Of a stretch of DNA of 64,000 bases, positions 1-64,000 are shown one piece after another (position 1 is the first letter of the stretch; every line of letters starts with the position of its first letter). The DNA is from Armatimonadota bacterium (GTDB taxonomy: Bacteria > Armatimonadota > Fimbriimonadia > Fimbriimonadales > Fimbriimonadaceae), in contig WGMG01000007.1 of assembly GCA_016125185.1 (NCBI GenBank), forward strand, positions 124,001 to 188,000, given 5' to 3'. The notes below the pieces were generated by a model that saw only the letters and a list, made by a program, of their open reading frames with translations, did not search any database and was not told the DNA's origin. Both the position numbers and the translations under genes were made by a program.

Positions 1-338
1 AATCCTCGCCCCCTCAACCTCAACGTTAAGGAGGGAAGCAGGCAAATGAGCCTGCTCGTGTTCCGTTATACACCAGCATAGTGCTATGTGCAAATACTAG
101 GTTTTGCAGTAGTTTGAATTCATCAACTAGTATGATAAGTGGTAAATTAAAGTTATAAAATAGATACCGAGAGAGCCGTAATGTATAATTAAATTGCTTT
201 AAATGTTTCGAGATAGTGTTATTTTTAATCGATGCAACTCTTTCGCATGAAGGTGTAAGATTATCGTTAAATCTTTAGTGCCCGGTGATAATGCCAGGCT
301 AGTATTGTTGCGGATGGGGAATATACTTCGGTTTCTCC
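1..338. other. AT-rich leader region without a gene
   Basis: This stretch is clearly richer in A and T than the rest of the window, especially from about 60 to 270. I see no reading frame with coding character, no tRNA and no convincing terminator. A short frame that starts at 278 runs out of frame into the following gene and looks like a shadow. The region probably holds the promoter of the PEP-CTERM gene at 339, but I cannot point to a good -35/-10 pair. Confidence 0.5.
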
Positions 339-1046
339 ATGACTCATCGATCCTTGCGCCTAGCCTTTATTCCTGCATTTGTGACTCTCGCTGGCGTTGC
401 CCACGCGTGGATTTACACCGACAACTACGAAGACTCAAGCCAGTTCGGCGTGAAGTTTCTGACCGGTGGAACCGTAACAACCTCGGCTAGAACGGAGAGC
501 GGCAATCGCTTTCTTCAAGTGACTTCTCATGGTGCATCGAACACAGGCGGACCGGCCAGCATGATGGTCGGAATCTATCGTACGATCCCCTTCGTCAGTC
601 AGTGGCCCTACTACGATCCGTCCAGCCAGGGTTCATTCGCCAACATACAGGTCGAACTTGATGGGCGCTACATTTCGTCAGTGGGCGACATCACTGCCAA
701 CCTGGGAATTCTCTTAATTCAAGGATCGCAAACATTCTATGCTTCGACGCCCGTTGCAATCACCTCGGCGAACTGGCAGCACTTCTCAACCGGTCCGATA
801 TCAGTAGGCTCCCTTCTCTCGCGCCAATCTGGAAATATTGATCTGTCGCCGACCGGAGCTCCAATCCTTGTCTGCGTTGGCCTTGACGCTCGCACTGGCG
901 ATTCGCTGTCGACAAACCAAGTAACTTTCGATATCGACAACCCCACGATTCAAACCGATGTCGTCCCCGAGCCCTCTGCATTCCTGGCGGTGCTTGGAGG
1001 ATTGTCCGTTCTTGGCCGCCGTCGAAAGATCAGTCGAATAGGTTAG
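339..1046 (+). CDS. PEP-CTERM sorting domain protein
   Basis: A 235-residue exported protein. The first 23 residues form a signal peptide (basic start, hydrophobic core, cleavage after AHA). The C-terminus has the full PEP-CTERM signal: VPEPSAF at about residue 210, a hydrophobic stretch LAVLGGLSVLG, then the basic tail RRRK. Known PEP-CTERM proteins are exported, cut and attached by an exosortase; no exosortase is in the window. The central 180 residues are rich in Ser, Thr, Asn and Gly and look like a beta-sandwich exoprotein, but I recognise no family. No strong ribosome binding site is visible, so the start rests on the signal peptide. The second PEP-CTERM gene lies 1.3 kb downstream. Confidence 0.85.
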   Translation: MTHRSLRLAFIPAFVTLAGVAHAWIYTDNYEDSSQFGVKFLTGGTVTTSARTESGNRFLQVTSHGASNTGGPASMMVGIYRTIPFVSQWPYYDPSSQGSFANIQVELDGRYISSVGDITANLGILLIQGSQTFYASTPVAITSANWQHFSTGPISVGSLLSRQSGNIDLSPTGAPILVCVGLDARTGDSLSTNQVTFDIDNPTIQTDVVPEPSAFLAVLGGLSVLGRRRKISRIG

Positions 1047-1143
1047 AGCTACTGCCCTTATTGCCTGGCAATGTCTAGCAAAAAGCATTCGGGCCAATAT
1101 TTGCCGAACATCGCCGGTGTAGATCAGTCATTGCGATCACCGA

Positions 1144-1608
1144 ATGACGACGAGCGAGCCCCTGCCTACAATGGTCTTCCTCCGGCGATGGGAGACAATC
1201 GGCTTGCGCCGTCTCATATATGGATCGTGGCGAACTCTGACCTTGCCGCTCGCAATCGTGCTCATGACGCCAGGCGCTCTCGGCCCGTCTATCAGCCAAA
1301 TGACTGCGATTGCTGCGTTAGCCCCCTCTTTTGCTCTGGTCGCTCTCCTGTTCGCGCCGCAAGGGCCCCATGCTGTGATCGTTGACGGACCCGTCCTTGG
1401 CCTCTACACTGGCAAAACGGTTCCAGATATATACGACCTGCGAGCCTTGGCGGCCATCGAAAGAAGGCTGGAAAGGGGAGACTGGATTCGCAAGCAAGTT
1501 CGCTTCTTTCTCATCTTCCAAGACGGTCGACGGATCGCGATCGGTCATGAGTATGAAAGGTACTATAGTCTGGTCCTTACCATACAGCGGGAATTCCTGT
1601 ATACTTAA
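1144..1608 (+). CDS. Small membrane protein, unknown function
   Basis: A frame of 154 residues with two hydrophobic segments near residues 30-50 and 54-70, followed by a charged C-terminal half of about 85 residues with beta-strand character (for example VRFFLIFQDGRRIAIGHEYE). That layout, two membrane segments plus a cytoplasmic domain, resembles PH-domain-like membrane proteins, but I cannot assign a family. It ends 21 bp before the helix-turn-helix gene and may share its transcript. The start at 1144 is not supported by a clear ribosome binding site; ATG at 1171 is an alternative. A 267-residue frame on the opposite strand (1318-2121) overlaps both genes and is a shadow. Confidence 0.6.
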   Translation: MTTSEPLPTMVFLRRWETIGLRRLIYGSWRTLTLPLAIVLMTPGALGPSISQMTAIAALAPSFALVALLFAPQGPHAVIVDGPVLGLYTGKTVPDIYDLRALAAIERRLERGDWIRKQVRFFLIFQDGRRIAIGHEYERYYSLVLTIQREFLYT

Positions 1609-1629
1609 GTTTGAGAAGATTTTCCAATT

Positions 1630-2241
1630 ATGAATCCGCGGTTCGAAGGGCAAGTCGCCAGCCTGAGGCTGAACGCCGAGCAAATTCATACTCTCATCTC
1701 TTCGCCTTGCAGCGAGGTCTTTGACGCGCTGAGCGCAATTGAGCCCCGCTCGGCCCGTGAAGTCGCAAGTGACATTGACCGTAGTCCCGCTAGCGTAGGC
1801 GAACAACTTGCCAAACTCCTCGACGTGAAGCTCATTATTCCGGCTGGCACCCGCAAGCGTCGATCCCGAACGGAGGCCCTCTACGTTCATGCCGGCATGG
1901 CTACTCAGCTCTTTCTCAATGACCTGACGTCGGACGGCATTGAGCAATACAAGCTTCGATTCAAGAGTCAAATGCGCCAAGCCGAACGACAGCACGATGC
2001 CGTTTACGGAGCCGTGGCGAACGATCCTTCGTACACGGACTTTCTCATCTACAAGTACCACACCCTCTTCGTGGATCGCGAGCGAGCCCTCCGCCTCAAA
2101 TTGGCCATCGCCGAACTTCAAAGCCTCATCCTGGAACTCTCAGAAACCAACGCCGATGCTCGTGAAGATGGCGAGTTTGTCCGAGTCCAATTCACGGTCA
2201 TGTCTCTGCCGACTCAGCAGGAGAGCAAACGTAGGACGTAA
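1630..2241 (+). CDS. ArsR-like winged-helix transcriptional regulator
   Basis: A 203-residue protein. Residues about 20-80 read as a winged helix-turn-helix of the ArsR type: EVFDALSAIEPRSAREVAS, the recognition helix around SPASVGEQLAKLLDVKLI, and a basic wing AGTRKRRSRTEALY. The remaining 120 residues are mostly helical and probably mediate dimerisation or ligand sensing. There are no clustered cysteines of the metal-sensing ArsR kind, so the effector is unknown. It follows the small membrane protein at 1144 by 21 bp, which suggests the two are co-transcribed. Confidence 0.75.
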   Translation: MNPRFEGQVASLRLNAEQIHTLISSPCSEVFDALSAIEPRSAREVASDIDRSPASVGEQLAKLLDVKLIIPAGTRKRRSRTEALYVHAGMATQLFLNDLTSDGIEQYKLRFKSQMRQAERQHDAVYGAVANDPSYTDFLIYKYHTLFVDRERALRLKLAIAELQSLILELSETNADAREDGEFVRVQFTVMSLPTQQESKRRT

Positions 2242-2304
2242 TCCCTAGAATCATTATATAATAGGAAAATACATATAGTCCGAGTATAATGTTCCACTAA
2301 AGCT

Positions 2305-3417
2305 ATGAAAGTGGTAACAACATATTCGTCGCGAGCCTTGGCTATTGGGGCCGCAATTGCATTGGGATCGATCTCCTCGGCCAATCAGGAATACGAGGTC
2401 GTCAACATTGGAAACTTGTCCGGCGCCGACTTCGGGCACGCCTCGGCCATCAACAACAGTAACGTGATCGTCGGTTGGTCATCGACTGGCGGAGTCAAAG
2501 ATGGTTTTCAGTGGTCAGAGCAGTACGGCATGATCGACATGAACATGTGGGGTTTCGACTCGTGCGTCATGAACGATATCAACGACAACGGACGAATGGT
2601 CGGAAGCTTCACCAAGGATGGGGTGACGAAGGGCTACATCCATGTGATGCCCTTCCCCGGCTTCAACTACATTTACTACAACGAACCGGTGGGCAACGAC
2701 ACCGACAGCCAAACTTTTGGCCTCAACAACTTCGAGCACATGGTCGGCAACACCGGCATCTCGCCGACCGATCGCCGCGCCGCGGGGTGGACCATCAATT
2801 TCGGAGGCTTCACCATTCCGGGCTATGGGCCGCAAGAGGCTTCGCAACTCTACTGCATCAACGATGCGGACACGATGGGTGGCTATGCCAAAGTGAACGG
2901 CACTCAGCGCGCGACCTTATTTTTCAACGACCAAACGCTGCTTGATCTGCACGGCGCTTTGCCGGGCGCAAACGCCAGCACGGTTTCCAATCTGAACGAC
3001 CAAGGCTGGGCAACCGGAATCTATCACAATGCCAATAACGTGACGTGGTCGTTCCTCTACAACCCGGAACTAGGCGTTCAAACCTTCGAAAACCTCGCCG
3101 GTTGGGACTCCATGAGCTTCCATGAAGTCTCGGGTAACGGAGTGATCGTGGGGACAGGCTTTGGCGGTCGAAACGGAGATCGTGCCACTCGATGGACCCA
3201 GGAAACTGGTCTCCTCGACCTCAATTCCTTGATCTCGGCCAATACCGGCTGGGTGCTCCAAGACGCGACCGACGTCAACGAGAACGGATACATCATCGGC
3301 ACCGGAACCTACAACGGGGTCCAAAGCAACTTCTTGCTGAAGCCCGTCCCCGAACCCGCTGGTATCCTCGCCCTCGGCCTTGGATGCCTCGCCCTCCTTC
3401 GCCGTCGAAAGAGCTGA
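2305..3417 (+). CDS. HAF-repeat PEP-CTERM exoprotein
   Basis: A 370-residue secreted protein. The N-terminal signal peptide is cleaved near residue 26 (SSA-NQE). The body has at least seven HAF-type repeats with the core N-x-G/N-x-hydrophobic-V-G, seen as INNSNVIVGWS, INDNGRMVGSF, LNNFEHMVGN, INDADTMGGYA, LNDQGWATGIY, VSGNGVIVGTG and VNENGYIIGTG. Such repeats form beta-propeller-like folds. The C-terminus has VPEPAG, a hydrophobic stretch and RRRKS, a complete PEP-CTERM signal. A TATAAT-like hexamer at 2285-2290 lies 15 bp upstream of the start and could be part of a promoter. The ligand or role of the repeat domain is unknown. Confidence 0.88.
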   Translation: MKVVTTYSSRALAIGAAIALGSISSANQEYEVVNIGNLSGADFGHASAINNSNVIVGWSSTGGVKDGFQWSEQYGMIDMNMWGFDSCVMNDINDNGRMVGSFTKDGVTKGYIHVMPFPGFNYIYYNEPVGNDTDSQTFGLNNFEHMVGNTGISPTDRRAAGWTINFGGFTIPGYGPQEASQLYCINDADTMGGYAKVNGTQRATLFFNDQTLLDLHGALPGANASTVSNLNDQGWATGIYHNANNVTWSFLYNPELGVQTFENLAGWDSMSFHEVSGNGVIVGTGFGGRNGDRATRWTQETGLLDLNSLISANTGWVLQDATDVNENGYIIGTGTYNGVQSNFLLKPVPEPAGILALGLGCLALLRRRKS

Positions 3418-3763
3418 ACCGTAGCCATCGCATGATTGATTCTCCCTCGCTGGCCGAGGGAAGAGTCCGCAAGAGGTCTAGCTCTAGAGGCAAGACCGAC
3501 GTGGATGTGAACAAAATGAACAGGTGGGAGTGGATTGTATCAACCTTGAGGTGCGAGCCAATGTGGCACTGGTAAAGACATCTGCGCGTCCGCCGAAGTC
3601 CGACGACGAAGGAGGGCGAAGTTGGGTTGACCGGTACTGATAGTGTTAGGGGATAGGCCTCTCCCGCGTGCAAAGCGACCAAAAGAGACGAGCCTTCCGA
3701 AACAAGCTGACTACTCCCCAAGTGATACAATGGCTCTATGAACGCTCCGGGAGGAGAAGGGAA
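3418..3763. other. Spacer holding a 94-bp repeat element
   Basis: There is no gene here. The left part (3438-3531) holds the dispersed repeat listed separately. The rest, up to the strong ribosome binding site before 3764, shows no coding character. A 198-residue open frame on the minus strand crosses this spacer and both flanking genes; it is low-complexity and I treat it as a shadow. Confidence 0.6.
3438..3531. repeat. 94-bp dispersed intergenic repeat, copy 1
   Basis: This block aligns without gaps to 60339-60432, with about 78 of 94 positions identical by eye. It has internal symmetry: CCCTCG-ctgg-CGAGGG near the left end, and a second imperfect hairpin GGTCT...AGACC near 3475-3497. It starts 21 bp after the stop of the HAF-repeat gene. 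Structured intergenic repeats of this sort behave as REP-like elements in other bacteria; whether it is mobile, structural or a transcript-end signal is not visible here. Confidence 0.75.
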
Positions 3764-4210
3764 ATGCTGATCGCAACGATGGCGTTCATCGTTGGCGTAG
3801 ATTGGGGAGCAAAACCTCTGTCTTTTCCGGCCGACGCGAGTCGCATTCAGTTTGACGTTTATCTGCCAAAGGCCAGCGAAGGTTGCCAAATCGAAAGGAC
3901 TAGCATCGTTTGGATTCCCACATTAGCGGACTTTCCGGCCCGTCAGCCGAGGCAAGCGGTCCTCTTCGAGCTCAAAGCAAAGGGAGGAGCCTCGATCCAA
4001 CTGCTTGAAACTCCAACCAAAAACAGCCAGTACCGTGAAATTCTCGGCGAAATACTATCCCAGGGATATTTGCGGACCGGGCCTCAGAAAGGTGAAAGCT
4101 GGCCAAGCATCGAAAAAGGTGCGACCAGCATCTGCATCTTGACCAAGTCATTTGACTATCCATACCTCTACAAGTGGAGTGAGGGCTTGGTGCTCTTTCA
4201 GAAATCCTAG
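3764..4210 (+). CDS. Hypothetical protein
   Basis: A 148-residue protein with no family I recognise. I start it at ATG 3764, not at the GTG 96 bp upstream, because a near-ideal ribosome binding site (GGAGGAGAAGG) ends about 4 bases before that ATG. The first 12 residues are hydrophobic, followed by mixed alpha/beta sequence with the strands QAVLFELKAKGG and ATSICILTKS. It ends 4 bp before the GTG of the HAD phosphatase gene, so the two are likely co-transcribed. It could be a small enzyme or an adaptor. Confidence 0.55.
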   Translation: MLIATMAFIVGVDWGAKPLSFPADASRIQFDVYLPKASEGCQIERTSIVWIPTLADFPARQPRQAVLFELKAKGGASIQLLETPTKNSQYREILGEILSQGYLRTGPQKGESWPSIEKGATSICILTKSFDYPYLYKWSEGLVLFQKS

Positions 4211-4214
4211 TCCC

Positions 4215-4826
4215 GTGCTGGATCGCATTCTGAGCAAAAGAGGGGTCCTTCTCGATCTCGACGGAACCCTCGTCGAATACGCAAGAAACTACGCCTCCTT
4301 CGCCGCCGATTTGGCCGAGAGGTTTGAAATCTCGGACCCGAAGTCTTTTCTCGAAATCTATCACCAACAAATCGTCCAAGATGGCCGCGTCACATTTCGC
4401 GAGAGTATCGAGAGGTCCTTGCAGGTGATCGGGGCGTCAAAGCCGCAGGACTTCGACCACCTGGTTCAAATTTCGGTTGACCAATATGCAGATGGAATCT
4501 CGCGCCTGCCTCACACCAGCAAACTCCTCGAACTCCTCGAAGGTCTGCCGAAGGCGATCGTCTCCAATGGACCCAGCGACATGCAGCGCGCCGCCATCGC
4601 GTCGGCCAGACTGCATGACGACTTCCAATCCATCCTGATCTCTGGTGATGCCGACGTCGCTGTCCGAAAACCCGCTGCCGAAATCTTTCGCCTTGCATGC
4701 CGCCGCCTCGAACTCCCGCCCGGCGAAGTAGTGATGATTGGCGACAACCAACTCGCCGATATCGAAGGCGCCCAAAGCGCGGGAATCGAGGCTCTTCACA
4801 TCGACGAGATCATCTCCTGCCTCTAA
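4215..4826 (+). CDS. HAD-superfamily hydrolase (phosphatase)
   Basis: A 203-residue haloacid-dehalogenase-type phosphatase. Motif I is [11 protein letters not shown] close to the N-terminus (nucleophile and acid/base aspartates), motif II is the serine of IVSNGPSD, motif III is the lysine in VRKPAAEIF, and motif IV is [15 protein letters not shown] helical cap lies between motifs I and II, as in class C1 phosphatases such as phosphoglycolate phosphatase and YjjG-type nucleotidases; the substrate cannot be told from sequence. I choose GTG 4215, since motif I then sits about ten residues from the start as usual; a longer frame from 4152 overlaps the previous gene by 59 bp. Confidence 0.85.
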
Positions 4827-4877
4827 AAAGGTTCGCCGTCGAAACAAACCCAATCTCGAAATAGGTAACCAACCTTT

Positions 4878-4954
4878 CAGAAGGCAGAAGGCAGAAGGCA
4901 GAAGGCAGAAGGCAGAAGGCAGAAGGCAGAAGGCAGAAGGCAGAAGGCAGAAGG
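4878..4954. repeat. 11-copy tandem heptamer CAGAAGG
   Basis: Eleven perfect, head-to-tail copies of the 7-base unit CAGAAGG (77 bp), starting 52 bp after the stop of the HAD phosphatase gene. The array lacks spacers and so is not a CRISPR. A 7-base period would shift frame with each unit change, but it lies outside any gene I accept. Such arrays change length by strand slippage and are often variable between strains. Confidence 0.95.
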
Positions 4955-5013
4955 CTCCAAATTTGTCACAAACGAAGCTATCCCTTGGCGAACGGATTCA
5001 CGAGTAAGGGCAT

Positions 5014-5063
5014 CTGGCGAATGGAGCGCAGCGATATCCCGCTCTGCGGGACCGTGCGATTGA
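5014..5063. repeat. 50-bp hairpin repeat, copy A
   Basis: Nearly identical to 5273-5323 (four substitutions and one single-base indel by eye). The core contains TCCCGCtctGCGGGA, a perfect 6-bp stem with a 3-base loop, preceded by the motif GAGCGcAGCGA. The same GAGCG-n-AGCG motif recurs near 19569, 19640 and 60410. Confidence 0.8.
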
Positions 5064-5272
5064 GTGCAATCTCTTGAACAAGCCTATTAGCCACGCTCCT
5101 CCACTGGGGGAGGTGGCGTCCCGATCACTCAAAACAAACTATCGAAGCATATGATCGGGACGACGGAGGGGAGGACACAAAGCTGCTAGCAACCCCAACA
5201 TGAGCGAAGGGCCCACCTCTGTTCCCATCATCCGAACGAGCCCCAAACCGGTCATCCCTTGGCAAGAAATAC

Positions 5273-5323
5273 CTGGCGAATGGAGCGCTAGCGACATCCC
5301 GCCTTGCGGGACCGTGGGATTGA
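5273..5323. repeat. 50-bp hairpin repeat, copy B
   Basis: Second copy of the repeat at 5014-5063, in the same orientation and 210 bp away. The stem TCCCGCcttGCGGGA is kept although its loop differs, which suggests the hairpin rather than the exact sequence is what persists. Confidence 0.8.
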
Positions 5324-5351
5324 CGACTAAACCGACGAGCCCTATGCCCTC

Positions 5352-5696
5352 CTATGCCCCCTTCGGCTTCCACAACCCAATCACATTCCCACCCGGATCC
5401 GAAATCCACGCAAACGTTCCCATCGGAATCGGCACCGGACCGACGATCAAAGTCCCGCCGAGCTCTTTTGCCTTCTCGATCGACGCTTCGACATCGTCCA
5501 CCTGCACATAAAACGTCGTGTACTGGTGGGGCTCATGCCCCAGCGAAGTGATCTGTCCCGGAATGCCTTCGCCTGTGTCGATCATCGCCCCCGTAGGTGT
5601 CGACGAGAGGTTCCAATCGAAGAGCGAAGAGTAGAACTGGCTGGTGGACTCCGAGTCTCGGCATCCGATTTCGAAAAAGACAACAGGATTTGACAT
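5352..5696 (-). CDS. VOC-family (glyoxalase/bleomycin resistance-like) protein
   Basis: A 114-residue single-domain protein of the vicinal oxygen chelate superfamily. It opens with PVVFFEIGCRDSESTSQFYS, the usual first beta-alpha unit, and closes with TFAWISDPGGNVIGLWKP, the typical D-P-x-G-N-x-hydrophobic-G-L-W ending. Members bind a divalent metal and act as lyases, dioxygenases or drug-binding proteins; this one is of the short, unassigned kind. I use ATG 5696 because an AGGA-type ribosome binding site is better spaced there than for ATG 5702. It lies 62 bp downstream of hutI on the same strand and may be the last gene of that transcript. Confidence 0.85.
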   Translation of the reverse strand: MSNPVVFFEIGCRDSESTSQFYSSLFDWNLSSTPTGAMIDTGEGIPGQITSLGHEPHQYTTFYVQVDDVEASIEKAKELGGTLIVGPVPIPMGTFAWISDPGGNVIGLWKPKGA

Positions 5697-5758
5697 GCCC
5701 ATATCCTAACCCATTCTTGTTAAGACTTGAAAACGCAGAATAAAAATATCTCGACCAA

Positions 5759-6991
5759 CTAGCCGGAGAAAAGGCACGATCCCTGTGCCAAAACGTGCCG
5801 AATTGGCGAAAACCCAATCCAATAAGCAATCTCTCGATAGTCCTTCAAACCCCAAATCACGAGGTCGCCCTGCTTGTCCGGTTCGAGGCTCCCAACCCGA
5901 TGCCCCCGCTTCAAAGAATAAGCCGCATTGATCGTACACGCCGTCAGCGCTTCCGCCACCGACAGACCCATCTTCGTCACCGCCAAGGACATACAGAACG
6001 GAAGCGATGGAGTCGGCGATGATCCCGGATTGAAGTCACTCGCAAGTACGACTGGCAAGCCAATCTCCTTCATGAACGCAAAGTCTGGGTACTTATCCGC
6101 GCGGATGCCGTAGACCGAACCGGGCAGGAGAACCGGCATCGTCCGGCTCTGGTCCATACAAGCCAATCCCTCCTTCCCCGAATATTCAAGGTGGTCGGCT
6201 GTATCAGCTTGTAGTTGGGTTGCCAGTAAAGCCCCGCCCGAATCCCGCATCTGGTCCACGTGGAGCCGCACCCCAAGCCCCAACGCCTTCGCCGCTTCCG
6301 CATATCGCGTCGCATCCTTCTTATCGAAGTACTTGTCCTCGACAAACATATCGACGTACTCGCAATGCTCTCGAATCTTCGGCAACATATCGTGAATCAC
6401 AAAGTCCAGGTACTCAACGTTGGAACGCGCTTCCGGCGGCACCGCATGAGCCCCCAGGAAGGTGCGAACGACTGTCAAACCACTGGTCGCTAGGTCCTTG
6501 GCAACCCGAAGCATCTTCAGTTCGGTCTCTAAATCGAGCCCATAACCGGACTTGATTTCCGCCGTTGTGGTCCCACATCGAACCATCCACTGCGCATGCT
6601 TCAAAGACTGCTGGTAAAGATCGCTCTCCGAGGCTTCCCGAGTCTTGCGAACCGTCGAGAGAATTCCGCCTCCCCGGGCCGCGATCTCCTGATAAGACAT
6701 TCCCGTCGCGCGCTCTTCAAACTCATCCGCGCGATCCCCAGCAAATACGGCATGCGTGTGCGCATCGACCAGCCCCGGCGTGACCACTCCGCCCGCCGCG
6801 TCATATTCGTCGTCGGCCGTAAAGGAAGGTGCGTCCGACGACAATCCCGCAAAAACAACCTGTCCCGCTACGATATGGACCTCGCCATCGGAAACGAGTC
6901 CGATATCCGACATCTCACCTCCCGCTCGCCCGCGCTGAGAGCCGCGCATCGTCACCAACTGGCCGATATTGCGAACGGCAACGCGGCTCAC
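5759..6991 (-). CDS. hutI: Imidazolonepropionase
   Basis: A 410-residue amidohydrolase that opens the ring of 4-imidazolone-5-propionate to give N-formimino-glutamate, step three of histidine breakdown. The metal motif VTPGLVDAHTHAVFAGDRA is at about residues 70-89. Further family marks are EIKSGYGLDLETELKMLR, the HVDQ motif and LASDFNPGSSPTPSLPFCM, which carries the conserved metal-binding aspartate. The length matches bacterial HutI. The start overlaps the hutG stop by 4 bp, showing translational coupling in a hutH-U-G-I operon. Confidence 0.96.
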   Translation of the reverse strand: MSRVAVRNIGQLVTMRGSQRGRAGGEMSDIGLVSDGEVHIVAGQVVFAGLSSDAPSFTADDEYDAAGGVVTPGLVDAHTHAVFAGDRADEFEERATGMSYQEIAARGGGILSTVRKTREASESDLYQQSLKHAQWMVRCGTTTAEIKSGYGLDLETELKMLRVAKDLATSGLTVVRTFLGAHAVPPEARSNVEYLDFVIHDMLPKIREHCEYVDMFVEDKYFDKKDATRYAEAAKALGLGVRLHVDQMRDSGGALLATQLQADTADHLEYSGKEGLACMDQSRTMPVLLPGSVYGIRADKYPDFAFMKEIGLPVVLASDFNPGSSPTPSLPFCMSLAVTKMGLSVAEALTACTINAAYSLKRGHRVGSLEPDKQGDLVIWGLKDYREIAYWIGFSPIRHVLAQGSCLFSG

Positions 6992-7878
6992 GAGCTAGCC
7001 AGCACTCCCGAAGCAAACTCTAGCAAGCACGCTGCCGCCGCCATACTGGTCGCCGAATTGATGTCGAGTTCAGGATCGAGCTCGACTAGGTCCATCACTA
7101 GCACCTTGGGATTCGCACCCGCAACTTGTGCCGCCTGACGAATATGATGTGGAGTCAGACCGCCGGGACGAGACCCCGGACACCCCGGCGCAAAAGCTCG
7201 GTCCATCACGTCGAGGTCGAGATCGAAATAGACGGCTTGGCATCGGTCGGCCAGTCGCTCCAATTCGGTCTCGAACAGAATTTCAAAATCCCCAGAATGG
7301 CAAAGCTCGGACGACACGGTTCGGATTCCCTGCGAGACCCCAAAACGAGCGTACTCCGGCGAATTCGCAAATGACTGAATCCCAATCTGAACGACATTGC
7401 TCCCTAACAACCCGTCCGACAGCAGTCCCCGAACTGGATTGCCGTTCATCGGCCCGTCGTCCAGGTGCCGCAAATCGAGGTGAGCATCGAGAGTAATCAA
7501 CCCGATCTCCGTCAACGGCTTGCCAAGAGCTTTGGCCAGCGCATTCACGCCCAAGCGGGTGACTCCGTTATCGCCTCCCAACAAGACTGTCGGACCGCTG
7601 GCCATGATGCTTGAAAGCGTCTCGACTTCAACCGTGTCCTCGTGGTCGATCGCCTTCGCATGGCGCACGTCCGAGAAGTTGTAGAACGTCTGTGTGCTGT
7701 ACCGAAACAGCGCTTCGCGGATCGCGGCGGGAGCTAGGTGGCAGGACCCCGGCGTCACTGACCGGTTGATCGGCACCCCGACCACATGAAGCTCGACATG
7801 GGGTTCCAAGCTCTCGCCTTTCAGCCATGCAGATGCTCGATTCCAGCCCGGGTCGTCGTACGCCATTGTCCTGTTCAC
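6988..7878 (-). CDS. hutG: Arginase-family formimidoylglutamase (probable HutG)
   Basis: A 296-residue ureohydrolase-fold protein. The dimanganese motifs are LITLDAHLDLR (DAHxD) and YFDLDLDVMDRAFAPGCPG (DxDxxD). The first motif, GGDHS in arginases, reads VLLGGDNGVT, so the usual histidine ligand is an asparagine. Its place between hutU and hutI argues for hydrolysis of N-formimino-glutamate to glutamate and formamide; agmatinase or another ureohydrolase is possible by sequence alone. It starts with GTG 7878; an in-frame ATG at 7866 is an alternative. The stop overlaps the hutI start by 4 bp, while about 100 bp separate it from hutU. Confidence 0.85.
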   Translation of the reverse strand: MNRTMAYDDPGWNRASAWLKGESLEPHVELHVVGVPINRSVTPGSCHLAPAAIREALFRYSTQTFYNFSDVRHAKAIDHEDTVEVETLSSIMASGPTVLLGGDNGVTRLGVNALAKALGKPLTEIGLITLDAHLDLRHLDDGPMNGNPVRGLLSDGLLGSNVVQIGIQSFANSPEYARFGVSQGIRTVSSELCHSGDFEILFETELERLADRCQAVYFDLDLDVMDRAFAPGCPGSRPGGLTPHHIRQAAQVAGANPKVLVMDLVELDPELDINSATSMAAAACLLEFASGVLASS

Positions 7879-7917
7879 TAGGTTACACGGTGGAGCGCCA
7901 TAAGTTGGTGAAAAGCC

Positions 7918-7950
7918 GAAGCTACCTCTCTGGCGAGAGAGGTCGGTGAG
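7918..7950. repeat. Hairpin in the hutU-hutG gap
   Basis: The 102-bp gap between hutU and hutG contains ACCTCTC-tggc-GAGAGGT, a perfect 7-bp stem with a 4-base loop. It has no run of T after it on the transcribed strand, so it looks more like an mRNA-stabilising or REP-like element than a terminator. Its shape is similar to the CCCTCG-ctgg-CGAGGG hairpin of the 94-bp repeat. Confidence 0.5.
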
Positions 7951-7980
7951 TGCCCACGAACCGGGAGAGTCGCATCAAAG

Positions 7981-9618
7981 CTAGCCGTTCATCGGAATCC
8001 GAACACCCGCCCGCTCAGCAAACTCGATCGCCTCGTCGTATCCCGCATCGACATGCCGAATAACTCCCATCCCCGGGTCCGACGTCAGTACTCGCTCCAA
8101 TCGCTTCGCCGCCGCCTCGGTTCCGTCGGCGACCACCACCATGCCCGCGTGCTGAGAGTAGCCAATCCCGACCCCGCCGCCATTATGGATCGAGACCCAG
8201 GTCGCCCCCGCCGCCGTGTTCACTAAGGCGTTCAACAGCGCCCAGTCGGCGACCGCGTCGCTGGTGTCTCGCATCGATTCCGTCTCGCGATTCGGCGAGG
8301 CGACCGACCCGCAGTCGAGGTGGTCGCGACCAATGACGATCGGTGCCTTGATCTCGCCCGTTCGCACCAACCCGTTGATCGCCAAGCCCATCTTTGCCCG
8401 CTCGCCGTAGCCCAACCAGCAGATACGCGCGGGCAAGCCCTGAAATTGAATTTTCTCCGAGGCGAGCCGGAGCCACCGCTGAAGCGACTCATTTTCGGGA
8501 AACAGCGATGCCGCTAGTTCGTCCGTGCGGCGGATATCCGCCGGATCGCCCGAGAGCGCCGCCCATCGAAACGGCCCTTTCCCTTCGCAGAAAAGGGGGC
8601 GAATGTACTCCGGCACGAATCCCTTGATCTCGAACGCGTCGGTCACTCCCGCCTGCACCGCGTAGGCCCGAATATTGTTGCCGTAGTCAAACGTAACCGC
8701 CCCGCGAGACTTCAGGTCCAGCATCGCCTGAACGTGCAAACCCATCGTCGCAATGCTCCAACGCTGGTACTCGTCAGGATCGCGCTTGCGCAATTCCAGC
8801 GCTTCCGCCAGCGACATGCCGTTCGGCACATAGCCGTTCAGCGGGTCGTGGGCGCTGGTCTGGTCGGTCAAAACGTCGGGCGTGATCCCCCGCCTCAGAA
8901 GCTCGGGCAAAACGTCCGCGCAGTTGCCGACTAACCCAATGCTTACCGCTTCCTTGGCCGCCAGAGCCCGCTCGATTCGGGGCCAAGCCTCGTCCAGAGT
9001 AAAGCTGATCTCATCGATGTAACCCGTATCCAGGCGCTTGCGGATTCGCGATTCGTCCACATCGACGCCCAGGAAAACCGCGCCGTTCATCGTGGCCGCC
9101 AGCGGCTGAGCGCCACCCATCCCGCCAATGCCGCCGCTAACCACCAAGCGGCCCGACAACGACCCACCGAAGTGCCGATCCGCCGCCGCGGCAAAGGTCT
9201 CAAACGTCCCTTGCACGATGCCTTGGCTCCCGATGTAAATCCACGAGCCCGCCGTCATCTGGCCGTACATCATCAGCCCCAGCTTCTCCAGCCGACCGAA
9301 TTCTTCCCAATTCGACCACTTCCCAACCAGGTTCGAATTGGCGATCAGAACGCGGGGCGCGTCCGCCTGCGTTCGGAAAATACCAACCGGTTTGCCCGAC
9401 TGAACCAAGAGCGTTTCATCGTTCTCCAGGGACTGAAGCGACCGAACGATCGCATGAAAAGCGTCCCAGTTCCGCGCCGCCTTTCCAGTTCCGCCGTACA
9501 CGATCAGATGGTCGGGGTCCTCGGCCACCATCGGGTCGAGGTTGTTCATGAGCATGCGCAGGGCGGCCTCCTGTTGCCATCCCTTGCACGTGAGTTGAGA
9601 TCCGGTGGGAGCTTTCAT
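7981..9618 (-). CDS. hutU: Urocanate hydratase
   Basis: A 545-residue NAD-dependent urocanase that turns urocanate into 4-imidazolone-5-propionate, step two of histidine breakdown. Marks include [20 protein letters not shown] near the N-terminus, the glycine-rich [15 protein letters not shown] and [18 protein letters not shown] (NAD-binding region), [20 protein letters not shown], and the C-terminal [20 protein letters not shown]. Length is normal for the family. The start overlaps the hutH stop by 4 bp. Confidence 0.97.
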
Positions 9619-11144
9619 AGAATCGTTTCCAACCCCGAATCGAATGCGCCACGCCCAATCGCGGCGGCAATGGCTTCGAAGTCGGGGGCGAGGTAGCGGT
9701 CCTGTTGGACCCGAGGAATGTCGAGGGCAATGCGCACGGTTTCGTGCGCACGTTCGATCGCCGCGCCAGCTCGCAAGGGACGCCGATACTCAAGCCCTTC
9801 GGCCGCGGTCAAAAGTTCGATGGCGAGGCCACGCTCGACGTTGTCGACGATCCGCCGGAATTTGAGCGCGCTGGTCATGCCCATCGAAACGTGGTCTTCC
9901 TTCCCGCCCGAAGTCGGCACCGAATCGACGCTGGCGGGATGGCTGAGCACCTTGCAGTCATTCAGCAAGGCAGCGACCGTCACGTGTGGCATCATAAAGC
10001 CCGATCCCGTGCCAGGGTGTCCGCTTAGGAATGCCGGAAGCCCCTCGTTTGCATCGGGGTTCACCAGTCGATCCATCCGACGTTCGGAAATCGAGAGCAG
10101 GTCGGTCATGACGATGGCCGCGTAATCCAGCGCATAGGCAAGTGGGGCACCGTGGAAATTTCCACCCGAAATGACATCGCCATTCTCGCGGAATACGAGC
10201 GGGTTGTCCGTCGCCGCGCCGGTCTCCTGCTCCAATGTCTCCCGAACATGCCGAAGGGCAGAACGCACTGCCCCATGAACCTGAGGCATACACCGCAGGC
10301 AGTAGGCGTCTTGCACGCGCGAGTCGCCCACCCGATGCGATTCGCGAATTTCCGAACCTTCCATCAGGCCGAGCAAGTGCTTGGCCGAGGCAATCTGTCC
10401 CTCATGCCGCCGAGCCTCGTGGATGCGCAGATCGAAAGCGGTTGGCGTGCCCATCAGGGCTTCCAAGGTCATCGCGCCGATGATATCCGCGGCATGGACG
10501 CACCGCAACGCGCGAATCAGGCCTAGGCATCCAACGCCTCCAATTGCTTGGGTTCCGTTCAGCAAGGCCAGACCCTCTTTCGGTTCCAATGCCAATGGAG
10601 TGAGTCCCTGCTTTTCCAGTGCCTTGCGAGCGGGAACTCTCGTCGAGCCGGACCAGCATTCACCTTCGCCGATCATCGCCAGCGCAAGGTGTGCCAGCGG
10701 CGCAAGGTCGCCAGACGCGCCCACCGAACCCTGGGACGGCACGACCGGAGTGATGCGCTTGTTGAGCATTTCGACGAGGAATTCAATCACCTCGACTCGC
10801 GCTCCGCTAAAGCCCTGAGCTAGGACATTGAGACGAAGGAGCATCATCGCTCGGGTTTCGGGAATGCTGAGAGGTTCACCCACTCCGACCGCATGACTTC
10901 GAACCAGGTTAAGTTGAAGTTGGCGCAGTTCGTCGTCGGGAATATGGACGTCGGCCAGGCGGCCAAAGCCGGTGTTGATGCCGTACGTGACGACATGGTT
11001 GTGGACAATGTGGTCGACAACTTGGCGCGACTCCGCCACGATTCGACGAGTGGCGTCCGAGAGTTGGACCTTGGTTGCGCCAAACGCCACGTCGGCAATT
11101 TGGGCAAGAGTGAGCGGCTTAGGCTCGACGGTGAGCACGCCCAT
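9615..11144 (-). CDS. hutH: Histidine ammonia-lyase
   Basis: A 509-residue enzyme that removes ammonia from histidine to give urocanate, the entry step of the hut pathway. The self-forming MIO cofactor motif is [17 protein letters not shown], with Ala-Ser-Gly at residues 143-145. Other family marks are TYGINTGFG (residues 53-61), [12 protein letters not shown], and the glutamine-rich [13 protein letters not shown] segment. It is the first hut gene, and its start lies only 3 bp after the stop of a cysteine-rich lipoprotein-like gene, so hut transcription may begin upstream of 11744. No HutP or HutC regulator is visible nearby. Confidence 0.97.
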
Positions 11145-11147
11145 AGT

Positions 11148-11744
11148 TTACTTGGATGGCGGTGAAGAAGAACGGCTTGATGTAACCGTTGGCACCATCA
11201 AATCGCCAACGAAGACCGTCGTCTTCGGCGAAGGTTTTGAACTCGGAATGATCGCCTCTTTCACTTCTTCGATGAACTCCTCGACCTTCTCCTCAATCGC
11301 CTCGAAGGTTGTCGGTTTGGGATCCGAAGCCCAATGAGTGTCGGCCACGTCCGGGAATTCGTCGAGGTTGCTCGCCGTAGCCGGGCTCGAAGCTTGAGCT
11401 TGAACCGGCGTTTGCGGAGTCGTTGCCACCGCAACCGGTGTCGGACTGGAGGCGCATCCGGCCGCGGTCGCCGCGATAGCTCCCGCGACGGCCAAACGAG
11501 GAATCCACCCGTCCTTGGTTAGAACGCCGAATTTCTCGTTGACGGTCAGGCGAACGCAAACCTTTCCTGTCGATGCCGCCAACGCCTCAGCCTCTTCGGC
11601 AGGCATCTCGGCGATGTTATGGACGTGGCAACCACACCCGGCACAAAAACGCTGACGTTCGTCGCCTTCCATCGCGTCCCAATTCTCGGGGCACCGGAAG
11701 GAAACGTCAATTCTTTGTAGTTTTTTGAATTTGGAGCCCTTCAT
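11148..11744 (-). CDS. Cysteine-rich lipoprotein-like protein, tandem paralogue 1
   Basis: A 198-residue protein of unknown function, third in transcription order of three tandem paralogues. The N-terminal domain (residues 1-80) has C18, C34, C37, C39, H40, H42 and C63 in the pattern CPENWDAMEGDE...RFCAGCGCHVHN...VC. The same layout (C-x-E-x-W...RFC-x2-C...VC) is found in a short domain at the N-terminus of many Bacteroidota and other bacterial proteins; I infer a bound metal, probably zinc. Next comes a hydrophobic segment of about 14 residues ending in AAGC (C97), like a lipoprotein signal, then a Pro/Ser/Thr-rich tail with an acidic helix. I start at ATG 11744, aligned with the paralogues; ATG 11768 is longer. 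It overlaps the preceding paralogue by 38 bp. Confidence 0.8.
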   Translation of the reverse strand: MKGSKFKKLQRIDVSFRCPENWDAMEGDERQRFCAGCGCHVHNIAEMPAEEAEALAASTGKVCVRLTVNEKFGVLTKDGWIPRLAVAGAIAATAAGCASSPTPVAVATTPQTPVQAQASSPATASNLDEFPDVADTHWASDPKPTTFEAIEEKVEEFIEEVKEAIIPSSKPSPKTTVFVGDLMVPTVTSSRSSSPPSK

Positions 11745-12246
11745 GGTCGGGTGCCTTGGACCAGTCAAAAGAAGTGTCGTTCGAATAGCTGTCGATGTTC
11801 GCCGGGGTTCCGGTCACAACCCGAACGCTAGGGTCCGTCTTGGGTGAACTCGAAGGTTGATGAGTGATCGTAGCCAGCTCTTGGTTCGGGGCACTGTTCA
11901 CGGGAGCCGACGTCGTAGAACCGATGATGGTTTCCGATTGTTGCTGGGCACATCCGGCGGAAGTGACAGCAAGCATTCCGGCTAAAGCTAAGCGCGGGAT
12001 CCAGCCGTCCCGCGTCCGAATCCCCAATCTTTCATGTAGAGTCAGACGGATGCAGACTTTCTCGTCTTGGCTAAGCTTTGCAAGTTCTTCAGCATCCTCC
12101 GCTGGCATTTCCGCGATGTTATGGACATGGCAACCGCATCCGGCGCAGAAGCGCTGGCGTTCATCGCCTTCCATCGAATCCCAACTCTCGGGGCACTGGA
12201 AGGAGACATTAATTCTTCGCAGATTCTGGAACGTACTTGGCTTCAT
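11707..12246 (-). CDS. Cysteine-rich lipoprotein-like protein, tandem paralogue 2
   Basis: A 179-residue paralogue of its two neighbours. The N-terminal 85 residues keep C18, C34, C37, C39, H40, H42 and C65 (CPESWDSMEGDE, RFCAGCGCHVHN, VCIRL) and the motif DGWIPR just before a hydrophobic segment that ends TSAGC (C99). The last 80 residues are low-complexity (Ser, Thr, Pro, Gln, Asn) and do not align well with the paralogues. I use ATG 12246 because it aligns all three N-termini; ATG 12267 lies in frame upstream. It overlaps the paralogue on each side by exactly 38 bp. Confidence 0.8.
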   Translation of the reverse strand: MKPSTFQNLRRINVSFQCPESWDSMEGDERQRFCAGCGCHVHNIAEMPAEDAEELAKLSQDEKVCIRLTLHERLGIRTRDGWIPRLALAGMLAVTSAGCAQQQSETIIGSTTSAPVNSAPNQELATITHQPSSSPKTDPSVRVVTGTPANIDSYSNDTSFDWSKAPDHEGLQIQKTTKN

Positions 12247-12769
12247 GAATAGGTTCACCTCCAGCACCTGATTTGGTGCTTACCAACGACACCCAACCGG
12301 AAATGGCATAGACTTCAGGTTCCTTCTTGGAACCTGGCAGAAACTTTTCCTTCACAGACTCAGCCACTTCCGACGCTTTGTCCTTCATATCGTCGAAGGC
12401 TTCGCCAGGGGTCTTTCCTCCGAAGGCAGGCGGTGGAGCGCTTGCAGATGCGGCTGTTGTTGGACTCGTCGCGCAACCAGCAGCAGTGGCCGCGATGATG
12501 CCGGCCGCCGCCAAACGTGGAACCCAGCCGTCCTTCGTCAAGATTCCAAGCTTCTTACTGAAAGTAAGTCGGATACAGACCCTTTCGGTCTCATTCCGAA
12601 TGGCCAGAGCTTCTGCCTCCTCGGCACTGAGTTCAGCAATATTGTGAACTTGACATCCACAACCGGCGCAATGCCGTAGTTGCTCGTCGCCTTCCATCGC
12701 GTCCCAATCTTCGGGGCATTTGAACCCCACATCGATCATCGGCAGTCGTTCGAATTTCGAAAAATCCAT
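12209..12769 (-). CDS. Cysteine-rich lipoprotein-like protein, tandem paralogue 3
   Basis: A 186-residue paralogue and the first of the three in transcription order. It keeps C18, C34, C37, C39, H42 and C65, but H40 is replaced by Q and F33 by H (LRHCAGCGCQVHN), so the metal site may rest on the four or five cysteines. The hydrophobic segment ends AATAAGC (C99). The tail has a helix-forming stretch (DDMKDKASEVAESVKEKF) and a hydrophobic end YAISGWVSLV that resembles VFVGDLMVPTV in paralogue 1. It begins 16 bp after the stop of the small membrane protein gene at 12786. Confidence 0.8.
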   Translation of the reverse strand: MDFSKFERLPMIDVGFKCPEDWDAMEGDEQLRHCAGCGCQVHNIAELSAEEAEALAIRNETERVCIRLTFSKKLGILTKDGWVPRLAAAGIIAATAAGCATSPTTAASASAPPPAFGGKTPGEAFDDMKDKASEVAESVKEKFLPGSKKEPEVYAISGWVSLVSTKSGAGGEPIHEAKYVPESAKN

Positions 12770-12785
12770 CGGCCCAACCCTCCTC

Positions 12786-13292
12786 TCATTGTAAGGGAAG
12801 ATCGGCGATATTCGACTGATTGTCGGCTTCCATGTCGAGTTTGGTTGAATAAGGAACGCCAGTATTCCGAGCCTTCCAGTTAAGAAAGTCCATCACTCCA
12901 GCGATAACTAGAGCCGTAAAGGCTCCGGCTATGTCCAGAATCCGAATCAATCTTTCGGCCGACGCGGGACCTGGCTCGTCATCGAGCAAACTCCCCAGCG
13001 AAAGACAGCAGACAAAGCCGAAGAGGCAGAGAACGGCGGCGAGGAACTTTTGTTGGGGAGCGGTGATGGCGCAAGCAAGAAGAGCTACAAAGGGCACCAT
13101 CACTGCACTGATGCAATATTCGAACATCGGATGGTCGTAGAACGCGCTCTTGGACAAGTCCGGGACAGGGTGAAGAGGCTGCGTCACCAAATGGATGAGG
13201 AGAGGAATGCCCAAGCTCGAAACAATAAGGATCGCCGGTGCCAAGAGGAACCAGATTCCCCAAGAAACTTGAAATGCCCGTAGTCGATGCAC
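12786..13292 (-). CDS. Four-helix membrane protein, unknown function
   Basis: A 168-residue protein with about four membrane segments (WGIWFLLAPAILIVSSLGIP; a segment around YCISAVMVPFVALLACAI; AAVLCLFGFVCCLSLGSLL; and one around IAGAFTALVIAGVMDFL) and a polar C-terminal tail. I recognise no family. GTG 13292 is my start, because the longer frame to 13409 runs into the hupE-like gene and its first 35 residues are basic and non-membrane. It sits between the HupE-like gene (59 bp upstream) and the cysteine-rich trio (16 bp downstream), so it may be part of the same transcript. Confidence 0.6.
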   Translation of the reverse strand: MHRLRAFQVSWGIWFLLAPAILIVSSLGIPLLIHLVTQPLHPVPDLSKSAFYDHPMFEYCISAVMVPFVALLACAITAPQQKFLAAVLCLFGFVCCLSLGSLLDDEPGPASAERLIRILDIAGAFTALVIAGVMDFLNWKARNTGVPYSTKLDMEADNQSNIADLPLQ

Positions 13293-13351
13293 GTGATGAT
13301 TCCTATTAGCCCTAACACTCCCCGAGCCGCTTAAGTGCCTAAGACAGAATT

Positions 13352-14368
13352 TTAGCCGCCGCGAATGATTCTTTCGCCGAACCAGAACAGGCCAACGAGG
13401 CTGATACAAACCGCAGTCGCGACCGTTGCCGGTTGGTAGAGCTTCGGCCTCCGGTCCTGGAACCAGAGCAAGATCGGAATACCGACCAGGATCAGCGATA
13501 TCTGAACGAGCTCGACGCCGATGTTAAACGACGCGAGCGAGACGGCCGCTTGTCCGGGCGGCAGACCGGCCTCCGTCAACGCTCCCGCGAACCCAAAGCC
13601 ATGAATCAGGCCGAAGCTGAAGGCGATCAAAACCGTTCGCCAAACCTTGTCGTCGGGCTTAAAGAATTTCTCGGCCGCCACCGCGACAATGGAAAGCGCA
13701 ATCAGTGGCTCTACAATCCGCGAAGGCAACGTGAAGATGTTGAGCGCGCAAAGTGACAGCGTGATGCTATGGGCGACGGTGAAGCCGGTCGCGACTTTGA
13801 CTAGCTCCCGAATTCGCGGGCGGGCGAGCATCAGTCCGAAGATGAAAAGCAGATGGTCCGGTCCCGACAGAATGTGCTCGATTCCCATCAGGAGGAACGT
13901 CTTCATCGTCGCCAAAACGCTCACGTGCTGTGGCGTGGATGATTTCGCCGCGCCATACCGCCAAGACGGAAACTCCGAAGTCAGAACCGCCTGACCCGCG
14001 ACGTCGCCGTCCTTCATCACCGTCACAATCGTCTTCGTGGTCGGATCGTTGGCAAAGAGCCTTTGCGAGACGTCCAGCGACTCAACCGGCTCATCGATTC
14101 GAGCCTGGAGTGTTACATTGTCGGTCGGCTTATCGACCATCAGGTTCGGCTTCTCGCAGGTCCAGTTGTGGCCGTTGACCTGAAGATGAATCTCTGAACC
14201 CAGCGCCTCGGGCGTCGTTCCCGTCTTCTTGATGTTCGTCAGCGTGGTCTGGATGGCGACGGTCGCGCCTTTGGCGTCCAAGATGAACTTCAGACCGGAA
14301 ATGCTGGTGTCATGTGCCCACGCCAGACAACTAGCGATCAATAGCACAAAGGTGGCGAACCAGCGCAT
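13352..14368 (-). CDS. HupE/UreJ-family membrane protein
   Basis: A 338-residue protein. It has an 18-residue signal peptide (cleavage after AWA), an extracytoplasmic beta-rich domain of about 120 residues, then a membrane domain with six or seven helices holding the HupE/UreJ_2 marks: GIEHILSGPDHLLFIFGL, ATGFTVAHSITLSL, SFGLIHGFGFAGAL and FNIGVELVQ. HupE/UreJ proteins are linked to nickel or other metal movement for hydrogenase and urease; this larger two-domain form is common in genomes without either, so the substrate is open. The downstream genes on the same strand include the cysteine-rich metal-site trio, which fits a metal-related theme but does not prove one. Confidence 0.85.
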   Translation of the reverse strand: MRWFATFVLLIASCLAWAHDTSISGLKFILDAKGATVAIQTTLTNIKKTGTTPEALGSEIHLQVNGHNWTCEKPNLMVDKPTDNVTLQARIDEPVESLDVSQRLFANDPTTKTIVTVMKDGDVAGQAVLTSEFPSWRYGAAKSSTPQHVSVLATMKTFLLMGIEHILSGPDHLLFIFGLMLARPRIRELVKVATGFTVAHSITLSLCALNIFTLPSRIVEPLIALSIVAVAAEKFFKPDDKVWRTVLIAFSFGLIHGFGFAGALTEAGLPPGQAAVSLASFNIGVELVQISLILVGIPILLWFQDRRPKLYQPATVATAVCISLVGLFWFGERIIRGG

Positions 14369-14440
14369 GGGTTCATGCTACTCGGTCAGCGTTTGGAAGT
14401 CGTTTGGGTTCAGAAAGAATTCAGAACCTGTTCATGAAAG

Positions 14441-14470
14441 CGGGACCTTCCCCTATGAGAAAAGGTCCCG
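14441..14470. terminator. Hairpin between two minus-strand genes
   Basis: CGGGACCTT and AAGGTCCCG form a perfect 9-bp stem with a 12-base loop, starting 9 bp after the DUF6159-like gene stop. On the minus strand only a short CTTTC follows, so termination, if any, would be weak. Confidence 0.4.
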
Positions 14471-14479
14471 ACAATGAGG

Positions 14480-15370
14480 TTATCGACCGGGGCGGAAGTA
14501 ACCGCTGACTTTGGAAGGCGGCTTCTGCATGAACGCCATCTGAAGCTGGTCCTGCGTGTATACGTTCGGAATCTGACCCGTTCGCGCATATTGGAACACG
14601 GCGGTGGTGTAGATGCTCGAGAGGCAACTGCCGATGATGGCGAGTCCAAGCCAGAAGAGAATGGCGAAGCCGACGGCACCAACAATGACCCAAACCGACT
14701 GCGTAAAGGCGGCGACGATGATCATCGGAATCGGAACCAGGGTCAGCAGCCCCATCGCTAACGAGATGCCGACATTGCCGATAACCGTCTCGCCCCACGT
14801 CTTCTTGATCGTGCCGAACGACTCCTTGATGGCGGCAATCGGACCAAGACCCTCCAGCGCGACCGCAGGAACTACGAAGTAGGTGACGACGTTCCAACCG
14901 GCACCGACAATCGCGACGATAATCTTGCCGACAATCTCAACCCGCTCGCTGATCGCGCGAAGGATGAGGCCGACGGTCGCCGCAACCAGGCTCCAACCAA
15001 GGATTGGGCCAAATCGCTTCAGCGCGACGCTGATTCCTTCGGAAACGCTGGTCGGCTCGTTGTTCAGTACTTTGCTAGCGCAGTGGATGAAGCCGACGTT
15101 GAAGAAGACGACCACGAAGTAACTGACCAGGTAGTAGCAGAACATCACGACGTAGTACAGCACGGGGAAATTGTGAGAATTCAGCTTCGAACCGGATTCA
15201 AACGCCCCACTGGCCTGAAGACTAAAGAAGATCGGCAAAATAAAGCTCACCGTGACGAGGAGCGTTGCAATGCCGGAAATGACGGGAAAAATAGCAAGCG
15301 AAGGTTGGCTTCGCATCACTTGCCAGGACTGCTTTGCCAGCGCCCAGCTTCGATTAAAACGGTCAAACAT
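14480..15370 (-). CDS. DUF6159-like membrane protein
   Basis: A 296-residue polytopic membrane protein with about six hydrophobic segments. It starts with MFDRFNRSWALAKQSWQVMR, the amphipathic opening of the DUF6159 group, and continues with FPVISGIATLLVTVSFILP. No enzymatic motifs are visible. The C-terminal 40 residues are polar (YTRTGQIP-like YARTGQIPNVYTQDQLQ) and end in a basic tail. It lies alone between two hairpins, and its function is unknown. Confidence 0.75.
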   Translation of the reverse strand: MFDRFNRSWALAKQSWQVMRSQPSLAIFPVISGIATLLVTVSFILPIFFSLQASGAFESGSKLNSHNFPVLYYVVMFCYYLVSYFVVVFFNVGFIHCASKVLNNEPTSVSEGISVALKRFGPILGWSLVAATVGLILRAISERVEIVGKIIVAIVGAGWNVVTYFVVPAVALEGLGPIAAIKESFGTIKKTWGETVIGNVGISLAMGLLTLVPIPMIIVAAFTQSVWVIVGAVGFAILFWLGLAIIGSCLSSIYTTAVFQYARTGQIPNVYTQDQLQMAFMQKPPSKVSGYFRPGR

Positions 15371-15419
15371 CGTTTCTATTATAAGGGACGGGATAGATAA
15401 CCGACTGGTTGCGAAGTAG

Positions 15420-15452
15420 GACCAAGGGAAATACTGGGTGTCTCCCTTGGTC
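15420..15452. terminator. Hairpin after the YHYH-domain gene
   Basis: GACCAAGGGA and TCCCTTGGTC form a perfect 10-bp stem with a 13-base loop, 10 bp past the stop of the YHYH-domain gene (minus strand). There is no T-run next to it, so it may act with Rho or as a 3' stabiliser. Confidence 0.5.
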
Positions 15453-15462
15453 GTTTAGGCGG

Positions 15463-16386
15463 CTATTCTCCGCCGCCACCACCTCGTCGTCCACCCGGAG
15501 GAGGTGGGAACCCGGGTGGAGGAGGTCCAAAGCCAGGTCCACCGGGACCTCCGGGACCGCCCGGTCCACGTCGGAAGCTCGAATCGGGGGTGCCAACGAA
15601 CTTTCTCGGAATCCAAGGGTACGCCTCGGAGACCACGTAGTAATAGGTTCCATTCGGGAACTCGGGGGTGACGCCATATCGGCCGTTCGCTTCGTCCAGG
15701 TCTCCAGAGCCCTTCACGTACTCCCAGTCGCGCGTAAACGTGCCGTCATAGACGCCCCCCGGTCCCGCTGTGCCGGATGGCCGCGTGCCCTGTTTCAGCC
15801 TCCAGCTCGACTTCAAAGTCTTCACACCGCTCTTCGCGTCGGTCGCGTTCACGTAGCCATAAAGGCTATAGATCGGAAAGCCGTCGGCCGCCCAGCCAAT
15901 CTGCGTCATCTTGGTGTTGTCGCCGTGCAGGTTCTTCACCAGCCCAACCGGATTTGCGTGGTAGTGGTACGCGCCGTTCGGCTGGACGTGGGCGTTGTTA
16001 AAGTCGATGCCCAGCGTGCCCATCCCGTGGATGATGCCTTCGTAGTTCCATCCTGCTTGGCGGTCGTTGTTCCAATACTCGGCCGTTAGCGGATCGAACG
16101 GAACACCGTTCAGGGCGATGCCGAAATCCTGGTGGCCAAGATCGGTTAAGAATGAAGCCGTCTTTGGCTGAGCCGGAACCTTGAAATGATAGTTCTGCGG
16201 GCTGATCGTGTTGGGATTGCCGCGATTGGGAAAGGCTCCTGTCGTGTGGTCGGGAATTCCGTTCGAGGTGATGACGCGATAGTCGCCTTGAATCTCGATC
16301 TTCACCTGATTGGTGTAGCTCCGTTGCCCCAATGCGACCAAAAGTAGAAGTGGTCCAGTCATGCCTCTATGGTAGCGGGCCTTCAT
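15463..16386 (-). CDS. YHYH-domain secreted protein with Gly/Pro-rich tail
   Basis: A 307-residue exported protein. From ATG 16386 the N-terminus is a signal peptide (basic KARYHR, then GPLLLLVALG). The YHYH domain is marked by GAYHYHANPVGLV and IGWAADGFPIYSLYGY, with the family's typical TGTFTRDWEY-like and NGTYYYVVSEAYPWIPR sequences. YHYH proteins are secreted and of unknown activity. The last 45 residues are a low-complexity tail of Gly, Pro and Arg (GPGGPGGPGGPG, then PPPPGFPPPPGG), possibly for binding surface polymers. A longer frame reaches 16434, but the signal peptide fits the shorter start. Confidence 0.85.
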   Translation of the reverse strand: MKARYHRGMTGPLLLLVALGQRSYTNQVKIEIQGDYRVITSNGIPDHTTGAFPNRGNPNTISPQNYHFKVPAQPKTASFLTDLGHQDFGIALNGVPFDPLTAEYWNNDRQAGWNYEGIIHGMGTLGIDFNNAHVQPNGAYHYHANPVGLVKNLHGDNTKMTQIGWAADGFPIYSLYGYVNATDAKSGVKTLKSSWRLKQGTRPSGTAGPGGVYDGTFTRDWEYVKGSGDLDEANGRYGVTPEFPNGTYYYVVSEAYPWIPRKFVGTPDSSFRRGPGGPGGPGGPGFGPPPPGFPPPPGGRRGGGGGE

Positions 16387-16466
16387 TTGGATTTCATTTG
16401 GCCGTAAAAGTTTCGGACGGTACACTCTGACCATCTCTTGGGCAACGGGGCTCGGAAAGAAAACCT

Positions 16467-18356
16467 ATGAAGCCGACCCTCATTCTCGATTTCGATAGCA
16501 CCATCGTGAGCGTGGAATCGCTTGATCTGCTCGCGGAAATCTCGCTCGCCAAGCACCCAGAGCGGGCCGATCGGCAAGCAAAGATCGAAGAGCTGACCAA
16601 GCTGGGGATGGAAGGAAAGCTCGATTTTCGCGAATCACTCACCAAGCGGATCGAGTTGCTCGACGCCAACCGAGGGCACATCGAAACTCTGATCAAGCGT
16701 CTTCAGAAGTCCATTTCGCCTTCGTTCCAGTCGCACAAAAAGCAGATTCAAGGGTCGGCAGATCGCATCTACGTGGTGACTGGCGGCTTTCGAGAGTTCG
16801 TCGAGCCGATCTTGGAAAAGCTGAAGATTCCCGCCGACCATCTCTTCGCCAACACGTTTAAGTTCAATACTAAAGGCAAGATCATCGGCTTCGATGAGGA
16901 TAATCCGCTGAGCCGCGCGGGTGGCAAGGTCGAGGTCGCACGCCAACTGGCCGACAAAAAGCCGCTCATCGTCGTCGGTGACGGCTACACCGACTACCAA
17001 ATCAAGGAGGCCGGCGTCGCCGATAAGTTCTATTGTTACGCCGAAATCGTGGCTCGCCCCGCAGTCAAAGCCAAGGCCAACCGCGTCGTCTATGGCATCG
17101 ACCAGGTTTTGGCCGAAAGCGACCTTCCAACCCGCTATTCGTTCCCACGAAGCAAGATCAAGGTCCTGCTCCTGGACAACATCGACTCCGACGCCGCCGA
17201 CAAGCTGGCGGCCGAGGGCTACCGGGTCGAGCAGGTGGGAGCCAAGCTCAGCGAAGACGATCTGGTCAAAGCGATCAAAAACGTCTCGATCATCGGCGTT
17301 CGCACCCGCACAAAGCTCACACCCCGTGTGCTGGCCGCCGCCGAAAAGCTGATGGCGATCGGCGTATTTAGCGTCGGAACCGACCATGTCGATGTCCGCG
17401 GAGCCGCCGAGAAGGGAATCGCGGTCTTCAATGCACCGTTCAGCAACACACGAAGCGTCGTCGAACTCGCCCTTGGCGAAGCGATGGTTCTGATGCGCCG
17501 AGTGGTCGAGCATTCCACGGCCCTGCACCAGGGCAAGTGGACCAAGACTGCTGATCGCTCGTTCGAGATTCGCGGCAAAAAGCTCGGCATCATCGGCTAC
17601 GGCAATATCGGCTCCCAACTATCGGTTTTGGCTGAAAGCGTCGGCATCGAGGTCCTGTACTACGACATCGCGGAGAAGCTCTCGCACGGTAACGCCAAGC
17701 GGGCTCTGTCTCTGCAAGACCTCCTCAAGCAGTCGGACATCATCAGCGTGCACTTCGATGGCCGTGCTTCGAACAAAAACCTCATCGGCGAGAAGGAGTT
17801 CGATATGATGAAGCCGGGCGTGATCTTCCTCAATCTCAGTCGAGGAACGGTCGTCAACTACGAGGCCCTGGCCGAGGCCGTGCGGAGCGGTAAAGTCGGC
17901 GGAGCCGGCATCGACGTCTTCCCCAACGAGCCCAAGAGTAATGCGGAACCGTTTGAGTCGGTTTTGCAGGGCCTGCCCAACGTCATCCTTACCCCTCACA
18001 TCGCGGGTAGCACCATCGAGGCCCAGCGCAACATCGCCAACTATGTTTCGGAGCGACTGCTGAAGTACCTGGCCCACGGCGAAACCCTCGGCTCAGTCTC
18101 GCTCCCCGACGTCTATCTGCCGCCGCTTCAGAAAGGCATGCGCATTTTGCACATCCATTCGAACGTCCCCGGCATCGTGGCGAATGTCAGCTCGATCTTC
18201 GCCAAGCACGGCGTGAACATCGTCGGTCAAAGCCTGAAGACTCGCGATTCGGTGGGTTACCTCGTCACAGAAATTGCCGATAAAGTGCCGGATGACATGC
18301 TCATGGAGATCAGAGAGGTCTCGGAAACGATTAAACTAAGGGTTGTCTACCCATGA
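16467..18356 (+). CDS. Fused phosphoserine phosphatase / 3-phosphoglycerate dehydrogenase
   Basis: A 629-residue protein that joins two enzymes of serine synthesis. Residues 1 to about 225 are a HAD phosphoserine phosphatase: DFDST at 8-12, VTGGF (motif II) and VVGDGYTDYQIK (motif IV). Residues about 230-545 are phosphoglycerate dehydrogenase: GVRTRTKLT, the NAD motif LGIIGYGNIGSQL near 375, LNLSRGTVVN, the catalytic glutamate in NEPKS and histidine in LTPHIAGS. Residues about 555-629 form an ACT domain (HSNVPGIVANVSSIFAKHGV), which in SerA senses serine. The fusion covers steps one and three of the pathway; step two is the next gene, whose ATG overlaps this stop. The frame is continuous with no sign of a recent joint. 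Confidence 0.93.
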   Translation: MKPTLILDFDSTIVSVESLDLLAEISLAKHPERADRQAKIEELTKLGMEGKLDFRESLTKRIELLDANRGHIETLIKRLQKSISPSFQSHKKQIQGSADRIYVVTGGFREFVEPILEKLKIPADHLFANTFKFNTKGKIIGFDEDNPLSRAGGKVEVARQLADKKPLIVVGDGYTDYQIKEAGVADKFYCYAEIVARPAVKAKANRVVYGIDQVLAESDLPTRYSFPRSKIKVLLLDNIDSDAADKLAAEGYRVEQVGAKLSEDDLVKAIKNVSIIGVRTRTKLTPRVLAAAEKLMAIGVFSVGTDHVDVRGAAEKGIAVFNAPFSNTRSVVELALGEAMVLMRRVVEHSTALHQGKWTKTADRSFEIRGKKLGIIGYGNIGSQLSVLAESVGIEVLYYDIAEKLSHGNAKRALSLQDLLKQSDIISVHFDGRASNKNLIGEKEFDMMKPGVIFLNLSRGTVVNYEALAEAVRSGKVGGAGIDVFPNEPKSNAEPFESVLQGLPNVILTPHIAGSTIEAQRNIANYVSERLLKYLAHGETLGSVSLPDVYLPPLQKGMRILHIHSNVPGIVANVSSIFAKHGVNIVGQSLKTRDSVGYLVTEIADKVPDDMLMEIREVSETIKLRVVYP

Positions 18357-19441
18357 AACCAGTTGTTCTTGCCCCAGGTCCTACTAAAGTCCACCCTGAG
18401 ATGGGCCAATGGCTTCAGGATGCGGTCGAAGAGGGAGCCATTTGGCAGTCCCACCGATCGCCGTGGTTCCTGGCGCTGTTCGAAGAAACGTGCAATCGGG
18501 TTCGGTCGCTCCTTTCGATCCCCGATACTCACACCATCCTCTTCATGAACTCATCCAACGAGGCTTGGGAGCGCGCCCTGCAGTGTCTCACCTCGAAGGC
18601 CTCGTTCCACATGGTCGGTGGCGAGTTCGCTATGCGATGGCATCAATACGACGGCTGGCTGGGCCGCAACGCCATCGAGTGGAAGTACAGCCACGAATTT
18701 GACGGCGACTTTGGCGACGTGGACGTCCCGGACGAAGCCGAGGCGATCTGCATCACGAATAACGAAACCAGCATCGGCCTTTGGACGCCCGAGGATCAGA
18801 TTCACAAGCTGGCCAAGCGCTATCCAGACAAAATGTACATGGTCGATGTGGTGTCGTCCATGCCCCATTGCGAGCTCGATTGGAGTCTGGTCGACGTCGC
18901 GATGTGGTCGGTGCAGAAAGGCTTCCACAGCACGGCAGGCCTCTCGGTCACGGTCGTTTCGAAGCGAGCTTTGGAGCGCGCCGACGAACTCGAAAAGACG
19001 CAGAGCATCGGTTCATTCCATGCGTTCAACCGCGTCGCTGGGTACGCGGCGAAGCATATGACGGCGGAGACGCCAAACGTGTTGGCGATTTACCTCCTTA
19101 ACAAGGCGGCCAAGAAGTATCAGCAAATCGGCCTCGATGTCCTGCGGCAAGGCATCCGCGACCGTGCGGCGGCGTTCTATTCGGCGTTGGAAGAAACCTC
19201 ATTTGGTTGCCTTGTGAAGGAAAAGCAATACCGCTCGCCAACCTTGTTTGCTGTGAGCACCAATGGCCTCGATGCCAACGAGCTTCGGGCTCAATGGGCT
19301 AAGCAGAACATCTGGACTGGTGCGTGCTACGGACCGCTGAAGGATGGCAACTTCCGCGTCGCCAACTTCCCGATGCACACGTCGGAAGAGCATGAAGTGA
19401 TGCTGAACGCGATCCGCGAAGCATCGATGGCGAAAGTCTGA
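18353..19441 (+). CDS. serC: Phosphoserine aminotransferase
   Basis: A 362-residue class V aminotransferase that makes phosphoserine from 3-phosphohydroxypyruvate and glutamate. Marks are the opening VVLAPGPTKVHPEM, SHRSPWFLALFEET, the YMVDVVSSM segment that positions PLP, and the Schiff-base lysine in SVQKGFHSTAG. Its ATG overlaps the stop of the phosphatase-dehydrogenase fusion by 4 bp, so the two genes together encode all three serine-pathway steps. That context decides between SerC and the related alanine-glyoxylate type. Confidence 0.9.
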   Translation: MKPVVLAPGPTKVHPEMGQWLQDAVEEGAIWQSHRSPWFLALFEETCNRVRSLLSIPDTHTILFMNSSNEAWERALQCLTSKASFHMVGGEFAMRWHQYDGWLGRNAIEWKYSHEFDGDFGDVDVPDEAEAICITNNETSIGLWTPEDQIHKLAKRYPDKMYMVDVVSSMPHCELDWSLVDVAMWSVQKGFHSTAGLSVTVVSKRALERADELEKTQSIGSFHAFNRVAGYAAKHMTAETPNVLAIYLLNKAAKKYQQIGLDVLRQGIRDRAAAFYSALEETSFGCLVKEKQYRSPTLFAVSTNGLDANELRAQWAKQNIWTGACYGPLKDGNFRVANFPMHTSEEHEVMLNAIREASMAKV

Positions 19442-19851
19442 TAGCTGCGGTATTGGCTAACAGGTGAACCTTTCAGCCGATGCCGCCTTATCCTCGTTTT
19501 CCGCCTGGAGACAGAAGAAGTTTTTTGATGATCGATCCGGAGGATCGCATAGGTTAGCCAGGGTGTCGGAGCGTTAGCGCAGACCCCTGGATAGTCCCAA
19601 AGCAACACAAGTCCGAGGAGCGAAGTCGAAGACCCCGCCGAGCGTAGCGAGGGAAATGGAGCAAGAGTCCTTGTTTTCCTTGCCACAAAGGCAAGGAAAA
19701 TGAGGTGCGGAATCGGGGCGACCCGGCGATTATCGCCGCCAAGCACGGTTTCATCTACGAAACCGTGCTTTGAGTTTCGAATGGCGAATCTTCGGCTCTT
19801 TGTCCGAGTTTCGTTGTTGGGTCAATAGCCAAGGTCCTTTTGGCCAAGCGG
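19442..19851. other. Intergenic region with several hairpins
   Basis: There is no gene in these 410 bases. Three forms of the GAGCG-n-AGCG motif occur (near 19569, 19618 and 19640). Two perfect hairpins are present: TTTTCCTTGCC/GGCAAGGAAAA at 19674-19700 and the terminator-like stem at 19741-19770. The first resembles the TCTTGCC-ccaaa-GGCAAGA stem in the 94-bp repeat at 60339-60432. Open frames in the region are short and low-complexity. Confidence 0.65.
19741..19775. terminator. Probable terminator, serC side
   Basis: AAGCACGGTTTC and GAAACCGTGCTT form a perfect 12-bp stem with a 6-base loop (atctac), then TTGAGTTT on the plus strand. It lies 300 bp after serC, so it may end that transcript. 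On the minus strand the stem is preceded by the polysaccharide deacetylase gene (stop at 19852), which it could also terminate. Confidence 0.6.
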
Positions 19852-20655
19852 CTACTTCGTGTCGGCTCGCATCTCGTCAAGGCTGACGAATTTATAACCC
19901 TTCTTCCGCGCCACGTGGATGAACTCGCGAAGCGTCGCGAGCGTGCTCTTCGAGCCGTCGTGGAGGAGGAAGATTGCGCCCGAATCCAGCTTGGCGACTT
20001 CACGATCGAGCAAGAGGTCGTCCTTGGGATTCGAATAATCCGCCGGATCGGCCGTCCACAGGACGGTGGTCATGCCCAGCTTGGCCGCGTTGCGAACAAC
20101 CTCGGAGTCGATGTCCCCACCTGGCGGGCGGCAGTAGCGAGCGGGCGCGCCCGTCAGCCGCTGAATCACGTCGTTGTTGGCCTTGTATTCGGTCAGGATT
20201 TCCTCGGTGGTCAGCTTGGTCAGCGTCACGTGGCTGTAGCTGTGGTTACCAATCTCGAACCCTGCGGCCTTGATCGAACGGACCAGGTTGGGATACTTCT
20301 CGGCCATAAAGCCCACCACGAAGAAGGTCGCCGGAACATGCTCTTCCTTTAGAATCTTGATCAGGTCGTCGGTGGCCTTCAGATGCGGACCATCGTCAAA
20401 GGTCAATGCGATCTTCTTGCCAGTCTCCGGCCCTTCCTTAAGAATCGATTTTCGGAGTTCTTGCAAGGTCTCAGGACCGCCCTCTAATCGGCTCTTGTTC
20501 GCCGAAACCTCTCGCTGGGCCGACTTCCATGTTGAAGCCTCTACCCGAAGCTTGGCTGAGTTCACCTTCGGCGCCAGTTCGATATGCCATGGCTCCGGCG
20601 CGCGTCGGGGGGTGGTTGGGTGGGATAGCAGGACCAAAAGGAGAGCAAAGGACAT
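19852..20655 (-). CDS. Secreted polysaccharide deacetylase
   Basis: A 267-residue NodB-type (carbohydrate esterase 4) deacetylase. Motif 1 is IALTFDDGPH (catalytic base and metal aspartate), motif 2 is HSYSHVTLT (HxxSH-type metal histidines), motif 3 is YCRPPGGDID, followed by TVLWTADPADY and IFLLHDG. Substrates in this family are chitin oligomers, peptidoglycan or exopolysaccharide. I start at ATG 20655, which gives a hydrophobic N-terminus (MSFALLLVLLSHP); the frame extends to 20751, but the extra residues are polar. It is divergent from the candidate glycosidase at 20774. Confidence 0.9.
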   Translation of the reverse strand: MSFALLLVLLSHPTTPRRAPEPWHIELAPKVNSAKLRVEASTWKSAQREVSANKSRLEGGPETLQELRKSILKEGPETGKKIALTFDDGPHLKATDDLIKILKEEHVPATFFVVGFMAEKYPNLVRSIKAAGFEIGNHSYSHVTLTKLTTEEILTEYKANNDVIQRLTGAPARYCRPPGGDIDSEVVRNAAKLGMTTVLWTADPADYSNPKDDLLLDREVAKLDSGAIFLLHDGSKSTLATLREFIHVARKKGYKFVSLDEMRADTK

Positions 20656-20773
20656 AGGTTCGACTAGGGGAAGGGACGGTCTACGCCATTCGAACGATTC
20701 AGCGCTGGAACCTAATTTGCGCAAGAACAAGGTCCCAGAGAGCCAAGTCAAAACCTGCTACGATACAGCTACC

Positions 20774-22417
20774 ATGCTTGCGACACTGTTGTCCTTTGCG
20801 CTGGCCGCCTCTCCGGTCACAAACCGCTGGTTCTATATGCAGACCAACCTGGCCGTCGCAGACAACGCCCTGGAGGTGGTGCACGTGATGGACCGGGCCC
20901 ATTTGGCGGGATACAACGGCATGGTCCTCACCGATTCCAAGTTTTCGCACCTCGATTCGGTGCCGGACGGCTACTTCGCCAATGCCGCCAAGGTCAAGGC
21001 TAAAGCCGCCGAGTTCGGCATCGAGATCATCCCCGTGGTGGCGGACGTGGGTTGGTCAGACGGCCTTCTCTCCCACGACGTGAACCTCGTCGAAGGCCAG
21101 CCGGTCAAGAAAGCGCCGTTCGTGGTGGAAGGCGGCAAACTCAAACCAGTTCACGAGATTCAGTTCAACAACGGCGGGCTAGAAGAGGGCCAAGACAACC
21201 ACGCCGCTGGTCTTACTTTCCAGGATGGGCCCGGAACCAGCACGTTTTTCGATTCGAACGTCAAACATGGCGGTCGACAGTCGATGCGGTTCGAGCATTT
21301 CCATCTGGGAAGCGAGGCGGGAAACGCCCGCCTGATGCACGGACTCGCGTTACGTCCGTGGCAACAGTATCGAATCACCTTTTGGCTCAAAACCGACGGG
21401 GTCAAGAACGCGGGCGACATTCGGTGCTTCGTCATGGGCGAGGGCGGAAGGGTGCTGGACTTCATGGATGTCGGCGCGAAGCCCACCGAAGACTGGACCC
21501 AGCACACCATCGTCTTCAACAGCCAAGACTTTACCAAGGCGACCCTCTACGTTGGCATTTGGGGCGGCAGCGAAGGTCGATTCTGGGTGGACGATATCGA
21601 CGTGCAAGAGGCCGGATTCCTGAACGTCCTGCGTCGTCCGGGCACTCCGGTTCGGCTGGAAACCGAGGACGGAAAGACGTTAGTCGAGGGCAAGGATTTT
21701 GATCCGGTCAAGGACCCCAATCTCGGCGTCAAACCGTGGGCGGGTGAGTACACGTTCGATCAGGCCACGCCGCTCATCAAGACGTCCCTGCCGGAAGGGA
21801 GCAAGGTGTTCGCCTCGTTCACACACGCGGTTTCGACCGACTCGGGCAAGACCGCCATCTGCCCCAGCGAGCCGAAGTCAATGGAACTCATTGCGGACCA
21901 GATTAAGCGGGTGGCTGACCTCTGGAAGCCCAAGAGCCTCTTTCTTGCCCACGACGAAATCCGCGTGGCAGACCAGTGTCCGCTCTGCCGATCTCGTGGA
22001 CTAACCCCGGGCCAAATCTACGCCGAGAACCTTCGCCAATGCATCGCCTTGTCGCGAAAGACGGTGTCGAACTGCCGGCTGTTTGTGTGGAGCGACATGT
22101 TCGATCCTGCTCACAATGCCGTCGATGACTATTACCTATCGAACGGCACTTGGAAGGAGTCGTGGAAATGCCTCTCGCCCGACGTGACCGTCGTCAACTG
22201 GAACTCTGGAAATGCGGCCAAGAGTCTGCCGTTCTTCGACTCGTTAGGCTGTAAGCAAATTCTCGCCGGGTTTTACGATGGTCCGGTGGGTGACATCAAG
22301 AAGTGGCAGGTTCTAGCCGCCGGTACGAAGGGCGTCGATGGCGTCATGTATACAACCTGGAGGGGTGACTACACGCATCTGGAAGAGTTCGCCGAAGCGG
22401 CCTTTAGCGGCGGTTAG
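20774..22417 (+). CDS. Secreted GH20-like glycosidase candidate with inserted carbohydrate-binding region
   Basis: A 547-residue exported protein. The signal peptide is residues 1-13 (LATLLSFALAASP). Residues about 14-100 look like the start of a TIM barrel (GYNGMVLTDSKF, EFGIEIIPVVADVGW). Residues about 150-290 look like a beta-sandwich insert with the ending GRFWVDDIDVQEAG, as in CBM-type modules. The barrel resumes with SLFLAHDEIRVADQCPLC, where a His-Asp-Glu run recalls the Asp-Glu pair of GH20 hexosaminidases, and RLFVWSDMFDP. The assignment to GH20 is an inference; a different barrel hydrolase is possible. The open frame reaches back to 20270, but that part is antisense to the deacetylase gene. 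Confidence 0.6.
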   Translation: MLATLLSFALAASPVTNRWFYMQTNLAVADNALEVVHVMDRAHLAGYNGMVLTDSKFSHLDSVPDGYFANAAKVKAKAAEFGIEIIPVVADVGWSDGLLSHDVNLVEGQPVKKAPFVVEGGKLKPVHEIQFNNGGLEEGQDNHAAGLTFQDGPGTSTFFDSNVKHGGRQSMRFEHFHLGSEAGNARLMHGLALRPWQQYRITFWLKTDGVKNAGDIRCFVMGEGGRVLDFMDVGAKPTEDWTQHTIVFNSQDFTKATLYVGIWGGSEGRFWVDDIDVQEAGFLNVLRRPGTPVRLETEDGKTLVEGKDFDPVKDPNLGVKPWAGEYTFDQATPLIKTSLPEGSKVFASFTHAVSTDSGKTAICPSEPKSMELIADQIKRVADLWKPKSLFLAHDEIRVADQCPLCRSRGLTPGQIYAENLRQCIALSRKTVSNCRLFVWSDMFDPAHNAVDDYYLSNGTWKESWKCLSPDVTVVNWNSGNAAKSLPFFDSLGCKQILAGFYDGPVGDIKKWQVLAAGTKGVDGVMYTTWRGDYTHLEEFAEAAFSGG

Positions 22418-22560
22418 ATGCATACTCAGACTCTCAGTTTCCTCCTTCGCTTTGCTATGGCGAACAAGTCGCCGGGGTGGTACGCCGACGCTGACCACCA
22501 AATGTTCAGCGCTATGATCTCTACGAACGCTTCATCATTTGATGACAACACCTAAGATGC

Positions 22561-23100
22561 TTAATTGTCTCGCATGGTGCTAAGAACATGTCTTAGAGCT
22601 TCAGTAGTTTGCTGGTCTTTGCTGTTCGGATTTTGTTGAGGGAGATAGATTCTCATATCCAAGACCCTTTTGCCGACGACCAAATAGCCGTCCAAGGTTT
22701 GCCTAGCCAGTAAGTCGTCGTAGCTAAACCCGACAAAGCTATTCGGCCCGAATTGTTCCGAGGATGGTTGAAGGGACTTCTTTCCTTCCCGAATCAAATC
22801 TCGCTTTAAGGTCGGAATCAACATTTGGACAATCTCCATGGAGGTATGACTTGCATCCTTTGGGACTTTTGGCCGAAGATGACTAATTCCAAAATTCTTG
22901 TTCCCATCGCTGACGATGACCACTTCACCGTCCCTTCCTTCCCGAATTGAGAATCCAGAAGGAATCTCGTATTGAATGCGATGACTAACAAACGTCCTTT
23001 CTGACCGTGTGCTGTTTGCACCGGAATAACTCGGCGTCGTAGTCGATTGTTGACAGCCTGCTACCACTAGGCCGACTAAAGAAATGCAGGCAAGTCTCAT
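22561..23100 (-). CDS. Lipoprotein, unknown function
   Basis: A 179-residue protein with a clear lipoprotein signal: MRLACISLVGLVVAGC, cleavage before C16. The mature part begins with a Ser/Thr-rich linker, followed by a compact alpha/beta domain (IQYEIPSGFSIREG, FVGFSYDDLLARQTLDGYLV, KRVLDMRIYLPQQ). It resembles the small PsbP/DUF1795-like stress proteins in outline, but I see no decisive motif. It is transcribed away from the candidate glycosidase and towards it, 38 bp downstream of thyX. Confidence 0.8.
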   Translation of the reverse strand: MRLACISLVGLVVAGCQQSTTTPSYSGANSTRSERTFVSHRIQYEIPSGFSIREGRDGEVVIVSDGNKNFGISHLRPKVPKDASHTSMEIVQMLIPTLKRDLIREGKKSLQPSSEQFGPNSFVGFSYDDLLARQTLDGYLVVGKRVLDMRIYLPQQNPNSKDQQTTEALRHVLSTMRDN

Positions 23101-23137
23101 TCTTCATTCCGGCAAGCCACGCGACTTATGAGACAAC

Positions 23138-24013
23138 CTAGCCCGTCGGAGAGACAAACTCTTCTGGTGCCTCGACCGGCACCGAGGCTCGCAGTTTCTC
23201 GACCTTCTCTAGAAACGCCTTCAGCGGACGCTCATCCAGCTCTGGCTCGCCGCCATCGAGCATCCTCGACAACGCCGCACACTCGGCTTTGCTAAACGTC
23301 ACCGAGCCCAGAATATGCTCCTCAAACGCCTCGTAGGCGAATGGCGCAACCGCCTTGGCGCACTTGGCCAGTGCCTCGGCATACACCCGAATCTCGTACT
23401 GGGCGTGCGGGTCGATGCGCAACCGGATGAAGTGGAAGAGGTTGTGCAGGTCGATCTGCCAATACCACTCCGTATAAAGCGACAATGGCAGGTTCGTGCG
23501 CGCCAGTTCGCGCGCCACACCCTTGTCGATCATGTCCGTGTAGTCGGTGTACGCGTCCTTCTGCTCCTTCTCCATCTGCGCGATGATCGCCAGCGCATCG
23601 TCGAGGGGCAGTGAGTCCGAGCGGCCCTGCTTGTTGTTGGCGCTTTGAAACGCCACCTGCGACGGTTCCGGCACATAGAACTCGTCCTTCATGATGCTGT
23701 AGCGACCGGAAATCTCGTTGAGGCGCGCCGTTCGGTGGCGGATCCACTGCCTGGCGATGAAGATCGGCATTTTGCAGTGGAACGTCAGTTGGACCTGCTC
23801 GAACGGGCTGGTGTGCCAATGCTTGATCAGATAATGGATCAGCGCTCGGTCTTGGCGGACCGTTTTGGTCCCTTCGCCATAGCTCACGCGGGCCGACTGC
23901 ACGATGCGTTGGTCGCCACCCATATAGTCCACCAGTCGAACGAAACCTTTGTCCAGAACCTTGATCTCTTGATCGAGGAGGGCTTCGGCTTCGGGGACTA
24001 CGGTGCGTGCCAT
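23138..24013 (-). CDS. thyX: Flavin-dependent thymidylate synthase
   Basis: A 291-residue ThyX that methylates dUMP to dTMP with methylene-tetrahydrofolate and reduced FAD. The ThyX motif appears as RHRTARLNEISGRYS from residue 92, close to the RHRxxSxNxxSxR consensus but with arginine for the first serine. FAD and nucleotide contacts include HWHTSPFEQVQLTFH (residues 65-79) and LHNLFHFIRLRIDPHAQYEIR. Length is in the upper part of the family range. No thyA is in the window. Confidence 0.95.
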   Translation of the reverse strand: MARTVVPEAEALLDQEIKVLDKGFVRLVDYMGGDQRIVQSARVSYGEGTKTVRQDRALIHYLIKHWHTSPFEQVQLTFHCKMPIFIARQWIRHRTARLNEISGRYSIMKDEFYVPEPSQVAFQSANNKQGRSDSLPLDDALAIIAQMEKEQKDAYTDYTDMIDKGVARELARTNLPLSLYTEWYWQIDLHNLFHFIRLRIDPHAQYEIRVYAEALAKCAKAVAPFAYEAFEEHILGSVTFSKAECAALSRMLDGGEPELDERPLKAFLEKVEKLRASVPVEAPEEFVSPTG

Positions 24014-24025
24014 GGGACCTGAATT

Positions 24026-24364
24026 TTACTTGAAGTGCTCGACCAGGATGACCGAATCGTAGACTTCCATTTCGGGATTTTCTTCGATCATGCGAAGGAT
24101 GCTCTGGATGACGTTTTCAACCTGCACGGCATCCGATCCGGCCACCGCGACGCCGACGGTCGCATTGCCCAGTAGATCATGGTCGCCGACTTCATGAATA
24201 CTGACGTGAAACGCATTCCGTACTCGTTCAATTTGTTTTCGTAATATGCTTCGCTTATCTTTTAAGGAATAAGTACTGTTTATGCGTATTTCGACTCTCA
24301 AAACCCCGTATATGATGTGTTTTTCATGCGCTCGTCGGTGATTGACTTCCCCTATAATCAGCAT
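24026..24364 (-). CDS. DUF503 family protein
   Basis: A short basic protein of the DUF503 (YlxP-like) family, of unknown role and often found near ribosome-maturation genes. Family marks are [22 protein letters not shown], the segment [29 protein letters not shown], and a helical end with [14 protein letters not shown]. The family usually begins just before the VLRVE strand; here the first 15 residues from ATG 24364 are atypical, and a TTG inside that strand is another option. The 5' part of the gene is unusually AT-rich. It stands back to back with the prepilin gene at 24367. Confidence 0.8.
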
Positions 24365-24366
24365 CT

Positions 24367-25212
24367 ATGCGACGAGCATTTACTTTGATTGAACTTCTGG
24401 TCGTTATTGCGATCATTGCAATCCTGGCTGCGATCCTTTTTCCCGTTTTCGCTCAAGCGAAAGAAGCGGCCAAGCAGACGAAGGCCCTAGCCCAAATGAA
24501 GCAACTCGGCACATCGCTGATGATCTATTCTGGCGACAACGACGACTACTTTGTACCCGCTTCGGCACGAAGCCTGGATACTTCAATCGATCCGGTTATC
24601 TGGACCGAGGGGCTTTACCCGTACGTCAAGAACGAAGACATCTTTGTTTCGCCTGCTGCCTCGGATTCCAAGATGGCGAAGAACTGGTCGACTCGGCGCA
24701 TTCAGAGCGTCGGCTATAGCGACGCGACCGGTGTCGATCCTAACAGCACGGCCGTTCCTGGTTCAGCGGCTCCGGGCACCGAAGGATTCACGTCTGCGGC
24801 TTCGTTTTCCCAAGCCGAGGAGTCAGCCCGCACAGGTTTGATCGTCACGACTCCGCACACGGTCGGCACGACCAAGGAGCGTGGTTACGTCTTCAACCCT
24901 TACAACGGCGCAACGCCCACGACAGGCACGGCGGCCGAGAACTACATGAACGGCTTGCCCCTCATATCCGACGTGAACCTTTGCACCACGCCGGGAAAGA
25001 TGCCAATTGGCACCCCATGCACCGACCTCGGCGGAGGATTTTTCGACTGCTCGTCGCTATCGGCTGGAGCCCTCAAGCCAGTCTATGGGCGATTCCGAGC
25101 CGATCGTCAGGGTAACGGCGCGACGCCGGTCATTTTTGCCGACGGCCACGCAAAGGTCTTCTCCTCAAACAGCCTGAATTCGTTCGGAAAAGTCATTTGG
25201 CGCTTCCGATAA
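24367..25212 (+). CDS. Stand-alone prepilin-type protein A
   Basis: A 281-residue protein with a type III (prepilin) signal at the extreme N-terminus: MRRA, cleavage before FTLIE, and the key glutamate at position +5, followed by a hydrophobic helix and [12 protein letters not shown]. The globular part ends with [14 protein letters not shown], the His-x9-Asp-Gly type ending of the DUF1559-like group common in Planctomycetota and Armatimonadota. Such proteins are often numerous in one genome and lie outside pilus operons. It is followed by a terminator at 25220. Confidence 0.88.
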
Positions 25213-25219
25213 GTTAACG

Positions 25220-25258
25220 AAATTCCCTCACGATGCGTATTGCTAGTGAGGGAATTTT
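25220..25258 (+). terminator. Terminator after prepilin A
   Basis: AAATTCCCTCAC and GTGAGGGAATTT form a perfect 12-bp stem with a 14-base loop, followed by TTG. It lies 8 bp after the stop of the prepilin gene. Its loop contains an ATG (25233) and its right arm contains a GAGGGA Shine-Dalgarno-like sequence for the next gene. Confidence 0.8.
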
Positions 25259-25955
25259 GACGCTCAATATACTGTTTGGATGTGATCGGCTCGACGTTGA
25301 CGGTTTCGCATGGGAGTTTCTCAATTCGGAGGTCACGAGCTCCTTTGTCGAGGCGTGCCAACCACTTTTCGACCAGGCGGAAAACAGGTTCGGAGTTCGC
25401 GATGCAGCGCAAAAATCTTCCCACCTCTCCGGCTTAATTGATCGGGCTCTGTTACCGCTGGCGCATCGCTATTTGCATCCCCAGGCGTTTCTCGTTCGTA
25501 GCACCCTCTTCGACAAGCCCCAGGATTCCAATTGGGCGGTGCCGTGGCACCAAGACGTCACCATCGAGGTGGCGGAAAGGCACGAAATCGAAGGCTTCGG
25601 ACCGTGGTCGGTTAAAGAAGGAGTCATTTCGGTTCAGCCACCAGCTTCCGTCCTTCAGAAGATGCTCACTCTGCGGCTCCATCTCGACCCGACCGACGCC
25701 GAAAACGGTGCACTGATGGTCGAGCCGGGTAGCCACCTTCAGGGGAAGCTGAGAATCAACGAAATTGTCGCCGAGGACCCGGTGCTCTGCGCCTGTCAGG
25801 CCGGAGAAATCCTCATGATGAAGCCATTGCTGTTCCACGCCTCGAATCGATCAATTTCCGACCGTCCGAGGCGTGTGCTTCACCTTGATTTCGCGTACGA
25901 GGGCTTGCCCGCCCCACTGGAGTGGCGTCGAGCCTACTCGCCGTCTTCGAGGTAG
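25257..25955 (+). CDS. Phytanoyl-CoA dioxygenase-like protein A
   Basis: A protein of about 232 residues in the PhyH family of Fe(II)/2-oxoglutarate dioxygenases. The iron site is the HQD motif in VPWHQDVTIEV and the distal histidine in PLLFHASNRS; the arginine of RRVLHLDF should bind 2-oxoglutarate. NGALMVEPGSH is the usual core strand. The open frame extends to ATG 25233, but that codon lies in the terminator loop without a ribosome binding site. TTG 25257 follows GAGGGA at suitable spacing, so I prefer it. Its last 22 bases overlap the convergent aldo/keto reductase gene. The substrate is unknown. Confidence 0.75.
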   Translation: MTLNILFGCDRLDVDGFAWEFLNSEVTSSFVEACQPLFDQAENRFGVRDAAQKSSHLSGLIDRALLPLAHRYLHPQAFLVRSTLFDKPQDSNWAVPWHQDVTIEVAERHEIEGFGPWSVKEGVISVQPPASVLQKMLTLRLHLDPTDAENGALMVEPGSHLQGKLRINEIVAEDPVLCACQAGEILMMKPLLFHASNRSISDRPRRVLHLDFAYEGLPAPLEWRRAYSPSSR

Positions 25956-26836
25956 CGCATCTCTTCCGGCGTCAGAGTGACGTCCGGAACTTTGACGTTC
26001 TGCTCGACGTCGCTGACCTTTCTCAATCCGCAAAGCGCAAAGGCCGGGAACGGCTGATTGAGCACCCACGCCAGTGCGATCTGCGTGGCGCTGAGGCCGT
26101 GCTTCTCGCCAAGCTCTTTTGCCCGTTCGCGGCGAGCGCGGCTAACGTCGCAGTCATAGGCGGCGATGACTTCGGGATCATCAGTGCCAGCGAAAAATCC
26201 GCGAGCAGCCGACGACCATGCGAAGAGCGGTAACTGCGACTCCTGGTGCCAGTCCCGTCCGGCGCGATCGATGGTCAAGCATCCGCCCCAAAGCGGCTTC
26301 ACATTGTGGGCCAGAGTCAAATTAGGGTTGTTGCACGAAAAGCCTTGCTGGCCTGATTTCTCGGCATAGGCGTTGGCGGCGGCGACACGCTCCACGCGCC
26401 AGTTCGATCCGCCATAGGCAGTGATCAGACCGCGTTTGATGAAGCCGTTCATGAAGTCCACAACCTCTTCGACCGGCACGTTCTCGTCATCGCGATGGAA
26501 AACGTAGAGGTCGGTGTGGTCAATGCCCAGATTGGCGTGGTTCTCAAAAATGTCGGAGCTGGTATCGCCTGCCGATAGCCGCGGCGAACCGTACGGGTGG
26601 TTGCCTTTGTTCAGAAAAACCAGCTTGTGAGCGTTATGCCGAGCCTTCAGCCACGCTCCAAGAATGTTGCTGTTCGCTCCGTAGCAGTGGGCGGTATCGA
26701 AGCAATTCCCGCCCGCCGCCACAAAGGCGTCGAGCGTCTTAAAGGAGTCAGCCGGAGCCGCGCCCATCAGCCAGTCGGTGCCACAGACGATCTTAGAAAT
26801 ATCTTTGTCGAGGTGAGGAATCCGTCCGTATTTCAC
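25934..26836 (-). CDS. Aldo/keto reductase A
   Basis: A 300-residue NAD(P)H-dependent oxidoreductase with an AKR barrel. The catalytic tyrosine region is GGNCFDTAHCYG (aspartate and tyrosine), the lysine lies in KLVFLNKGNH, and the histidine in DLYVFHRDDENVPVEE. The C-terminal NADP site is TQIALAWVLNQP. It resembles YdjG/Tas-type AKRs. The start overlaps the stop of the Gfo/Idh/MocA oxidoreductase gene by 4 bp, so both act probably on the same sugar-type substrate. Confidence 0.88.
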   Translation of the reverse strand: MKYGRIPHLDKDISKIVCGTDWLMGAAPADSFKTLDAFVAAGGNCFDTAHCYGANSNILGAWLKARHNAHKLVFLNKGNHPYGSPRLSAGDTSSDIFENHANLGIDHTDLYVFHRDDENVPVEEVVDFMNGFIKRGLITAYGGSNWRVERVAAANAYAEKSGQQGFSCNNPNLTLAHNVKPLWGGCLTIDRAGRDWHQESQLPLFAWSSAARGFFAGTDDPEVIAAYDCDVSRARRERAKELGEKHGLSATQIALAWVLNQPFPAFALCGLRKVSDVEQNVKVPDVTLTPEEMRYLEDGE

Positions 26837-27828
26837 GCCTTTGCCTCCGCGCCAAACACGATGCCCGCCGACTTGCGAAGCTTGTCGAGCGTTCGCATCT
26901 GCTGCATGGTGTCTTCAAGCGTGACGTAGGGGCATTCCTTCTGGTCGAAGAACTCGGCGACCGCATCGGCCTCGGCGGCGTACAATTCCGCGTTCGTGAT
27001 GCTCAAATCAACGGTTTCGGCGAGGCTATAGCCTTCATAGCGGTGCAGTTTCGCACCAGTGCGCTGCTTCCATGGGTCTTCGATGACGATTCGGCCCTTG
27101 TTGCCATAAATCGTCGCGCCGTTGTCGCAGACAATGCCGACGCCGGTGGTGAAGACCGCCGATCGGTCGCCGGAAAATCGTAGCTGGCCGCTACCGATCC
27201 AGTCCACTCCCTTCGCGCTCTTTTGAGAAATATACGAAACATCGGAGGGCTCTTCGCCAAAGGCCATTCGGGCGATCGAAACGCAGTACGTGCCGACATC
27301 CATCAGCCCGCCGCCGCCCAGTTCAGGGTCGTTGCGGAAGTTCGCCCAGTCTTCACCGGCTTGGAAAGCGAATTCGGCGTTCACGAGCTTCACTTCGCCG
27401 ATTGCGCCGCTCGAAATCCATTCGCGAACCTTGGCCGTCTGCTTGGTGCATCGGTACATGAACGCTTCCATGAAGAAGACACCTGCTTCCTTCACGGCGG
27501 CTAATGCCCGCTCCGCTTCAACGGCGTTCAGCGTAAACGGCTTTTCGCACAGGATTCCTTTGCCAGCCTTCGCGACGGCAATGGTGTCATCCATGTGCAT
27601 ATGGTGTGGGGTCGCGATGTAGACCGCGTCCACATCCGGATGGTTATAGACCTCGGCGTAGGAACCGTAAGGCGTCCCGCCGTGCTTTTCACAAAAAGCC
27701 GTCGCGCGATCGAGGGTGCGCGAGCCGACGGCAACCAATTCGCCCGAGTTGCAGACGGAAAGGCCTTCGGCAAACTGATTTGCGATACTTCCGGTGGCGA
27801 GGATTCCCCAACGAAGCCGTTTTGACAT
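26833..27828 (-). CDS. Gfo/Idh/MocA-family oxidoreductase
   Basis: A 331-residue NAD(P)-dependent sugar or inositol dehydrogenase-like protein. The Rossmann motif is LRWGILATGSIANQFAEGL at residues 4-22, followed by AVYIATPHHMHMDD and GILCEKPFTLNAVEAERAL, the EKP motif with the catalytic lysine. The C-terminal domain includes FFMEAFMYRCTKQTAKV and GGGLMDVGTYCVSIARMAFG. I start at ATG 27828; an earlier start at 27858 adds ten residues. It is divergent from the GH1 gene with 85 bp between them, and forms a two-gene operon with the AKR gene. Confidence 0.9.
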   Translation of the reverse strand: MSKRLRWGILATGSIANQFAEGLSVCNSGELVAVGSRTLDRATAFCEKHGGTPYGSYAEVYNHPDVDAVYIATPHHMHMDDTIAVAKAGKGILCEKPFTLNAVEAERALAAVKEAGVFFMEAFMYRCTKQTAKVREWISSGAIGEVKLVNAEFAFQAGEDWANFRNDPELGGGGLMDVGTYCVSIARMAFGEEPSDVSYISQKSAKGVDWIGSGQLRFSGDRSAVFTTGVGIVCDNGATIYGNKGRIVIEDPWKQRTGAKLHRYEGYSLAETVDLSITNAELYAAEADAVAEFFDQKECPYVTLEDTMQQMRTLDKLRKSAGIVFGAEAKA

Positions 27829-27913
27829 ACCGGCAAAAGGATACTTTGAAATCGTCAAGAATTAAGGCTACAGTCCACCCGTTTAACGAAATATATCATT
27901 CAACATAGTTCTT

Positions 27914-29266
27914 ATGCCGTTTTCCAACGACTTTTCCTGGGGCGTCGCTACCGCCAGCTACCAAATCGAAGGATCCCCTTATATGGCCGGCGGCGGACAT
28001 TCCGTTTGGGATATGTTCTGCCAGCGTCCGGGCAAAGTCCTCGATGGAAGCAATGGCGCCGTTGCATGCGACCACTATAACCGCTACCGAGAAGACGCTG
28101 CCCTGATGAAGGAGCTCGGGATTCCCAACTACCGCATGTCCATTGCTTGGCCCCGAGTCATTCCTGACGGCACGGGAGCCGTGAGTGAAAAGGGCCTTGA
28201 TTTTTACGACCGGCTGATCGACGAACTGCTCGCCAACGGTGTGAAGCCCCATGTGACCCTGTATCATTGGGACACGCCGTACGAGGTTTACCTTCGAGGA
28301 GGCTGGCTGAATCCGGATATCTCCGAATGGTTCGCTCGTTACACCGAGATCGTCGTGAAGAAACTGGGCGACCGCGTCGCCTCTTGGATGACCCTGAACG
28401 AGCCACAGTGCTTCATCGGTCTCGGTATGGAGAACGGACACCATGCTCCCGGCGACAAGCTCGGTAAGCAAGAGGTTCTTTGGGCTGCGCACAATGCACT
28501 GCTTTCCCACGGCAAAGCTGTGCAGGTCATTCGGGCCAACGTCAAGGACTCGCGCATTGGCTGGGCGCCGGTAGGTCAGTGCGCTATTCCCGCGTCAGAC
28601 AAACCCGAAGACGTCCAGGCCGCTCGCATGCTGACCACCGAGATGACCACGGTGGATACGTGGTCCACGCCGCTGTGGAGCGATCCGGTGTTCTTCGGCA
28701 AGTATCCCAAGGTGGTCGAAGAGTTCTGGGAGACCTGCTACCGAAAGCCAACCGACGCCGATATGAAGACGATCGCTCAGCCGCTCGACTTCTATGGGGC
28801 GAATATCTACCATGCTTCGACGGTCAAGATGGGCCAGGACGGCAAGCCGGAGACGGTGGAATATCCGTTTGGCGGTGCCCGAACCATCTACCATTGGCCG
28901 ATCACTCCAGAAGCTCTGTATTGGGGTCCGAAGTTCTTCTACGAGCGGTACGGCAAGCCGATCGTGATCACCGAGAACGGCATGGGCCTGTCCGACTGGG
29001 TGCAGTTGGACGGCAAGATTCACGATCCGCAGCGCATCGATTATGTGACGCGCTATCTGCGCCAACTCGAGCGCGCCGCCACCGATGGCGTGCAGGTCGA
29101 TGGCTACTTCCTGTGGTCGTTCATGGATAACTTCGAGTGGAACGAGGGCTTCCGGTTCCGGTTTGGATTAGTGCATGTGGACTACGAAACCCAGAAGCGA
29201 ACGCCGAAGGAAAGTGCGTACTGGTACCGCGATGTGATTCGAAGCAACGGCGCGAGTATTCATTAA
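27914..29266 (+). CDS. Beta-glucosidase, glycoside hydrolase family 1
   Basis: A 450-residue cytoplasmic GH1 enzyme (no signal peptide). The N-terminal signature FSWGVATASYQIEG is at residues 7-20, the acid/base glutamate in TLNEPQ at residue 163, and the nucleophile in VITENGMG near residue 354, followed by YFLWSFMDNFEWNEGF, which shapes the sugar site. It should release glucose or galactose from beta-linked disaccharides. The divergent reductase pair suggests the released sugar is then oxidised or reduced. Downstream is a palindrome that precedes the toxin-antitoxin pair. Confidence 0.95.
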   Translation: MPFSNDFSWGVATASYQIEGSPYMAGGGHSVWDMFCQRPGKVLDGSNGAVACDHYNRYREDAALMKELGIPNYRMSIAWPRVIPDGTGAVSEKGLDFYDRLIDELLANGVKPHVTLYHWDTPYEVYLRGGWLNPDISEWFARYTEIVVKKLGDRVASWMTLNEPQCFIGLGMENGHHAPGDKLGKQEVLWAAHNALLSHGKAVQVIRANVKDSRIGWAPVGQCAIPASDKPEDVQAARMLTTEMTTVDTWSTPLWSDPVFFGKYPKVVEEFWETCYRKPTDADMKTIAQPLDFYGANIYHASTVKMGQDGKPETVEYPFGGARTIYHWPITPEALYWGPKFFYERYGKPIVITENGMGLSDWVQLDGKIHDPQRIDYVTRYLRQLERAATDGVQVDGYFLWSFMDNFEWNEGFRFRFGLVHVDYETQKRTPKESAYWYRDVIRSNGASIH

Positions 29267-29270
29267 TTTG

Positions 29271-29308
29271 TATGACCGATGTATAAAGTTTGTCTTACAT
29301 CGGTCATA
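29271..29308. promoter_or_regulatory. 13-bp palindrome before toxin-antitoxin pair
   Basis: TATGACCGATGTA (29271-29283) and TACATCGGTCATA (29296-29308) are perfect inverted arms of 13 bp around a 12-base spacer. The block starts 4 bp after the GH1 stop and ends 8 bp before the antitoxin ATG. No T-run follows, so an operator for antitoxin autoregulation is more likely than a terminator, although an mRNA hairpin that affects antitoxin translation is also possible. Confidence 0.7.
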
Positions 29309-29316
29309 ATAAAGTT

Positions 29317-29532
29317 ATGATTCGACAAACCGTTAAAAGCGGTAACAGCACGGCGCTGATCCTCTCCAAGGACATGCGAGACCATCTGGGCCTTACGGAC
29401 AACCAGATCGAAGTCACTTTCGAGCGAGGGTGCATCGTCCTGCGCAACCCTCAATCCGACCCCAACGTCGAAAGCGCCGTCCGAGAGACGCTCGCCAAGT
29501 ACGACAAGGCGTTTCGAAACCTCGCCAAATAG
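29317..29532 (+). CDS. AbrB/MazE-type antitoxin
   Basis: A 71-residue protein. The N-terminal 45 residues fit the SpoVT/AbrB swapped-hairpin DNA-binding fold: MIRQTVKSGNSTALILSKDM, then HLGLTDNQIEVTFERGCIVLR. The C-terminal tail (ESAVRETLAKYDKAFRNLAK) is a charged helix suited to wrap and neutralise a toxin. I use ATG 29317; the frame to 29290 crosses the palindrome. It is followed after 9 bp by a Doc-like toxin gene, so it is the antitoxin of a type II module, probably repressing its own promoter at the palindrome. Confidence 0.85.
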   Translation: MIRQTVKSGNSTALILSKDMRDHLGLTDNQIEVTFERGCIVLRNPQSDPNVESAVRETLAKYDKAFRNLAK

Positions 29533-29541
29533 GATAATCCG

Positions 29542-29976
29542 GTGATTTGGTATCCGTCGCTCGACGACGTCTACCGCTTCCACAATATTCAGATTTTCCT
29601 GTATGGTGGAAGCACAGGCGTGCGTGACGAAGGGCTCGTAGAGAGCGCGCTTCTAACTCCTCAGCAAACTTTTGCTGGGCAAGATTTGTATGCCACGATC
29701 TCGGACAAAGCCGCCGCTCTGTGGCACGGCTTCGTCTGCAACCATGCTTTCGTGGACGGCAACAAGCGAATCGGGCTGATGGTCACGTCCGTCTTCCTCA
29801 TCGCCAACGGATACGAAATGGATTTCGCTGACGATGAGGTGGAGGATATCACCATGAAATTGGCGCAAAGCGACATGTCTCGCCAGCAACTTATTGACAT
29901 CATGTCTGATCATGTCCGCCTCCGATGGGGACATTCGTCAGGTGCGTCGAAAGAAGTCGATGACTTTCTTCTGTAG
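29542..29976 (+). CDS. Doc-type (Fic fold) toxin
   Basis: A 144-residue death-on-curing-like protein. The Fic motif HAFVDGNKRIG begins at H68 and matches HxFx(D/N)GNKR. Doc toxins phosphorylate elongation factor Tu and so stop translation. VRDEGLVESALLTPQQTF is the usual helix before the motif. GTG 29542 is the start, 9 bp after the antitoxin stop. The partner is AbrB-like, an antitoxin type frequently found with Doc toxins in chromosomes. All key residues are present, so the toxin is likely functional. Confidence 0.88.
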   Translation: MIWYPSLDDVYRFHNIQIFLYGGSTGVRDEGLVESALLTPQQTFAGQDLYATISDKAAALWHGFVCNHAFVDGNKRIGLMVTSVFLIANGYEMDFADDEVEDITMKLAQSDMSRQQLIDIMSDHVRLRWGHSSGASKEVDDFLL

Positions 29977-30067
29977 TTCGAGAGGCATCCGAAATAGGTT
30001 CGAAAGGAAAGAAACCCGGACGACTATTCCACCGTATTCACTCCTGATACAATCTCTCTGAACTTTG

Positions 30068-30865
30068 ATGGAACTCCTCTTAAACCCGTCCGCGTGGATC
30101 GGGCTTCTGACCCTGACCATTCTCGAAATCGTCTTGGGCATCGACAACATCGTTTTCGTCAGCATCCTCAGCGGGAAGCTAAAAGGAGAGGAGCGAGAGC
30201 GGGCTCGCAAGCAGGGGATGCTCCTGGCGATCGTCCCAAGAATCCTGCTTCTGCTCGGAATCGGCCTTCTCGTCCGCGCCACGCACCCGCTGTTTGAGAT
30301 TCCGTTGCTCTACGACGCGATGGTCAAGGGTGGAGAAACCATCGAGGTTGCGAAAGAGGCAGCCGAGATCAGCCTCAAAGACCTCCTCCTGATCGGCGGC
30401 GGCTTGTTCCTCATCTACAAGTCGGTTAAGGAGATTCACCACAAACTAGAAGGTGTCGAAGAGGACGCGCCCAACGCCAAAGCCAAGGCGGAATTCGCCA
30501 AAGTCATCCTTGCCATCCTCGGCATCAACATCATCTTCTCGCTGGACTCGGTCATCACCGCCGTCGGAATGGTGAAGGAGATCGAAGTGATGATCGCCGC
30601 AGTCGTCGTCTCCGGCATTTTCATGATCTACTACAGTGGGCTTGTTTCCAAATACGTTGATAAGCATCCCACGATCAAGATTTTGGCGCTGGCCTTTCTC
30701 GTCCTCATTGGCGCGAACCTCATCGCCGACGGGTGCGGCGTCCACGTGCCCAAGGGCTACACCTACTTCGCGATGGCCTTCGCCGTGATTGTCGAAACGA
30801 TCAATATCCGTGTGCGGAAATCGAATCCGGTTCAGTTGCACGAAGAAGAATACGTGGGCGAGTAA
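30068..30865 (+). CDS. TerC-family membrane protein
   Basis: A 265-residue polytopic protein of the TerC family with about seven membrane helices. The family core LEIVLGIDNIVFVSILSGKL is near the N-terminus, and the matching half NIIFSLDSVITAVGMVKEIE is in the middle; both carry the acidic-polar motif D-N/S-x-hydrophobic thought to handle metal ions. TerC/Alx/YceF-type proteins have been tied to manganese export and metal loading of exported proteins. The ATG at 30068 follows an in-frame TTG, which I do not use. It is followed by an unrelated membrane protein after 9 bp. Confidence 0.9.
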   Translation: MELLLNPSAWIGLLTLTILEIVLGIDNIVFVSILSGKLKGEERERARKQGMLLAIVPRILLLLGIGLLVRATHPLFEIPLLYDAMVKGGETIEVAKEAAEISLKDLLLIGGGLFLIYKSVKEIHHKLEGVEEDAPNAKAKAEFAKVILAILGINIIFSLDSVITAVGMVKEIEVMIAAVVVSGIFMIYYSGLVSKYVDKHPTIKILALAFLVLIGANLIADGCGVHVPKGYTYFAMAFAVIVETINIRVRKSNPVQLHEEEYVGE

Positions 30866-30874
30866 AGTAACCAA

Positions 30875-31810
30875 ATGGAGCAATCGGCAACCGTCCGTGA
30901 AGTTCTGAGCTCAGAAGAGTTTCGCTATTGGTTGCCCGATGAGATGGTCTATGTCGAATGGATCGCGGTTCCGAAGCTTGGCCAAGTCGTAATAATTTCT
31001 CTGGCGGCTGGCCTCGTGGCTGGTATCGCCGGGTATCTCAAGGGAAGCCCATTTGCCGCCGCCTATGGAGTTGTCCTTGCCGTCGTCATTTTGCTCTGTC
31101 TAACCCTGTTCTTCGGATTCGCAAAGACCCGAGTGATCCGATTTTCAGAGCGAGAGCTCCAGGTTAGCGCCAGCAACGGCTACTTCTTCCGAGTTCCTTG
31201 GGACGAGGTGCTGGATGTTCGACCGACCGGCCGCTGGACATTCGAGATCGTGACGAAACAGGGAACGGCCACGGTTTGGGAGCCATTGGCTCGCTTCGAC
31301 GATTCCGACTATTCGATGTTTTTCCTCAACGTGCTCTACGCGATGGCCTACGGCGTTCGAGCCGACAATCTTCGACGATATCGAGTGCCGGTCTCCTTAG
31401 TTGAGGGTAAGGCCTACGTATATAAGGGCCTGGAAGGATTGAAGAAGAAGATTTTGGGTGCCCAGTTGACGGCTATCGCCGCCATCGCGTTCATGTTGGC
31501 CGAGGTGTTTTGGAAGCGAGACCTATTGGCATTCGTTGGCGGTTCGTTGACCCTCATGAGCAGTTGGATCGTTTACGCGGCGGCAAAGGATAAGGTCGAA
31601 CGAATGAGCCACCGAACCTTGGTCGTACGTGATGGAAGGATTGCGGTAGAGGGCGGATCAGAACCAGAGACGTATGCGTTCCACAAGCTATCGCAGAATC
31701 GGTCGCCGCAACTAAAGCCCGAGCCGTTCGATCGGCAAGAAGTCTATGGCGAGGAGTCGAAACATGTCAAGGTTGACCGTCGCTTCTTAGCGGAAGCATC
31801 GTCCGACTAG
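30875..31810 (+). CDS. Membrane protein, PH-like domain, unknown function
   Basis: A 311-residue protein with two membrane helices at about residues 33-75, a soluble beta-rich stretch (RVIRFSERELQVSASNGYFF, VPWDEVLDVRPTGRW) like the PH-type YcxB fold, then another helical hairpin near residues 190-235, and a polar C-terminus. No enzyme motif is seen. It starts 9 bp after terC. Its end overlaps the end of the convergent ABC-F gene by 4 bp. Confidence 0.7.
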   Translation: MEQSATVREVLSSEEFRYWLPDEMVYVEWIAVPKLGQVVIISLAAGLVAGIAGYLKGSPFAAAYGVVLAVVILLCLTLFFGFAKTRVIRFSERELQVSASNGYFFRVPWDEVLDVRPTGRWTFEIVTKQGTATVWEPLARFDDSDYSMFFLNVLYAMAYGVRADNLRRYRVPVSLVEGKAYVYKGLEGLKKKILGAQLTAIAAIAFMLAEVFWKRDLLAFVGGSLTLMSSWIVYAAAKDKVERMSHRTLVVRDGRIAVEGGSEPETYAFHKLSQNRSPQLKPEPFDRQEVYGEESKHVKVDRRFLAEASSD

Positions 31811-33735
31811 CGCGCTCTAAACGTCACGCCCGGCTCGCCCTGCTTGGCTTCCATCTCTTCCAGCTCCACGACCTTCGCCTCCCACGCATTCATCGCATCC
31901 GCGACCTCTTGGCGAAGCTCGTGGTGCCGCTGGCTCAGGGTCACCACGTCGTCCTTCGGACCCAAATTCGCCAAGCGATTCTCAAGTTGGACCAACTCGG
32001 CCTCTTTGGCCGTGACGCCATTCTCCGCCGCATCCACCTCGCGCTTAAGCCGCTCGATCGCCTTGCTGATCTCGCGCGGCGTCAAGGTCGGCGCTTCAAC
32101 CACCTTGGCCGCCGTTTTACTCTGAACTGAAGGCGTCGACCGCCGCTGTGATTCTCGGTACTCCGAATACGAACCGTTGTACTGAACCGGACCGCTCTTG
32201 CGCACATCCAGCGTGTGGTCGGTGACCGCTCCCAGCAGATATCGGTCGTGGCTAATCAGGATCAGCGTCCCCGCGAAGTCCTTCAGAACCTGTGCCAACG
32301 CCTCACGCGATGCCATGTCCAAGTGGTTGGTCGGCTCGTCGAGTACCAATAGGTTCGGGTTCAAATTCGTCAGCCGCGCCAACGACAGCTTGTTCTTCTC
32401 GCCGCCGCTCATGGTCCGCACCGGGCGATACACATCGTCGCCCGAGATCAAAAATCGACCAAGCAAGTTGCGCGCGTCGGGCGGTTGCATGCCGTCCACC
32501 ATCGTCAGCGTATCGATGGGAGAAATCTCGGGATCGAGATCGCTTGCGTCCTGCGTGAAATAGCCGGCAACCACGTTGCTCCCTAGCCGAGAAATGCCCG
32601 ACAAGGCTTCGATCTCTCGCATGCAGGTCTGAATCAGCGACGACTTGCCCGCGCCATTTTCGCCGATCACGCCCCACCGCTCGCCGATGCGAACGACCCA
32701 ATCTAGGTCTTTGATCAGCGTGAGATCGGGATACCCGACCGTCAGCTTCTTCGTCTCCAGCACGATGTCCCCCGATCGCTTGGCGTCGCCAAAACCGCCC
32801 GCCATCTGCCGATCATTCTTCGGAGCATCCACCTTCTCCGAGATCAATCGCTCCATCAGCTTCAGGCGGCCGCGCGCCTGCGCCGTCCGTTGGCTGTTCA
32901 TAAACCGCCGCACGTACTCGTCGAGCTTGGCGATCTCCTGGTCCTGTCGTCGCGCGACCTCGGCTTGGCGCTCCTCGTCTTCCTTCTTCAGTTCGAGAAA
33001 CTTCTGAAACGGTCCGGGCCACGCTCGGACTGTTCCATCGTTCATATCCAACACGCGCTGGGCCGTTGCTTCCAAAAACGTCCGGTCGTGGCTGACCAGC
33101 AGGATTGCCCCGTGATAAGCCCGAATCCAGCCTTCCAGCCATTCGGTCGCCTGCAGGTCCAAGTGGTTCGTCGGCTCGTCGAGGATCAAAAGATCCGGCT
33201 CTTCCAGCAGGAGCCGAGCGATGGCCAACCGAGTCTTTTCGCCACCGCTCAGGGCATTGGTCGGTTTATCAAATTCCGACTCTTCAAACCCCATTCGAAC
33301 CAAAACTGTCCGCACATCGCGTTCCACCGAGTAGCCTTCGGACTCCAAGAAGTGCTCATGGACCAGCGCGTACTCTTCAAGGTCTTCGGGCGTGGCCTTA
33401 TCGGCATGCATGATCTCCTCAAGCTCACGCAACCGAACCTGAAGGGCCAGCCGCTCTTCGGTTCCGGCTTGGGCTTCCTCGATCACCGAGCGTCCCAGGG
33501 TCACCGGTTGTTCTTGCCGCAGGTAACCAATCTTGGCCCCTCGGCTCAGCGTTACCGAGCCGGTGTCAGGCTCATATTGGCCGGTCAAAATCTTGAGGAG
33601 CGTGGTCTTGCCTGCACCGTTGCGGCCCACAAGGGCTACGCGTTCGCGTGGATCGAGCCGAAAAGTAACCCCGGTCAGGATTTCGTCAGGCCCAAATGCC
33701 TTCTTGACATTCGAGACGGACAGAAGCACCACCAC
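31807..33735 (-). CDS. ABC-F family ATPase
   Basis: A 642-residue protein with two ABC ATPase domains and no membrane segments, the ABC-F layout. Domain 1 has Walker A ALVGRNGAGKTTLLK, signature LSGGEKTRL and Walker B LLILDEPTNHLD; domain 2 has VIGENGAGKSSLIQ, MSGGEKNKL and LLVLDEPTNHLD. Between them lies the P-site tRNA-interaction linker, rich in charged helix. The last 90 residues are a coiled coil, as in Uup/YdiF. ABC-F proteins bind the ribosomal E site and relieve stalls or protect from antibiotics. Three GTG codons in a row form the start. Confidence 0.93.
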   Translation of the reverse strand: MVVLLSVSNVKKAFGPDEILTGVTFRLDPRERVALVGRNGAGKTTLLKILTGQYEPDTGSVTLSRGAKIGYLRQEQPVTLGRSVIEEAQAGTEERLALQVRLRELEEIMHADKATPEDLEEYALVHEHFLESEGYSVERDVRTVLVRMGFEESEFDKPTNALSGGEKTRLAIARLLLEEPDLLILDEPTNHLDLQATEWLEGWIRAYHGAILLVSHDRTFLEATAQRVLDMNDGTVRAWPGPFQKFLELKKEDEERQAEVARRQDQEIAKLDEYVRRFMNSQRTAQARGRLKLMERLISEKVDAPKNDRQMAGGFGDAKRSGDIVLETKKLTVGYPDLTLIKDLDWVVRIGERWGVIGENGAGKSSLIQTCMREIEALSGISRLGSNVVAGYFTQDASDLDPEISPIDTLTMVDGMQPPDARNLLGRFLISGDDVYRPVRTMSGGEKNKLSLARLTNLNPNLLVLDEPTNHLDMASREALAQVLKDFAGTLILISHDRYLLGAVTDHTLDVRKSGPVQYNGSYSEYRESQRRSTPSVQSKTAAKVVEAPTLTPREISKAIERLKREVDAAENGVTAKEAELVQLENRLANLGPKDDVVTLSQRHHELRQEVADAMNAWEAKVVELEEMEAKQGEPGVTFRAR

Positions 33736-33809
33736 AGTTTACCGTTCATGAGCGCAGACAACCTAGAGAACGGCAAGGGGATCAAGGTACATTAATATCC
33801 TCCACTCTT

Positions 33810-33895
33810 GCCGGGGTGGCGGAATGGTAGACGCGGCGGTCTCAAACACCGTTGAGCTCAAACTCATGAGGGTTCGAGTCCCTCCCCCGGCACCA
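33810..33895 (+). tRNA. tRNA-Leu (anticodon CAA)
   Basis: An 86-base class II tRNA. The acceptor arms GCCGGGG and CCCCGGC pair, followed by discriminator A and an encoded CCA (33893-33895). The anticodon loop is CTCAAAC within the stem GCGGT/ACCGT, giving CAA, which reads UUG leucine codons. The long variable arm (around TGAGCTCAAACTCATG) is typical of leucine tRNA, and the T loop is GGTTCGAGTCC. Confidence 0.95.
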
Positions 33896-33896
33896 C

Positions 33897-34169
33897 CTAA
33901 TTTTCGTCGTTGACTTTGACGGAATCCAAGCGCTCGGCCAGGTCGGCCTTCCTTAGCGAGTAGTCGCTGACTGGCGACACACTCTGGAGTCGGGATAATT
34001 CGTCCTCAAGCAGGGAAGTCTGCCGGGCGGCGATGGCGTTCACGTCGGACTGTTCAAATGTCGAGACTCCGATTTCTCCGGCCAAGCCGAGTCGTGGCGT
34101 CACCTCCATCGAGGCTTGCGTCCTCGAGAGCCGTTCTTCCAGCCAACTTCGATATTCGCTCTTTGTCAT
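33897..34169 (-). CDS. Small charged helical protein
   Basis: A 90-residue protein of unknown function and mostly helical composition (SEYRSWLEERLSRTQ, DVNAIAARQTSLLEDELSRLQ). The start at ATG 34169 follows GAGGAAA at 5-bp spacing; the longer frame to 34235 lacks such a site. It ends 1 bp from the tRNA-Leu gene on the opposite strand, so it is convergent with it. No motif supports a function; the heptad-like spacing suggests a short coiled coil. Confidence 0.55.
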   Translation of the reverse strand: MTKSEYRSWLEERLSRTQASMEVTPRLGLAGEIGVSTFEQSDVNAIAARQTSLLEDELSRLQSVSPVSDYSLRKADLAERLDSVKVNDEN

Positions 34170-34288
34170 GACATTTTCCTCAAGCCGCTTCTCTTCGGAG
34201 GCGGCAATATTTTCTACGTCCACGACCCAACCCAACCGTTTGCCTCGTAACTCTACGGGTTTTTTGCCCTAGAACCGATACCTATCAT

Positions 34289-34693
34289 GTGAGGGTCCGA
34301 AATCGAAAACGAGGCGTAACATACGTCGAGGTCGTCGTCGCTTCGGCCTTCCTTGCCGCCTGCGCTGCAACCGTTGCCGATTCGCTGGCGTTTTCGATGC
34401 GCAATATCAGCTACGCCCAGCGCCGCTCGATCATTCAGGCTTACGTTCAGTCGGTGGTTGACGCCACTCGGAGCAGCACTCTCACCGCTCTGCCTGCCGA
34501 CAGCACATCCACCACAACCGTCACGCTGGTCCGTAGTCGAACGGTGACGATCACCAAGAAGCTAACCCAGGTCACTGGCCTCAACCTCACTTTGCTGCAA
34601 GTTTCGGCCACCTGGCAAGAGAGCCGCGGCTCTCGCTTCTTTACCGACTCGCTCACCTACGAGGTCTACCTGCGAGGGCCGGACAATGCGTAA
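34289..34693 (+). CDS. Minor prepilin, PilV-like
   Basis: A 134-residue protein with a prepilin signal: basic VRVRNRKRG, cleavage before V10 and glutamate E14 in VTYVE, followed by the hydrophobic helix VVVASAFLAACAATVADSLAF. The globular part is small and beta-rich. It starts with GTG and opens a run of three minor prepilins that overlap each other (8 bp with the next). In type IV pilus systems the minor pilins prime assembly at the inner membrane. The PilV label is by position and size only. Confidence 0.75.
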   Translation: MRVRNRKRGVTYVEVVVASAFLAACAATVADSLAFSMRNISYAQRRSIIQAYVQSVVDATRSSTLTALPADSTSTTTVTLVRSRTVTITKKLTQVTGLNLTLLQVSATWQESRGSRFFTDSLTYEVYLRGPDNA

Positions 34694-35357
34694 ACGCGGA
34701 ACGACGCTCGTCGAGATGCTTTTCACGATGACCCTGATGGTTGTGACGATGGGTGCCGCCGTCACGCTTTACGCCTTTGTGGCCGCGCGAACCGGCGACT
34801 CGATCACCCAATACAACGTCTTTCAGCAAACCAATGGCCTAATGAAGTCGATGGCGAAGACCGCCTCCAATGCCATCAAATGCGAAAGCATCACTCTGGG
34901 CTCGGTGACCGCTCTTAAATGCACGATGCCAGACTCTGGCACCGATTACGACAACGACGGCATCATCGACGAATACCAGCCAACCGGCGTCTACAAGACT
35001 CTTCGAGCCTACTACTCGCCCGGTAAACGCATTTGGTACTTCCCGTCCACCAACCCGATTCGCGTTGGAAACGTCGGCAGCTTTTGGTACCGAGGCATTG
35101 TAACAGATGACACGACCGTGACTTCGTCGAATGTCGATAAAGCCTGGACGTATCCCGTTGGGACCAAGGCCGGCATCTACATCCCTGGCTCGGTGACCTT
35201 CACCCAAGACGCGACGAATTTAGCGACGACCATTACGATCAAAACCGACACGACGTCCACACCCAACCGATCAGTTTCGGGCTACTCCGGCAACAATGCT
35301 CTGCCAATCCCCGACATCACTATGACCAGAACCTGCTTCTGGAAGGCGGGCAAGTGA
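34686..35357 (+). CDS. Minor prepilin, PilW-like, with a calcium-loop motif
   Basis: A 223-residue prepilin: MRKRG, cleavage before T6, E10 in TTLVE, then the helix MLFTMTLMVVTMGAAVTLYAF. Near residue 85 it has DYDNDGIIDEY, which matches the DxDxDGxxD/E pattern of an EF-hand-type calcium loop. The rest is beta-rich and Ser/Thr-rich. It overlaps the previous prepilin by 8 bp, and its stop overlaps the next ATG. PilW is a positional label. Confidence 0.78.
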   Translation: MRKRGTTLVEMLFTMTLMVVTMGAAVTLYAFVAARTGDSITQYNVFQQTNGLMKSMAKTASNAIKCESITLGSVTALKCTMPDSGTDYDNDGIIDEYQPTGVYKTLRAYYSPGKRIWYFPSTNPIRVGNVGSFWYRGIVTDDTTVTSSNVDKAWTYPVGTKAGIYIPGSVTFTQDATNLATTITIKTDTTSTPNRSVSGYSGNNALPIPDITMTRTCFWKAGK

Positions 35358-36388
35358 TGAGACGCCGACGCGCGATGATCATGATCTTTGTCTCGATGAT
35401 GCTCATCGCCATCACGACGATCATCATGGCGTCCGTTGATGTTGGGCGCATGGCCATCACCAAGCAGCGACAGATTGAACGCGATGGCAAATGGCAACTC
35501 TGTCTGGATTCAGCCAAGGCTTATGTCACGGCCAACCTCGTCAGCAAGAGCACATACACGCAAAGTTTCAACCTCACCGTCAATAACATCACGCTCAAAG
35601 TGGACTCCGCCCTTAGCACGTGGCAAACGCCCTACGGCGTCCAAACGACGGTCAAAGGCACCCTTGACGGAAAGTCGAAAACATCGACTCTCTACTTTGG
35701 CAAGCGAGCCACTGTGCAGCCCTGCCAGTTTGGCCTCTTCTTTACATCGGCCATCACGCCGACCGGCAGTGTTTCCAACACCGGCGATCTCTATTATTAC
35801 GGATCGATCGACGGCTCAATGCTGACCATCGGTGGTGATGTATATTCTCCCGACACAACGAGCCCTACATTCTCGAGCCTGACTGGCTCATTCATCGGAC
35901 GCCAACCAGGATTCAAAATCTCGCTAGACGACACCGCTTACGCAAATTCGGCTTCGGTGACGACATCGGGCGATACGACCCTCACGAATCCCTCAAGTCT
36001 GCTTGCGGCTACACAAAGTCAGTTGCGTTATCACACCGGAAACCTAACGATCCGTGGCACTATCACGGGAGAAATCACGATTTTTGTCAAAGGGACGGCC
36101 ACGATCAAAGCCGTCACTCCGCTAACTAACATTCTCAGTCGTCTGGTCGTGATCTGCGACGGCGACGTCTATTTGGATACGGGCACTTCAGGCGTATTTG
36201 TGATCTGCACCGGAATGATTTCATCGACTTCGAGCGGCGGTAACAGAATCGTCAACGGTTCTTTGGCGGGGTCAATTCTGAAGAACACGGATGGCGGCAA
36301 CGGATCCCTAATGACGATCAACTTCGACAACTACTTCGTCGCCAACACGAATGGCGGCTACCGCTACTGGATTCCGGGTCAATGGTAA
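35357..36388 (+). CDS. PilX-like pilus-associated protein
   Basis: A 343-residue protein with a single N-terminal hydrophobic helix after MRRRRA (MIMIFVSMMLIAITTIIM), then a large extracytoplasmic part with repeated beta-strand and glycine-rich sequence (TIRGTITGEITIFVKGTATIKA), like a right-handed beta-helix. The N-terminus lacks the usual G/A-F-T-L-x-E cleavage site, which fits PilX-type proteins in this position. ATG 35357 overlaps the previous stop (ATGA). Function in the pilus is inferred from the gene order. Confidence 0.65.
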   Translation: MRRRRAMIMIFVSMMLIAITTIIMASVDVGRMAITKQRQIERDGKWQLCLDSAKAYVTANLVSKSTYTQSFNLTVNNITLKVDSALSTWQTPYGVQTTVKGTLDGKSKTSTLYFGKRATVQPCQFGLFFTSAITPTGSVSNTGDLYYYGSIDGSMLTIGGDVYSPDTTSPTFSSLTGSFIGRQPGFKISLDDTAYANSASVTTSGDTTLTNPSSLLAATQSQLRYHTGNLTIRGTITGEITIFVKGTATIKAVTPLTNILSRLVVICDGDVYLDTGTSGVFVICTGMISSTSSGGNRIVNGSLAGSILKNTDGGNGSLMTINFDNYFVANTNGGYRYWIPGQW

Positions 36389-36476
36389 GGCAAAACCTAA
36401 AGAGCTTCGTCAAACCTTCCGATGGATACATTGGCAAATCCATGCAATTTCACCGGGTTCTTTGGGGAGGTAGGGC

Positions 36477-38144
36477 ATGAGAAGGAATCTCCTTCTCGCC
36501 TTCCAGGCGGATCGACAGTACCTGCGGTTCCGTTGGCTCATGCTCGGATTCGCAGCGTTTGTCGCCTTTGGCGTTGTCAATCCGCTGTTCATCGGCGCGA
36601 ACCTGGCGATCGCCAGTTTGCTTGGCGTTGGCACCCTTTTCGCGGTAAAGAACCTCGAAATCTACAAGGCGAAGGGGCATCGATATCCCGGCCTTTTGCG
36701 GCTTGCCGATCTCATCGCCCTTTGCGGCGCCAGCATCTTTGATCCAATTAACCTGCGCAACCTTTGGCTGATCGCGATTCCTATCATCCTCATCGAGTGT
36801 CTCAGCACGACCAAGGGGCATCGCTCTTTCCTCTTTACCGCCGTCGCGATCGCCATCGTCAGCTACAACGGCATGATGAAGGGGAACCTCGAGTCGATCG
36901 CCGTTCCCGCCGGCTCCCTCATCTTCACCCAGTTCCTAGGCTATCTGTTTGCCAAATTCCAGGCGAAAGATGGCATCCTTCGCGAGCGTGATCGCCGATT
37001 AACGACGCTCATGAACACGGCCGCCAACATGTCGATGGCCGGTGACCTGCGAAGCCTCATCCTGAGCACGCTTCGCGCCGCCGTCAACGACCTCGGGGCG
37101 AGCGCCGGAACTGTGACCCTCACCTGCGAAGAGGACAATAGCATTCTTCTCACCGAGGCGGCTTACGGCGTCAAGGGTGACTTCGATTTCCCCGTCGTCA
37201 TCACCATGGGCGAGGGCATCTCCGGTTACGTGGCCAAGACCGGCCAGCCGATCACCCTCACGGCCAAAGATGGCGAACTGATCGACTGCGACGGAATCGG
37301 CCTGCCCGTCAAGTCCGCCTACTGTCTTCCGCTCGTCAACCGCGAGTTCGCTGGTGTCGGCGTTTCCCACTCGGAGCTGATGATCGGCGCCATGACCATC
37401 ATCAACTCGGAAGAGAACGTCACCCTCGAACCCGAGGAACTCGACCTTCTGCAAAGTCTCTCCTCGCTTCTCGCCAACGCGGTCCACAACGCCCGCATGG
37501 AAGAGCGATCGCGCGCCACGTTCATCCGAACGCTGGAATCGCTGGCAACCGCACTTGAAGCTCGCGACGAGTACACCCGGGGCCACTCGCAACGCGTTTG
37601 CGATCTGTCGGTCATGATCGGCACCAAGCTCGGTCTGCTTCCGGACGCCCTCGAAGAACTCCGAATCGGAACGATCCTGCACGACATCGGCAAGATCGGC
37701 GTTCCCGACCACATCTTGAATAAGCCTGGCCGTCTGACCGACGAAGAGTTTGCGATCATGCGCACCCACCCGGTCATCGGCTACGAAATCTGCCGCCCGC
37801 TGATGCTCAGCGAAGGCGTGCTCTTGATCATTCGAAATCACCACGAAAAGTTGGATGGCAGCGGCTATCCCGACGGCCTGAAGGGCGGCGAACTCCCGCT
37901 TTCGCTCCGTATCGTTTGCGTCGCCGACGCCTTCGACGCCATGAGCTCTCGCCGACCGTATCGTGGCGTTATGGATATGGGTCACGTGATGGGCGAAATG
38001 TCCAAAGGTGCCGGTATCCAGTTCGACCCCGTCGTCGTCGAAGCCCTCAAGGAACTGTTGACCGCTGGCGAACTCGATCCGCTTTACGTGGACTACTGGA
38101 CCGTCAAGCCGCCGCTGGAAGTTCAGGAGGACCAAGCCGCGTAA
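36477..38144 (+). CDS. HD-GYP protein with membrane and GAF domains
   Basis: A 555-residue protein. Residues about 15-165 hold four to five membrane helices (FAAFVAFGVVNPLFIGANLA and others), residues about 175-330 a GAF domain (VTMGEGISGYVAKTGQPITL), and residues about 345-540 an HD-GYP domain with LHDIGKIGVPDHI (HD pair at 402-403) and NHHEKLDGSGYPDGLKGG (GYP loop). HD-GYP enzymes cleave cyclic di-GMP. All key residues are there, so activity is likely. The gene sits 88 bp after the minor prepilins and 1 bp before pilM, so it is inside the pilus transcript. Confidence 0.93.
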   Translation: MRRNLLLAFQADRQYLRFRWLMLGFAAFVAFGVVNPLFIGANLAIASLLGVGTLFAVKNLEIYKAKGHRYPGLLRLADLIALCGASIFDPINLRNLWLIAIPIILIECLSTTKGHRSFLFTAVAIAIVSYNGMMKGNLESIAVPAGSLIFTQFLGYLFAKFQAKDGILRERDRRLTTLMNTAANMSMAGDLRSLILSTLRAAVNDLGASAGTVTLTCEEDNSILLTEAAYGVKGDFDFPVVITMGEGISGYVAKTGQPITLTAKDGELIDCDGIGLPVKSAYCLPLVNREFAGVGVSHSELMIGAMTIINSEENVTLEPEELDLLQSLSSLLANAVHNARMEERSRATFIRTLESLATALEARDEYTRGHSQRVCDLSVMIGTKLGLLPDALEELRIGTILHDIGKIGVPDHILNKPGRLTDEEFAIMRTHPVIGYEICRPLMLSEGVLLIIRNHHEKLDGSGYPDGLKGGELPLSLRIVCVADAFDAMSSRRPYRGVMDMGHVMGEMSKGAGIQFDPVVVEALKELLTAGELDPLYVDYWTVKPPLEVQEDQAA

Positions 38145-38145
38145 G

Positions 38146-39321
38146 ATGTTTGGCAACTCCTTCCAAGTCGATAAGAGCGGCGCCCAATCTCTGGGCGTCG
38201 ATTTTGGTTCTCGGTCGACGAAAGTTCTCCTTCTCAACCAGATTGGCGATCGCATCGACATTCAGGCCGCCGGGTCATTTACGAACCCTGGCTCGGGAGT
38301 CAAGAACGGCATCATCAGCGAGCCGCGAGAGTTTGGACGCCGACTGGCCAATTATCTGGCCGAAAACTCTGTCTCCTGCGAAACCGCCGTATTCGACATC
38401 CCCAGTAACCTCGCAGTTCTGCGCTGGGTGGTCCTGCCCGATCTCGAAGGCGGGGAACTGAAGGAAGCGGCAAAGTACAAAGTTCGCAAGCACCTGCCCT
38501 TTCCGCTGGATAGCGCCTATATTGAAGTCGCTCAGCGAAACGGCATGGACAAAGACGCGCCTTGCCTCATTGTCGCCGTCCCCAAGAAGGTCATCGACAG
38601 CCGCGCCGAGGCGATTTTGAACGCGGGCATCGTGCCAATTCGTGCCGAATTGGAGGCTCAAGCCATCCTGCGCATCGTCGAGCGAAAGCTCAATCGAAAG
38701 TCGGCCCTCTGGCGCGATGCATCGCTCACCATCATCGACTTTGGCGCGACGAACACCCACATGTACGTCGTGCAGAACCAGCAGTTGCAGTTCATCCGCG
38801 GCGTGAAGTTTGGCTCGGCCATGTTCCACGATGCGGTCTCCAAGGGGCTCAACGTCTCCGCCGAAGAAGCAGAAATCATGCTTCACGACCCGTTCACGGT
38901 CCTTAATGAAGACGGAATCCTAACCCTTCCGTACGAAAACTCTATCGCGTTGGTGAACCTCTCCGCTGAACTGGAAAAGCTAACCCGAGAAGTTTGGCGG
39001 CTCATGCGCTACTTCCGCTCCCTGCACCCGGAGCGAAGCTACGCAGGAATTCTCGACCAGGCGATCCTCGTGGGGGGCCTCGTCGGCCTCGATGGATTTG
39101 CCCATTATCTTGAGCGCAAGCTCGGTCTCCGCATCGAGTTCGCAAGGCCGATTGCCGGAATGATGACCCGGTTCAATCAGGACACCTTTGCGAACGTATC
39201 GAATCGCCAGGAGGCCTATTCTGTCGTCATGGGACTTGCCCTCGCAGGGCTAAGTCAGAACGTGCTGAAGAGGAGTCAAGCCGAAGGTGGACGCGAATAC
39301 AACTGGATCCGCTCAGCATAA
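38146..39321 (+). CDS. pilM: Type IV pilus assembly protein PilM
   Basis: A 391-residue actin-like cytoplasmic protein. The nucleotide-binding phosphate-1 motif is LGVDFGSRSTKVLLL, and phosphate-2 is LTIIDFGATNTHMYVV; the adenosine motif is AILVGGLVGLDGF. It carries the family helix LKEAAKYKVRKHLPFPLDSA. PilM links the cytoplasmic motor to PilN, O and P in the inner membrane. It starts 1 bp after the HD-GYP stop and overlaps pilN by 35 bp. Confidence 0.92.
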   Translation: MFGNSFQVDKSGAQSLGVDFGSRSTKVLLLNQIGDRIDIQAAGSFTNPGSGVKNGIISEPREFGRRLANYLAENSVSCETAVFDIPSNLAVLRWVVLPDLEGGELKEAAKYKVRKHLPFPLDSAYIEVAQRNGMDKDAPCLIVAVPKKVIDSRAEAILNAGIVPIRAELEAQAILRIVERKLNRKSALWRDASLTIIDFGATNTHMYVVQNQQLQFIRGVKFGSAMFHDAVSKGLNVSAEEAEIMLHDPFTVLNEDGILTLPYENSIALVNLSAELEKLTREVWRLMRYFRSLHPERSYAGILDQAILVGGLVGLDGFAHYLERKLGLRIEFARPIAGMMTRFNQDTFANVSNRQEAYSVVMGLALAGLSQNVLKRSQAEGGREYNWIRSA

Positions 39322-39880
39322 GATCAAGACGATCAACGTCGAAGTGAACATGCTCGACGCATGGGCCCTTCAGCGTGTCGAATTGGAAGGCAAGGTCTTG
39401 CGCAAGCTGGGTCTGCTGTCCGGCATCCTCATCACCGCAGTTGCGATGATTCCGTTCCTATGGGGCCTCAACGCCGACCGTGGCCGCAACTTGGAAAGCT
39501 CGCAGATGGCGCTCGCCACTAGCCAACAAAAGCGGGGCGAGTTGGAGCGCCACGCCAAGGAAGTCGCGCCCGGACTCAAGCGTGAGGAAACCATTGTCCG
39601 CTGCCAGCAATATTCCAAGTCGGTCATCGACGAACTCACCAAAGTCATCAACGCTGCACCAGACGGCATGTACTTCGACCAATTGGAAGCCAATATCACG
39701 GGCGGCCAATGCTCAATCAAAGTTGACGCCAATGCGATCACCGCCGCCGTAGGACGATCCTTCATCGATTCGGCATCGAAGGGTTCCAACGTGCTGATGT
39801 CTGGCCAGACGTCGATTCGCCAAAACAAGATGTCCGAAGCGGGCATTGAATTCGATTACCTCAAGAAGGTGGGTTTGTAG
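39287..39880 (+). CDS. pilN: PilN-like inner-membrane protein
   Basis: A 197-residue bitopic protein. The short cytoplasmic N-terminus holds IKTINVEVNML, equivalent to the PilN segment that docks on PilM. A single membrane helix follows at about residues 43-62 (LLSGILITAVAMIPFLWGLN), then a coiled-coil region and a periplasmic alpha/beta domain. The frame starts with GTG at 39287; ATG 39350 is an alternative that would remove the PilM-docking segment. Identification is by position and topology. Confidence 0.8.
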   Translation: MDANTTGSAQHKIKTINVEVNMLDAWALQRVELEGKVLRKLGLLSGILITAVAMIPFLWGLNADRGRNLESSQMALATSQQKRGELERHAKEVAPGLKREETIVRCQQYSKSVIDELTKVINAAPDGMYFDQLEANITGGQCSIKVDANAITAAVGRSFIDSASKGSNVLMSGQTSIRQNKMSEAGIEFDYLKKVGL

Positions 39881-39882
39881 TC

Positions 39883-40452
39883 ATGCGTGGCATCGCCCTT
39901 ATCAACGCCATTACGGTTCGCCGCCTTGACCAGGCCATTCTCGCGACCGGTTCGGTTTCCCTCGTTCTCGGCGTGTTTCTGTTGGGAAGCGCGACGATCA
40001 ACTACTTCCGCAAGAACGAAGTGGAGGTTCGCTTGGCTGCGACTGCCCAAGCCGCCGAGAAGCTTCGCGAAATGATCGACCAGTCGAAGCATGTTCGTTT
40101 TGGGGATCTCAAAGAAAGCACGTCGTCTTACTTCCAAAACACCATCGACCAGACGGCGGCCAAGAATGACTGTCAGCTAATCGAAGTCACCGCCGCTGCC
40201 GAGGAAGGTCCATACCTTTCGCGATACAAGACCGATGCTGACGGAAAAGGTTGGAAGCAGAAGGGTTACCAGTGCCAGGCCATCGGCTCAGCCGAGAACG
40301 CCGTCAAGTTTCTCCGGGACCTGACTTCGATTTCCGCCCCGGTGGAGCTTCAGACAATCGAAATTGCGCCGATAGATAAAGAGTTGGACGGTCATCAGTT
40401 GGTTTCCATCAAGTTTGGAGTCCAGGTGATGCGTCAGGAGGAAGGGGCATGA
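39883..40452 (+). CDS. pilO: PilO-like inner-membrane protein
   Basis: A 189-residue bitopic protein with a membrane helix at about residues 20-40 (LATGSVSLVLGVFLLGSATI), a coiled coil (VRLAATAQAAEKLREMIDQ), and a C-terminal alpha/beta periplasmic domain. PilO pairs with PilN as part of the alignment complex. It starts 2 bp after pilN and overlaps the next gene by 4 bp. Sequence identity with classical PilO is low; the assignment rests on order and topology. Confidence 0.8.
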   Translation: MRGIALINAITVRRLDQAILATGSVSLVLGVFLLGSATINYFRKNEVEVRLAATAQAAEKLREMIDQSKHVRFGDLKESTSSYFQNTIDQTAAKNDCQLIEVTAAAEEGPYLSRYKTDADGKGWKQKGYQCQAIGSAENAVKFLRDLTSISAPVELQTIEIAPIDKELDGHQLVSIKFGVQVMRQEEGA

Positions 40453-41195
40453 AGATCGGTGACCAGAAGCAGGCAATCGCACTCGGCGTAGTCGCCGTTG
40501 GTGCGTTAGGTTTTCTCGGCAAAACCGCCATCGGAATGTTTAGTGGCTCGGCACCACGACCTCTCGTCGTGAAAGAATTGCGCGGCAGCGCCTCGGCCGA
40601 CAACCCAGATCCGACCGACTCGAAGGCTACTACCGAACCCAAAACGGACGAACAAACGGAAACGAAGGCTTCCGAAGCAACGCCAATCGAGGCCACTGCA
40701 AACGAAGCAACCCCCAAGCTTGAGCCCGCGCCCAAGGCCGCGGCGACCATTCAGGTTCCCCTCCGCGACGCATTTGCGAAGTTTCCAACCCAAGCCAAGA
40801 AGGATTCACCGCCGGTAAGTCAGCCGAAACCGATCCACATTCCGAAGGAGACCATGACGCAAACCTCTTCGACCGATGAGGGAGGCGATGTCATGCCGAA
40901 GAGTCCGTTTACCGGGGACATAAGTGGTCCGGGGACAAAGCTGCCGAACGCCCAACCGTCCGATGGTATGCAGTCGCCGGTCAAGAAGGAACCGATCAAA
41001 CTTCGGTTCGATGGCTTCATCGATGCCGGAAAGCCGATGGCCGTTATTACCTTCAAGGATTCAACTTTTAATGTAGCGATCGGCGATTTCATCGACACCG
41101 ACATAGTGATCAAGTCCATCACTGGACAAAGGATTATTGTTCGCGTCGGTCCGATGCTCAAGACGATTTTCGTCGGTCGGGAGATTGAGTTATGA
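40449..41195 (+). CDS. pilP: PilP-like periplasmic protein
   Basis: A 248-residue protein: an N-terminal membrane anchor (IALGVVAVGALGFLGKTAIGM), a disordered region of about 130 residues rich in Ala, Glu, Thr and Pro, and a C-terminal beta domain with IKLRFDGFIDAGKPMAVITF and IIVRVGPMLKTIFVGREIEL. The last part resembles the GspC/PilP HR domain that contacts the secretin. It lacks a lipobox, so it is anchored by the helix rather than a lipid. It overlaps pilO and pilQ by 4 bp each. Confidence 0.75.
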   Translation: MKIGDQKQAIALGVVAVGALGFLGKTAIGMFSGSAPRPLVVKELRGSASADNPDPTDSKATTEPKTDEQTETKASEATPIEATANEATPKLEPAPKAAATIQVPLRDAFAKFPTQAKKDSPPVSQPKPIHIPKETMTQTSSTDEGGDVMPKSPFTGDISGPGTKLPNAQPSDGMQSPVKKEPIKLRFDGFIDAGKPMAVITFKDSTFNVAIGDFIDTDIVIKSITGQRIIVRVGPMLKTIFVGREIEL

Positions 41196-42742
41196 CGTCA
41201 ATTTTGTTAAGTTCCCTTATTTCGCTAAGCTGGCAAAGCTCAACCCTCAGCTTTCTCCACTTGCACGACATGCACCAGCAGGCGGCACGCGCAGCGACAC
41301 ATCCGGCTCCGAACGTGGTTGCCACGAAAACCAAACTCGCGATTCCGCTCACGCTCAAATCGATTTCTTTGACCGACCCGCTGGCGATGGTCCCAGGTGG
41401 GGACAATAGCCCGGCGGCCGGCTCGCCGTTCGCATTTGCCGTCTACCCGTCGGCCCTCGAATCCAAGCTTGTCACCCTCAACCTTTCGGCAACGCCGATT
41501 GAAACCGTGATCGCCAGCCTGAGCCAACAGACCGGTGTGAATATTGTCCTCATGACCAAGGGCGACGAAAAGGTCACGATGAGTGTGAAGAACATGACTC
41601 TTGGCGACGCGCTCAAGCATTTGGCGATGCTCGCCAACCTGCGCACCCTCAGCGTGAATAACGCGGTCGTCATGGCCGACGAGGCGACACTCAAGAGTGC
41701 CTATCCGAAAGAATTCGACGCCGAATACAACACTCCAAAGACACCCGACACTCCGGCTGAACCAACGACTGAAAAGGTTCAGGAAGAGGTGATTCAGCGG
41801 GTCTACACCCTGAAACATCAGGGCGCGATGGAGATCGCCAACGCCCTTAAGGAATATCTGAAAGGCAAAGGGGTGGATATCGTAGCGTTGCCGAATACCA
41901 CGATTCCTAGCCTGACCGGCGCAGGTGGCGGCGGCCTCAATGGTGGCGGCGGCATCCAGACCTCATCTGGCCCGGCTTCCGATTCCCGTCAGAAGCGAGT
42001 GCTGCTCTCCGGCGGTAAGAGTGCGGTCGAGGATGCGCTGAACATTCTTAACCAGATGGATGTGGCCCGTAAGCAGGTCGAAATCACGGTGACGATCCAC
42101 GACGTCTCGAACGATGCCCTCAAAGACGCCGGTTTCACCTGGGACTTCGGACAGACCACGATTTCCGAAACGCCGAGCGGCAACATGAATTTCGGTACGT
42201 TCAAGCGCGACGGGCTTTCCTTTGTGAATACGATTCACGCCCTCGAGACCGCGAACAAAGCCAAGCTCCTTGCTTCGCCAAACGTCAGCGTGATGGACGG
42301 CGAAATCGGCTCGATCTTGATCGGCGAAAAGCGGCGCTTCCCGGTCGTCAACGGAACGAGCGCCAATGGACAATTCATCTATTCGACCGAGGAACAGAAC
42401 GTCGGCATCTACCTACTGGTCTCGACGGATGTGTCGGAAGACGGAACCGTGACCTTGGCCGTCAACGCTCAGGTCTCGTCCATCCTTGGCTTCCTGCAGA
42501 TCAACGGCGGCAGCTATCCGCAGATTTCCACTCGTGAGTCGAAATCGACTCTCATCCTCAAGGATGGCCAAACGATGATCATGGGCGGACTGCTTCGCGA
42601 CGAGGAGATCGTCAACCTGCAAAAGGTTCCGCTCCTCAGCCAGATTCCGTTCTTCGGCGAACTCTTCAAGAGTCGCAACACCCAAAAGAACAGCTCCCAG
42701 CTTCTGATCAGCATCACACCTCACATCATCAATTCTCAATGA
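41192..42742 (+). CDS. pilQ: Secretin (PilQ/GspD family)
   Basis: A 516-residue outer-membrane secretin with a signal peptide at residues 1-20. Residues about 90-170 are an STN-like N domain (LNLSATPIETVIASLSQQTG), residues about 200-290 an N1-type domain (VIQRVYTLKHQGAMEIANAL and LNILNQMDVARKQVEI), and residues about 300-515 the secretin pore, with LLASPNVSVMDGEIG and LILKDGQTMIMGGLLRDEE, then VPLLSQIPFFGELF and LLISITPHI. The length is short compared with PilQ. The pore lets the pilus cross the outer membrane, so the cell should be diderm. Confidence 0.93.
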   Translation: MTSILLSSLISLSWQSSTLSFLHLHDMHQQAARAATHPAPNVVATKTKLAIPLTLKSISLTDPLAMVPGGDNSPAAGSPFAFAVYPSALESKLVTLNLSATPIETVIASLSQQTGVNIVLMTKGDEKVTMSVKNMTLGDALKHLAMLANLRTLSVNNAVVMADEATLKSAYPKEFDAEYNTPKTPDTPAEPTTEKVQEEVIQRVYTLKHQGAMEIANALKEYLKGKGVDIVALPNTTIPSLTGAGGGGLNGGGGIQTSSGPASDSRQKRVLLSGGKSAVEDALNILNQMDVARKQVEITVTIHDVSNDALKDAGFTWDFGQTTISETPSGNMNFGTFKRDGLSFVNTIHALETANKAKLLASPNVSVMDGEIGSILIGEKRRFPVVNGTSANGQFIYSTEEQNVGIYLLVSTDVSEDGTVTLAVNAQVSSILGFLQINGGSYPQISTRESKSTLILKDGQTMIMGGLLRDEEIVNLQKVPLLSQIPFFGELFKSRNTQKNSSQLLISITPHIINSQ

Positions 42743-44451
42743 ACATCGACAAGCCGTTAAGCGAGATTTTCGTTGAAGAAGGTTTCGTAACTCGCGAGGA
42801 GCTCAATGAGATTCTCGCCCACCGAGAGGACACGACCGAGCCTCTCGGTAGCTTGCTTGTCCGGCTGAAGAAGATCACCGAGAAGCAAAAGCTTCAATGT
42901 ATGGGCATCCAGATGGGTGTCCCATTTGTCGATCTCGCCAAGACCGAGCTCGACGTTAACGCGGCCAACATCATCTCCCACTCGGTCGCGGTTCGCCTTC
43001 TTGTTTTCCCCGTCGAAGTCACCGAAGTGTCCGCATCGGTGGCGATGGTGGACCCGCTCAACCTCTCCGCCCTCGACGAACTCACGAACCTGACCGGTCG
43101 AGACATCGACCCGCTGATTGCCACCGAGACCGACATCCGCGAGTCGATTTTCCGGGCTTTCGGCGCTTACGACGACCTCGGTGAAATTCTTGGAGAAGCC
43201 GTCCGCGGCGTCGACACCGACAGCGTCAAGCTTCAAGGAGCCGAAGAAGAAGACCAGGACCCGGTCAACGTCGTTGACCTCAAAGAAGTCGGTGACGGTG
43301 CACCTGTCGTCAAGCTTGCCAACGCGCTCTTGGTACGGGCTATCGGCATGAGAGCTTCGGACATCCACATCGAACCGTTCCAACGCAAGGTCCGCGTCCG
43401 TGTCCGTATCGACGGCCTGTTACAGGAGATCATGGTGGTCCCCAAGGATCTCCAGCTTCCACTCGCGTCGAGGATCAAGCTGATGGCCGGACTCGACATC
43501 GCCGAGCGCCGAGCGCCGCAGGATGGTCGCTGCACCCTCGTCGCGCCGCAAGGTGAATTCGACTTCCGCGTCTCAACATATCCCAGCGTCTTCGGCGAAA
43601 CCCTCGTTATCCGAATCCTCGATAAGAACGCCGCGATGATCAACCTGTCTCGATTGGGCATCCACAAGAGCGGCATGAAGACCCTGATCTCCAAATTGGA
43701 GGAGCCGCAGGGCCTCATCCTCGTTACCGGACCAACCGGTTCGGGCAAAACCACCACGCTTTACGCCGCACTGCACCACCTCAACTCGATCTATCGAAAC
43801 ATTATCACCATCGAAGACCCGGTCGAGTACCAGATGGAAGGCATCACCCAGGCAAGCCTCAATGTCCGCGCAGGCGTGTCGTTTGCCACTGGCCTTCGCG
43901 CCATGCTTCGCCAGGACCCGGACGTCATTCTCGTTGGCGAAATTCGCGATGCCGATACGGCTTCGATCGCGACCGAAGCGGCTTTGACTGGCCACCTCGT
44001 GTTGAGTTCGCTCCACGCCAATGATGCGTCGAGCTCGATCACCCGACTGCTCGATATGGGCGTCGAACCGTTTCTGTTGGGCGGTTCTATCACCTGCGCG
44101 GTCGCCCAGCGACTGGTGCGAACGAATTGCACGAAGTGCCTCGAAGAGTACAAGCCCGACCCCGAGAATATTCGGCGGCTGGGGCTCGAAGTCCAGGCTA
44201 ACTACGTCCGTGGCCGTGGATGCGAGCACTGCTCGAAGACCGGCTATCGGGGACGAGTCGGCATCTACGAATGTCTCGACATGAATTCCGAACTACGCCG
44301 GATGATTCTGTCTGGGCGTCACGCGTCGGAGATTCAGAAGGCAGCCGTCAATGCTGGCATGCTCACGCTTCGCCAAGACGCCGCTGACAAGGTTTTGGAA
44401 GGAAGAACGACGGTTGAGGAGGTCCTGCGGGTGACCGCAGAGCACGTCTAA
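42739..44451 (+). CDS. pilB: Pilus assembly ATPase PilB
   Basis: A 570-residue extension motor ATPase. The N-terminal region (residues 1-150) is of the MshEN/GspE_N type; the first half reads LSEIFVEEGFVTREELNEIL, the second LGSLLVRLKKITEKQKLQ. Walker A is GPTGSGKTTTLYAAL near residue 330, the aspartate box and Walker B follow (DPDVILVGEIRDADTASIA). A four-cysteine zinc motif, CTKC...CEHC, lies near residues 463-495, typical of GspE/PilB. It drives pilus extension at the inner membrane. It overlaps pilQ by 4 bp and pilC by 1 bp. No pilT lies in the window. Confidence 0.95.
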   Translation: MNIDKPLSEIFVEEGFVTREELNEILAHREDTTEPLGSLLVRLKKITEKQKLQCMGIQMGVPFVDLAKTELDVNAANIISHSVAVRLLVFPVEVTEVSASVAMVDPLNLSALDELTNLTGRDIDPLIATETDIRESIFRAFGAYDDLGEILGEAVRGVDTDSVKLQGAEEEDQDPVNVVDLKEVGDGAPVVKLANALLVRAIGMRASDIHIEPFQRKVRVRVRIDGLLQEIMVVPKDLQLPLASRIKLMAGLDIAERRAPQDGRCTLVAPQGEFDFRVSTYPSVFGETLVIRILDKNAAMINLSRLGIHKSGMKTLISKLEEPQGLILVTGPTGSGKTTTLYAALHHLNSIYRNIITIEDPVEYQMEGITQASLNVRAGVSFATGLRAMLRQDPDVILVGEIRDADTASIATEAALTGHLVLSSLHANDASSSITRLLDMGVEPFLLGGSITCAVAQRLVRTNCTKCLEEYKPDPENIRRLGLEVQANYVRGRGCEHCSKTGYRGRVGIYECLDMNSELRRMILSGRHASEIQKAAVNAGMLTLRQDAADKVLEGRTTVEEVLRVTAEHV

Positions 44452-45683
44452 TGGTTTCGTACGCTTACAAGGGAATCGACGGCGGCGGCAGCAAGATCGA
44501 GGGGCATATTTCAGCCGCATCAATCGAAGACGCCGAGAAGAAGCTGTCTCTCCAAAACATCTCGATTCATGTTCTTCGGCCCGAGGCGAGCGGAAAAGCG
44601 ATCAAAAAGTCGGAGTCATCCGACCGATCGGTTAAGACCGTGCGTCGCAAAGTCTCGGCGCAGGATTCGGCCGACGTCCTCAGCAACCTTGCCATCATGT
44701 CCGAGACCGGTGTGCCATTCGTCGAGGCCCTGGATGCGGTCATCTACGGTGCCCGAACGCCTGCCATCAAGGAGTCGCTAACCGCCGTAAAGGAAGGCGT
44801 CGTCGGTGGACAAGGTCTCGCGTTCTCGATGCGTCTCGCCCCGAACATGTTCCCCCAGATCATCACGGATATGATTCGCGTGGCCGAGTCGGGCGGCAAG
44901 TTCGACCAGGCCCTGCGCAACGGCGCAAACTATCTCGCCCGCGTCGCCGACTTTCGCAAAAAGATCATCAACGCGATGATGTATCCGATGGTCATGCTCG
45001 GCGTATCGCTGTCGACTGTCCTTATCCTCATTTTGTTCGTCATGCCGCGTTTCGGCAAGATCTTCAGCCAGATGAAGGCGAAGATTCCCGTCACGACCAA
45101 GCTGCTCCTCAGCGCCGGTGATGCCATTCGCGCAAATCCCGTCGGGGCCGCCATCGCCGTCGTCGGAACCATTCTCGCCCTCGTCTTTTTGTTGCGGTTA
45201 GAGCCGGTGAAGAAGCTCCGCGCGAAGGTGGTTAATCGAATTCCCGTGCTGGGCGATTTGGTCAAGCGTTTGGCTATCGCTCGCTCTCTGCAGACGATCG
45301 CCGCCCTTTCGACCTCCAATGTCCAGCTCTTGACTGCGCTGGAACAGGGCGCAAAAGTGGCGGGTCACCCCGATGTCCAAAAGGCGCTCCTCGATGCCCG
45401 CGATCAGATCGAACACGGTAGTTCTTTATTCGAAGCCATCGAAGAGACCGGAGTCTTCCCCAAACAGATCACGCAAATGATCTCTGTGGGCGAAAAAACC
45501 GGGCGACTCTCTCAGCTTTTGGAGACGATCTGCGTCACGATGGAGCAAGAAATTGACAACCGTCTGAAGGCGCTGGTTTCGATCATCGAACCCCTCATGA
45601 TTGTCACGATGGGCGTGATCGTAGGTTCAATTACGGTCTCGATCATCGGTCCAATCTACTCTGTTGTCGAGAATATTCACTAA
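44451..45683 (+). CDS. pilC: Pilus inner-membrane platform protein PilC
   Basis: A 410-residue protein with two GspF domains. Each has the pattern of soluble helical bundle followed by membrane helices: AQDSADVLSNLAIMSETGVPF in the first and AIARSLQTIAALSTSNVQLL in the second, plus KIINAMMYPMVMLGVSLSTV and the terminal helix PLMIVTMGVIVGSITVSIIG. PilC is the platform turned by the motor ATPases. It overlaps pilB by 1 bp. The major pilin gene follows after 75 bp. Confidence 0.94.
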   Translation: MVSYAYKGIDGGGSKIEGHISAASIEDAEKKLSLQNISIHVLRPEASGKAIKKSESSDRSVKTVRRKVSAQDSADVLSNLAIMSETGVPFVEALDAVIYGARTPAIKESLTAVKEGVVGGQGLAFSMRLAPNMFPQIITDMIRVAESGGKFDQALRNGANYLARVADFRKKIINAMMYPMVMLGVSLSTVLILILFVMPRFGKIFSQMKAKIPVTTKLLLSAGDAIRANPVGAAIAVVGTILALVFLLRLEPVKKLRAKVVNRIPVLGDLVKRLAIARSLQTIAALSTSNVQLLTALEQGAKVAGHPDVQKALLDARDQIEHGSSLFEAIEETGVFPKQITQMISVGEKTGRLSQLLETICVTMEQEIDNRLKALVSIIEPLMIVTMGVIVGSITVSIIGPIYSVVENIH

Positions 45684-45758
45684 TTTGTCGAACTTTTTTG
45701 TCCCATAAACCTGGAGAACGAATTACCAGGTTCCGACATGAATAGAGAAGAGAGGCTT

Positions 45759-46199
45759 ATGAAAAACATTCGGCTCGGAAAGGTTTGGAAGAAGGGCTTT
45801 ACTCTGGTAGAGCTCCTGATCGTTATCATCATCATCGCGGTGCTCGCCGCCGTCGCGATTCCCAAGTTCAAGGACTCGGGCATCCGGAGTAAGGAATCCG
45901 CTTTGCGAAGCAACCTGAAGGTCGTCCGCGACGCCATCGACGTTTTCAAGACTGACACCGGCGCTTATCCGGCGGGACTGTCTGACCTGTCCTCGACCTC
46001 GGCTCCGACTGCTGGTCTGGACAACAGTGGTACTTCCAAGAGTATTACGAACACCGACTGGCGCGGCCCTTACGTCCAGGATGTCCCGGTTGACATCAAT
46101 GGATCGGCTTTCACGTACAGCACGGCTTCTGGCTCGGTCGGTAAGATCAACGCCAGCTCTGGTACCGCTCTCGACGGCACGAACTATAACACCTGGTAA
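45759..46199 (+). CDS. Major pilin / GspG-like pseudopilin
   Basis: A 146-residue prepilin, probably the main fibre subunit of the cluster. The leader KNIRLGKVWKKG is cut before F14; E18 lies in FTLVE, followed by the hydrophobic helix LLIVIIIIAVLAAVAIPKF and RSKESALRSNLKVVRDAID. The end GPYVQDVPVDING recalls GspG. I start at ATG 45759 because AAGAGAGG sits 5 bases upstream; ATG 45738 is an alternative. It is last in the pil operon and lies before a strong terminator. Confidence 0.9.
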   Translation: MKNIRLGKVWKKGFTLVELLIVIIIIAVLAAVAIPKFKDSGIRSKESALRSNLKVVRDAIDVFKTDTGAYPAGLSDLSSTSAPTAGLDNSGTSKSITNTDWRGPYVQDVPVDINGSAFTYSTASGSVGKINASSGTALDGTNYNTW

Positions 46200-46224
46200 G
46201 AACCACTCGGTTCTGAGCCACGCG

Positions 46225-46265
46225 GATGCGGACTTAGATGCAAATCTGAGTCCGCATCTTCATTT
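46225..46265 (+). terminator. Strong hairpin at the end of the pil operon
   Basis: GATGCGGACTTAGAT and ATCTGAGTCCGCATC form a 15-bp stem with one U-G pair and a GCAA tetraloop (GNRA type), then TTCATTT. It lies 25 bp after the pilin stop and 39 bp before rpsU. A tight stem of this kind suits partial termination or 3' protection of the abundant pilin message. Confidence 0.8.
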
Positions 46266-46297
46266 CGGGTATCCTAGACTATTCAAAGGAGTTTTCA

Positions 46298-46468
46298 TTG
46301 ATCTACGTCGTAGTCCAACCTAACGAATCTATTGACAGTGCGCTGAAGAAATTTAACATGAAGCTGCAGCAGAGCGGCGTTCTCCGAGAGCTCAAAGAGC
46401 ACTCGCACTACGAGAAGCCGAGCGAGAAGCGCCGACGACAGGCCCGACGCCGAACCACCCGAGGCTAA
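46298..46468 (+). CDS. rpsU: Small ribosomal subunit protein bS21
   Basis: A 56-residue protein that starts with TTG: IYVVVQPNESIDSALKKFN, then MKLQQSGVLRELKEHSHYEK and a basic tail PSEKRRRQARRRTTRG. That is a full bS21, a 30S protein near the anti-Shine-Dalgarno sequence. The start is fixed by an ideal ribosome binding site AAAGGAG 6 bases upstream of TTG 46298. The non-ATG start and short length make it easy to miss. ybeY follows 49 bp downstream, a usual neighbour. Confidence 0.95.
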   Translation: MIYVVVQPNESIDSALKKFNMKLQQSGVLRELKEHSHYEKPSEKRRRQARRRTTRG

Positions 46469-46517
46469 TTCACAGCCTGATCCGATTTTCAGGGAGCGAA
46501 CGCTCCCTTTTTCGTCG

Positions 46518-46997
46518 ATGAGTTTCGAGCCGATCCACAATGCGACCAACACTACGGTCAATCTTGAGAGCCTTGAAAGAACCCTCGTCGCCACGAAAGA
46601 ACTGCTCGGAATTTCCCGACCTATCGCCGTACGCCTCATGGACGATGCGGAGATGATCGACCTCAATACGCGGTTTCGCCAGGTGGAATCTAGCACCGAC
46701 GTGCTGACCTTTCCTTCCGGTCTTGCCGACCCGTTGCCGCTCGGCGATATTGCCATCTGCGTTCCCTACGGCGAGGCTCAGGCCGCCCTTCGTGGGTTTT
46801 CGCTTGATGATGAGCTTTCTGCCCTCCTTGTTCACGGATGCTTGCATTTGGTCGGGTATGACGATGTCGAGGATGAGGACAAAGCGGCGATGCAGGCGAA
46901 AATGAACGAGATCGGCGAGAAATTGGGGATTCCAATCGACGCGGAATGGACGTCTGTATTACATCAGGCACACGATTCGGCCCGGATGGAGCGATGA
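46518..46997 (+). CDS. ybeY: Endoribonuclease YbeY
   Basis: A 159-residue zinc-dependent RNase that matures 16S rRNA and helps 70S quality control. Family marks are STDVLTFPSG (residues 59-68), LGDIAICVP and the metal motif LVHGCLHLVGYDDVEDED. The consensus is H-G-x-L-H-L-x-G-Y-D-H; H106 and H110 are present, but the third histidine (position 116) is an aspartate. Neighbours rpsU, DgkA and CorC agree with the usual ybeY context. The start of the next gene overlaps its stop. Confidence 0.92.
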   Translation: MSFEPIHNATNTTVNLESLERTLVATKELLGISRPIAVRLMDDAEMIDLNTRFRQVESSTDVLTFPSGLADPLPLGDIAICVPYGEAQAALRGFSLDDELSALLVHGCLHLVGYDDVEDEDKAAMQAKMNEIGEKLGIPIDAEWTSVLHQAHDSARMER

Positions 46998-47707
46998 AGA
47001 GTCGACGTAACATCTTCGAACCCTTCAAGGTCGCTCTGAACGGCATCATCTTCACGTTCAAGACCCAGCGCCACATGAGGTTCCACCTCTACGTGGTCTT
47101 CGTCGTCATCCTGCTCGGCCTTTTCGTCAACCTTGGCCTGCGCGAGATGCTGGTCTTGCTCTTCACGATCTCGCTCGTCGTCGTCGCCGAAATGTTCAAC
47201 TCCGCTATTGAGGCGGTGGTGGACCTCGTCAGTCCTAACTACAACCCGATGGCGAAGTTCGCAAAGGACATCTCCGCCGGAGCCGTGCTCATCACGACGA
47301 TGATCGCGCTCGTGGTCGGCGCGATGCTCATCCTCGGTGAGAACCGGTGGGAAACCCTGAAGGTGCATCTGAGTTCCGAGGCTCCGGTCATCGGTCCCGG
47401 CTTGCGCATCATTATCGGCGCGTTCTTGTGCATCCTTGCCACCATTATTGGTAAGGGTCTCGGCAAGCGTGGACAGGTGCTTCAAGGCGGATTGGTGAGC
47501 GGGCACGCGGCCCTCGGGTTCTTTTTCGCTACTTGCGCCGTCTTGCTCACCACCAACGCCCTCGCCGCCGGGCTGGCCGTCCTCCTTGCCGCCATCATCG
47601 CCCAAAGCCGCTACGAAGCGAAGTTCCACACGATTGGCGAACTGTCGATCGGAGCCGCCGTCGGCGTGATCATTGGCCTACTGATGTTTGTGTCGTTTAG
47701 CAAGTGA
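46994..47707 (+). CDS. Diacylglycerol kinase-like / PAP2 phosphatase fusion
   Basis: A 237-residue membrane protein with two parts. Residues 1 to about 120 are DgkA-like: FEPFKVALNGIIFTFKTQRH, then VVVAEMFNSAIEAVVDLVSP, the catalytic EMFNSAIE motif. Residues about 140-235 match the C-terminal PAP2 motifs: LVSGHAALGFF (SGH) and AQSRYEAKFHTIGE, which is SRx5H with glutamate in place of the usual distal aspartate. The combination suggests a kinase and phosphatase for undecaprenol or diacylglycerol. ATG 46994 overlaps the ybeY stop; the longer frame from 46946 overlaps it more. Confidence 0.85.
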   Translation: MKSRRNIFEPFKVALNGIIFTFKTQRHMRFHLYVVFVVILLGLFVNLGLREMLVLLFTISLVVVAEMFNSAIEAVVDLVSPNYNPMAKFAKDISAGAVLITTMIALVVGAMLILGENRWETLKVHLSSEAPVIGPGLRIIIGAFLCILATIIGKGLGKRGQVLQGGLVSGHAALGFFFATCAVLLTTNALAAGLAVLLAAIIAQSRYEAKFHTIGELSIGAAVGVIIGLLMFVSFSK

Positions 47708-47754
47708 CTTTGCGTTGAACGTCAAATTTGATATATTGAGTGCAGAAACAAAGA

Positions 47755-48705
47755 ATGAGTGAATCTTCATCTGGTGAACGCGAAGCGCCTGGTCCGCTAA
47801 AGCAATTAACCCAGAAATTACTATTCGGAATCTCGAAGTTATTCATTGGCATTGCCAATGTCTTTGCCAAGCCCGCCGGTGGCTCGGTCGTTCTTCGCAC
47901 CAGCGGACAAACCGGCGAGGAAATCCGTTCGCTCGTGGATTCCGCCGGAGAGACCGGCGAAATGGAATCCGATGAGACCGAACTGATCCATAGCGTTCTC
48001 GAGTTTTCCGATACCGTTGCTCGCGAGATCATGACTCCGCGAACCGACATGGACGCGGTGCCGGTCGATATCAATCCATACGACCTGGTCGAAATCATCC
48101 AGCAGTCGGGCCACTCGCGCATTCCCATTTACGAAGGAAGCGACGACGAGATCGTGGGCATCGTCCATGCGAAGGATCTCTTCCTCGCGATGCTCCGCGG
48201 TAAGCCCGTCAATATCAGTTCGCTGATGCGCCCGGCCCTGTATGTTACTGAGAACAAGAGCATCGACGAACTGCTGGCCGAGATGCGGGTTACCAAATCT
48301 CAAATGGCGATCATCAAGGACGAGTTCGGCGGCACTTCGGGGATCGTCACCATCGAAGACATCATCGAAGAGTTGGTGGGCGAGATTCAGGACGAACATG
48401 ACGACGAAATGCCGGAAGTATCCGAAACGCAGGAAGGGTATCTCGTCGAGGGCAAAACCCACCTGGACGACATCAATGAGCTGACCGGCTCGGCGTTCGA
48501 AAGCGAAGACTTCGACACCATCGGCGGGTTCGTCTTTGGTCTCTTTGGCCGACAGCCCAAGCAGGGCGAGTGGCTAGAACATCAAGGTTTCCAATTCAAT
48601 ATCGCTGACACCGACGGCAAACGGATTCTTAAAATTCGCATTATTCCGCCCGATCCGCTGGATTCGTCGCCAATGCCACTAACGGAACAAATTCCCAGTG
48701 CGTAG
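47755..48705 (+). CDS. CorC/HlyC-type CBS-domain protein
   Basis: A 316-residue protein with a pair of CBS domains and a C-terminal CorC_HlyC domain. The first CBS begins at REIMTPRTDMDAVPVDI, the second ends in GGTSGIVTIEDIIEELVGEI, and the CorC part is VEGKTHLDDINELTG to TIGGFVFGLFGRQPKQGEWL. There is no N-terminal DUF21 membrane domain, as in E. coli CorC (YbeX), which likewise sits in a ybeY operon. It has been linked with magnesium and cobalt efflux and ribosome maintenance. I start at ATG 47755; an upstream TTG is in frame. Confidence 0.9.
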   Translation: MSESSSGEREAPGPLKQLTQKLLFGISKLFIGIANVFAKPAGGSVVLRTSGQTGEEIRSLVDSAGETGEMESDETELIHSVLEFSDTVAREIMTPRTDMDAVPVDINPYDLVEIIQQSGHSRIPIYEGSDDEIVGIVHAKDLFLAMLRGKPVNISSLMRPALYVTENKSIDELLAEMRVTKSQMAIIKDEFGGTSGIVTIEDIIEELVGEIQDEHDDEMPEVSETQEGYLVEGKTHLDDINELTGSAFESEDFDTIGGFVFGLFGRQPKQGEWLEHQGFQFNIADTDGKRILKIRIIPPDPLDSSPMPLTEQIPSA

Positions 48706-48714
48706 GAAACCTCA

Positions 48715-49431
48715 ATGAGTCTTGTCGCCCCTCTGCAGTCCGACCGTCGGCTTTGGGTCCTCCGCAACTTCGATCTATTCAAGACTCTGCGGGACCAGGA
48801 CTTGGATGGGCTCTTGCAGGCCAGCCGCGTCGTAACGTTCGGGCGTAACGACCATATCTGTATGGCGGGCGTCAAGCACACCCACGCTTACTTGGTGAAA
48901 GAAGGCAACGTACGCATCGTTCACAACCATCCGACGGGTAAGCGACTCACCCTCGGCATCCTGAAGCCCGGGGAACTGATTGGCGACGTCGATCTCTTTC
49001 ACAACGAACTGCCAGTGGGCGAAAGCGCCGAGGCAATCGGCGAGGTCCAGCTTTACGCCGTTCCGGTGGACCTGCTCCAAAAGGCGATTCTATCCAGCCC
49101 CGATGTGACCCTCAAGCTGTCGAAGATGATCGGCGATCGCCGTGCCGAGGTCGTTAACCTTATCCAAGACGTGCTCTTTTTGACCGTCCCTCAGAGATTG
49201 GCCAAGCTGTTCCTTCGCCTTTCTGGCGAGTTTCCCGGCACCACCAAGAACGGACGCCCGTTCGTGAATCTCAAGCTCACCCACGCCGAACTAGCTGACC
49301 TTGTCGGTTCCAACCGAGAAGCCGTCAGCGCCACCCTTAGCAAGTTCAAACAGCAGGGAATCGTCGAGATCATCAAGGGCTTTGCCGTCATCAAAAACAC
49401 CGAAAAACTCGAAGAACTCGCCAAAAGCTGA
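48715..49431 (+). CDS. Crp/Fnr-family transcription regulator
   Basis: A 238-residue protein. Residues about 15-130 are a cyclic-nucleotide-binding-type beta-barrel (LVKEGNVRIVHNHPTGKRL, LGILKPGELIGDVDLF), then the long dimer helix, then a winged helix-turn-helix near 170-225 (LTHAELADLVGSNREAVSATL, KFKQQGIVEI). There is no four-cysteine cluster, so it is not an iron-sulphur FNR. The ligand is unknown. It starts 9 bp after the CorC-like gene, and a palindrome of Crp geometry follows its stop. Confidence 0.9.
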   Translation: MSLVAPLQSDRRLWVLRNFDLFKTLRDQDLDGLLQASRVVTFGRNDHICMAGVKHTHAYLVKEGNVRIVHNHPTGKRLTLGILKPGELIGDVDLFHNELPVGESAEAIGEVQLYAVPVDLLQKAILSSPDVTLKLSKMIGDRRAEVVNLIQDVLFLTVPQRLAKLFLRLSGEFPGTTKNGRPFVNLKLTHAELADLVGSNREAVSATLSKFKQQGIVEIIKGFAVIKNTEKLEELAKS

Positions 49432-49434
49432 CCG

Positions 49435-49454
49435 ACTGTATTCCCGCATACAGT
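49435..49454. promoter_or_regulatory. Crp-type palindrome upstream of yceI
   Basis: ACTGTAT-tcccgc-ATACAGT is a perfect inverted repeat with 7-base arms and a 6-base spacer, the geometry of Crp-family operators (TGTGA-N6-TCACA). It lies 3 bp after the Crp-family regulator gene and 42 bp before the YceI-like gene start, at a suitable place for an operator of the latter. Confidence 0.6.
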
Positions 49455-49496
49455 TTCTTGTCTCGGAGCAGGAGTACGTTAGAGGTAGGAAAAATC

Positions 49497-50096
49497 ATGA
49501 GCGTACTGATCGCCTCCCTGGCACTCCATGCAATCTCGCCGTTGGCTTTGGCCGAAAACAAGACCTTCGACTTTAGCCGCCCGAACCTGGCACCGCAGCA
49601 GGTCGTCGTTTTCGAAAGCAATACCGCACTGGAAGACATCGTTGGCCGCACCAACAAGGTGAAGGGTTCGATCAGCGGCGACGTCGCAAAACGATCTGGC
49701 ACCGGCAAAATCTCCATCGATCTGGCTTCGCTGAATTCCGGTGTCGATCTTCGGGATGAACACATGCGAAGCGAAGGTTGGCTGAACGTGGCCAAGTATC
49801 CCACCGCCGAATTCCAGACTTCCGCCGTGAAGTTTGTGGGCGGCAACAACTTCGACGTGACCGGCAAGTTCAGCCTTCACGGCGTCACCAAGACGATCAA
49901 GACCCGAGCCGTGATCAAGTACATGCCGGAGAGCGACCTCACTAAGCGAAACCACTTCGATGGCGACGTCATTCAGGTCAAGACCAAGTTCGATATCAAA
50001 CTCAGCGACTATGGCATCAAGATCATGGATATCGCCAAAGACAAGGTGTCGAATTCGATTTCGATCAGCGTTTCCGTCGTCGGTACGACCAAATAA
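49497..50096 (+). CDS. YceI-family exported protein
   Basis: A 199-residue protein with a signal peptide (SVLIASLALHAISPLALA, cleaved before ENK). The body is the YceI eight-stranded barrel that binds isoprenoid lipids: TALEDIVGRTNKVKGSISG, the DLRDEHMRSEGWLNVAKYPTAEF segment typical of the family, and DVTGKFSLHGVTKTI. The reason for its induction is unknown, but the palindrome in front suggests control by the regulator encoded next to it. Confidence 0.9.
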   Translation: MSVLIASLALHAISPLALAENKTFDFSRPNLAPQQVVVFESNTALEDIVGRTNKVKGSISGDVAKRSGTGKISIDLASLNSGVDLRDEHMRSEGWLNVAKYPTAEFQTSAVKFVGGNNFDVTGKFSLHGVTKTIKTRAVIKYMPESDLTKRNHFDGDVIQVKTKFDIKLSDYGIKIMDIAKDKVSNSISISVSVVGTTK

Positions 50097-50109
50097 CCAA
50101 CCCCCACAA

Positions 50110-50130
50110 GCCGGCCGGTTTCCGGCCGGC
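50110..50130. terminator. GC-rich hairpin after yceI
   Basis: GCCGGCCGG-ttt-CCGGCCGGC is a perfect 9-bp stem with a 3-base loop, 13 bp after the YceI stop and 9 bp before the next ATG. The stem is very stable, but no T-run follows, so it may slow or partly stop transcription between the two genes. Confidence 0.55.
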
Positions 50131-50138
50131 CCCTTCTC

Positions 50139-50522
50139 ATGAAGAAATTCTTTTTCGCCATCGCCATCCTTTGCGCGCTTGGCTTTCTCGCAACCTTCGC
50201 CGTGCAGTCGAGCTACCACGGCAAGGCGAAGCTGATTCAACGGATCGAAAAGTCGGCGAGCGCCGACCTCTTCGGTGACGCTGGAACCCCAATCGGCGAA
50301 CCCGCCGAATATGTCATCGAAGACCCCAAGGCTTTCATTGGCGGTCCCGACGATAAGGGTGTCTACCAGGTCGATGAGGGCTACCTGAAAGCCCACCAAA
50401 TCTATCCCACTCAGCTCAAGACGATCGACTTCTTCACGGGTGCCTTCCGCATCGGATTCGGGATTGCTGGCGTTATTGCAGCCCTGATCGCCTGGCGAAT
50501 GAAACTCAAGTCGTCGAACTAG
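50139..50522 (+). CDS. Small membrane protein, unknown function
   Basis: A 127-residue protein with an N-terminal membrane segment (FFFAIAILCALGFLATFAV), a polar loop of about 75 residues, and a second segment at the end (IGFGIAGVIAALIAWRM) with a basic tail, so both ends face the same side. I recognise no family. It is 42 bp downstream of yceI with a GC-rich hairpin between them. Confidence 0.7.
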   Translation: MKKFFFAIAILCALGFLATFAVQSSYHGKAKLIQRIEKSASADLFGDAGTPIGEPAEYVIEDPKAFIGGPDDKGVYQVDEGYLKAHQIYPTQLKTIDFFTGAFRIGFGIAGVIAALIAWRMKLKSSN

Positions 50523-50565
50523 GTCTCACCAGCAACAATTCGTCAAGCGTAGTAAGATGGACCTT

Positions 50566-52362
50566 ATGAATAGGACGCTTTTCATAAGGTCTCTTCAGTT
50601 CGTGTGTGGGTTTGCTCTCGCTGGTCTCTCGATGGGCCAGGAAGTCGCGTTTTCGGATTACGTCCAACCACCCCGTGCCACCGAAATGTCGCACATATCG
50701 ATGGACGGCACCCCCTTTTACAATGTGGGTGTCACGGCGTACAGCGTCGGCGTGAGCTTCAGCGATGCAGGAGGCTACATTGGGAAGGGAGTGCGCATGT
50801 ACAACTGGCCCGCCAACGGCGACTCGGCCAATAACGGCACTGCGGGTTTAGGAACGCCCCTTTATGGGAACTTCAGTCGCCAATTTGAAACCGTGGACTT
50901 CGATTTTTGGTACAAGCCTGAAACGGGTGCGCCCAGCAAGTTTAGGATCGATGTCTACAACGGAACCTACTGGGAACTCGGATCGCCGGCAAACGGGGGG
51001 CTTGTCGTCCTCAATGGCACGGTTGGCCAATATAATCATTTCCGAACTCGACGCATCAACACAGCCTCGGACGGCTATGGCAACATCGTCAAACCCGGGG
51101 CGATTCGCATGATGGCGATCCAGAATTCGGATAACAACTATCCCGGCTTTGGCGGAACATACAATCAGTCGGCGGGTATCACCTTCGACGAAGTCCGTGT
51201 TTCGATGCCGAGACGCCTCAATGGGATGTACTTGGTCCGAGGAACTACGAACAAGGACCTCGGCTCTGTCACTTTCAATAACGTAGGGGGGCTGAAGCAA
51301 TATAACAACTGGATTCGGAATCTTGGCAACGTGGACATCGTGAACGTGTACGGAACGACGTCGTTTGGCAACCTCACGACAACTGGATTTAGCTCGAATC
51401 TCATGCAGACCTACCTTGATAGCGGTGGAACGCGGCAGTTCAACTTATTCCGCCCAACGACCGATCTGAACGGTTCCGGCACGAACAGTTGGATCGGTGC
51501 GGGAGCCGTCGGCGATGGGGCAACTGATAAGTTCTTTGGATTGTTCGGCTTGGACTATCCGCCCAACAGTGCCGTGGTCTTGCGTCAAGTTGTGAACGGG
51601 GGCTCGTTCAACCACTACATACGAACCCTTGATAACAACAACGGGTACGCCGCTGAAACCCAGATATCGCTTGGCGGGGAGGATGTGGTCGCCGTCGCCG
51701 ACGTCAACGGCGATGCGATGGACGACATCATCACACGCAAGAATAATGTCCTTTATGTCCGACTTTGGACTGGCAAGACCAACTCCTGGCCCTTCGTGGT
51801 GCCGACCTTCGCGGCTCCGACGGTGCTGACGAACAACGGCTACCTGAAGGTGATCGCGGTTGGCGACATCAACGACGACGGTATCGACGATCTTCTTCTT
51901 TCCGATGCCGCTTCGGGAGATGTCTTCACCCTCATGAACTACCCTTCTGGAACGGTTCTGAAGTGGGTTTTCCAACTGAATGCCTCGCAACACGAGAAGA
52001 TTTATGCGCTGGCCGATGCCGATAACGACGGCTTGCCGGAAATCTACTCGACCCGTCAGCGACCGGGTGACAACGCGGGTGAGATTGACATCCGCAAGAT
52101 GTCTTCCACCGGTAATGCCATGCTATCGATCGGTAGTGCCGGCACCTTCAACTACTCCCTCTACACGCCGTGTGCGATTGGTGATATCAACGGTGACGGC
52201 TCGGCTGACGTCGCGATGATCAAGAGCGATGCACCTTACTACAGCATCGTCACGTTCTTGGTCGACCCAGTCAACCGTGCAGCTTTGCGGGCACCGCAGT
52301 GGATCTGCAACGCCAATACGCCGCTGGTTCGCCCGATCTACTCGTACGGCTCGAACTTCTAA
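50566..52362 (+). CDS. Secreted FG-GAP/VCBS repeat protein
   Basis: A 598-residue exported protein with an N-terminal signal peptide (FIRSLQFVCGFALAGLSMG). The first half is a beta-rich unidentified domain. The second half has four or more FG-GAP/VCBS blades with calcium-loop motifs: VADVNGDAMDDIITR, VGDINDDGIDDLLLS, LADADNDGLPEIYS and IGDINGDGSADVAM. Such blades form a seven-bladed propeller and often mediate adhesion. There is no PEP-CTERM or other sorting tail. ATG 50557 is an in-frame alternative start. Confidence 0.85.
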   Translation: MNRTLFIRSLQFVCGFALAGLSMGQEVAFSDYVQPPRATEMSHISMDGTPFYNVGVTAYSVGVSFSDAGGYIGKGVRMYNWPANGDSANNGTAGLGTPLYGNFSRQFETVDFDFWYKPETGAPSKFRIDVYNGTYWELGSPANGGLVVLNGTVGQYNHFRTRRINTASDGYGNIVKPGAIRMMAIQNSDNNYPGFGGTYNQSAGITFDEVRVSMPRRLNGMYLVRGTTNKDLGSVTFNNVGGLKQYNNWIRNLGNVDIVNVYGTTSFGNLTTTGFSSNLMQTYLDSGGTRQFNLFRPTTDLNGSGTNSWIGAGAVGDGATDKFFGLFGLDYPPNSAVVLRQVVNGGSFNHYIRTLDNNNGYAAETQISLGGEDVVAVADVNGDAMDDIITRKNNVLYVRLWTGKTNSWPFVVPTFAAPTVLTNNGYLKVIAVGDINDDGIDDLLLSDAASGDVFTLMNYPSGTVLKWVFQLNASQHEKIYALADADNDGLPEIYSTRQRPGDNAGEIDIRKMSSTGNAMLSIGSAGTFNYSLYTPCAIGDINGDGSADVAMIKSDAPYYSIVTFLVDPVNRAALRAPQWICNANTPLVRPIYSYGSNF

Positions 52363-52372
52363 GTTCGCCTAA

Positions 52373-52400
52373 TGGGCGGAGGCTGACAAGTCTCCGCCCA
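52373..52400. terminator. Bidirectional terminator-like hairpin
   Basis: TGGGCGGAG and CTCCGCCCA form a perfect 9-bp stem between the convergent FG-GAP gene (stop at 52362) and the depolymerase-like gene (stop at 52407). It is well placed to end both transcripts, although the T-rich tracts are short. Confidence 0.65.
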
Positions 52401-52406
52401 CCTAAA

Positions 52407-53309
52407 TTACTTCTTCGGGTGGCTCTTAAAGAAAGCCCAAATCTCTTTGATCGCGTCCACGCCGCTCGCCGTCTCACGGCCATTCGATAGGTGTGCGCCG
52501 GGAATCTCGTGGGTTCCATTGAGGGTGCTGATCAGCCGAACCTCGGTCCCACTCTTCCCGTTCTTATAGTCCGTCAGGGTCGCATAGTCCTTCACAAAGT
52601 CGGTCACCGTCGGCGTTGGGTTGCATCCATCCTGCTGAGCCCACCACTTGGCTCCGTCCTCCGCACCCGTGCACTGCAGAAGCGACTGGGCGCCCGGCTT
52701 GTAGGCCACCATAGGGTCCTTTTCGCCGTGGATCATCAGGACCGAAATCGGGTTCTTTGGAGTAGGCACTTCCTTGATAGAAGTCGTCGCCTTCGGAATG
52801 CCGATCGTGCCCGCAATCCCCGCCACCGCCGCCAGCCGGTCGGACATCAGCCCGCCCAAGTAGTAGGCCATCATCGCCCCGTTCGAGTGGCCAAACACGT
52901 ACTCTCGCTTCTTATCCGTCGTGAACTCCGTGTCGATGTTGTCGAGAATCTTGGTAATGAAATCAGTGTCGCTCGTCGTGCCTGCCATCGCGAAGAAGCC
53001 GGTATTCCACCCGCGCATGTTGGTCGATAGGCCATTCGGAATCGCGCAGATAAAGCCTTCTTGGTCGGCCACGTCTTCGATTCCCGTCACCGACGAGAAG
53101 TAGTTCATATTGCCCGAAAGGCCATGCAGGGCGATCACGACTGGTGTGCGCATGCCCGGTTTGTAGCCCTTGGGAATCCGCAGAATATACTCGCGCTCAG
53201 TCCCGTTGATCGTCACTTTGTCGACATAATGCCCCGGTCCGCGCTCGGTTTGAGCGGGACTGCACGAGGCGGCCAAGAGAATTCCGAGAGGGACCCAACG
53301 CAACAACAT
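52407..53309 (-). CDS. PHB-depolymerase-like esterase lipoprotein
   Basis: A 300-residue alpha/beta hydrolase of the LpqC/PHB depolymerase family. The lipobox is LLAASC (C16), so it is a lipoprotein. The oxyanion motif is VVIALHGLSGN, the nucleophile S142 lies in VFGHSNGAMMAYY, the aspartate probably in MIHGEKDPMV, and the histidine in LNGTHEIPGAHL. It should hydrolyse extracellular polyesters or feruloyl-type esters; the exact substrate is unknown. It faces away from proS. Confidence 0.87.
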   Translation of the reverse strand: MLLRWVPLGILLAASCSPAQTERGPGHYVDKVTINGTEREYILRIPKGYKPGMRTPVVIALHGLSGNMNYFSSVTGIEDVADQEGFICAIPNGLSTNMRGWNTGFFAMAGTTSDTDFITKILDNIDTEFTTDKKREYVFGHSNGAMMAYYLGGLMSDRLAAVAGIAGTIGIPKATTSIKEVPTPKNPISVLMIHGEKDPMVAYKPGAQSLLQCTGAEDGAKWWAQQDGCNPTPTVTDFVKDYATLTDYKNGKSGTEVRLISTLNGTHEIPGAHLSNGRETASGVDAIKEIWAFFKSHPKK

Positions 53310-53503
53310 ACATTAGATACTGACGCATAAACCAGCGGGGAGGTCTGCAAATAAAATGGCGGCCGCTGCTTGGGCTTAGCGACCGCCGCGAGGGATATGG
53401 GAGGTTTTCCTTGCTAGCTCTCTTTTACTGGAGCCTTACACTCTTTTTAACGTTCGGGTAATCATTCCGGTTCCATCAATTTCGAATCTGTCAAAATCCT
53501 AAT

Positions 53504-55003
53504 GTGAGCAGTAATTTAGGTATTCCAACCCGCGAGAACGACTACGCTGGTTGGTACAACGAATTGGTAATTAAGGCTGATCTCGTCGATCAGTCCCCGG
53601 TCCGTGGGTGCATGGTCATCAAGCCCCATGGCTTCGCCATGTGGGAGCTGATGCAGCGCGCGCTCGACGACATGATCAAAGAAACCGGACACTCCAACGC
53701 CTACTTCCCTCTGCTCATCCCCAAGTCGTTTTTCGATAAGGAGGCCGACCATGTGGACGGCTTCGCCAAGGAGTGCGCGGTTGTAACCCACCATCGGCTG
53801 AAAAAGGATCCGAATGGAAAAGACTTGATTCCGGACCCGGAAGCCGAGTTGGAGGAGCCGTTCATTATCCGCCCGACAAGCGAAACCATCATCTGGAACA
53901 GCTACAAGAAGTGGATTCAGAGCTACCGTGACCTGCCGATCCTCATCAATCAATGGGCGAACGTCATGCGATGGGAGCTTCGTACCCGTGCGTTCCTGCG
54001 GAGCGCAGAGTTCTTGTGGCAAGAAGGCCACACGGCCCATGCCACGTTCGAGGAGGCGGAAGAAGAGTCACTCAACATCCTGCACAACGTGTACGCCAAG
54101 TTCGCTGAAGAGTGGATGGCAGTTCCGGTGTTTCGGGGACTCAAGACCGAGAACGAGAAGTTCGCTGGTGCCGATCACTCGTACTGCATTGAGGCGATGA
54201 CGCAGGATCGCCGAGCGATCCAAGCCGGAACCTCGCACCACTTGGGGCAAAACTTTGCCAAGGCGTTCGACGTGCAGTTCCAGAGCGCGGAAGGCAAGCT
54301 TGAGTACGTTTACGCGACTTCATGGGGTGTCTCCACCCGTTTGATGGGCACGCTCATCATGGCGCACAGCGACGACAAAGGTCTGGTCTGCCCACCTAAG
54401 CTCGCTCCGATTCAGGTCGTGTTCGTGCCAATGGGTAAGAACGAAGTCCTCGAACAGACCACCTCGGTTGCTAAAGATCTTGCCGCTCAGATGAAGGCAC
54501 GCGGTCTGCGAGTCAAAGTCGACGACCGCGCCAAGGAGTCTCCTGGCTTCAAAGCCAAGCATTGGGAAATGCGGGGCGTCTGTGTCCGCGTCGATGTGGG
54601 CGGTCGCGAACTCGAGGCAGGTGAACTCGGCGTCGCTCGTCGCGATAATGACGAGAAGACGATGGTCGCCATCGAAAAGATCGTCGACTACGTCGTCGGC
54701 CTTATGCCGACCATCCAACAGGACCTCTTCGACCGAGCCAAGACGTTCATGCTCGAAAACACCATCCGCATCGACACCTGGGAGGATTTCCAGAAGCAGT
54801 TCGACGGCGAAGGTGGCGGCGGCTTTGTGCTCGCCCACTGGGACGGCACAACCGAAACCGAAGAAAAGATCAGCGACCTCACAAAGGCGACCATTCGGTG
54901 CATCCCGCTTGAGCCGCTCGATCCGTCCGATAACCAGCCGGGCCAGTGCGTCATGACCGGCAAGCCGAGTAAGCAGCGTGTGATCTTCGCGAAGGCTTAC
55001 TAA
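53504..55003 (+). CDS. proS: Prolyl-tRNA synthetase (archaeal/eukaryotic type)
   Basis: A 499-residue class II aminoacyl-tRNA synthetase. It starts with GTG and [20 protein letters not shown], typical of the short ProRS type without an editing insert. Motif 2 is [21 protein letters not shown] with the ATP-binding arginines, then QEGHTAH, and motif 3 is in [16 protein letters not shown]. The anticodon-binding domain starts around residue 300, and the end YGRAR-type zinc domain is represented by [20 protein letters not shown]. Its end overlaps the convergent membrane-protein gene by 4 bp. Confidence 0.95.
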
Positions 55004-55533
55004 GAAGTTGCGGGGGCCGCCATCGGCTGGCTCCCACTTTCATACGCCTTGAGCTCTTCGATCTTTTCCATGACCGACCGCTTTTTGATTCCGCCGAAGG
55101 AACGCGGTGCAATGCCGTACCGCTTGATTTCCCCTAAAGCGAGGTACTGAAGGATTGCGATCACGAGAAGGCCAAGGAGGATGGAGATGAATCCTAGGAA
55201 GAGGCCAACGCCAGATGCCCACCCTTGGCCATATCCAATATCTGCACCGGCTCGTGCTCCCAAGTAAAAGGCACCGATATACGAGATGATTCCTGCCACC
55301 ATGAGCGCTACCCCAAGAGCTGTGAGCGATCCCTGAGGAGTTGAGCTTGCGACTCCGCCCAACAAGCAAAGAATGGACAGACAAAGGGCCAAGAACGCAT
55401 AGGACATTCCGTGATATCCGCGAAAGAGTCGCCACAGCTTTTCGCTGGTTCCATAGACCTGTTGCGCGTACCCCGCTCGCGGGTAGGACGCGAAGACTGG
55501 CGGCGGCGTAGGCGGCTGAGAAGGTTCGGACAT
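55000..55533 (-). CDS. Membrane protein, unknown function
   Basis: A 177-residue protein with a proline-rich N-terminus ([15 protein letters not shown]) followed by about four membrane segments between residues 40 and 135, some as glycine-rich helices ([19 protein letters not shown]-like). The C-terminus is polar and charged. There is no family I recognise. It overlaps the convergent proS by 4 bp. Confidence 0.7.
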
Positions 55534-55642
55534 CGAAGCTTATTTTATAGCGGATTCCAAGTTTTTCCTACACTCCATCTGCCAGGTCGGAAGTGGAATG
55601 TCGGAGCCGTCCTCAGATCAACGAATACCTCGCTGCCCACGG

Positions 55643-56512
55643 CTAGTGCGGTCCGCTGATCTCGCCGATCACGCCATCCATTCGGAAGCGAAGCTCGCCG
55701 TCTTCAACAAAAGGAATTCCGCAGGGGCCGCCCGACCCGTCGATAAACATAATGTTTTCTACTTTTGTCCCGTCCATGCGATAGACCGGGTCGTAGTAGT
55801 GAGCCACTCGATCCGCCTGACCTTCGATGTAATGTCCCACGATGATTCGGCGGAAGCGGTCCTTGGAGTGGTTCGGTCCCGAGCCGTGGACCAGAGACCC
55901 GTTGAAGAAAAGTACGTCGCCCTTCTTCATAATCACGTTCATTGGCTCAATCGGTAGATTGATTCGGTCGGTGGTGAAGCTTTGGCTCATCTCGGCCGAC
56001 TCAGGGCACACCATCGGCATATCGTGAGTGCCCGGAAGTACCTGCAGGCATCCGTTCTCCTCGTCGATGTCCTCTAGGGCCACCCACGCCGCCATGCAGG
56101 TACCCGGGTCAGCCTTCAAGTAGCGATTGTCCTGATGAAGCGCCTGTCCTCGGGCTCCCGGAGGCTTGAAGTAAACCATCGTCTGCACCGCCAATGGCGA
56201 TCGATCATAGAATGACGACAGGTACTCGTTGATGCGTGCATCGACCATGAAGTCAAACGCCACTTTGTCGCCTCGATGCGGCTGCAGCAGGCGTGGATAC
56301 CGCTTCAGCGGGTCGGGATGGTTCACATCGACCCCGCCTTCGGCCCATCCATCGCCGCCTCGCTCCACCATGTCGGTGAAGTACGTGCGCCAAAAGTCGC
56401 ATTCGGCTTCGGTAAACAAGCCTTCGACCAATAGATATCCGTTGGATCGGTAAAAATCTCGCGCGGTTTCGGCAACAGCTGCACTCATCATCGCTTGCTC
56501 GCTAACAGCCAT
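55643..56512 (-). CDS. Phytanoyl-CoA dioxygenase-like protein B
   Basis: A 289-residue PhyH-family Fe(II)/2-oxoglutarate oxygenase. The iron site is the HQD in QALHQDNRYLK and the distal histidine in FNGSLVHGSGPNHSKDRFRR; the following arginine should hold 2-oxoglutarate. Y-L-L-V-E-G-L-F near residue 25 is the usual opening strand and NGCLQVLPGTHDMP the core strand. It has normal length. It does not share strong similarity with the paralogue at 25257 beyond the fold. The substrate is unknown. Confidence 0.88.
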   Translation of the reverse strand: MAVSEQAMMSAAVAETARDFYRSNGYLLVEGLFTEAECDFWRTYFTDMVERGGDGWAEGGVDVNHPDPLKRYPRLLQPHRGDKVAFDFMVDARINEYLSSFYDRSPLAVQTMVYFKPPGARGQALHQDNRYLKADPGTCMAAWVALEDIDEENGCLQVLPGTHDMPMVCPESAEMSQSFTTDRINLPIEPMNVIMKKGDVLFFNGSLVHGSGPNHSKDRFRRIIVGHYIEGQADRVAHYYDPVYRMDGTKVENIMFIDGSGGPCGIPFVEDGELRFRMDGVIGEISGPH

Positions 56513-56675
56513 ATTACATCGTTTCCCTGCGCAAAGGCATCGAGTCCCTACGATCTAAGAAAAATGCGTGATTGGACCTAATTCCCCCGCGATATTGGAA
56601 ATGTGTGTTAACATAACCACGACGTTCAGTTCTGAGCGATCATTTGGTGTTTGTTTACATCTGGAAGGAATCATT

Positions 56676-57416
56676 ATGCGGCGGGCATTTACCTTAATTG
56701 AACTTCTCGTAGTCATCGCGATCATCGCCATTTTGGCGGCTATCCTGTTCCCGGTTTTCGCTCAGGCAAAAGAAGCGGCCAAGAAGACCGCTTGTCTCAG
56801 CAATAACAAGCAGATCGGCATCGGTCTTTACATGTACGTCAGCGACAACGACGACACGCTGCCCATGGCCAACTACCCATCCACCTACGTGGGGCCGCCC
56901 TGGACGGTCTTTGCGTTTCACAACGGCGCCGGTAATTCGGAGCTTTGTTGGGCCGATCTTCTGCAGCCGTACACCAAGAACATTCAGATCTTCAAGTGTC
57001 CGACCGACGACGCCCCGGCTCATAACAGCTCCGGCGTAACCGTTCCGGGATCGAAGCTCTCCTACGCGCTCAATTACTACTTCTATCGCCAGCCGAACGG
57101 AGTTTCGAACTTCTCCCTGACCGGCGGCAACATGGGGGCGATCACCGCTCCTGCGAATAAGATCTTCATCGCAGAAACAGGAGTCGATTCGACCGGCGCG
57201 ATCCGTGAGATCGTTCGACCGGACCGCGACGCTGGTATGCACCGACACATGAATGGTGCGAACTACGTGATGGCCGACACCCACGCGAAGTACCACGTCG
57301 AGCCCAAGTGGTGGGCCACCATCCCGAGTTCTGTGTGGGGCAACCCGGATGTCGCTCAGGATCAGCCCTGCCCGCAGTGGTTCCCGTGGGTCGATACCTC
57401 CGACGAAAAGTGGTAA
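56676..57416 (+). CDS. Stand-alone prepilin-type protein B
   Basis: A 246-residue prepilin. MRRA precedes the cleavage site, then FTLIE, the helix [20 protein letters not shown] and [19 protein letters not shown], nearly identical to the protein at 24367 for the first 35 residues. The globular part has [15 protein letters not shown] and the ending [15 protein letters not shown] 56676 has an ideal site (GGAAGGAA); the frame extends upstream to 56568 but lacks such support. It is followed by a terminator. Confidence 0.9.
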
Positions 57417-57437
57417 GCCTCGGCTGACCAAGCAAAA

Positions 57438-57475
57438 GAAAAGCCCCTTCGAAACTCGAAGGGGCTTTTCCATTT
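57438..57475. terminator. Rho-independent terminator, both strands
   Basis: GAAAAGCCCCTTCG and CGAAGGGGCTTTTC form a perfect 14-bp stem with a 5-base loop. The stem ends in A/T runs on both sides, so it can end both the prepilin B gene (plus strand) and the lipoprotein gene at 57487 (minus strand). Confidence 0.92.
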
Positions 57476-57486
57476 TGGAATGACGC

Positions 57487-58119
57487 TTACTTGTCTTTGT
57501 CGCCGTCGAACTTGATGTCGGTTCCCGGCATCAGTCGCGCACCGGTGATGCCGTTCGATCCCTTCTTCTTCGCGTTGTTGCTGAAGCCGAGGAAGCCAAC
57601 GCCGGTAATGGTCGCCTTCTCATTGATATCTTTCTTTTCCGAAGTCGGATGGTACTTCTCTTCGAGGGCTTTGCGGGTGGCCGTGATCTGGCCCACGAAA
57701 GGACTGCCGGCGCAGGTCTTCGGGTCCGGCACTTCGACGACTGACTGGCCTCCGCTATCGCCGCGCAGAACCATGTAGTAGTCGCCGTCCTTCTTGAGCT
57801 CGATACTTTCGACCGTCGCCTTCACGCGCCAAACCGAGGTTTCGAAAGGAGCCTGTCGGGTGCCGAGTTCACCATCCGGCTTGTTCTTGACCAAATCTTC
57901 GATGGTTGTGTCCTTCACCGATTGATCGATGCTGGCCGCGTCGGCGTCCGTCGTCGCCTTCACCGATCGACGCGCCTTCTGGGCGTCGGTGACCGCAGGA
58001 GCCGGAGTATTGGCCGAAGCAACTGGAGTCTCCTTGTGACAGCCAACTAAAGAAATACCAACAACGATGCCCGCCGTGATCGAAAAACCGGTCGTCGAGA
58101 ACCGAACCAAGTGGCGCAT
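57487..58119 (-). CDS. Lipoprotein, unknown function
   Basis: A 210-residue lipoprotein: an N-terminal signal ending in VGISLVGC (C27), then a disordered Ala/Thr/Pro-rich linker, then an alpha/beta domain that has SVWRVKATVESIELKKDGDY and GARLMPGTDIKF. The latter half contains two Lys-rich loops. No known domain is recognised. It is divergent from the prepilin at 58159. Confidence 0.8.
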   Translation of the reverse strand: MRHLVRFSTTGFSITAGIVVGISLVGCHKETPVASANTPAPAVTDAQKARRSVKATTDADAASIDQSVKDTTIEDLVKNKPDGELGTRQAPFETSVWRVKATVESIELKKDGDYYMVLRGDSGGQSVVEVPDPKTCAGSPFVGQITATRKALEEKYHPTSEKKDINEKATITGVGFLGFSNNAKKKGSNGITGARLMPGTDIKFDGDKDK

Positions 58120-58158
58120 AATGCAATATGTTAGCCGAATTGACGGCTCCGCGGTGAT

Positions 58159-58875
58159 ATGAAATTTGGGAGAGCGTTCACACTAGTAGAACTACTGGTC
58201 GTCATTACGATCATTGCTGTATTGGCCGCGATCCTCTTTCCTGTGTTCTCTCGCGCAAAAGCTGCCGCCAAGACCACCGATTGCCTGGCGAAGAACAACC
58301 AGCTTCTCAAGGCGACAATGTTGTACGTCACCGATAGCGATGGCCACTATCCGCAGTCGCGAAAATCGACTGGTGCCCCTTGGGTGGACGATGCCAGTGG
58401 CTCCCTGGAGGAGCCGGATTACGGCTCAATTTTCCCTTTGCTAAACCCCTACATCGGGGCAAAATTCACCGATCTATCGTGTCCCGAAGACCCCGATCCG
58501 AAAGGAATTGTCTGCCAAAGCATCAATCCCGACGTTCCAAACTTGGCGTCTTACATCTACAACGGCAACTTCGCTTTTGGCCTGAACGAATCGAGCGTCG
58601 ATCGGTCCTCGCAAACCGTCATCTACGCGGAGCGAAGATCGAACGTTGTCGACGGCATTGAGCCGTTCTGCAACTACATGTACCGACCCTGGTTCAATCA
58701 ATCGAACCCGCAAGCTCCCGAGGATGACATGGATGCGACCGCCGGCGCGGTGGCAACCCAGCGTCACAATGGGCATTCCATTTTCGGATTTGTGGACGGC
58801 CACACCAAGAATCTCGCCTGGGCCCAAACTTTTGACCTAGCCGCCAACGTGAATCTTCACAAAGTTCAGGACTAG
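58159..58875 (+). CDS. Stand-alone prepilin-type protein C
   Basis: A 238-residue prepilin: MKFGRA, cleavage before FTLVE, helix [19 protein letters not shown] and SRAKAAAKTTDCLAKNNQLL. The C-terminal end is GHSIFGFVDGHTKNLAW, the His-x9-Asp-Gly style ending of the DUF1559-like group. It lies in a region with prepilin B 700 bp away but on a separate transcript. Confidence 0.9.
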   Translation: MKFGRAFTLVELLVVITIIAVLAAILFPVFSRAKAAAKTTDCLAKNNQLLKATMLYVTDSDGHYPQSRKSTGAPWVDDASGSLEEPDYGSIFPLLNPYIGAKFTDLSCPEDPDPKGIVCQSINPDVPNLASYIYNGNFAFGLNESSVDRSSQTVIYAERRSNVVDGIEPFCNYMYRPWFNQSNPQAPEDDMDATAGAVATQRHNGHSIFGFVDGHTKNLAWAQTFDLAANVNLHKVQD

Positions 58876-58896
58876 GCGAAGTACAATCGGCGCATT

Positions 58897-59364
58897 ATGA
58901 CGACTTGGCAAGTCCATTTCCACGCAGCATTGCCGCGATTGGGACATCGAAATTGGATCGTCATCTCCGACGCTGCCTACCCCCAGCAGGCGGGCAAGGG
59001 AGTTGAGGTCATCCTCGCTGACGTGGCCGTCGATGACTGCCTCAAGTACGTCCTCAAGTCCATCGAAGAAGCCGGGCACATCACCCCGAAAGTCTTGCTC
59101 GACACCGAACTCAGCGTCCTGACCGACGACCTCTGCCCAGGGGTGACCGCCCTGCGCGACAGCATCCAGTTCGAAGCAAGTTCGCTACCGGTAGACATGG
59201 CCGCCCACGACATTATTTTGGAGAAGATCAATATGGAAGGGGCCGACTACTCGGTCCTGGTCATCAAGACCACCACGATGATTCCCTACACGTCCGTCTT
59301 TCTCCGACTCGAATGCGGCTATTGGGACAAAGACCGCGAGGCAATCATGCGGGGCCGTCTGTGA
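58897..59364 (+). CDS. RbsD/FucU-like protein
   Basis: A 155-residue protein with features of the sugar-mutarotase family RbsD/FucU. LGHRNWIVISDAAYP aligns with the family motif GHxDxIvisDAxFP, which carries the catalytic histidine; the aspartate after it is here asparagine. The end ADYSVLVIKTTTMIPY-TSVFLR matches the C-terminal strand that carries the sugar-binding tyrosine. These proteins speed conversion between sugar anomers. The next gene, an aldo/keto reductase, starts inside its stop codon, which supports a sugar-linked role. Confidence 0.7.
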   Translation: MTTWQVHFHAALPRLGHRNWIVISDAAYPQQAGKGVEVILADVAVDDCLKYVLKSIEEAGHITPKVLLDTELSVLTDDLCPGVTALRDSIQFEASSLPVDMAAHDIILEKINMEGADYSVLVIKTTTMIPYTSVFLRLECGYWDKDREAIMRGRL

Positions 59365-60323
59365 GCATTCCTTACCGGACACTCTCGTCCGGTGCCCAGA
59401 TGCCGGCGCTTGGACTTGGCACTTTCGGCTCCGACAATTACGACGCCAACACCGTGGCTCGCGCCGTCATCGAGGGCGCCGAGATCGGTTATCGACACTT
59501 CGACTGCGCCGAGGTCTACGGAAATGAAGCCGAAATTGGGCAATCCCTGAAGTCCATCCAGAAATCCGGAATTGCCCGAGAAGACATGTGGGTGACCAGC
59601 AAGGTCTGGAACAACCATCACGACGATCCTGTTTCCGCCTGCGAAAATTCGCTCCGCAACCTCGGCCTCGACTACCTGGACCTGTATCTCATCCACTGGC
59701 CGTTTCCCAATCATCACGAAAAAGGCGTCGATGTCAATTCTCGCGATCCTCACGCGGTTCCCTTCAGCCTCGACCGCTACATGGATACTTGGAGCCTCCT
59801 CGAAGAGCTTTACCACCGTGGCCTGGTGCGCCACATTGGAACGTCCAACATGACGATCTCCAAGCTGACGGCCGTGCTCCAAAGCGCTGAGATCAAGCCC
59901 CACGCCAACGAGATGGAGATTCATCCTCATTTCCAGCAACCGGACCTGTTCGACTATTGCGTTGCAAACCAAATCGTCCCGATCGGCTACTCGCCCATCG
60001 GCTCACCCAGCCGCCCCGAGCGCGACCGAACTCCCGAGGACACCGTCGATATCGAAGAACCGGCCATCCTGGCCGCGGCCAACCGACTCGGCGTTCACCC
60101 TGCCGTGGTTTGCGTTTTGTGGCAGGTCCAACGCGGCTCGGTTCCCATCCCATTTTCCGTCAAGCGGCCCCAGATGCAGGCAACCTTCGATGCTGTCAGC
60201 GACCTAACGCTCATGGACGAAGAAATGGAAGCCATCGCCTGGGCAGACCGCGGTTGTCGCTTGATCAAGGGTCAAGTCTTCCTTTGGCCCGAAGCAAACG
60301 ACTGGCCCGACCTCTGGGCCTAG
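59361..60323 (+). CDS. Aldo/keto reductase B
   Basis: A 320-residue AKR. The catalytic tetrad is visible: FDCAEVYGNEAEIG (Asp, Tyr), WVTSKVWNN (Lys) and YLIHWPFPN (His). Further barrel marks are LYHRGLVRHIGTSNMTISKL and the C-terminal VPIPFSVKRPQ. The start GTG 59361 overlaps the stop of the RbsD/FucU-like gene (GTGA). It resembles sugar-reducing AKRs such as xylose or aldose reductases. Confidence 0.92.
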   Translation: MSIPYRTLSSGAQMPALGLGTFGSDNYDANTVARAVIEGAEIGYRHFDCAEVYGNEAEIGQSLKSIQKSGIAREDMWVTSKVWNNHHDDPVSACENSLRNLGLDYLDLYLIHWPFPNHHEKGVDVNSRDPHAVPFSLDRYMDTWSLLEELYHRGLVRHIGTSNMTISKLTAVLQSAEIKPHANEMEIHPHFQQPDLFDYCVANQIVPIGYSPIGSPSRPERDRTPEDTVDIEEPAILAAANRLGVHPAVVCVLWQVQRGSVPIPFSVKRPQMQATFDAVSDLTLMDEEMEAIAWADRGCRLIKGQVFLWPEANDWPDLWA

Positions 60324-60338
60324 CTTTATCGACCAATC

Positions 60339-60432
60339 GATTCTCCCTCGGTGGCCGAGGGAAGGGTTCGCGATAGGTCTTGCCCCAAAGGCAAGACCGA
60401 AGTGGATGTGAGCGTAGCGAACTGGTGGGAGT
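60339..60432. repeat. 94-bp dispersed intergenic repeat, copy 2
   Basis: It is the partner of 3438-3531 at the same length. It keeps CCCTCG-gtgg-CGAGGG and has a better second hairpin, GGTCTTGCC-ccaaa-GGCAAGACC (9-bp stem), and a GAGCGTAGCGA motif near 60410. It lies between the convergent AKR and GH63-like genes, so it may double as a transcript end. Confidence 0.75.
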
Positions 60433-60441
60433 AGCCAGAAT

Positions 60442-63024
60442 CTAGTGCTGCTCTGCAATCAGATTCGCAATCAGCGCCGTCCACCCCGTCTGGTGGTTCG
60501 CCCCACAACCTCGCCCCGTATCGCCGTCAAAGTACTCATAGAACAGCAGGTAATCCAGGTTAGCCTTCGAAAACTCATCTGGCTGCGCCGGACGAACGCC
60601 TTTGCGAGTTGGCTCGTAAAGCGAGATCAAGCGGCGGCTCAGGAGGTCGGCCAATTCGCCCACGCGAGTGCCATCCGCCGCTTCATCCAGCGCAATCCGA
60701 AAATCGTCGCCCCACGAGATATGGTGCTGACGCAACGCCTCGACGAGCAGATAGTTGATCGGCATCCATACCGGACCCCGCCAGTTCGAGTTGCCCCCGA
60801 AGACTCCCGTTCTCGACTCGCCCGGTTCGTAGTCAATCCGATGCTGAATCCCTTCGATGTCCTTCTCATAAGGTCGATTTCGATAATACTTCGAGAGCCC
60901 ACGAACCCCGTGCGGGCTCAGAAATTCATCTTCATTGAAGACCTTCGAGAGGATGCGCACGACCCGCTCCTTCGGCACGAGTGAAAGGTAGCTGAGCCGC
61001 TTGCTTCCTGCATCCAGCGTCTGGTGGAATGCATCCGCTAGGTCGGGTCGGTGTCGCACGAACCATTGCACGCGCTCCTTGAATCCTTCCAGCGTCGCAA
61101 TCTGCTCGGCCGGAATCGCCGCAATCGCAAAGAGCGGAATAATGCCGACGATCGAACGGACTTTGATGAGTTCCGTGCTTGACGGATATCGCAGGATATC
61201 GTAGTAAAAGCCGTCCTCGTCGTCCCACATCCCACTAGAATTCAGCGCGTTGGCGATATACAGAAAATGCTCGAAGAACTTTGAAGCCACATCAGCATAC
61301 GAGTCGTCATGCTGACAAAGCTCCAGCGCAATCGACAGCATGTTCAGGCAGTACATGCCCATCCAACTCGTGCCGTCGGATTGCTCTAGAATCTCGCCGT
61401 TCGGCAGTTGGGTGTTGCGGTCGAACAGGCCGATGTTGTCGAGTCCGAGGAACCCGCCTTCAAACAGGTTGTTGTCCAACTGGTCCTTCCGGTTGATCCA
61501 CCACGTGAAGTTGAGCAGGAGCTTATGGAAGGCTCGCTCGAGGAATTCGTAGTCGCTCTCGCCCGTCCGCTCTCGCAAATCGCGGAAGATCTTCAGGGCC
61601 GCCCAGGCGTGAACCGGCGGGTTCACATCGGAGAACGCCCACTCGTATGCCGGAATCTGTCCGTTCGGGTGCATATACCACTCGCGCATCAGCAGGAGTA
61701 GTTGATCCTTGGCAAAGTCTGGGTCGACCAGCGACGCCGTGACGCAGTGGAACGCCAAGTCCCACGCCGCAAACCACGGGTACTCCCACCCGTCCGGCAT
61801 CAAAATAATGTCCTTCGCGTGGAGGTGCTTCCACCCGAAGTTGCGCGTCGCGTGTCCAGGCGGTGGTGCGGGCTGATTGTCGTCTCCCGCCGCCCATCGG
61901 TCCCAGTCGAAGTAGTAATACTGCCGCGACCACAGGAGCCCGGCAATCGCCCGTCGCAGGATCAGTGACTTCTGCTTCTCCTTCAGGGCCATTGCCTGAT
62001 AGAACGCGTCGGCCTCGCTGGCCCGCGTTTCTACCACCGAGCTCCATTCACCATCTGGCAGGGCGCAGCCCTCGCAAGCCATATAGGCGTATAAGTCCTT
62101 CGTTTCACCCGGCCCAAGCTCAAGGGTGATGACTCCGCACGCCTTGGTCCCAACCTGCTTGGGGTTGACCGCCTCCTTTTCGCCGTGAATCAGATACCGG
62201 TGAAAGGCGTCCTTGACATACGGACTCTTGTTCGGTCCGCCAAAGATCAGCGCAGTGTTCGTCTCGTTCTCGGTAAACAAGAATTCGCTTGCTTCGGGAA
62301 TTTCGAGTTGGACCTTTCCGTAACGATCCGAATTGGCGATCAGCGTCTTGTCGCCTTCCAGGACAATCGACGGACGTTCGGCCCCGTCGCGCCAAGACCA
62401 CTTGTTACGGAACCACAGGTGCGGCAAGACCCAAATCTTGGCTTTCTCGGGACCCTTGTTCGTCACCCTCGTCCGCGCGATGGTCGAAAACTCGTCCACC
62501 TTGGCGTACGTCACTTCGATCTCGAAGTACCGGTCGTCCTTTAGCACGCCGGTGTCGGCTAGCTCGTACTCCCCCGCGTGGACTCCGATCTTCGCGTTGG
62601 TCTTGACTAGGTCCTCGTACGGATACGCCGCCTGCGGATAAATGTAAACCATCCGCATGTACGAACTCGTCGGCGTTCCATCCAGGTGGTAGTAAAGCTC
62701 CTTGACGTCCTCGCCGTGGTTCCCCTCGGGGTTGGTCAGGCCGAAATACCGCTCCTTCAGGATTGGATCGTGGCCGTTCCAAAACGCCCACGCCAAGATG
62801 ACTTCACAGTGCCTGTCGCACCATCCGGCGATGCCGTCTTCGCCCCACCGGTACGCCCGCGACCGGGCCTGGTCGTGCGGGAAATACTGCCAGGCGTTAC
62901 CGTCCGCCGAGTAGTCCTCCCGCACGGTGCCCCAGTGCCGATCCGACAGGAAGGTGCCCCACCGGTACCAGTGGCCGATTCCTTCCTTCTGGTCTTGTAG
63001 CCGCTGATGTTCCGGGGTGCTCAT
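60442..63024 (-). CDS. GH63-like glucosidase
   Basis: An 860-residue cytoplasmic protein (no signal peptide) related to GH63 glucosidases. Marks are [43 protein letters not shown]-type [20 protein letters not shown] with the likely catalytic carboxylates, [11 protein letters not shown], and [19 protein letters not shown] near the C-terminus. The (alpha/alpha)6 barrel lies in the last 500 residues. Known members release glucose from mannosyl-glycerate-type or alpha-glucosides. The neighbouring short-chain dehydrogenase ends 12 bp upstream. Confidence 0.9.
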
Positions 63025-63036
63025 ATGGTTTGTCTC

Positions 63037-63843
63037 CTATCCGCCGCTGGCAAATCCTTCGCAGAGCGTCATGCCGCCGTCGACGAAAATCGTGGTGCCC
63101 ACTACGTAGTCGCTTGCGTCCGAAGCTAGCCAAACCGCGGCTTGACCGATGTCGTCCGGCAGGCCGACGCGGTTGTAGGGAATCAGGTCCAGGAGCTTGG
63201 CTTCCGCCGCATCCGTGTCCCATGCCGGTCGATTGATCGGCGTGGCGATCGCTCCCGGCGCGATGGAGTTAACGCGAATCAGCCGGTCCGAGACCTCCTG
63301 AGCGATCGACTGCATCATCAGCTTGACGCCGCCCTTCGAAGCCGCGTAGTTGGCGTGTCCCGCCCACGGAATCACTTCGTGAACCGAGCTCATGCAGATG
63401 ATCTTGCCCAGCGCTTTGCTGACCTCGCGCATGCCGCGCCGTTCGAACTCTCGAACGGCTTCCCGAATGCAGAGGAACTGCCCTCGTAGATTGACGTTCA
63501 TGACCAGATCCCATTGCGCGACCGTCATATTCTCGATCTTGCTGTCCTGCTGAAGGCCCGCGTTCGGAACCAGAATATCGAGCGTTCCGAATTCCTTCAC
63601 GCAGGTTTGCACCATCGCAATGACCTGCTCTTCGTTGCTCACATCGGCCATCACGCTGATCGCCTTTCCACCCGACTGATTGATATCGGAAGCGATGGCG
63701 TCTGCCGCCTCGGGGTTGCGCACGTAGTTGATGGCGACAGCCGCGCCAGCGGCGGCCAAGTGGCGGACGCACCCTTCGCCGATACCCGAGTTCGCACCGG
63801 TGACGAGCGCGTTCTGGCCCTTCAACGGTTGATGGGGGTACAT
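63037..63843 (-). CDS. Short-chain dehydrogenase/reductase (glucose-1-dehydrogenase-like)
   Basis: A 268-residue classical SDR. The cofactor motif is ALVTGANSGIGEGCV at residues 12-26, NAG-type VPNAGLQ follows, and the catalytic serine, tyrosine and lysine are in CMSSVHEVIP and NYAASKGG (Tyr near residue 166). PINRPAWDTD and ASDYVVGTTIFVDGGM are the usual ends. It resembles glucose 1-dehydrogenases and could oxidise the sugar released by the GH63-like enzyme encoded 12 bp downstream. I use ATG 63843; a GTG-type frame extends to 63891. Confidence 0.9.
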   Translation of the reverse strand: MYPHQPLKGQNALVTGANSGIGEGCVRHLAAAGAAVAINYVRNPEAADAIASDINQSGGKAISVMADVSNEEQVIAMVQTCVKEFGTLDILVPNAGLQQDSKIENMTVAQWDLVMNVNLRGQFLCIREAVREFERRGMREVSKALGKIICMSSVHEVIPWAGHANYAASKGGVKLMMQSIAQEVSDRLIRVNSIAPGAIATPINRPAWDTDAAEAKLLDLIPYNRVGLPDDIGQAAVWLASDASDYVVGTTIFVDGGMTLCEGFASGG

Positions 63844-64000
63844 GGCAACAAGCTCTTTTTGCCTATTTAGGTCATAGGTTGGGAGGACCATAATACTGTC
63901 AATAATAGCTTGCCGGGACCGGCTAGCACAGTAGGGTTCTACGATTTATTCATCAGTTTCGTGATGATTTCGTCCGTATCGTACACGCACCCACCCCAAA

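Follow-up and report, generated by a model that had tools for sequence, protein, structure and literature searches.

Three overlapping genes of an Armatimonadota genome as an old tandem triplication in a widespread, unmodelled family of probable bacterial envelope proteins

Three adjacent genes on the reverse strand of an Armatimonadota contig encode cysteine-rich proteins and overlap at both of their junctions by the same length, which raises the question of whether the overlap was copied together with the genes, and of what kind of protein was multiplied here. The window, that is the whole stretch of DNA that was analysed, is 64,000 nucleotides long. An earlier note on it had described three adjacent paralogues with junctions of exactly 38 bp, and the open reading frames, their coordinates and an alignment of the N-termini confirmed this description:

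12209..12769, reverse strand: gene A, first in transcription, 186 aa; open reading frame with ATG and an AGGAGGG ribosome-binding site; family member
11707..12246, reverse strand: gene B, 179 aa; open reading frame with ATG and the ribosome-binding site GGAGGTGA; family member
11148..11744, reverse strand: gene C, last in transcription, 198 aa, with its stop 3 nt before hutH; open reading frame; family member
12209..12246, reverse strand: A/B overlap, 38 bp, with the A stop TAA inside Ile-Asn codons of B (sequence and frame analysis)
11707..11744, reverse strand: B/C overlap, 38 bp, with the B stop TGA inside Ile-Asp codons of C (sequence and frame analysis)

The figure of 38 bp holds for both junctions with ATG starts. 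Alternative starts are possible at GTG 12267 for gene B and TTG 11768 for gene C; the ATG codons were preferred because they are common to the relatives and because, in A and B, a good ribosome-binding site precedes them. The first 100 residues of the three proteins align with few gaps and with every cysteine in common, the N-terminal identity of A and B to C being 70-73%, and at the DNA level a 143-nt direct repeat occurs in three copies across the trio, spaced 502 and 523 bp apart. The host genome has no family copies besides these three.

Several other genes of the window surround the trio. Directly downstream of C, histidine degradation genes (hutH, hutU, an arginase-type gene and an amidohydrolase gene) occupy 5759-11144 on the reverse strand; since hutH starts 3 nt past the C stop, one transcript may cover both them and the trio. 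The hut genes do not lie near relatives of the trio. Just upstream of A, a 207-aa membrane-like reading frame (12786-13409, reverse strand) had no Pfam match. Further away, a single forward-strand reading frame (16467-18353) joins a SerB-like HAD phosphatase to a SerA-like D-3-phosphoglycerate dehydrogenase with an ACT domain and is followed at 18353 by an aminotransferase-like reading frame, a serine pathway fusion, and the protein encoded at 2305-3417 on the forward strand ends in a PEP-CTERM-like sorting signal (VPEPAGILALGLGCLALLRRRKS).

The proposal of a tandem duplication was borne out by phylogeny. A tree built from 39 members places A, B and C in a single clade (support 93/98) set apart from the nearest same-genus relatives, with A and B as sisters (90/77); separate tandem pairs have arisen independently in three other genomes of this tree (G002, G067 and, probably, G007). 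Over the first 100 alignment columns pS within the trio is 0.81-0.91, which is saturated, and dN is 0.19-0.29. Such values indicate an old duplication and a constrained N-terminal domain, and on this comparison of pS with dN the similarity within the trio is not due to chance; they also agree with the earlier view that all three copies kept their cysteines under purifying selection. The tails behave differently from one another. Those of A and C are homologous, with an alignment score of 76 against a shuffled mean of 31.8 that none of 2000 shuffles reached, so the copied unit was evidently the whole gene, whereas A and B outside the overlap score 25 (p 0.63), and in tail alignments with shuffling the B tail had no alignable similarity to the A tail outside the part encoded by the overlap. 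The C-terminal divergence that had been suggested for the trio thus holds for the unalignable B tail and not for A and C, whose tails can still be recognized as homologous. Judged by tree and substitution pattern, one family member was triplicated in tandem, long ago and specifically in this lineage.

Equal overlaps had been taken as a sign that a unit which already overlapped was duplicated, a reading that the start sequences and their surroundings do not bear out. Downstream of the B and C ATG codons, one frame meets its first stop at 4 bp (ATGA) and the other frame at 38 bp, so that an overlap of 4 or 38 bp is the only option for an upstream gene. Each upstream gene would then run on, both times in the 38-bp frame, until a stop inside the start of its downstream paralogue ends it, and identical 38-bp overlaps would result. 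Replacement of a lost stop by one within the neighbouring gene is among the general mechanisms of overlap that have been described (PMC3887535). Nor do the equal lengths look like a sign of inheritance, since B and C are less alike in the first 38 bp (24/38 identities) than in the following 112 (93/112), and since none of 16 other tandem junctions in the family, whose lengths depend on the start codons chosen for those genes, shows a 38-bp overlap: 15 are gaps (7 to 794 bp) and one is an overlap of 8 bp. Much of what the earlier note had named as counting against its reading was in fact observed: the DNA upstream of the starts shows no similarity between the junctions, and related genomes mostly carry single unlinked genes. 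On the sequence, the equal overlaps need no more than a coincidence of reading frame, and an inherited overlap is not necessary.

The alternative, that unequal crossing-over within the homologous N-terminal region multiplied a two-gene array with a 38-bp overlap, would make A/B and B/C one and the same junction, and it draws on the sister position of A and B, on the equal endpoints of the two overlaps and on the P-x-H-E and K-N common to the C-termini of A and B, although these residues lie in or next to the part encoded by the overlap. Against it, in-register similarity upstream of the B and C ATG codons is at chance level (5/20, 8/30, 15/60 and 21/100 matches), and it is C, not B, that the A tail resembles. 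As synonymous sites are saturated, a trace of an inherited overlap could have been lost, and we regard this alternative as rather unlikely, though not negligible, beside the coincidence of reading frame.

The N-terminal domain is the part that connects the trio to other bacteria:

12518..12769, reverse strand: four-cysteine N-terminal domain of A, with the extra Cys of CGC (alignments A1, A4 and A5)
11995..12246, reverse strand: four-cysteine N-terminal domain of B, with the extra Cys of CGC (alignments)
11499..11744, reverse strand: four-cysteine N-terminal domain of C (C18, C34, C37 and C63; extra C39); AlphaFold2 model, no PDB fold match

Among 84 aligned members from several phyla, C18, W22, M25, G27, C34, C37, V41 and C63 are invariant, and C18, W22, C34, C37 and C63 are present in all three copies of the trio. 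The layout first given for the metal site (C-x-E-x-W, RFC-x2-C, VC) was slightly off and reads correctly C-x3-W, R[FH]C-x2-C-x-C, VC, with all of its cysteines kept. A fifth cysteine (in DCP), common elsewhere in the family, is missing from the trio, whose subclade has CxxCGC instead. AlphaFold2 predicted the domain of C with a mean pLDDT of 86.6 over residues 1-82 and a pTM of 0.71; a PDB fold search with the predicted domain gave no match, and a PDB sequence search gave nothing convincing, the best E values (0.011 and 0.021) belonging to HMG and histone demethylase chains. Conservation of the cysteines together with the confident fold prediction suggests that they hold a metal, probably zinc. 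A weak, CxxC-centred likeness was seen to the GATA-like zinc domain of KDM6 (PF21326; UTY and JMJD3 structures; PDB E 0.021). Its best Pfam E value, 0.0089, came from another family member, with none in the trio, and falls short of any cut-off; the KDM6 domain belongs to eukaryotic demethylases and differs in giving no fold match, and it serves as no more than a lead.

Of 291 genomes of the phylum, 47 have members according to a profile search. A narrower profile, scanned against a genome collection, gave 303 relatives, of which the best 80 come from Acidobacteriota, Myxococcota, Planctomycetota, Verrucomicrobiota, Armatimonadota, Cyanobacteriota (Melainabacteria, Vampirovibrio and Obscuribacter) and one Rhodothermaceae bacterium, in whose phylum 33 of 247 genomes hold members. 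The family therefore spans at least seven phyla, in line with the earlier suggestion that the domain stands at the N-terminus of many bacterial proteins with no named role. The Obscuribacter genome G297, which contains locus L118, has nine family matches, some of them lacking conserved cysteines. Searches with the trio and its relatives found no family model in Pfam, NCBIfam or PADLOC, the trio matched none of the anti-phage defence proteins of PADLOC, and a literature search in broad terms, with incomplete coverage, found no description of the domain. By these searches, the trio belongs to a bacterial family, probably of envelope proteins, that is widespread but has no model.

In nearly all family members the domain is followed by a hydrophobic segment, which in the trio ends as follows:

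12473..12514, reverse strand: hydrophobic segment of A, ending in lipobox-like AAGC (lipobox scan)
11950..11991, reverse strand: hydrophobic segment of B, ending in SAGC, a weak lipobox that fails the pattern at -3
11454..11495, reverse strand: hydrophobic segment of C, ending in lipobox-like AAGC (lipobox scan)

In the wider family this segment resembles a membrane anchor with Arg or Lys before it. Against the pattern used, [LVI][ASTVI][GAS]C, the trio lipoboxes are imperfect, with Ala at position -3 in A and C and Ser in B; the clade mates of the trio have strong ones (LSGC, VAGC and IAGC). Of 36 sequences from the bacterial family of the trio, 23 have a lipobox-like Cys at the end of the segment or within it, compared with 4 of 87 cross-phylum members, and the host genome encodes the signal peptidase LspA (PF01252; G000:C6, E 1.3e-33). 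Bacterial lipoproteins with a signal peptide II likewise combine a hydrophobic stretch with a lipobox Cys, but there a short basic n-region comes first, whereas the trio has a folded domain of about 80 residues, an unusual element ahead of a lipoprotein signal. Because the trio segment begins at residue 84-86, it does not count as an N-terminal signal peptide. The lack of such a signal and the basic residues ahead of the segment, with orientation judged by a hydropathy scan and by eye, point to a cytosolic head, and the tail of the trio clade is, by its sequence, probably lipidated at the Cys.

The tails of the trio are about 80-100 residues long, and each carries, once or twice and in loose form, a hydrophobic-Gly motif that is repeated in the family:

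12284..12310, reverse strand: tail motif of A, YAISGWVSL, a loose form of the family motif (tail motif search)
11914..11931, reverse strand: tail motif 1 of B, TIIGST (tail motif search)
11803..11823, reverse strand: tail motif 2 of B, RVVTGTP (tail motif search)
11193..11216, reverse strand: tail motif of C, VFVGDLMV/P, with at least 90% Gly in the G180 column (motif search and alignment)

These are weak variants without Met-Gly. The motif [LIVT]MG[DKNEA][IVMP] occurs 80 times in 7213 tail residues but not once in the neighbouring proteins (34,761 residues) or in the members' N-terminal parts. Cross-phylum tails, typically in the form P-x-x-[LIVT]-M-G-[DKNEA]-[IVMP]-A-x-P, contain 157 Met-Gly against a shuffled mean of 29, and 77 of 85 carry it; Bacteroidota tails are enriched too (24 vs 5.3). 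Within the trio's own bacterial family the Met is often Thr, Val or Ile, and the looser motif is found 83 times against 15.7. An interpretation of the Met-Gly boxes as internal start codons was set aside owing to these replacements. The tails are Pro-rich and of low predicted confidence, except for one helix in C. Bacteroidota members have TonB_C, CarboxypepD_reg or Por_Secre_tail at the position of the tail, and as these modules act outside the cytosol, they support a topology with the tail out. By eye, the tail of a Minicystis member (L189, reverse strand) resembles an OmpA-type peptidoglycan-binding domain.

The anatomy of head, segment and tail is well supported by the alignments and motif counts, and from it we infer the metal, the location of the head and the topology, the lipidation and a partner. 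The metal-binding four-cysteine head would fold and remain in the cytosol, the hydrophobic segment would serve as export signal and anchor, and the tail would be exported and offer short strand-like motifs to a putative envelope partner, so that the whole protein would act as a tether or adaptor with two sides; where it is a lipoprotein, cleavage by LspA would part head from tail. For the reading that joins these features with an old triplication and with overlaps due to coincidence of frame in one explanation, we estimate a probability of about 0.5. No gene neighbour or fused domain common to the whole family was found: a neighbour scan gave scattered families, the commonest being VWA_2 (12 of 122), NAD synthase (8) and CN hydrolase (7). 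A conserved genomic partner was rejected because even the commonest neighbour families occur in a minority of loci. A functional tie to genes of the window was rejected as well, for neither the hut genes nor any other neighbour of the trio was found within up to about 10 kb on each side of the relatives compared.

Two other functions were weighed against a tether or adaptor. The tail motif could be a TonB-box-like strand in a transducer or box carrier serving TonB-dependent transport, as suggested by the Pro-rich tails, by a weak TonB_2 match in one member and by the Bacteroidota members with TonB_C or CarboxypepD_reg. Among these, Flavobacteria-type TonB_C (PF03544) proteins such as L199, L207 and L212 share the Cys head, a segment ending in TTLFSC and Gly motifs in the tail, and CarboxypepD_reg-like (PF13715) proteins such as L202 and L213 share the head and membrane segment, often with a terminal [ML]G-E/D-V/I. 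However, the latter have a folded beta domain where the trio has a disordered tail, and Pfam searches of the trio found no TonB C-terminal domain, PF13715 or PF13620; moreover, the same-genus genomes G001, G006, G013, G014, G015 and G018 have the family with neither TonB_C nor Plug, which led us to reject a TonB-box role and to consider TonB-dependent transport in general very improbable. A cytosolic cysteine domain that senses an oxidant or metal and alters export, release or cleavage of the tail would suit the four invariant cysteines adjoining a membrane segment and the exchange of the fifth Cys of DCP for CxxCGC in the trio subclade. The commonest neighbour families, though, include no recurring regulator, sigma factor or sensor partner, and such a sensor is unlikely, if less so than a role with TonB. 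A tether or adaptor thus remains the preferred reading.

Extended to the whole family, this reading would describe a pan-bacterial envelope system with a cytosolic four-cysteine head, connected across the inner membrane to an exported tail whose Met-Gly box docks on a putative receptor, the anchor having become a lipoprotein signal in the trio clade, where maturation would cut head from tail. We offer such a system, and its being so far undescribed, tentatively, at odds somewhat short of even. For the family, the domain is strongly conserved over at least seven phyla, yet it is without a Pfam or NCBIfam model, a solved structure or a fold match. For overlapping genes, the trio is a caution that paralogues with a common start sequence can come to overlap by equal lengths without having inherited the overlap. 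Finally, the tail motif, with 80 copies against none in the control proteins, is a sharply defined and testable candidate recognition signal.
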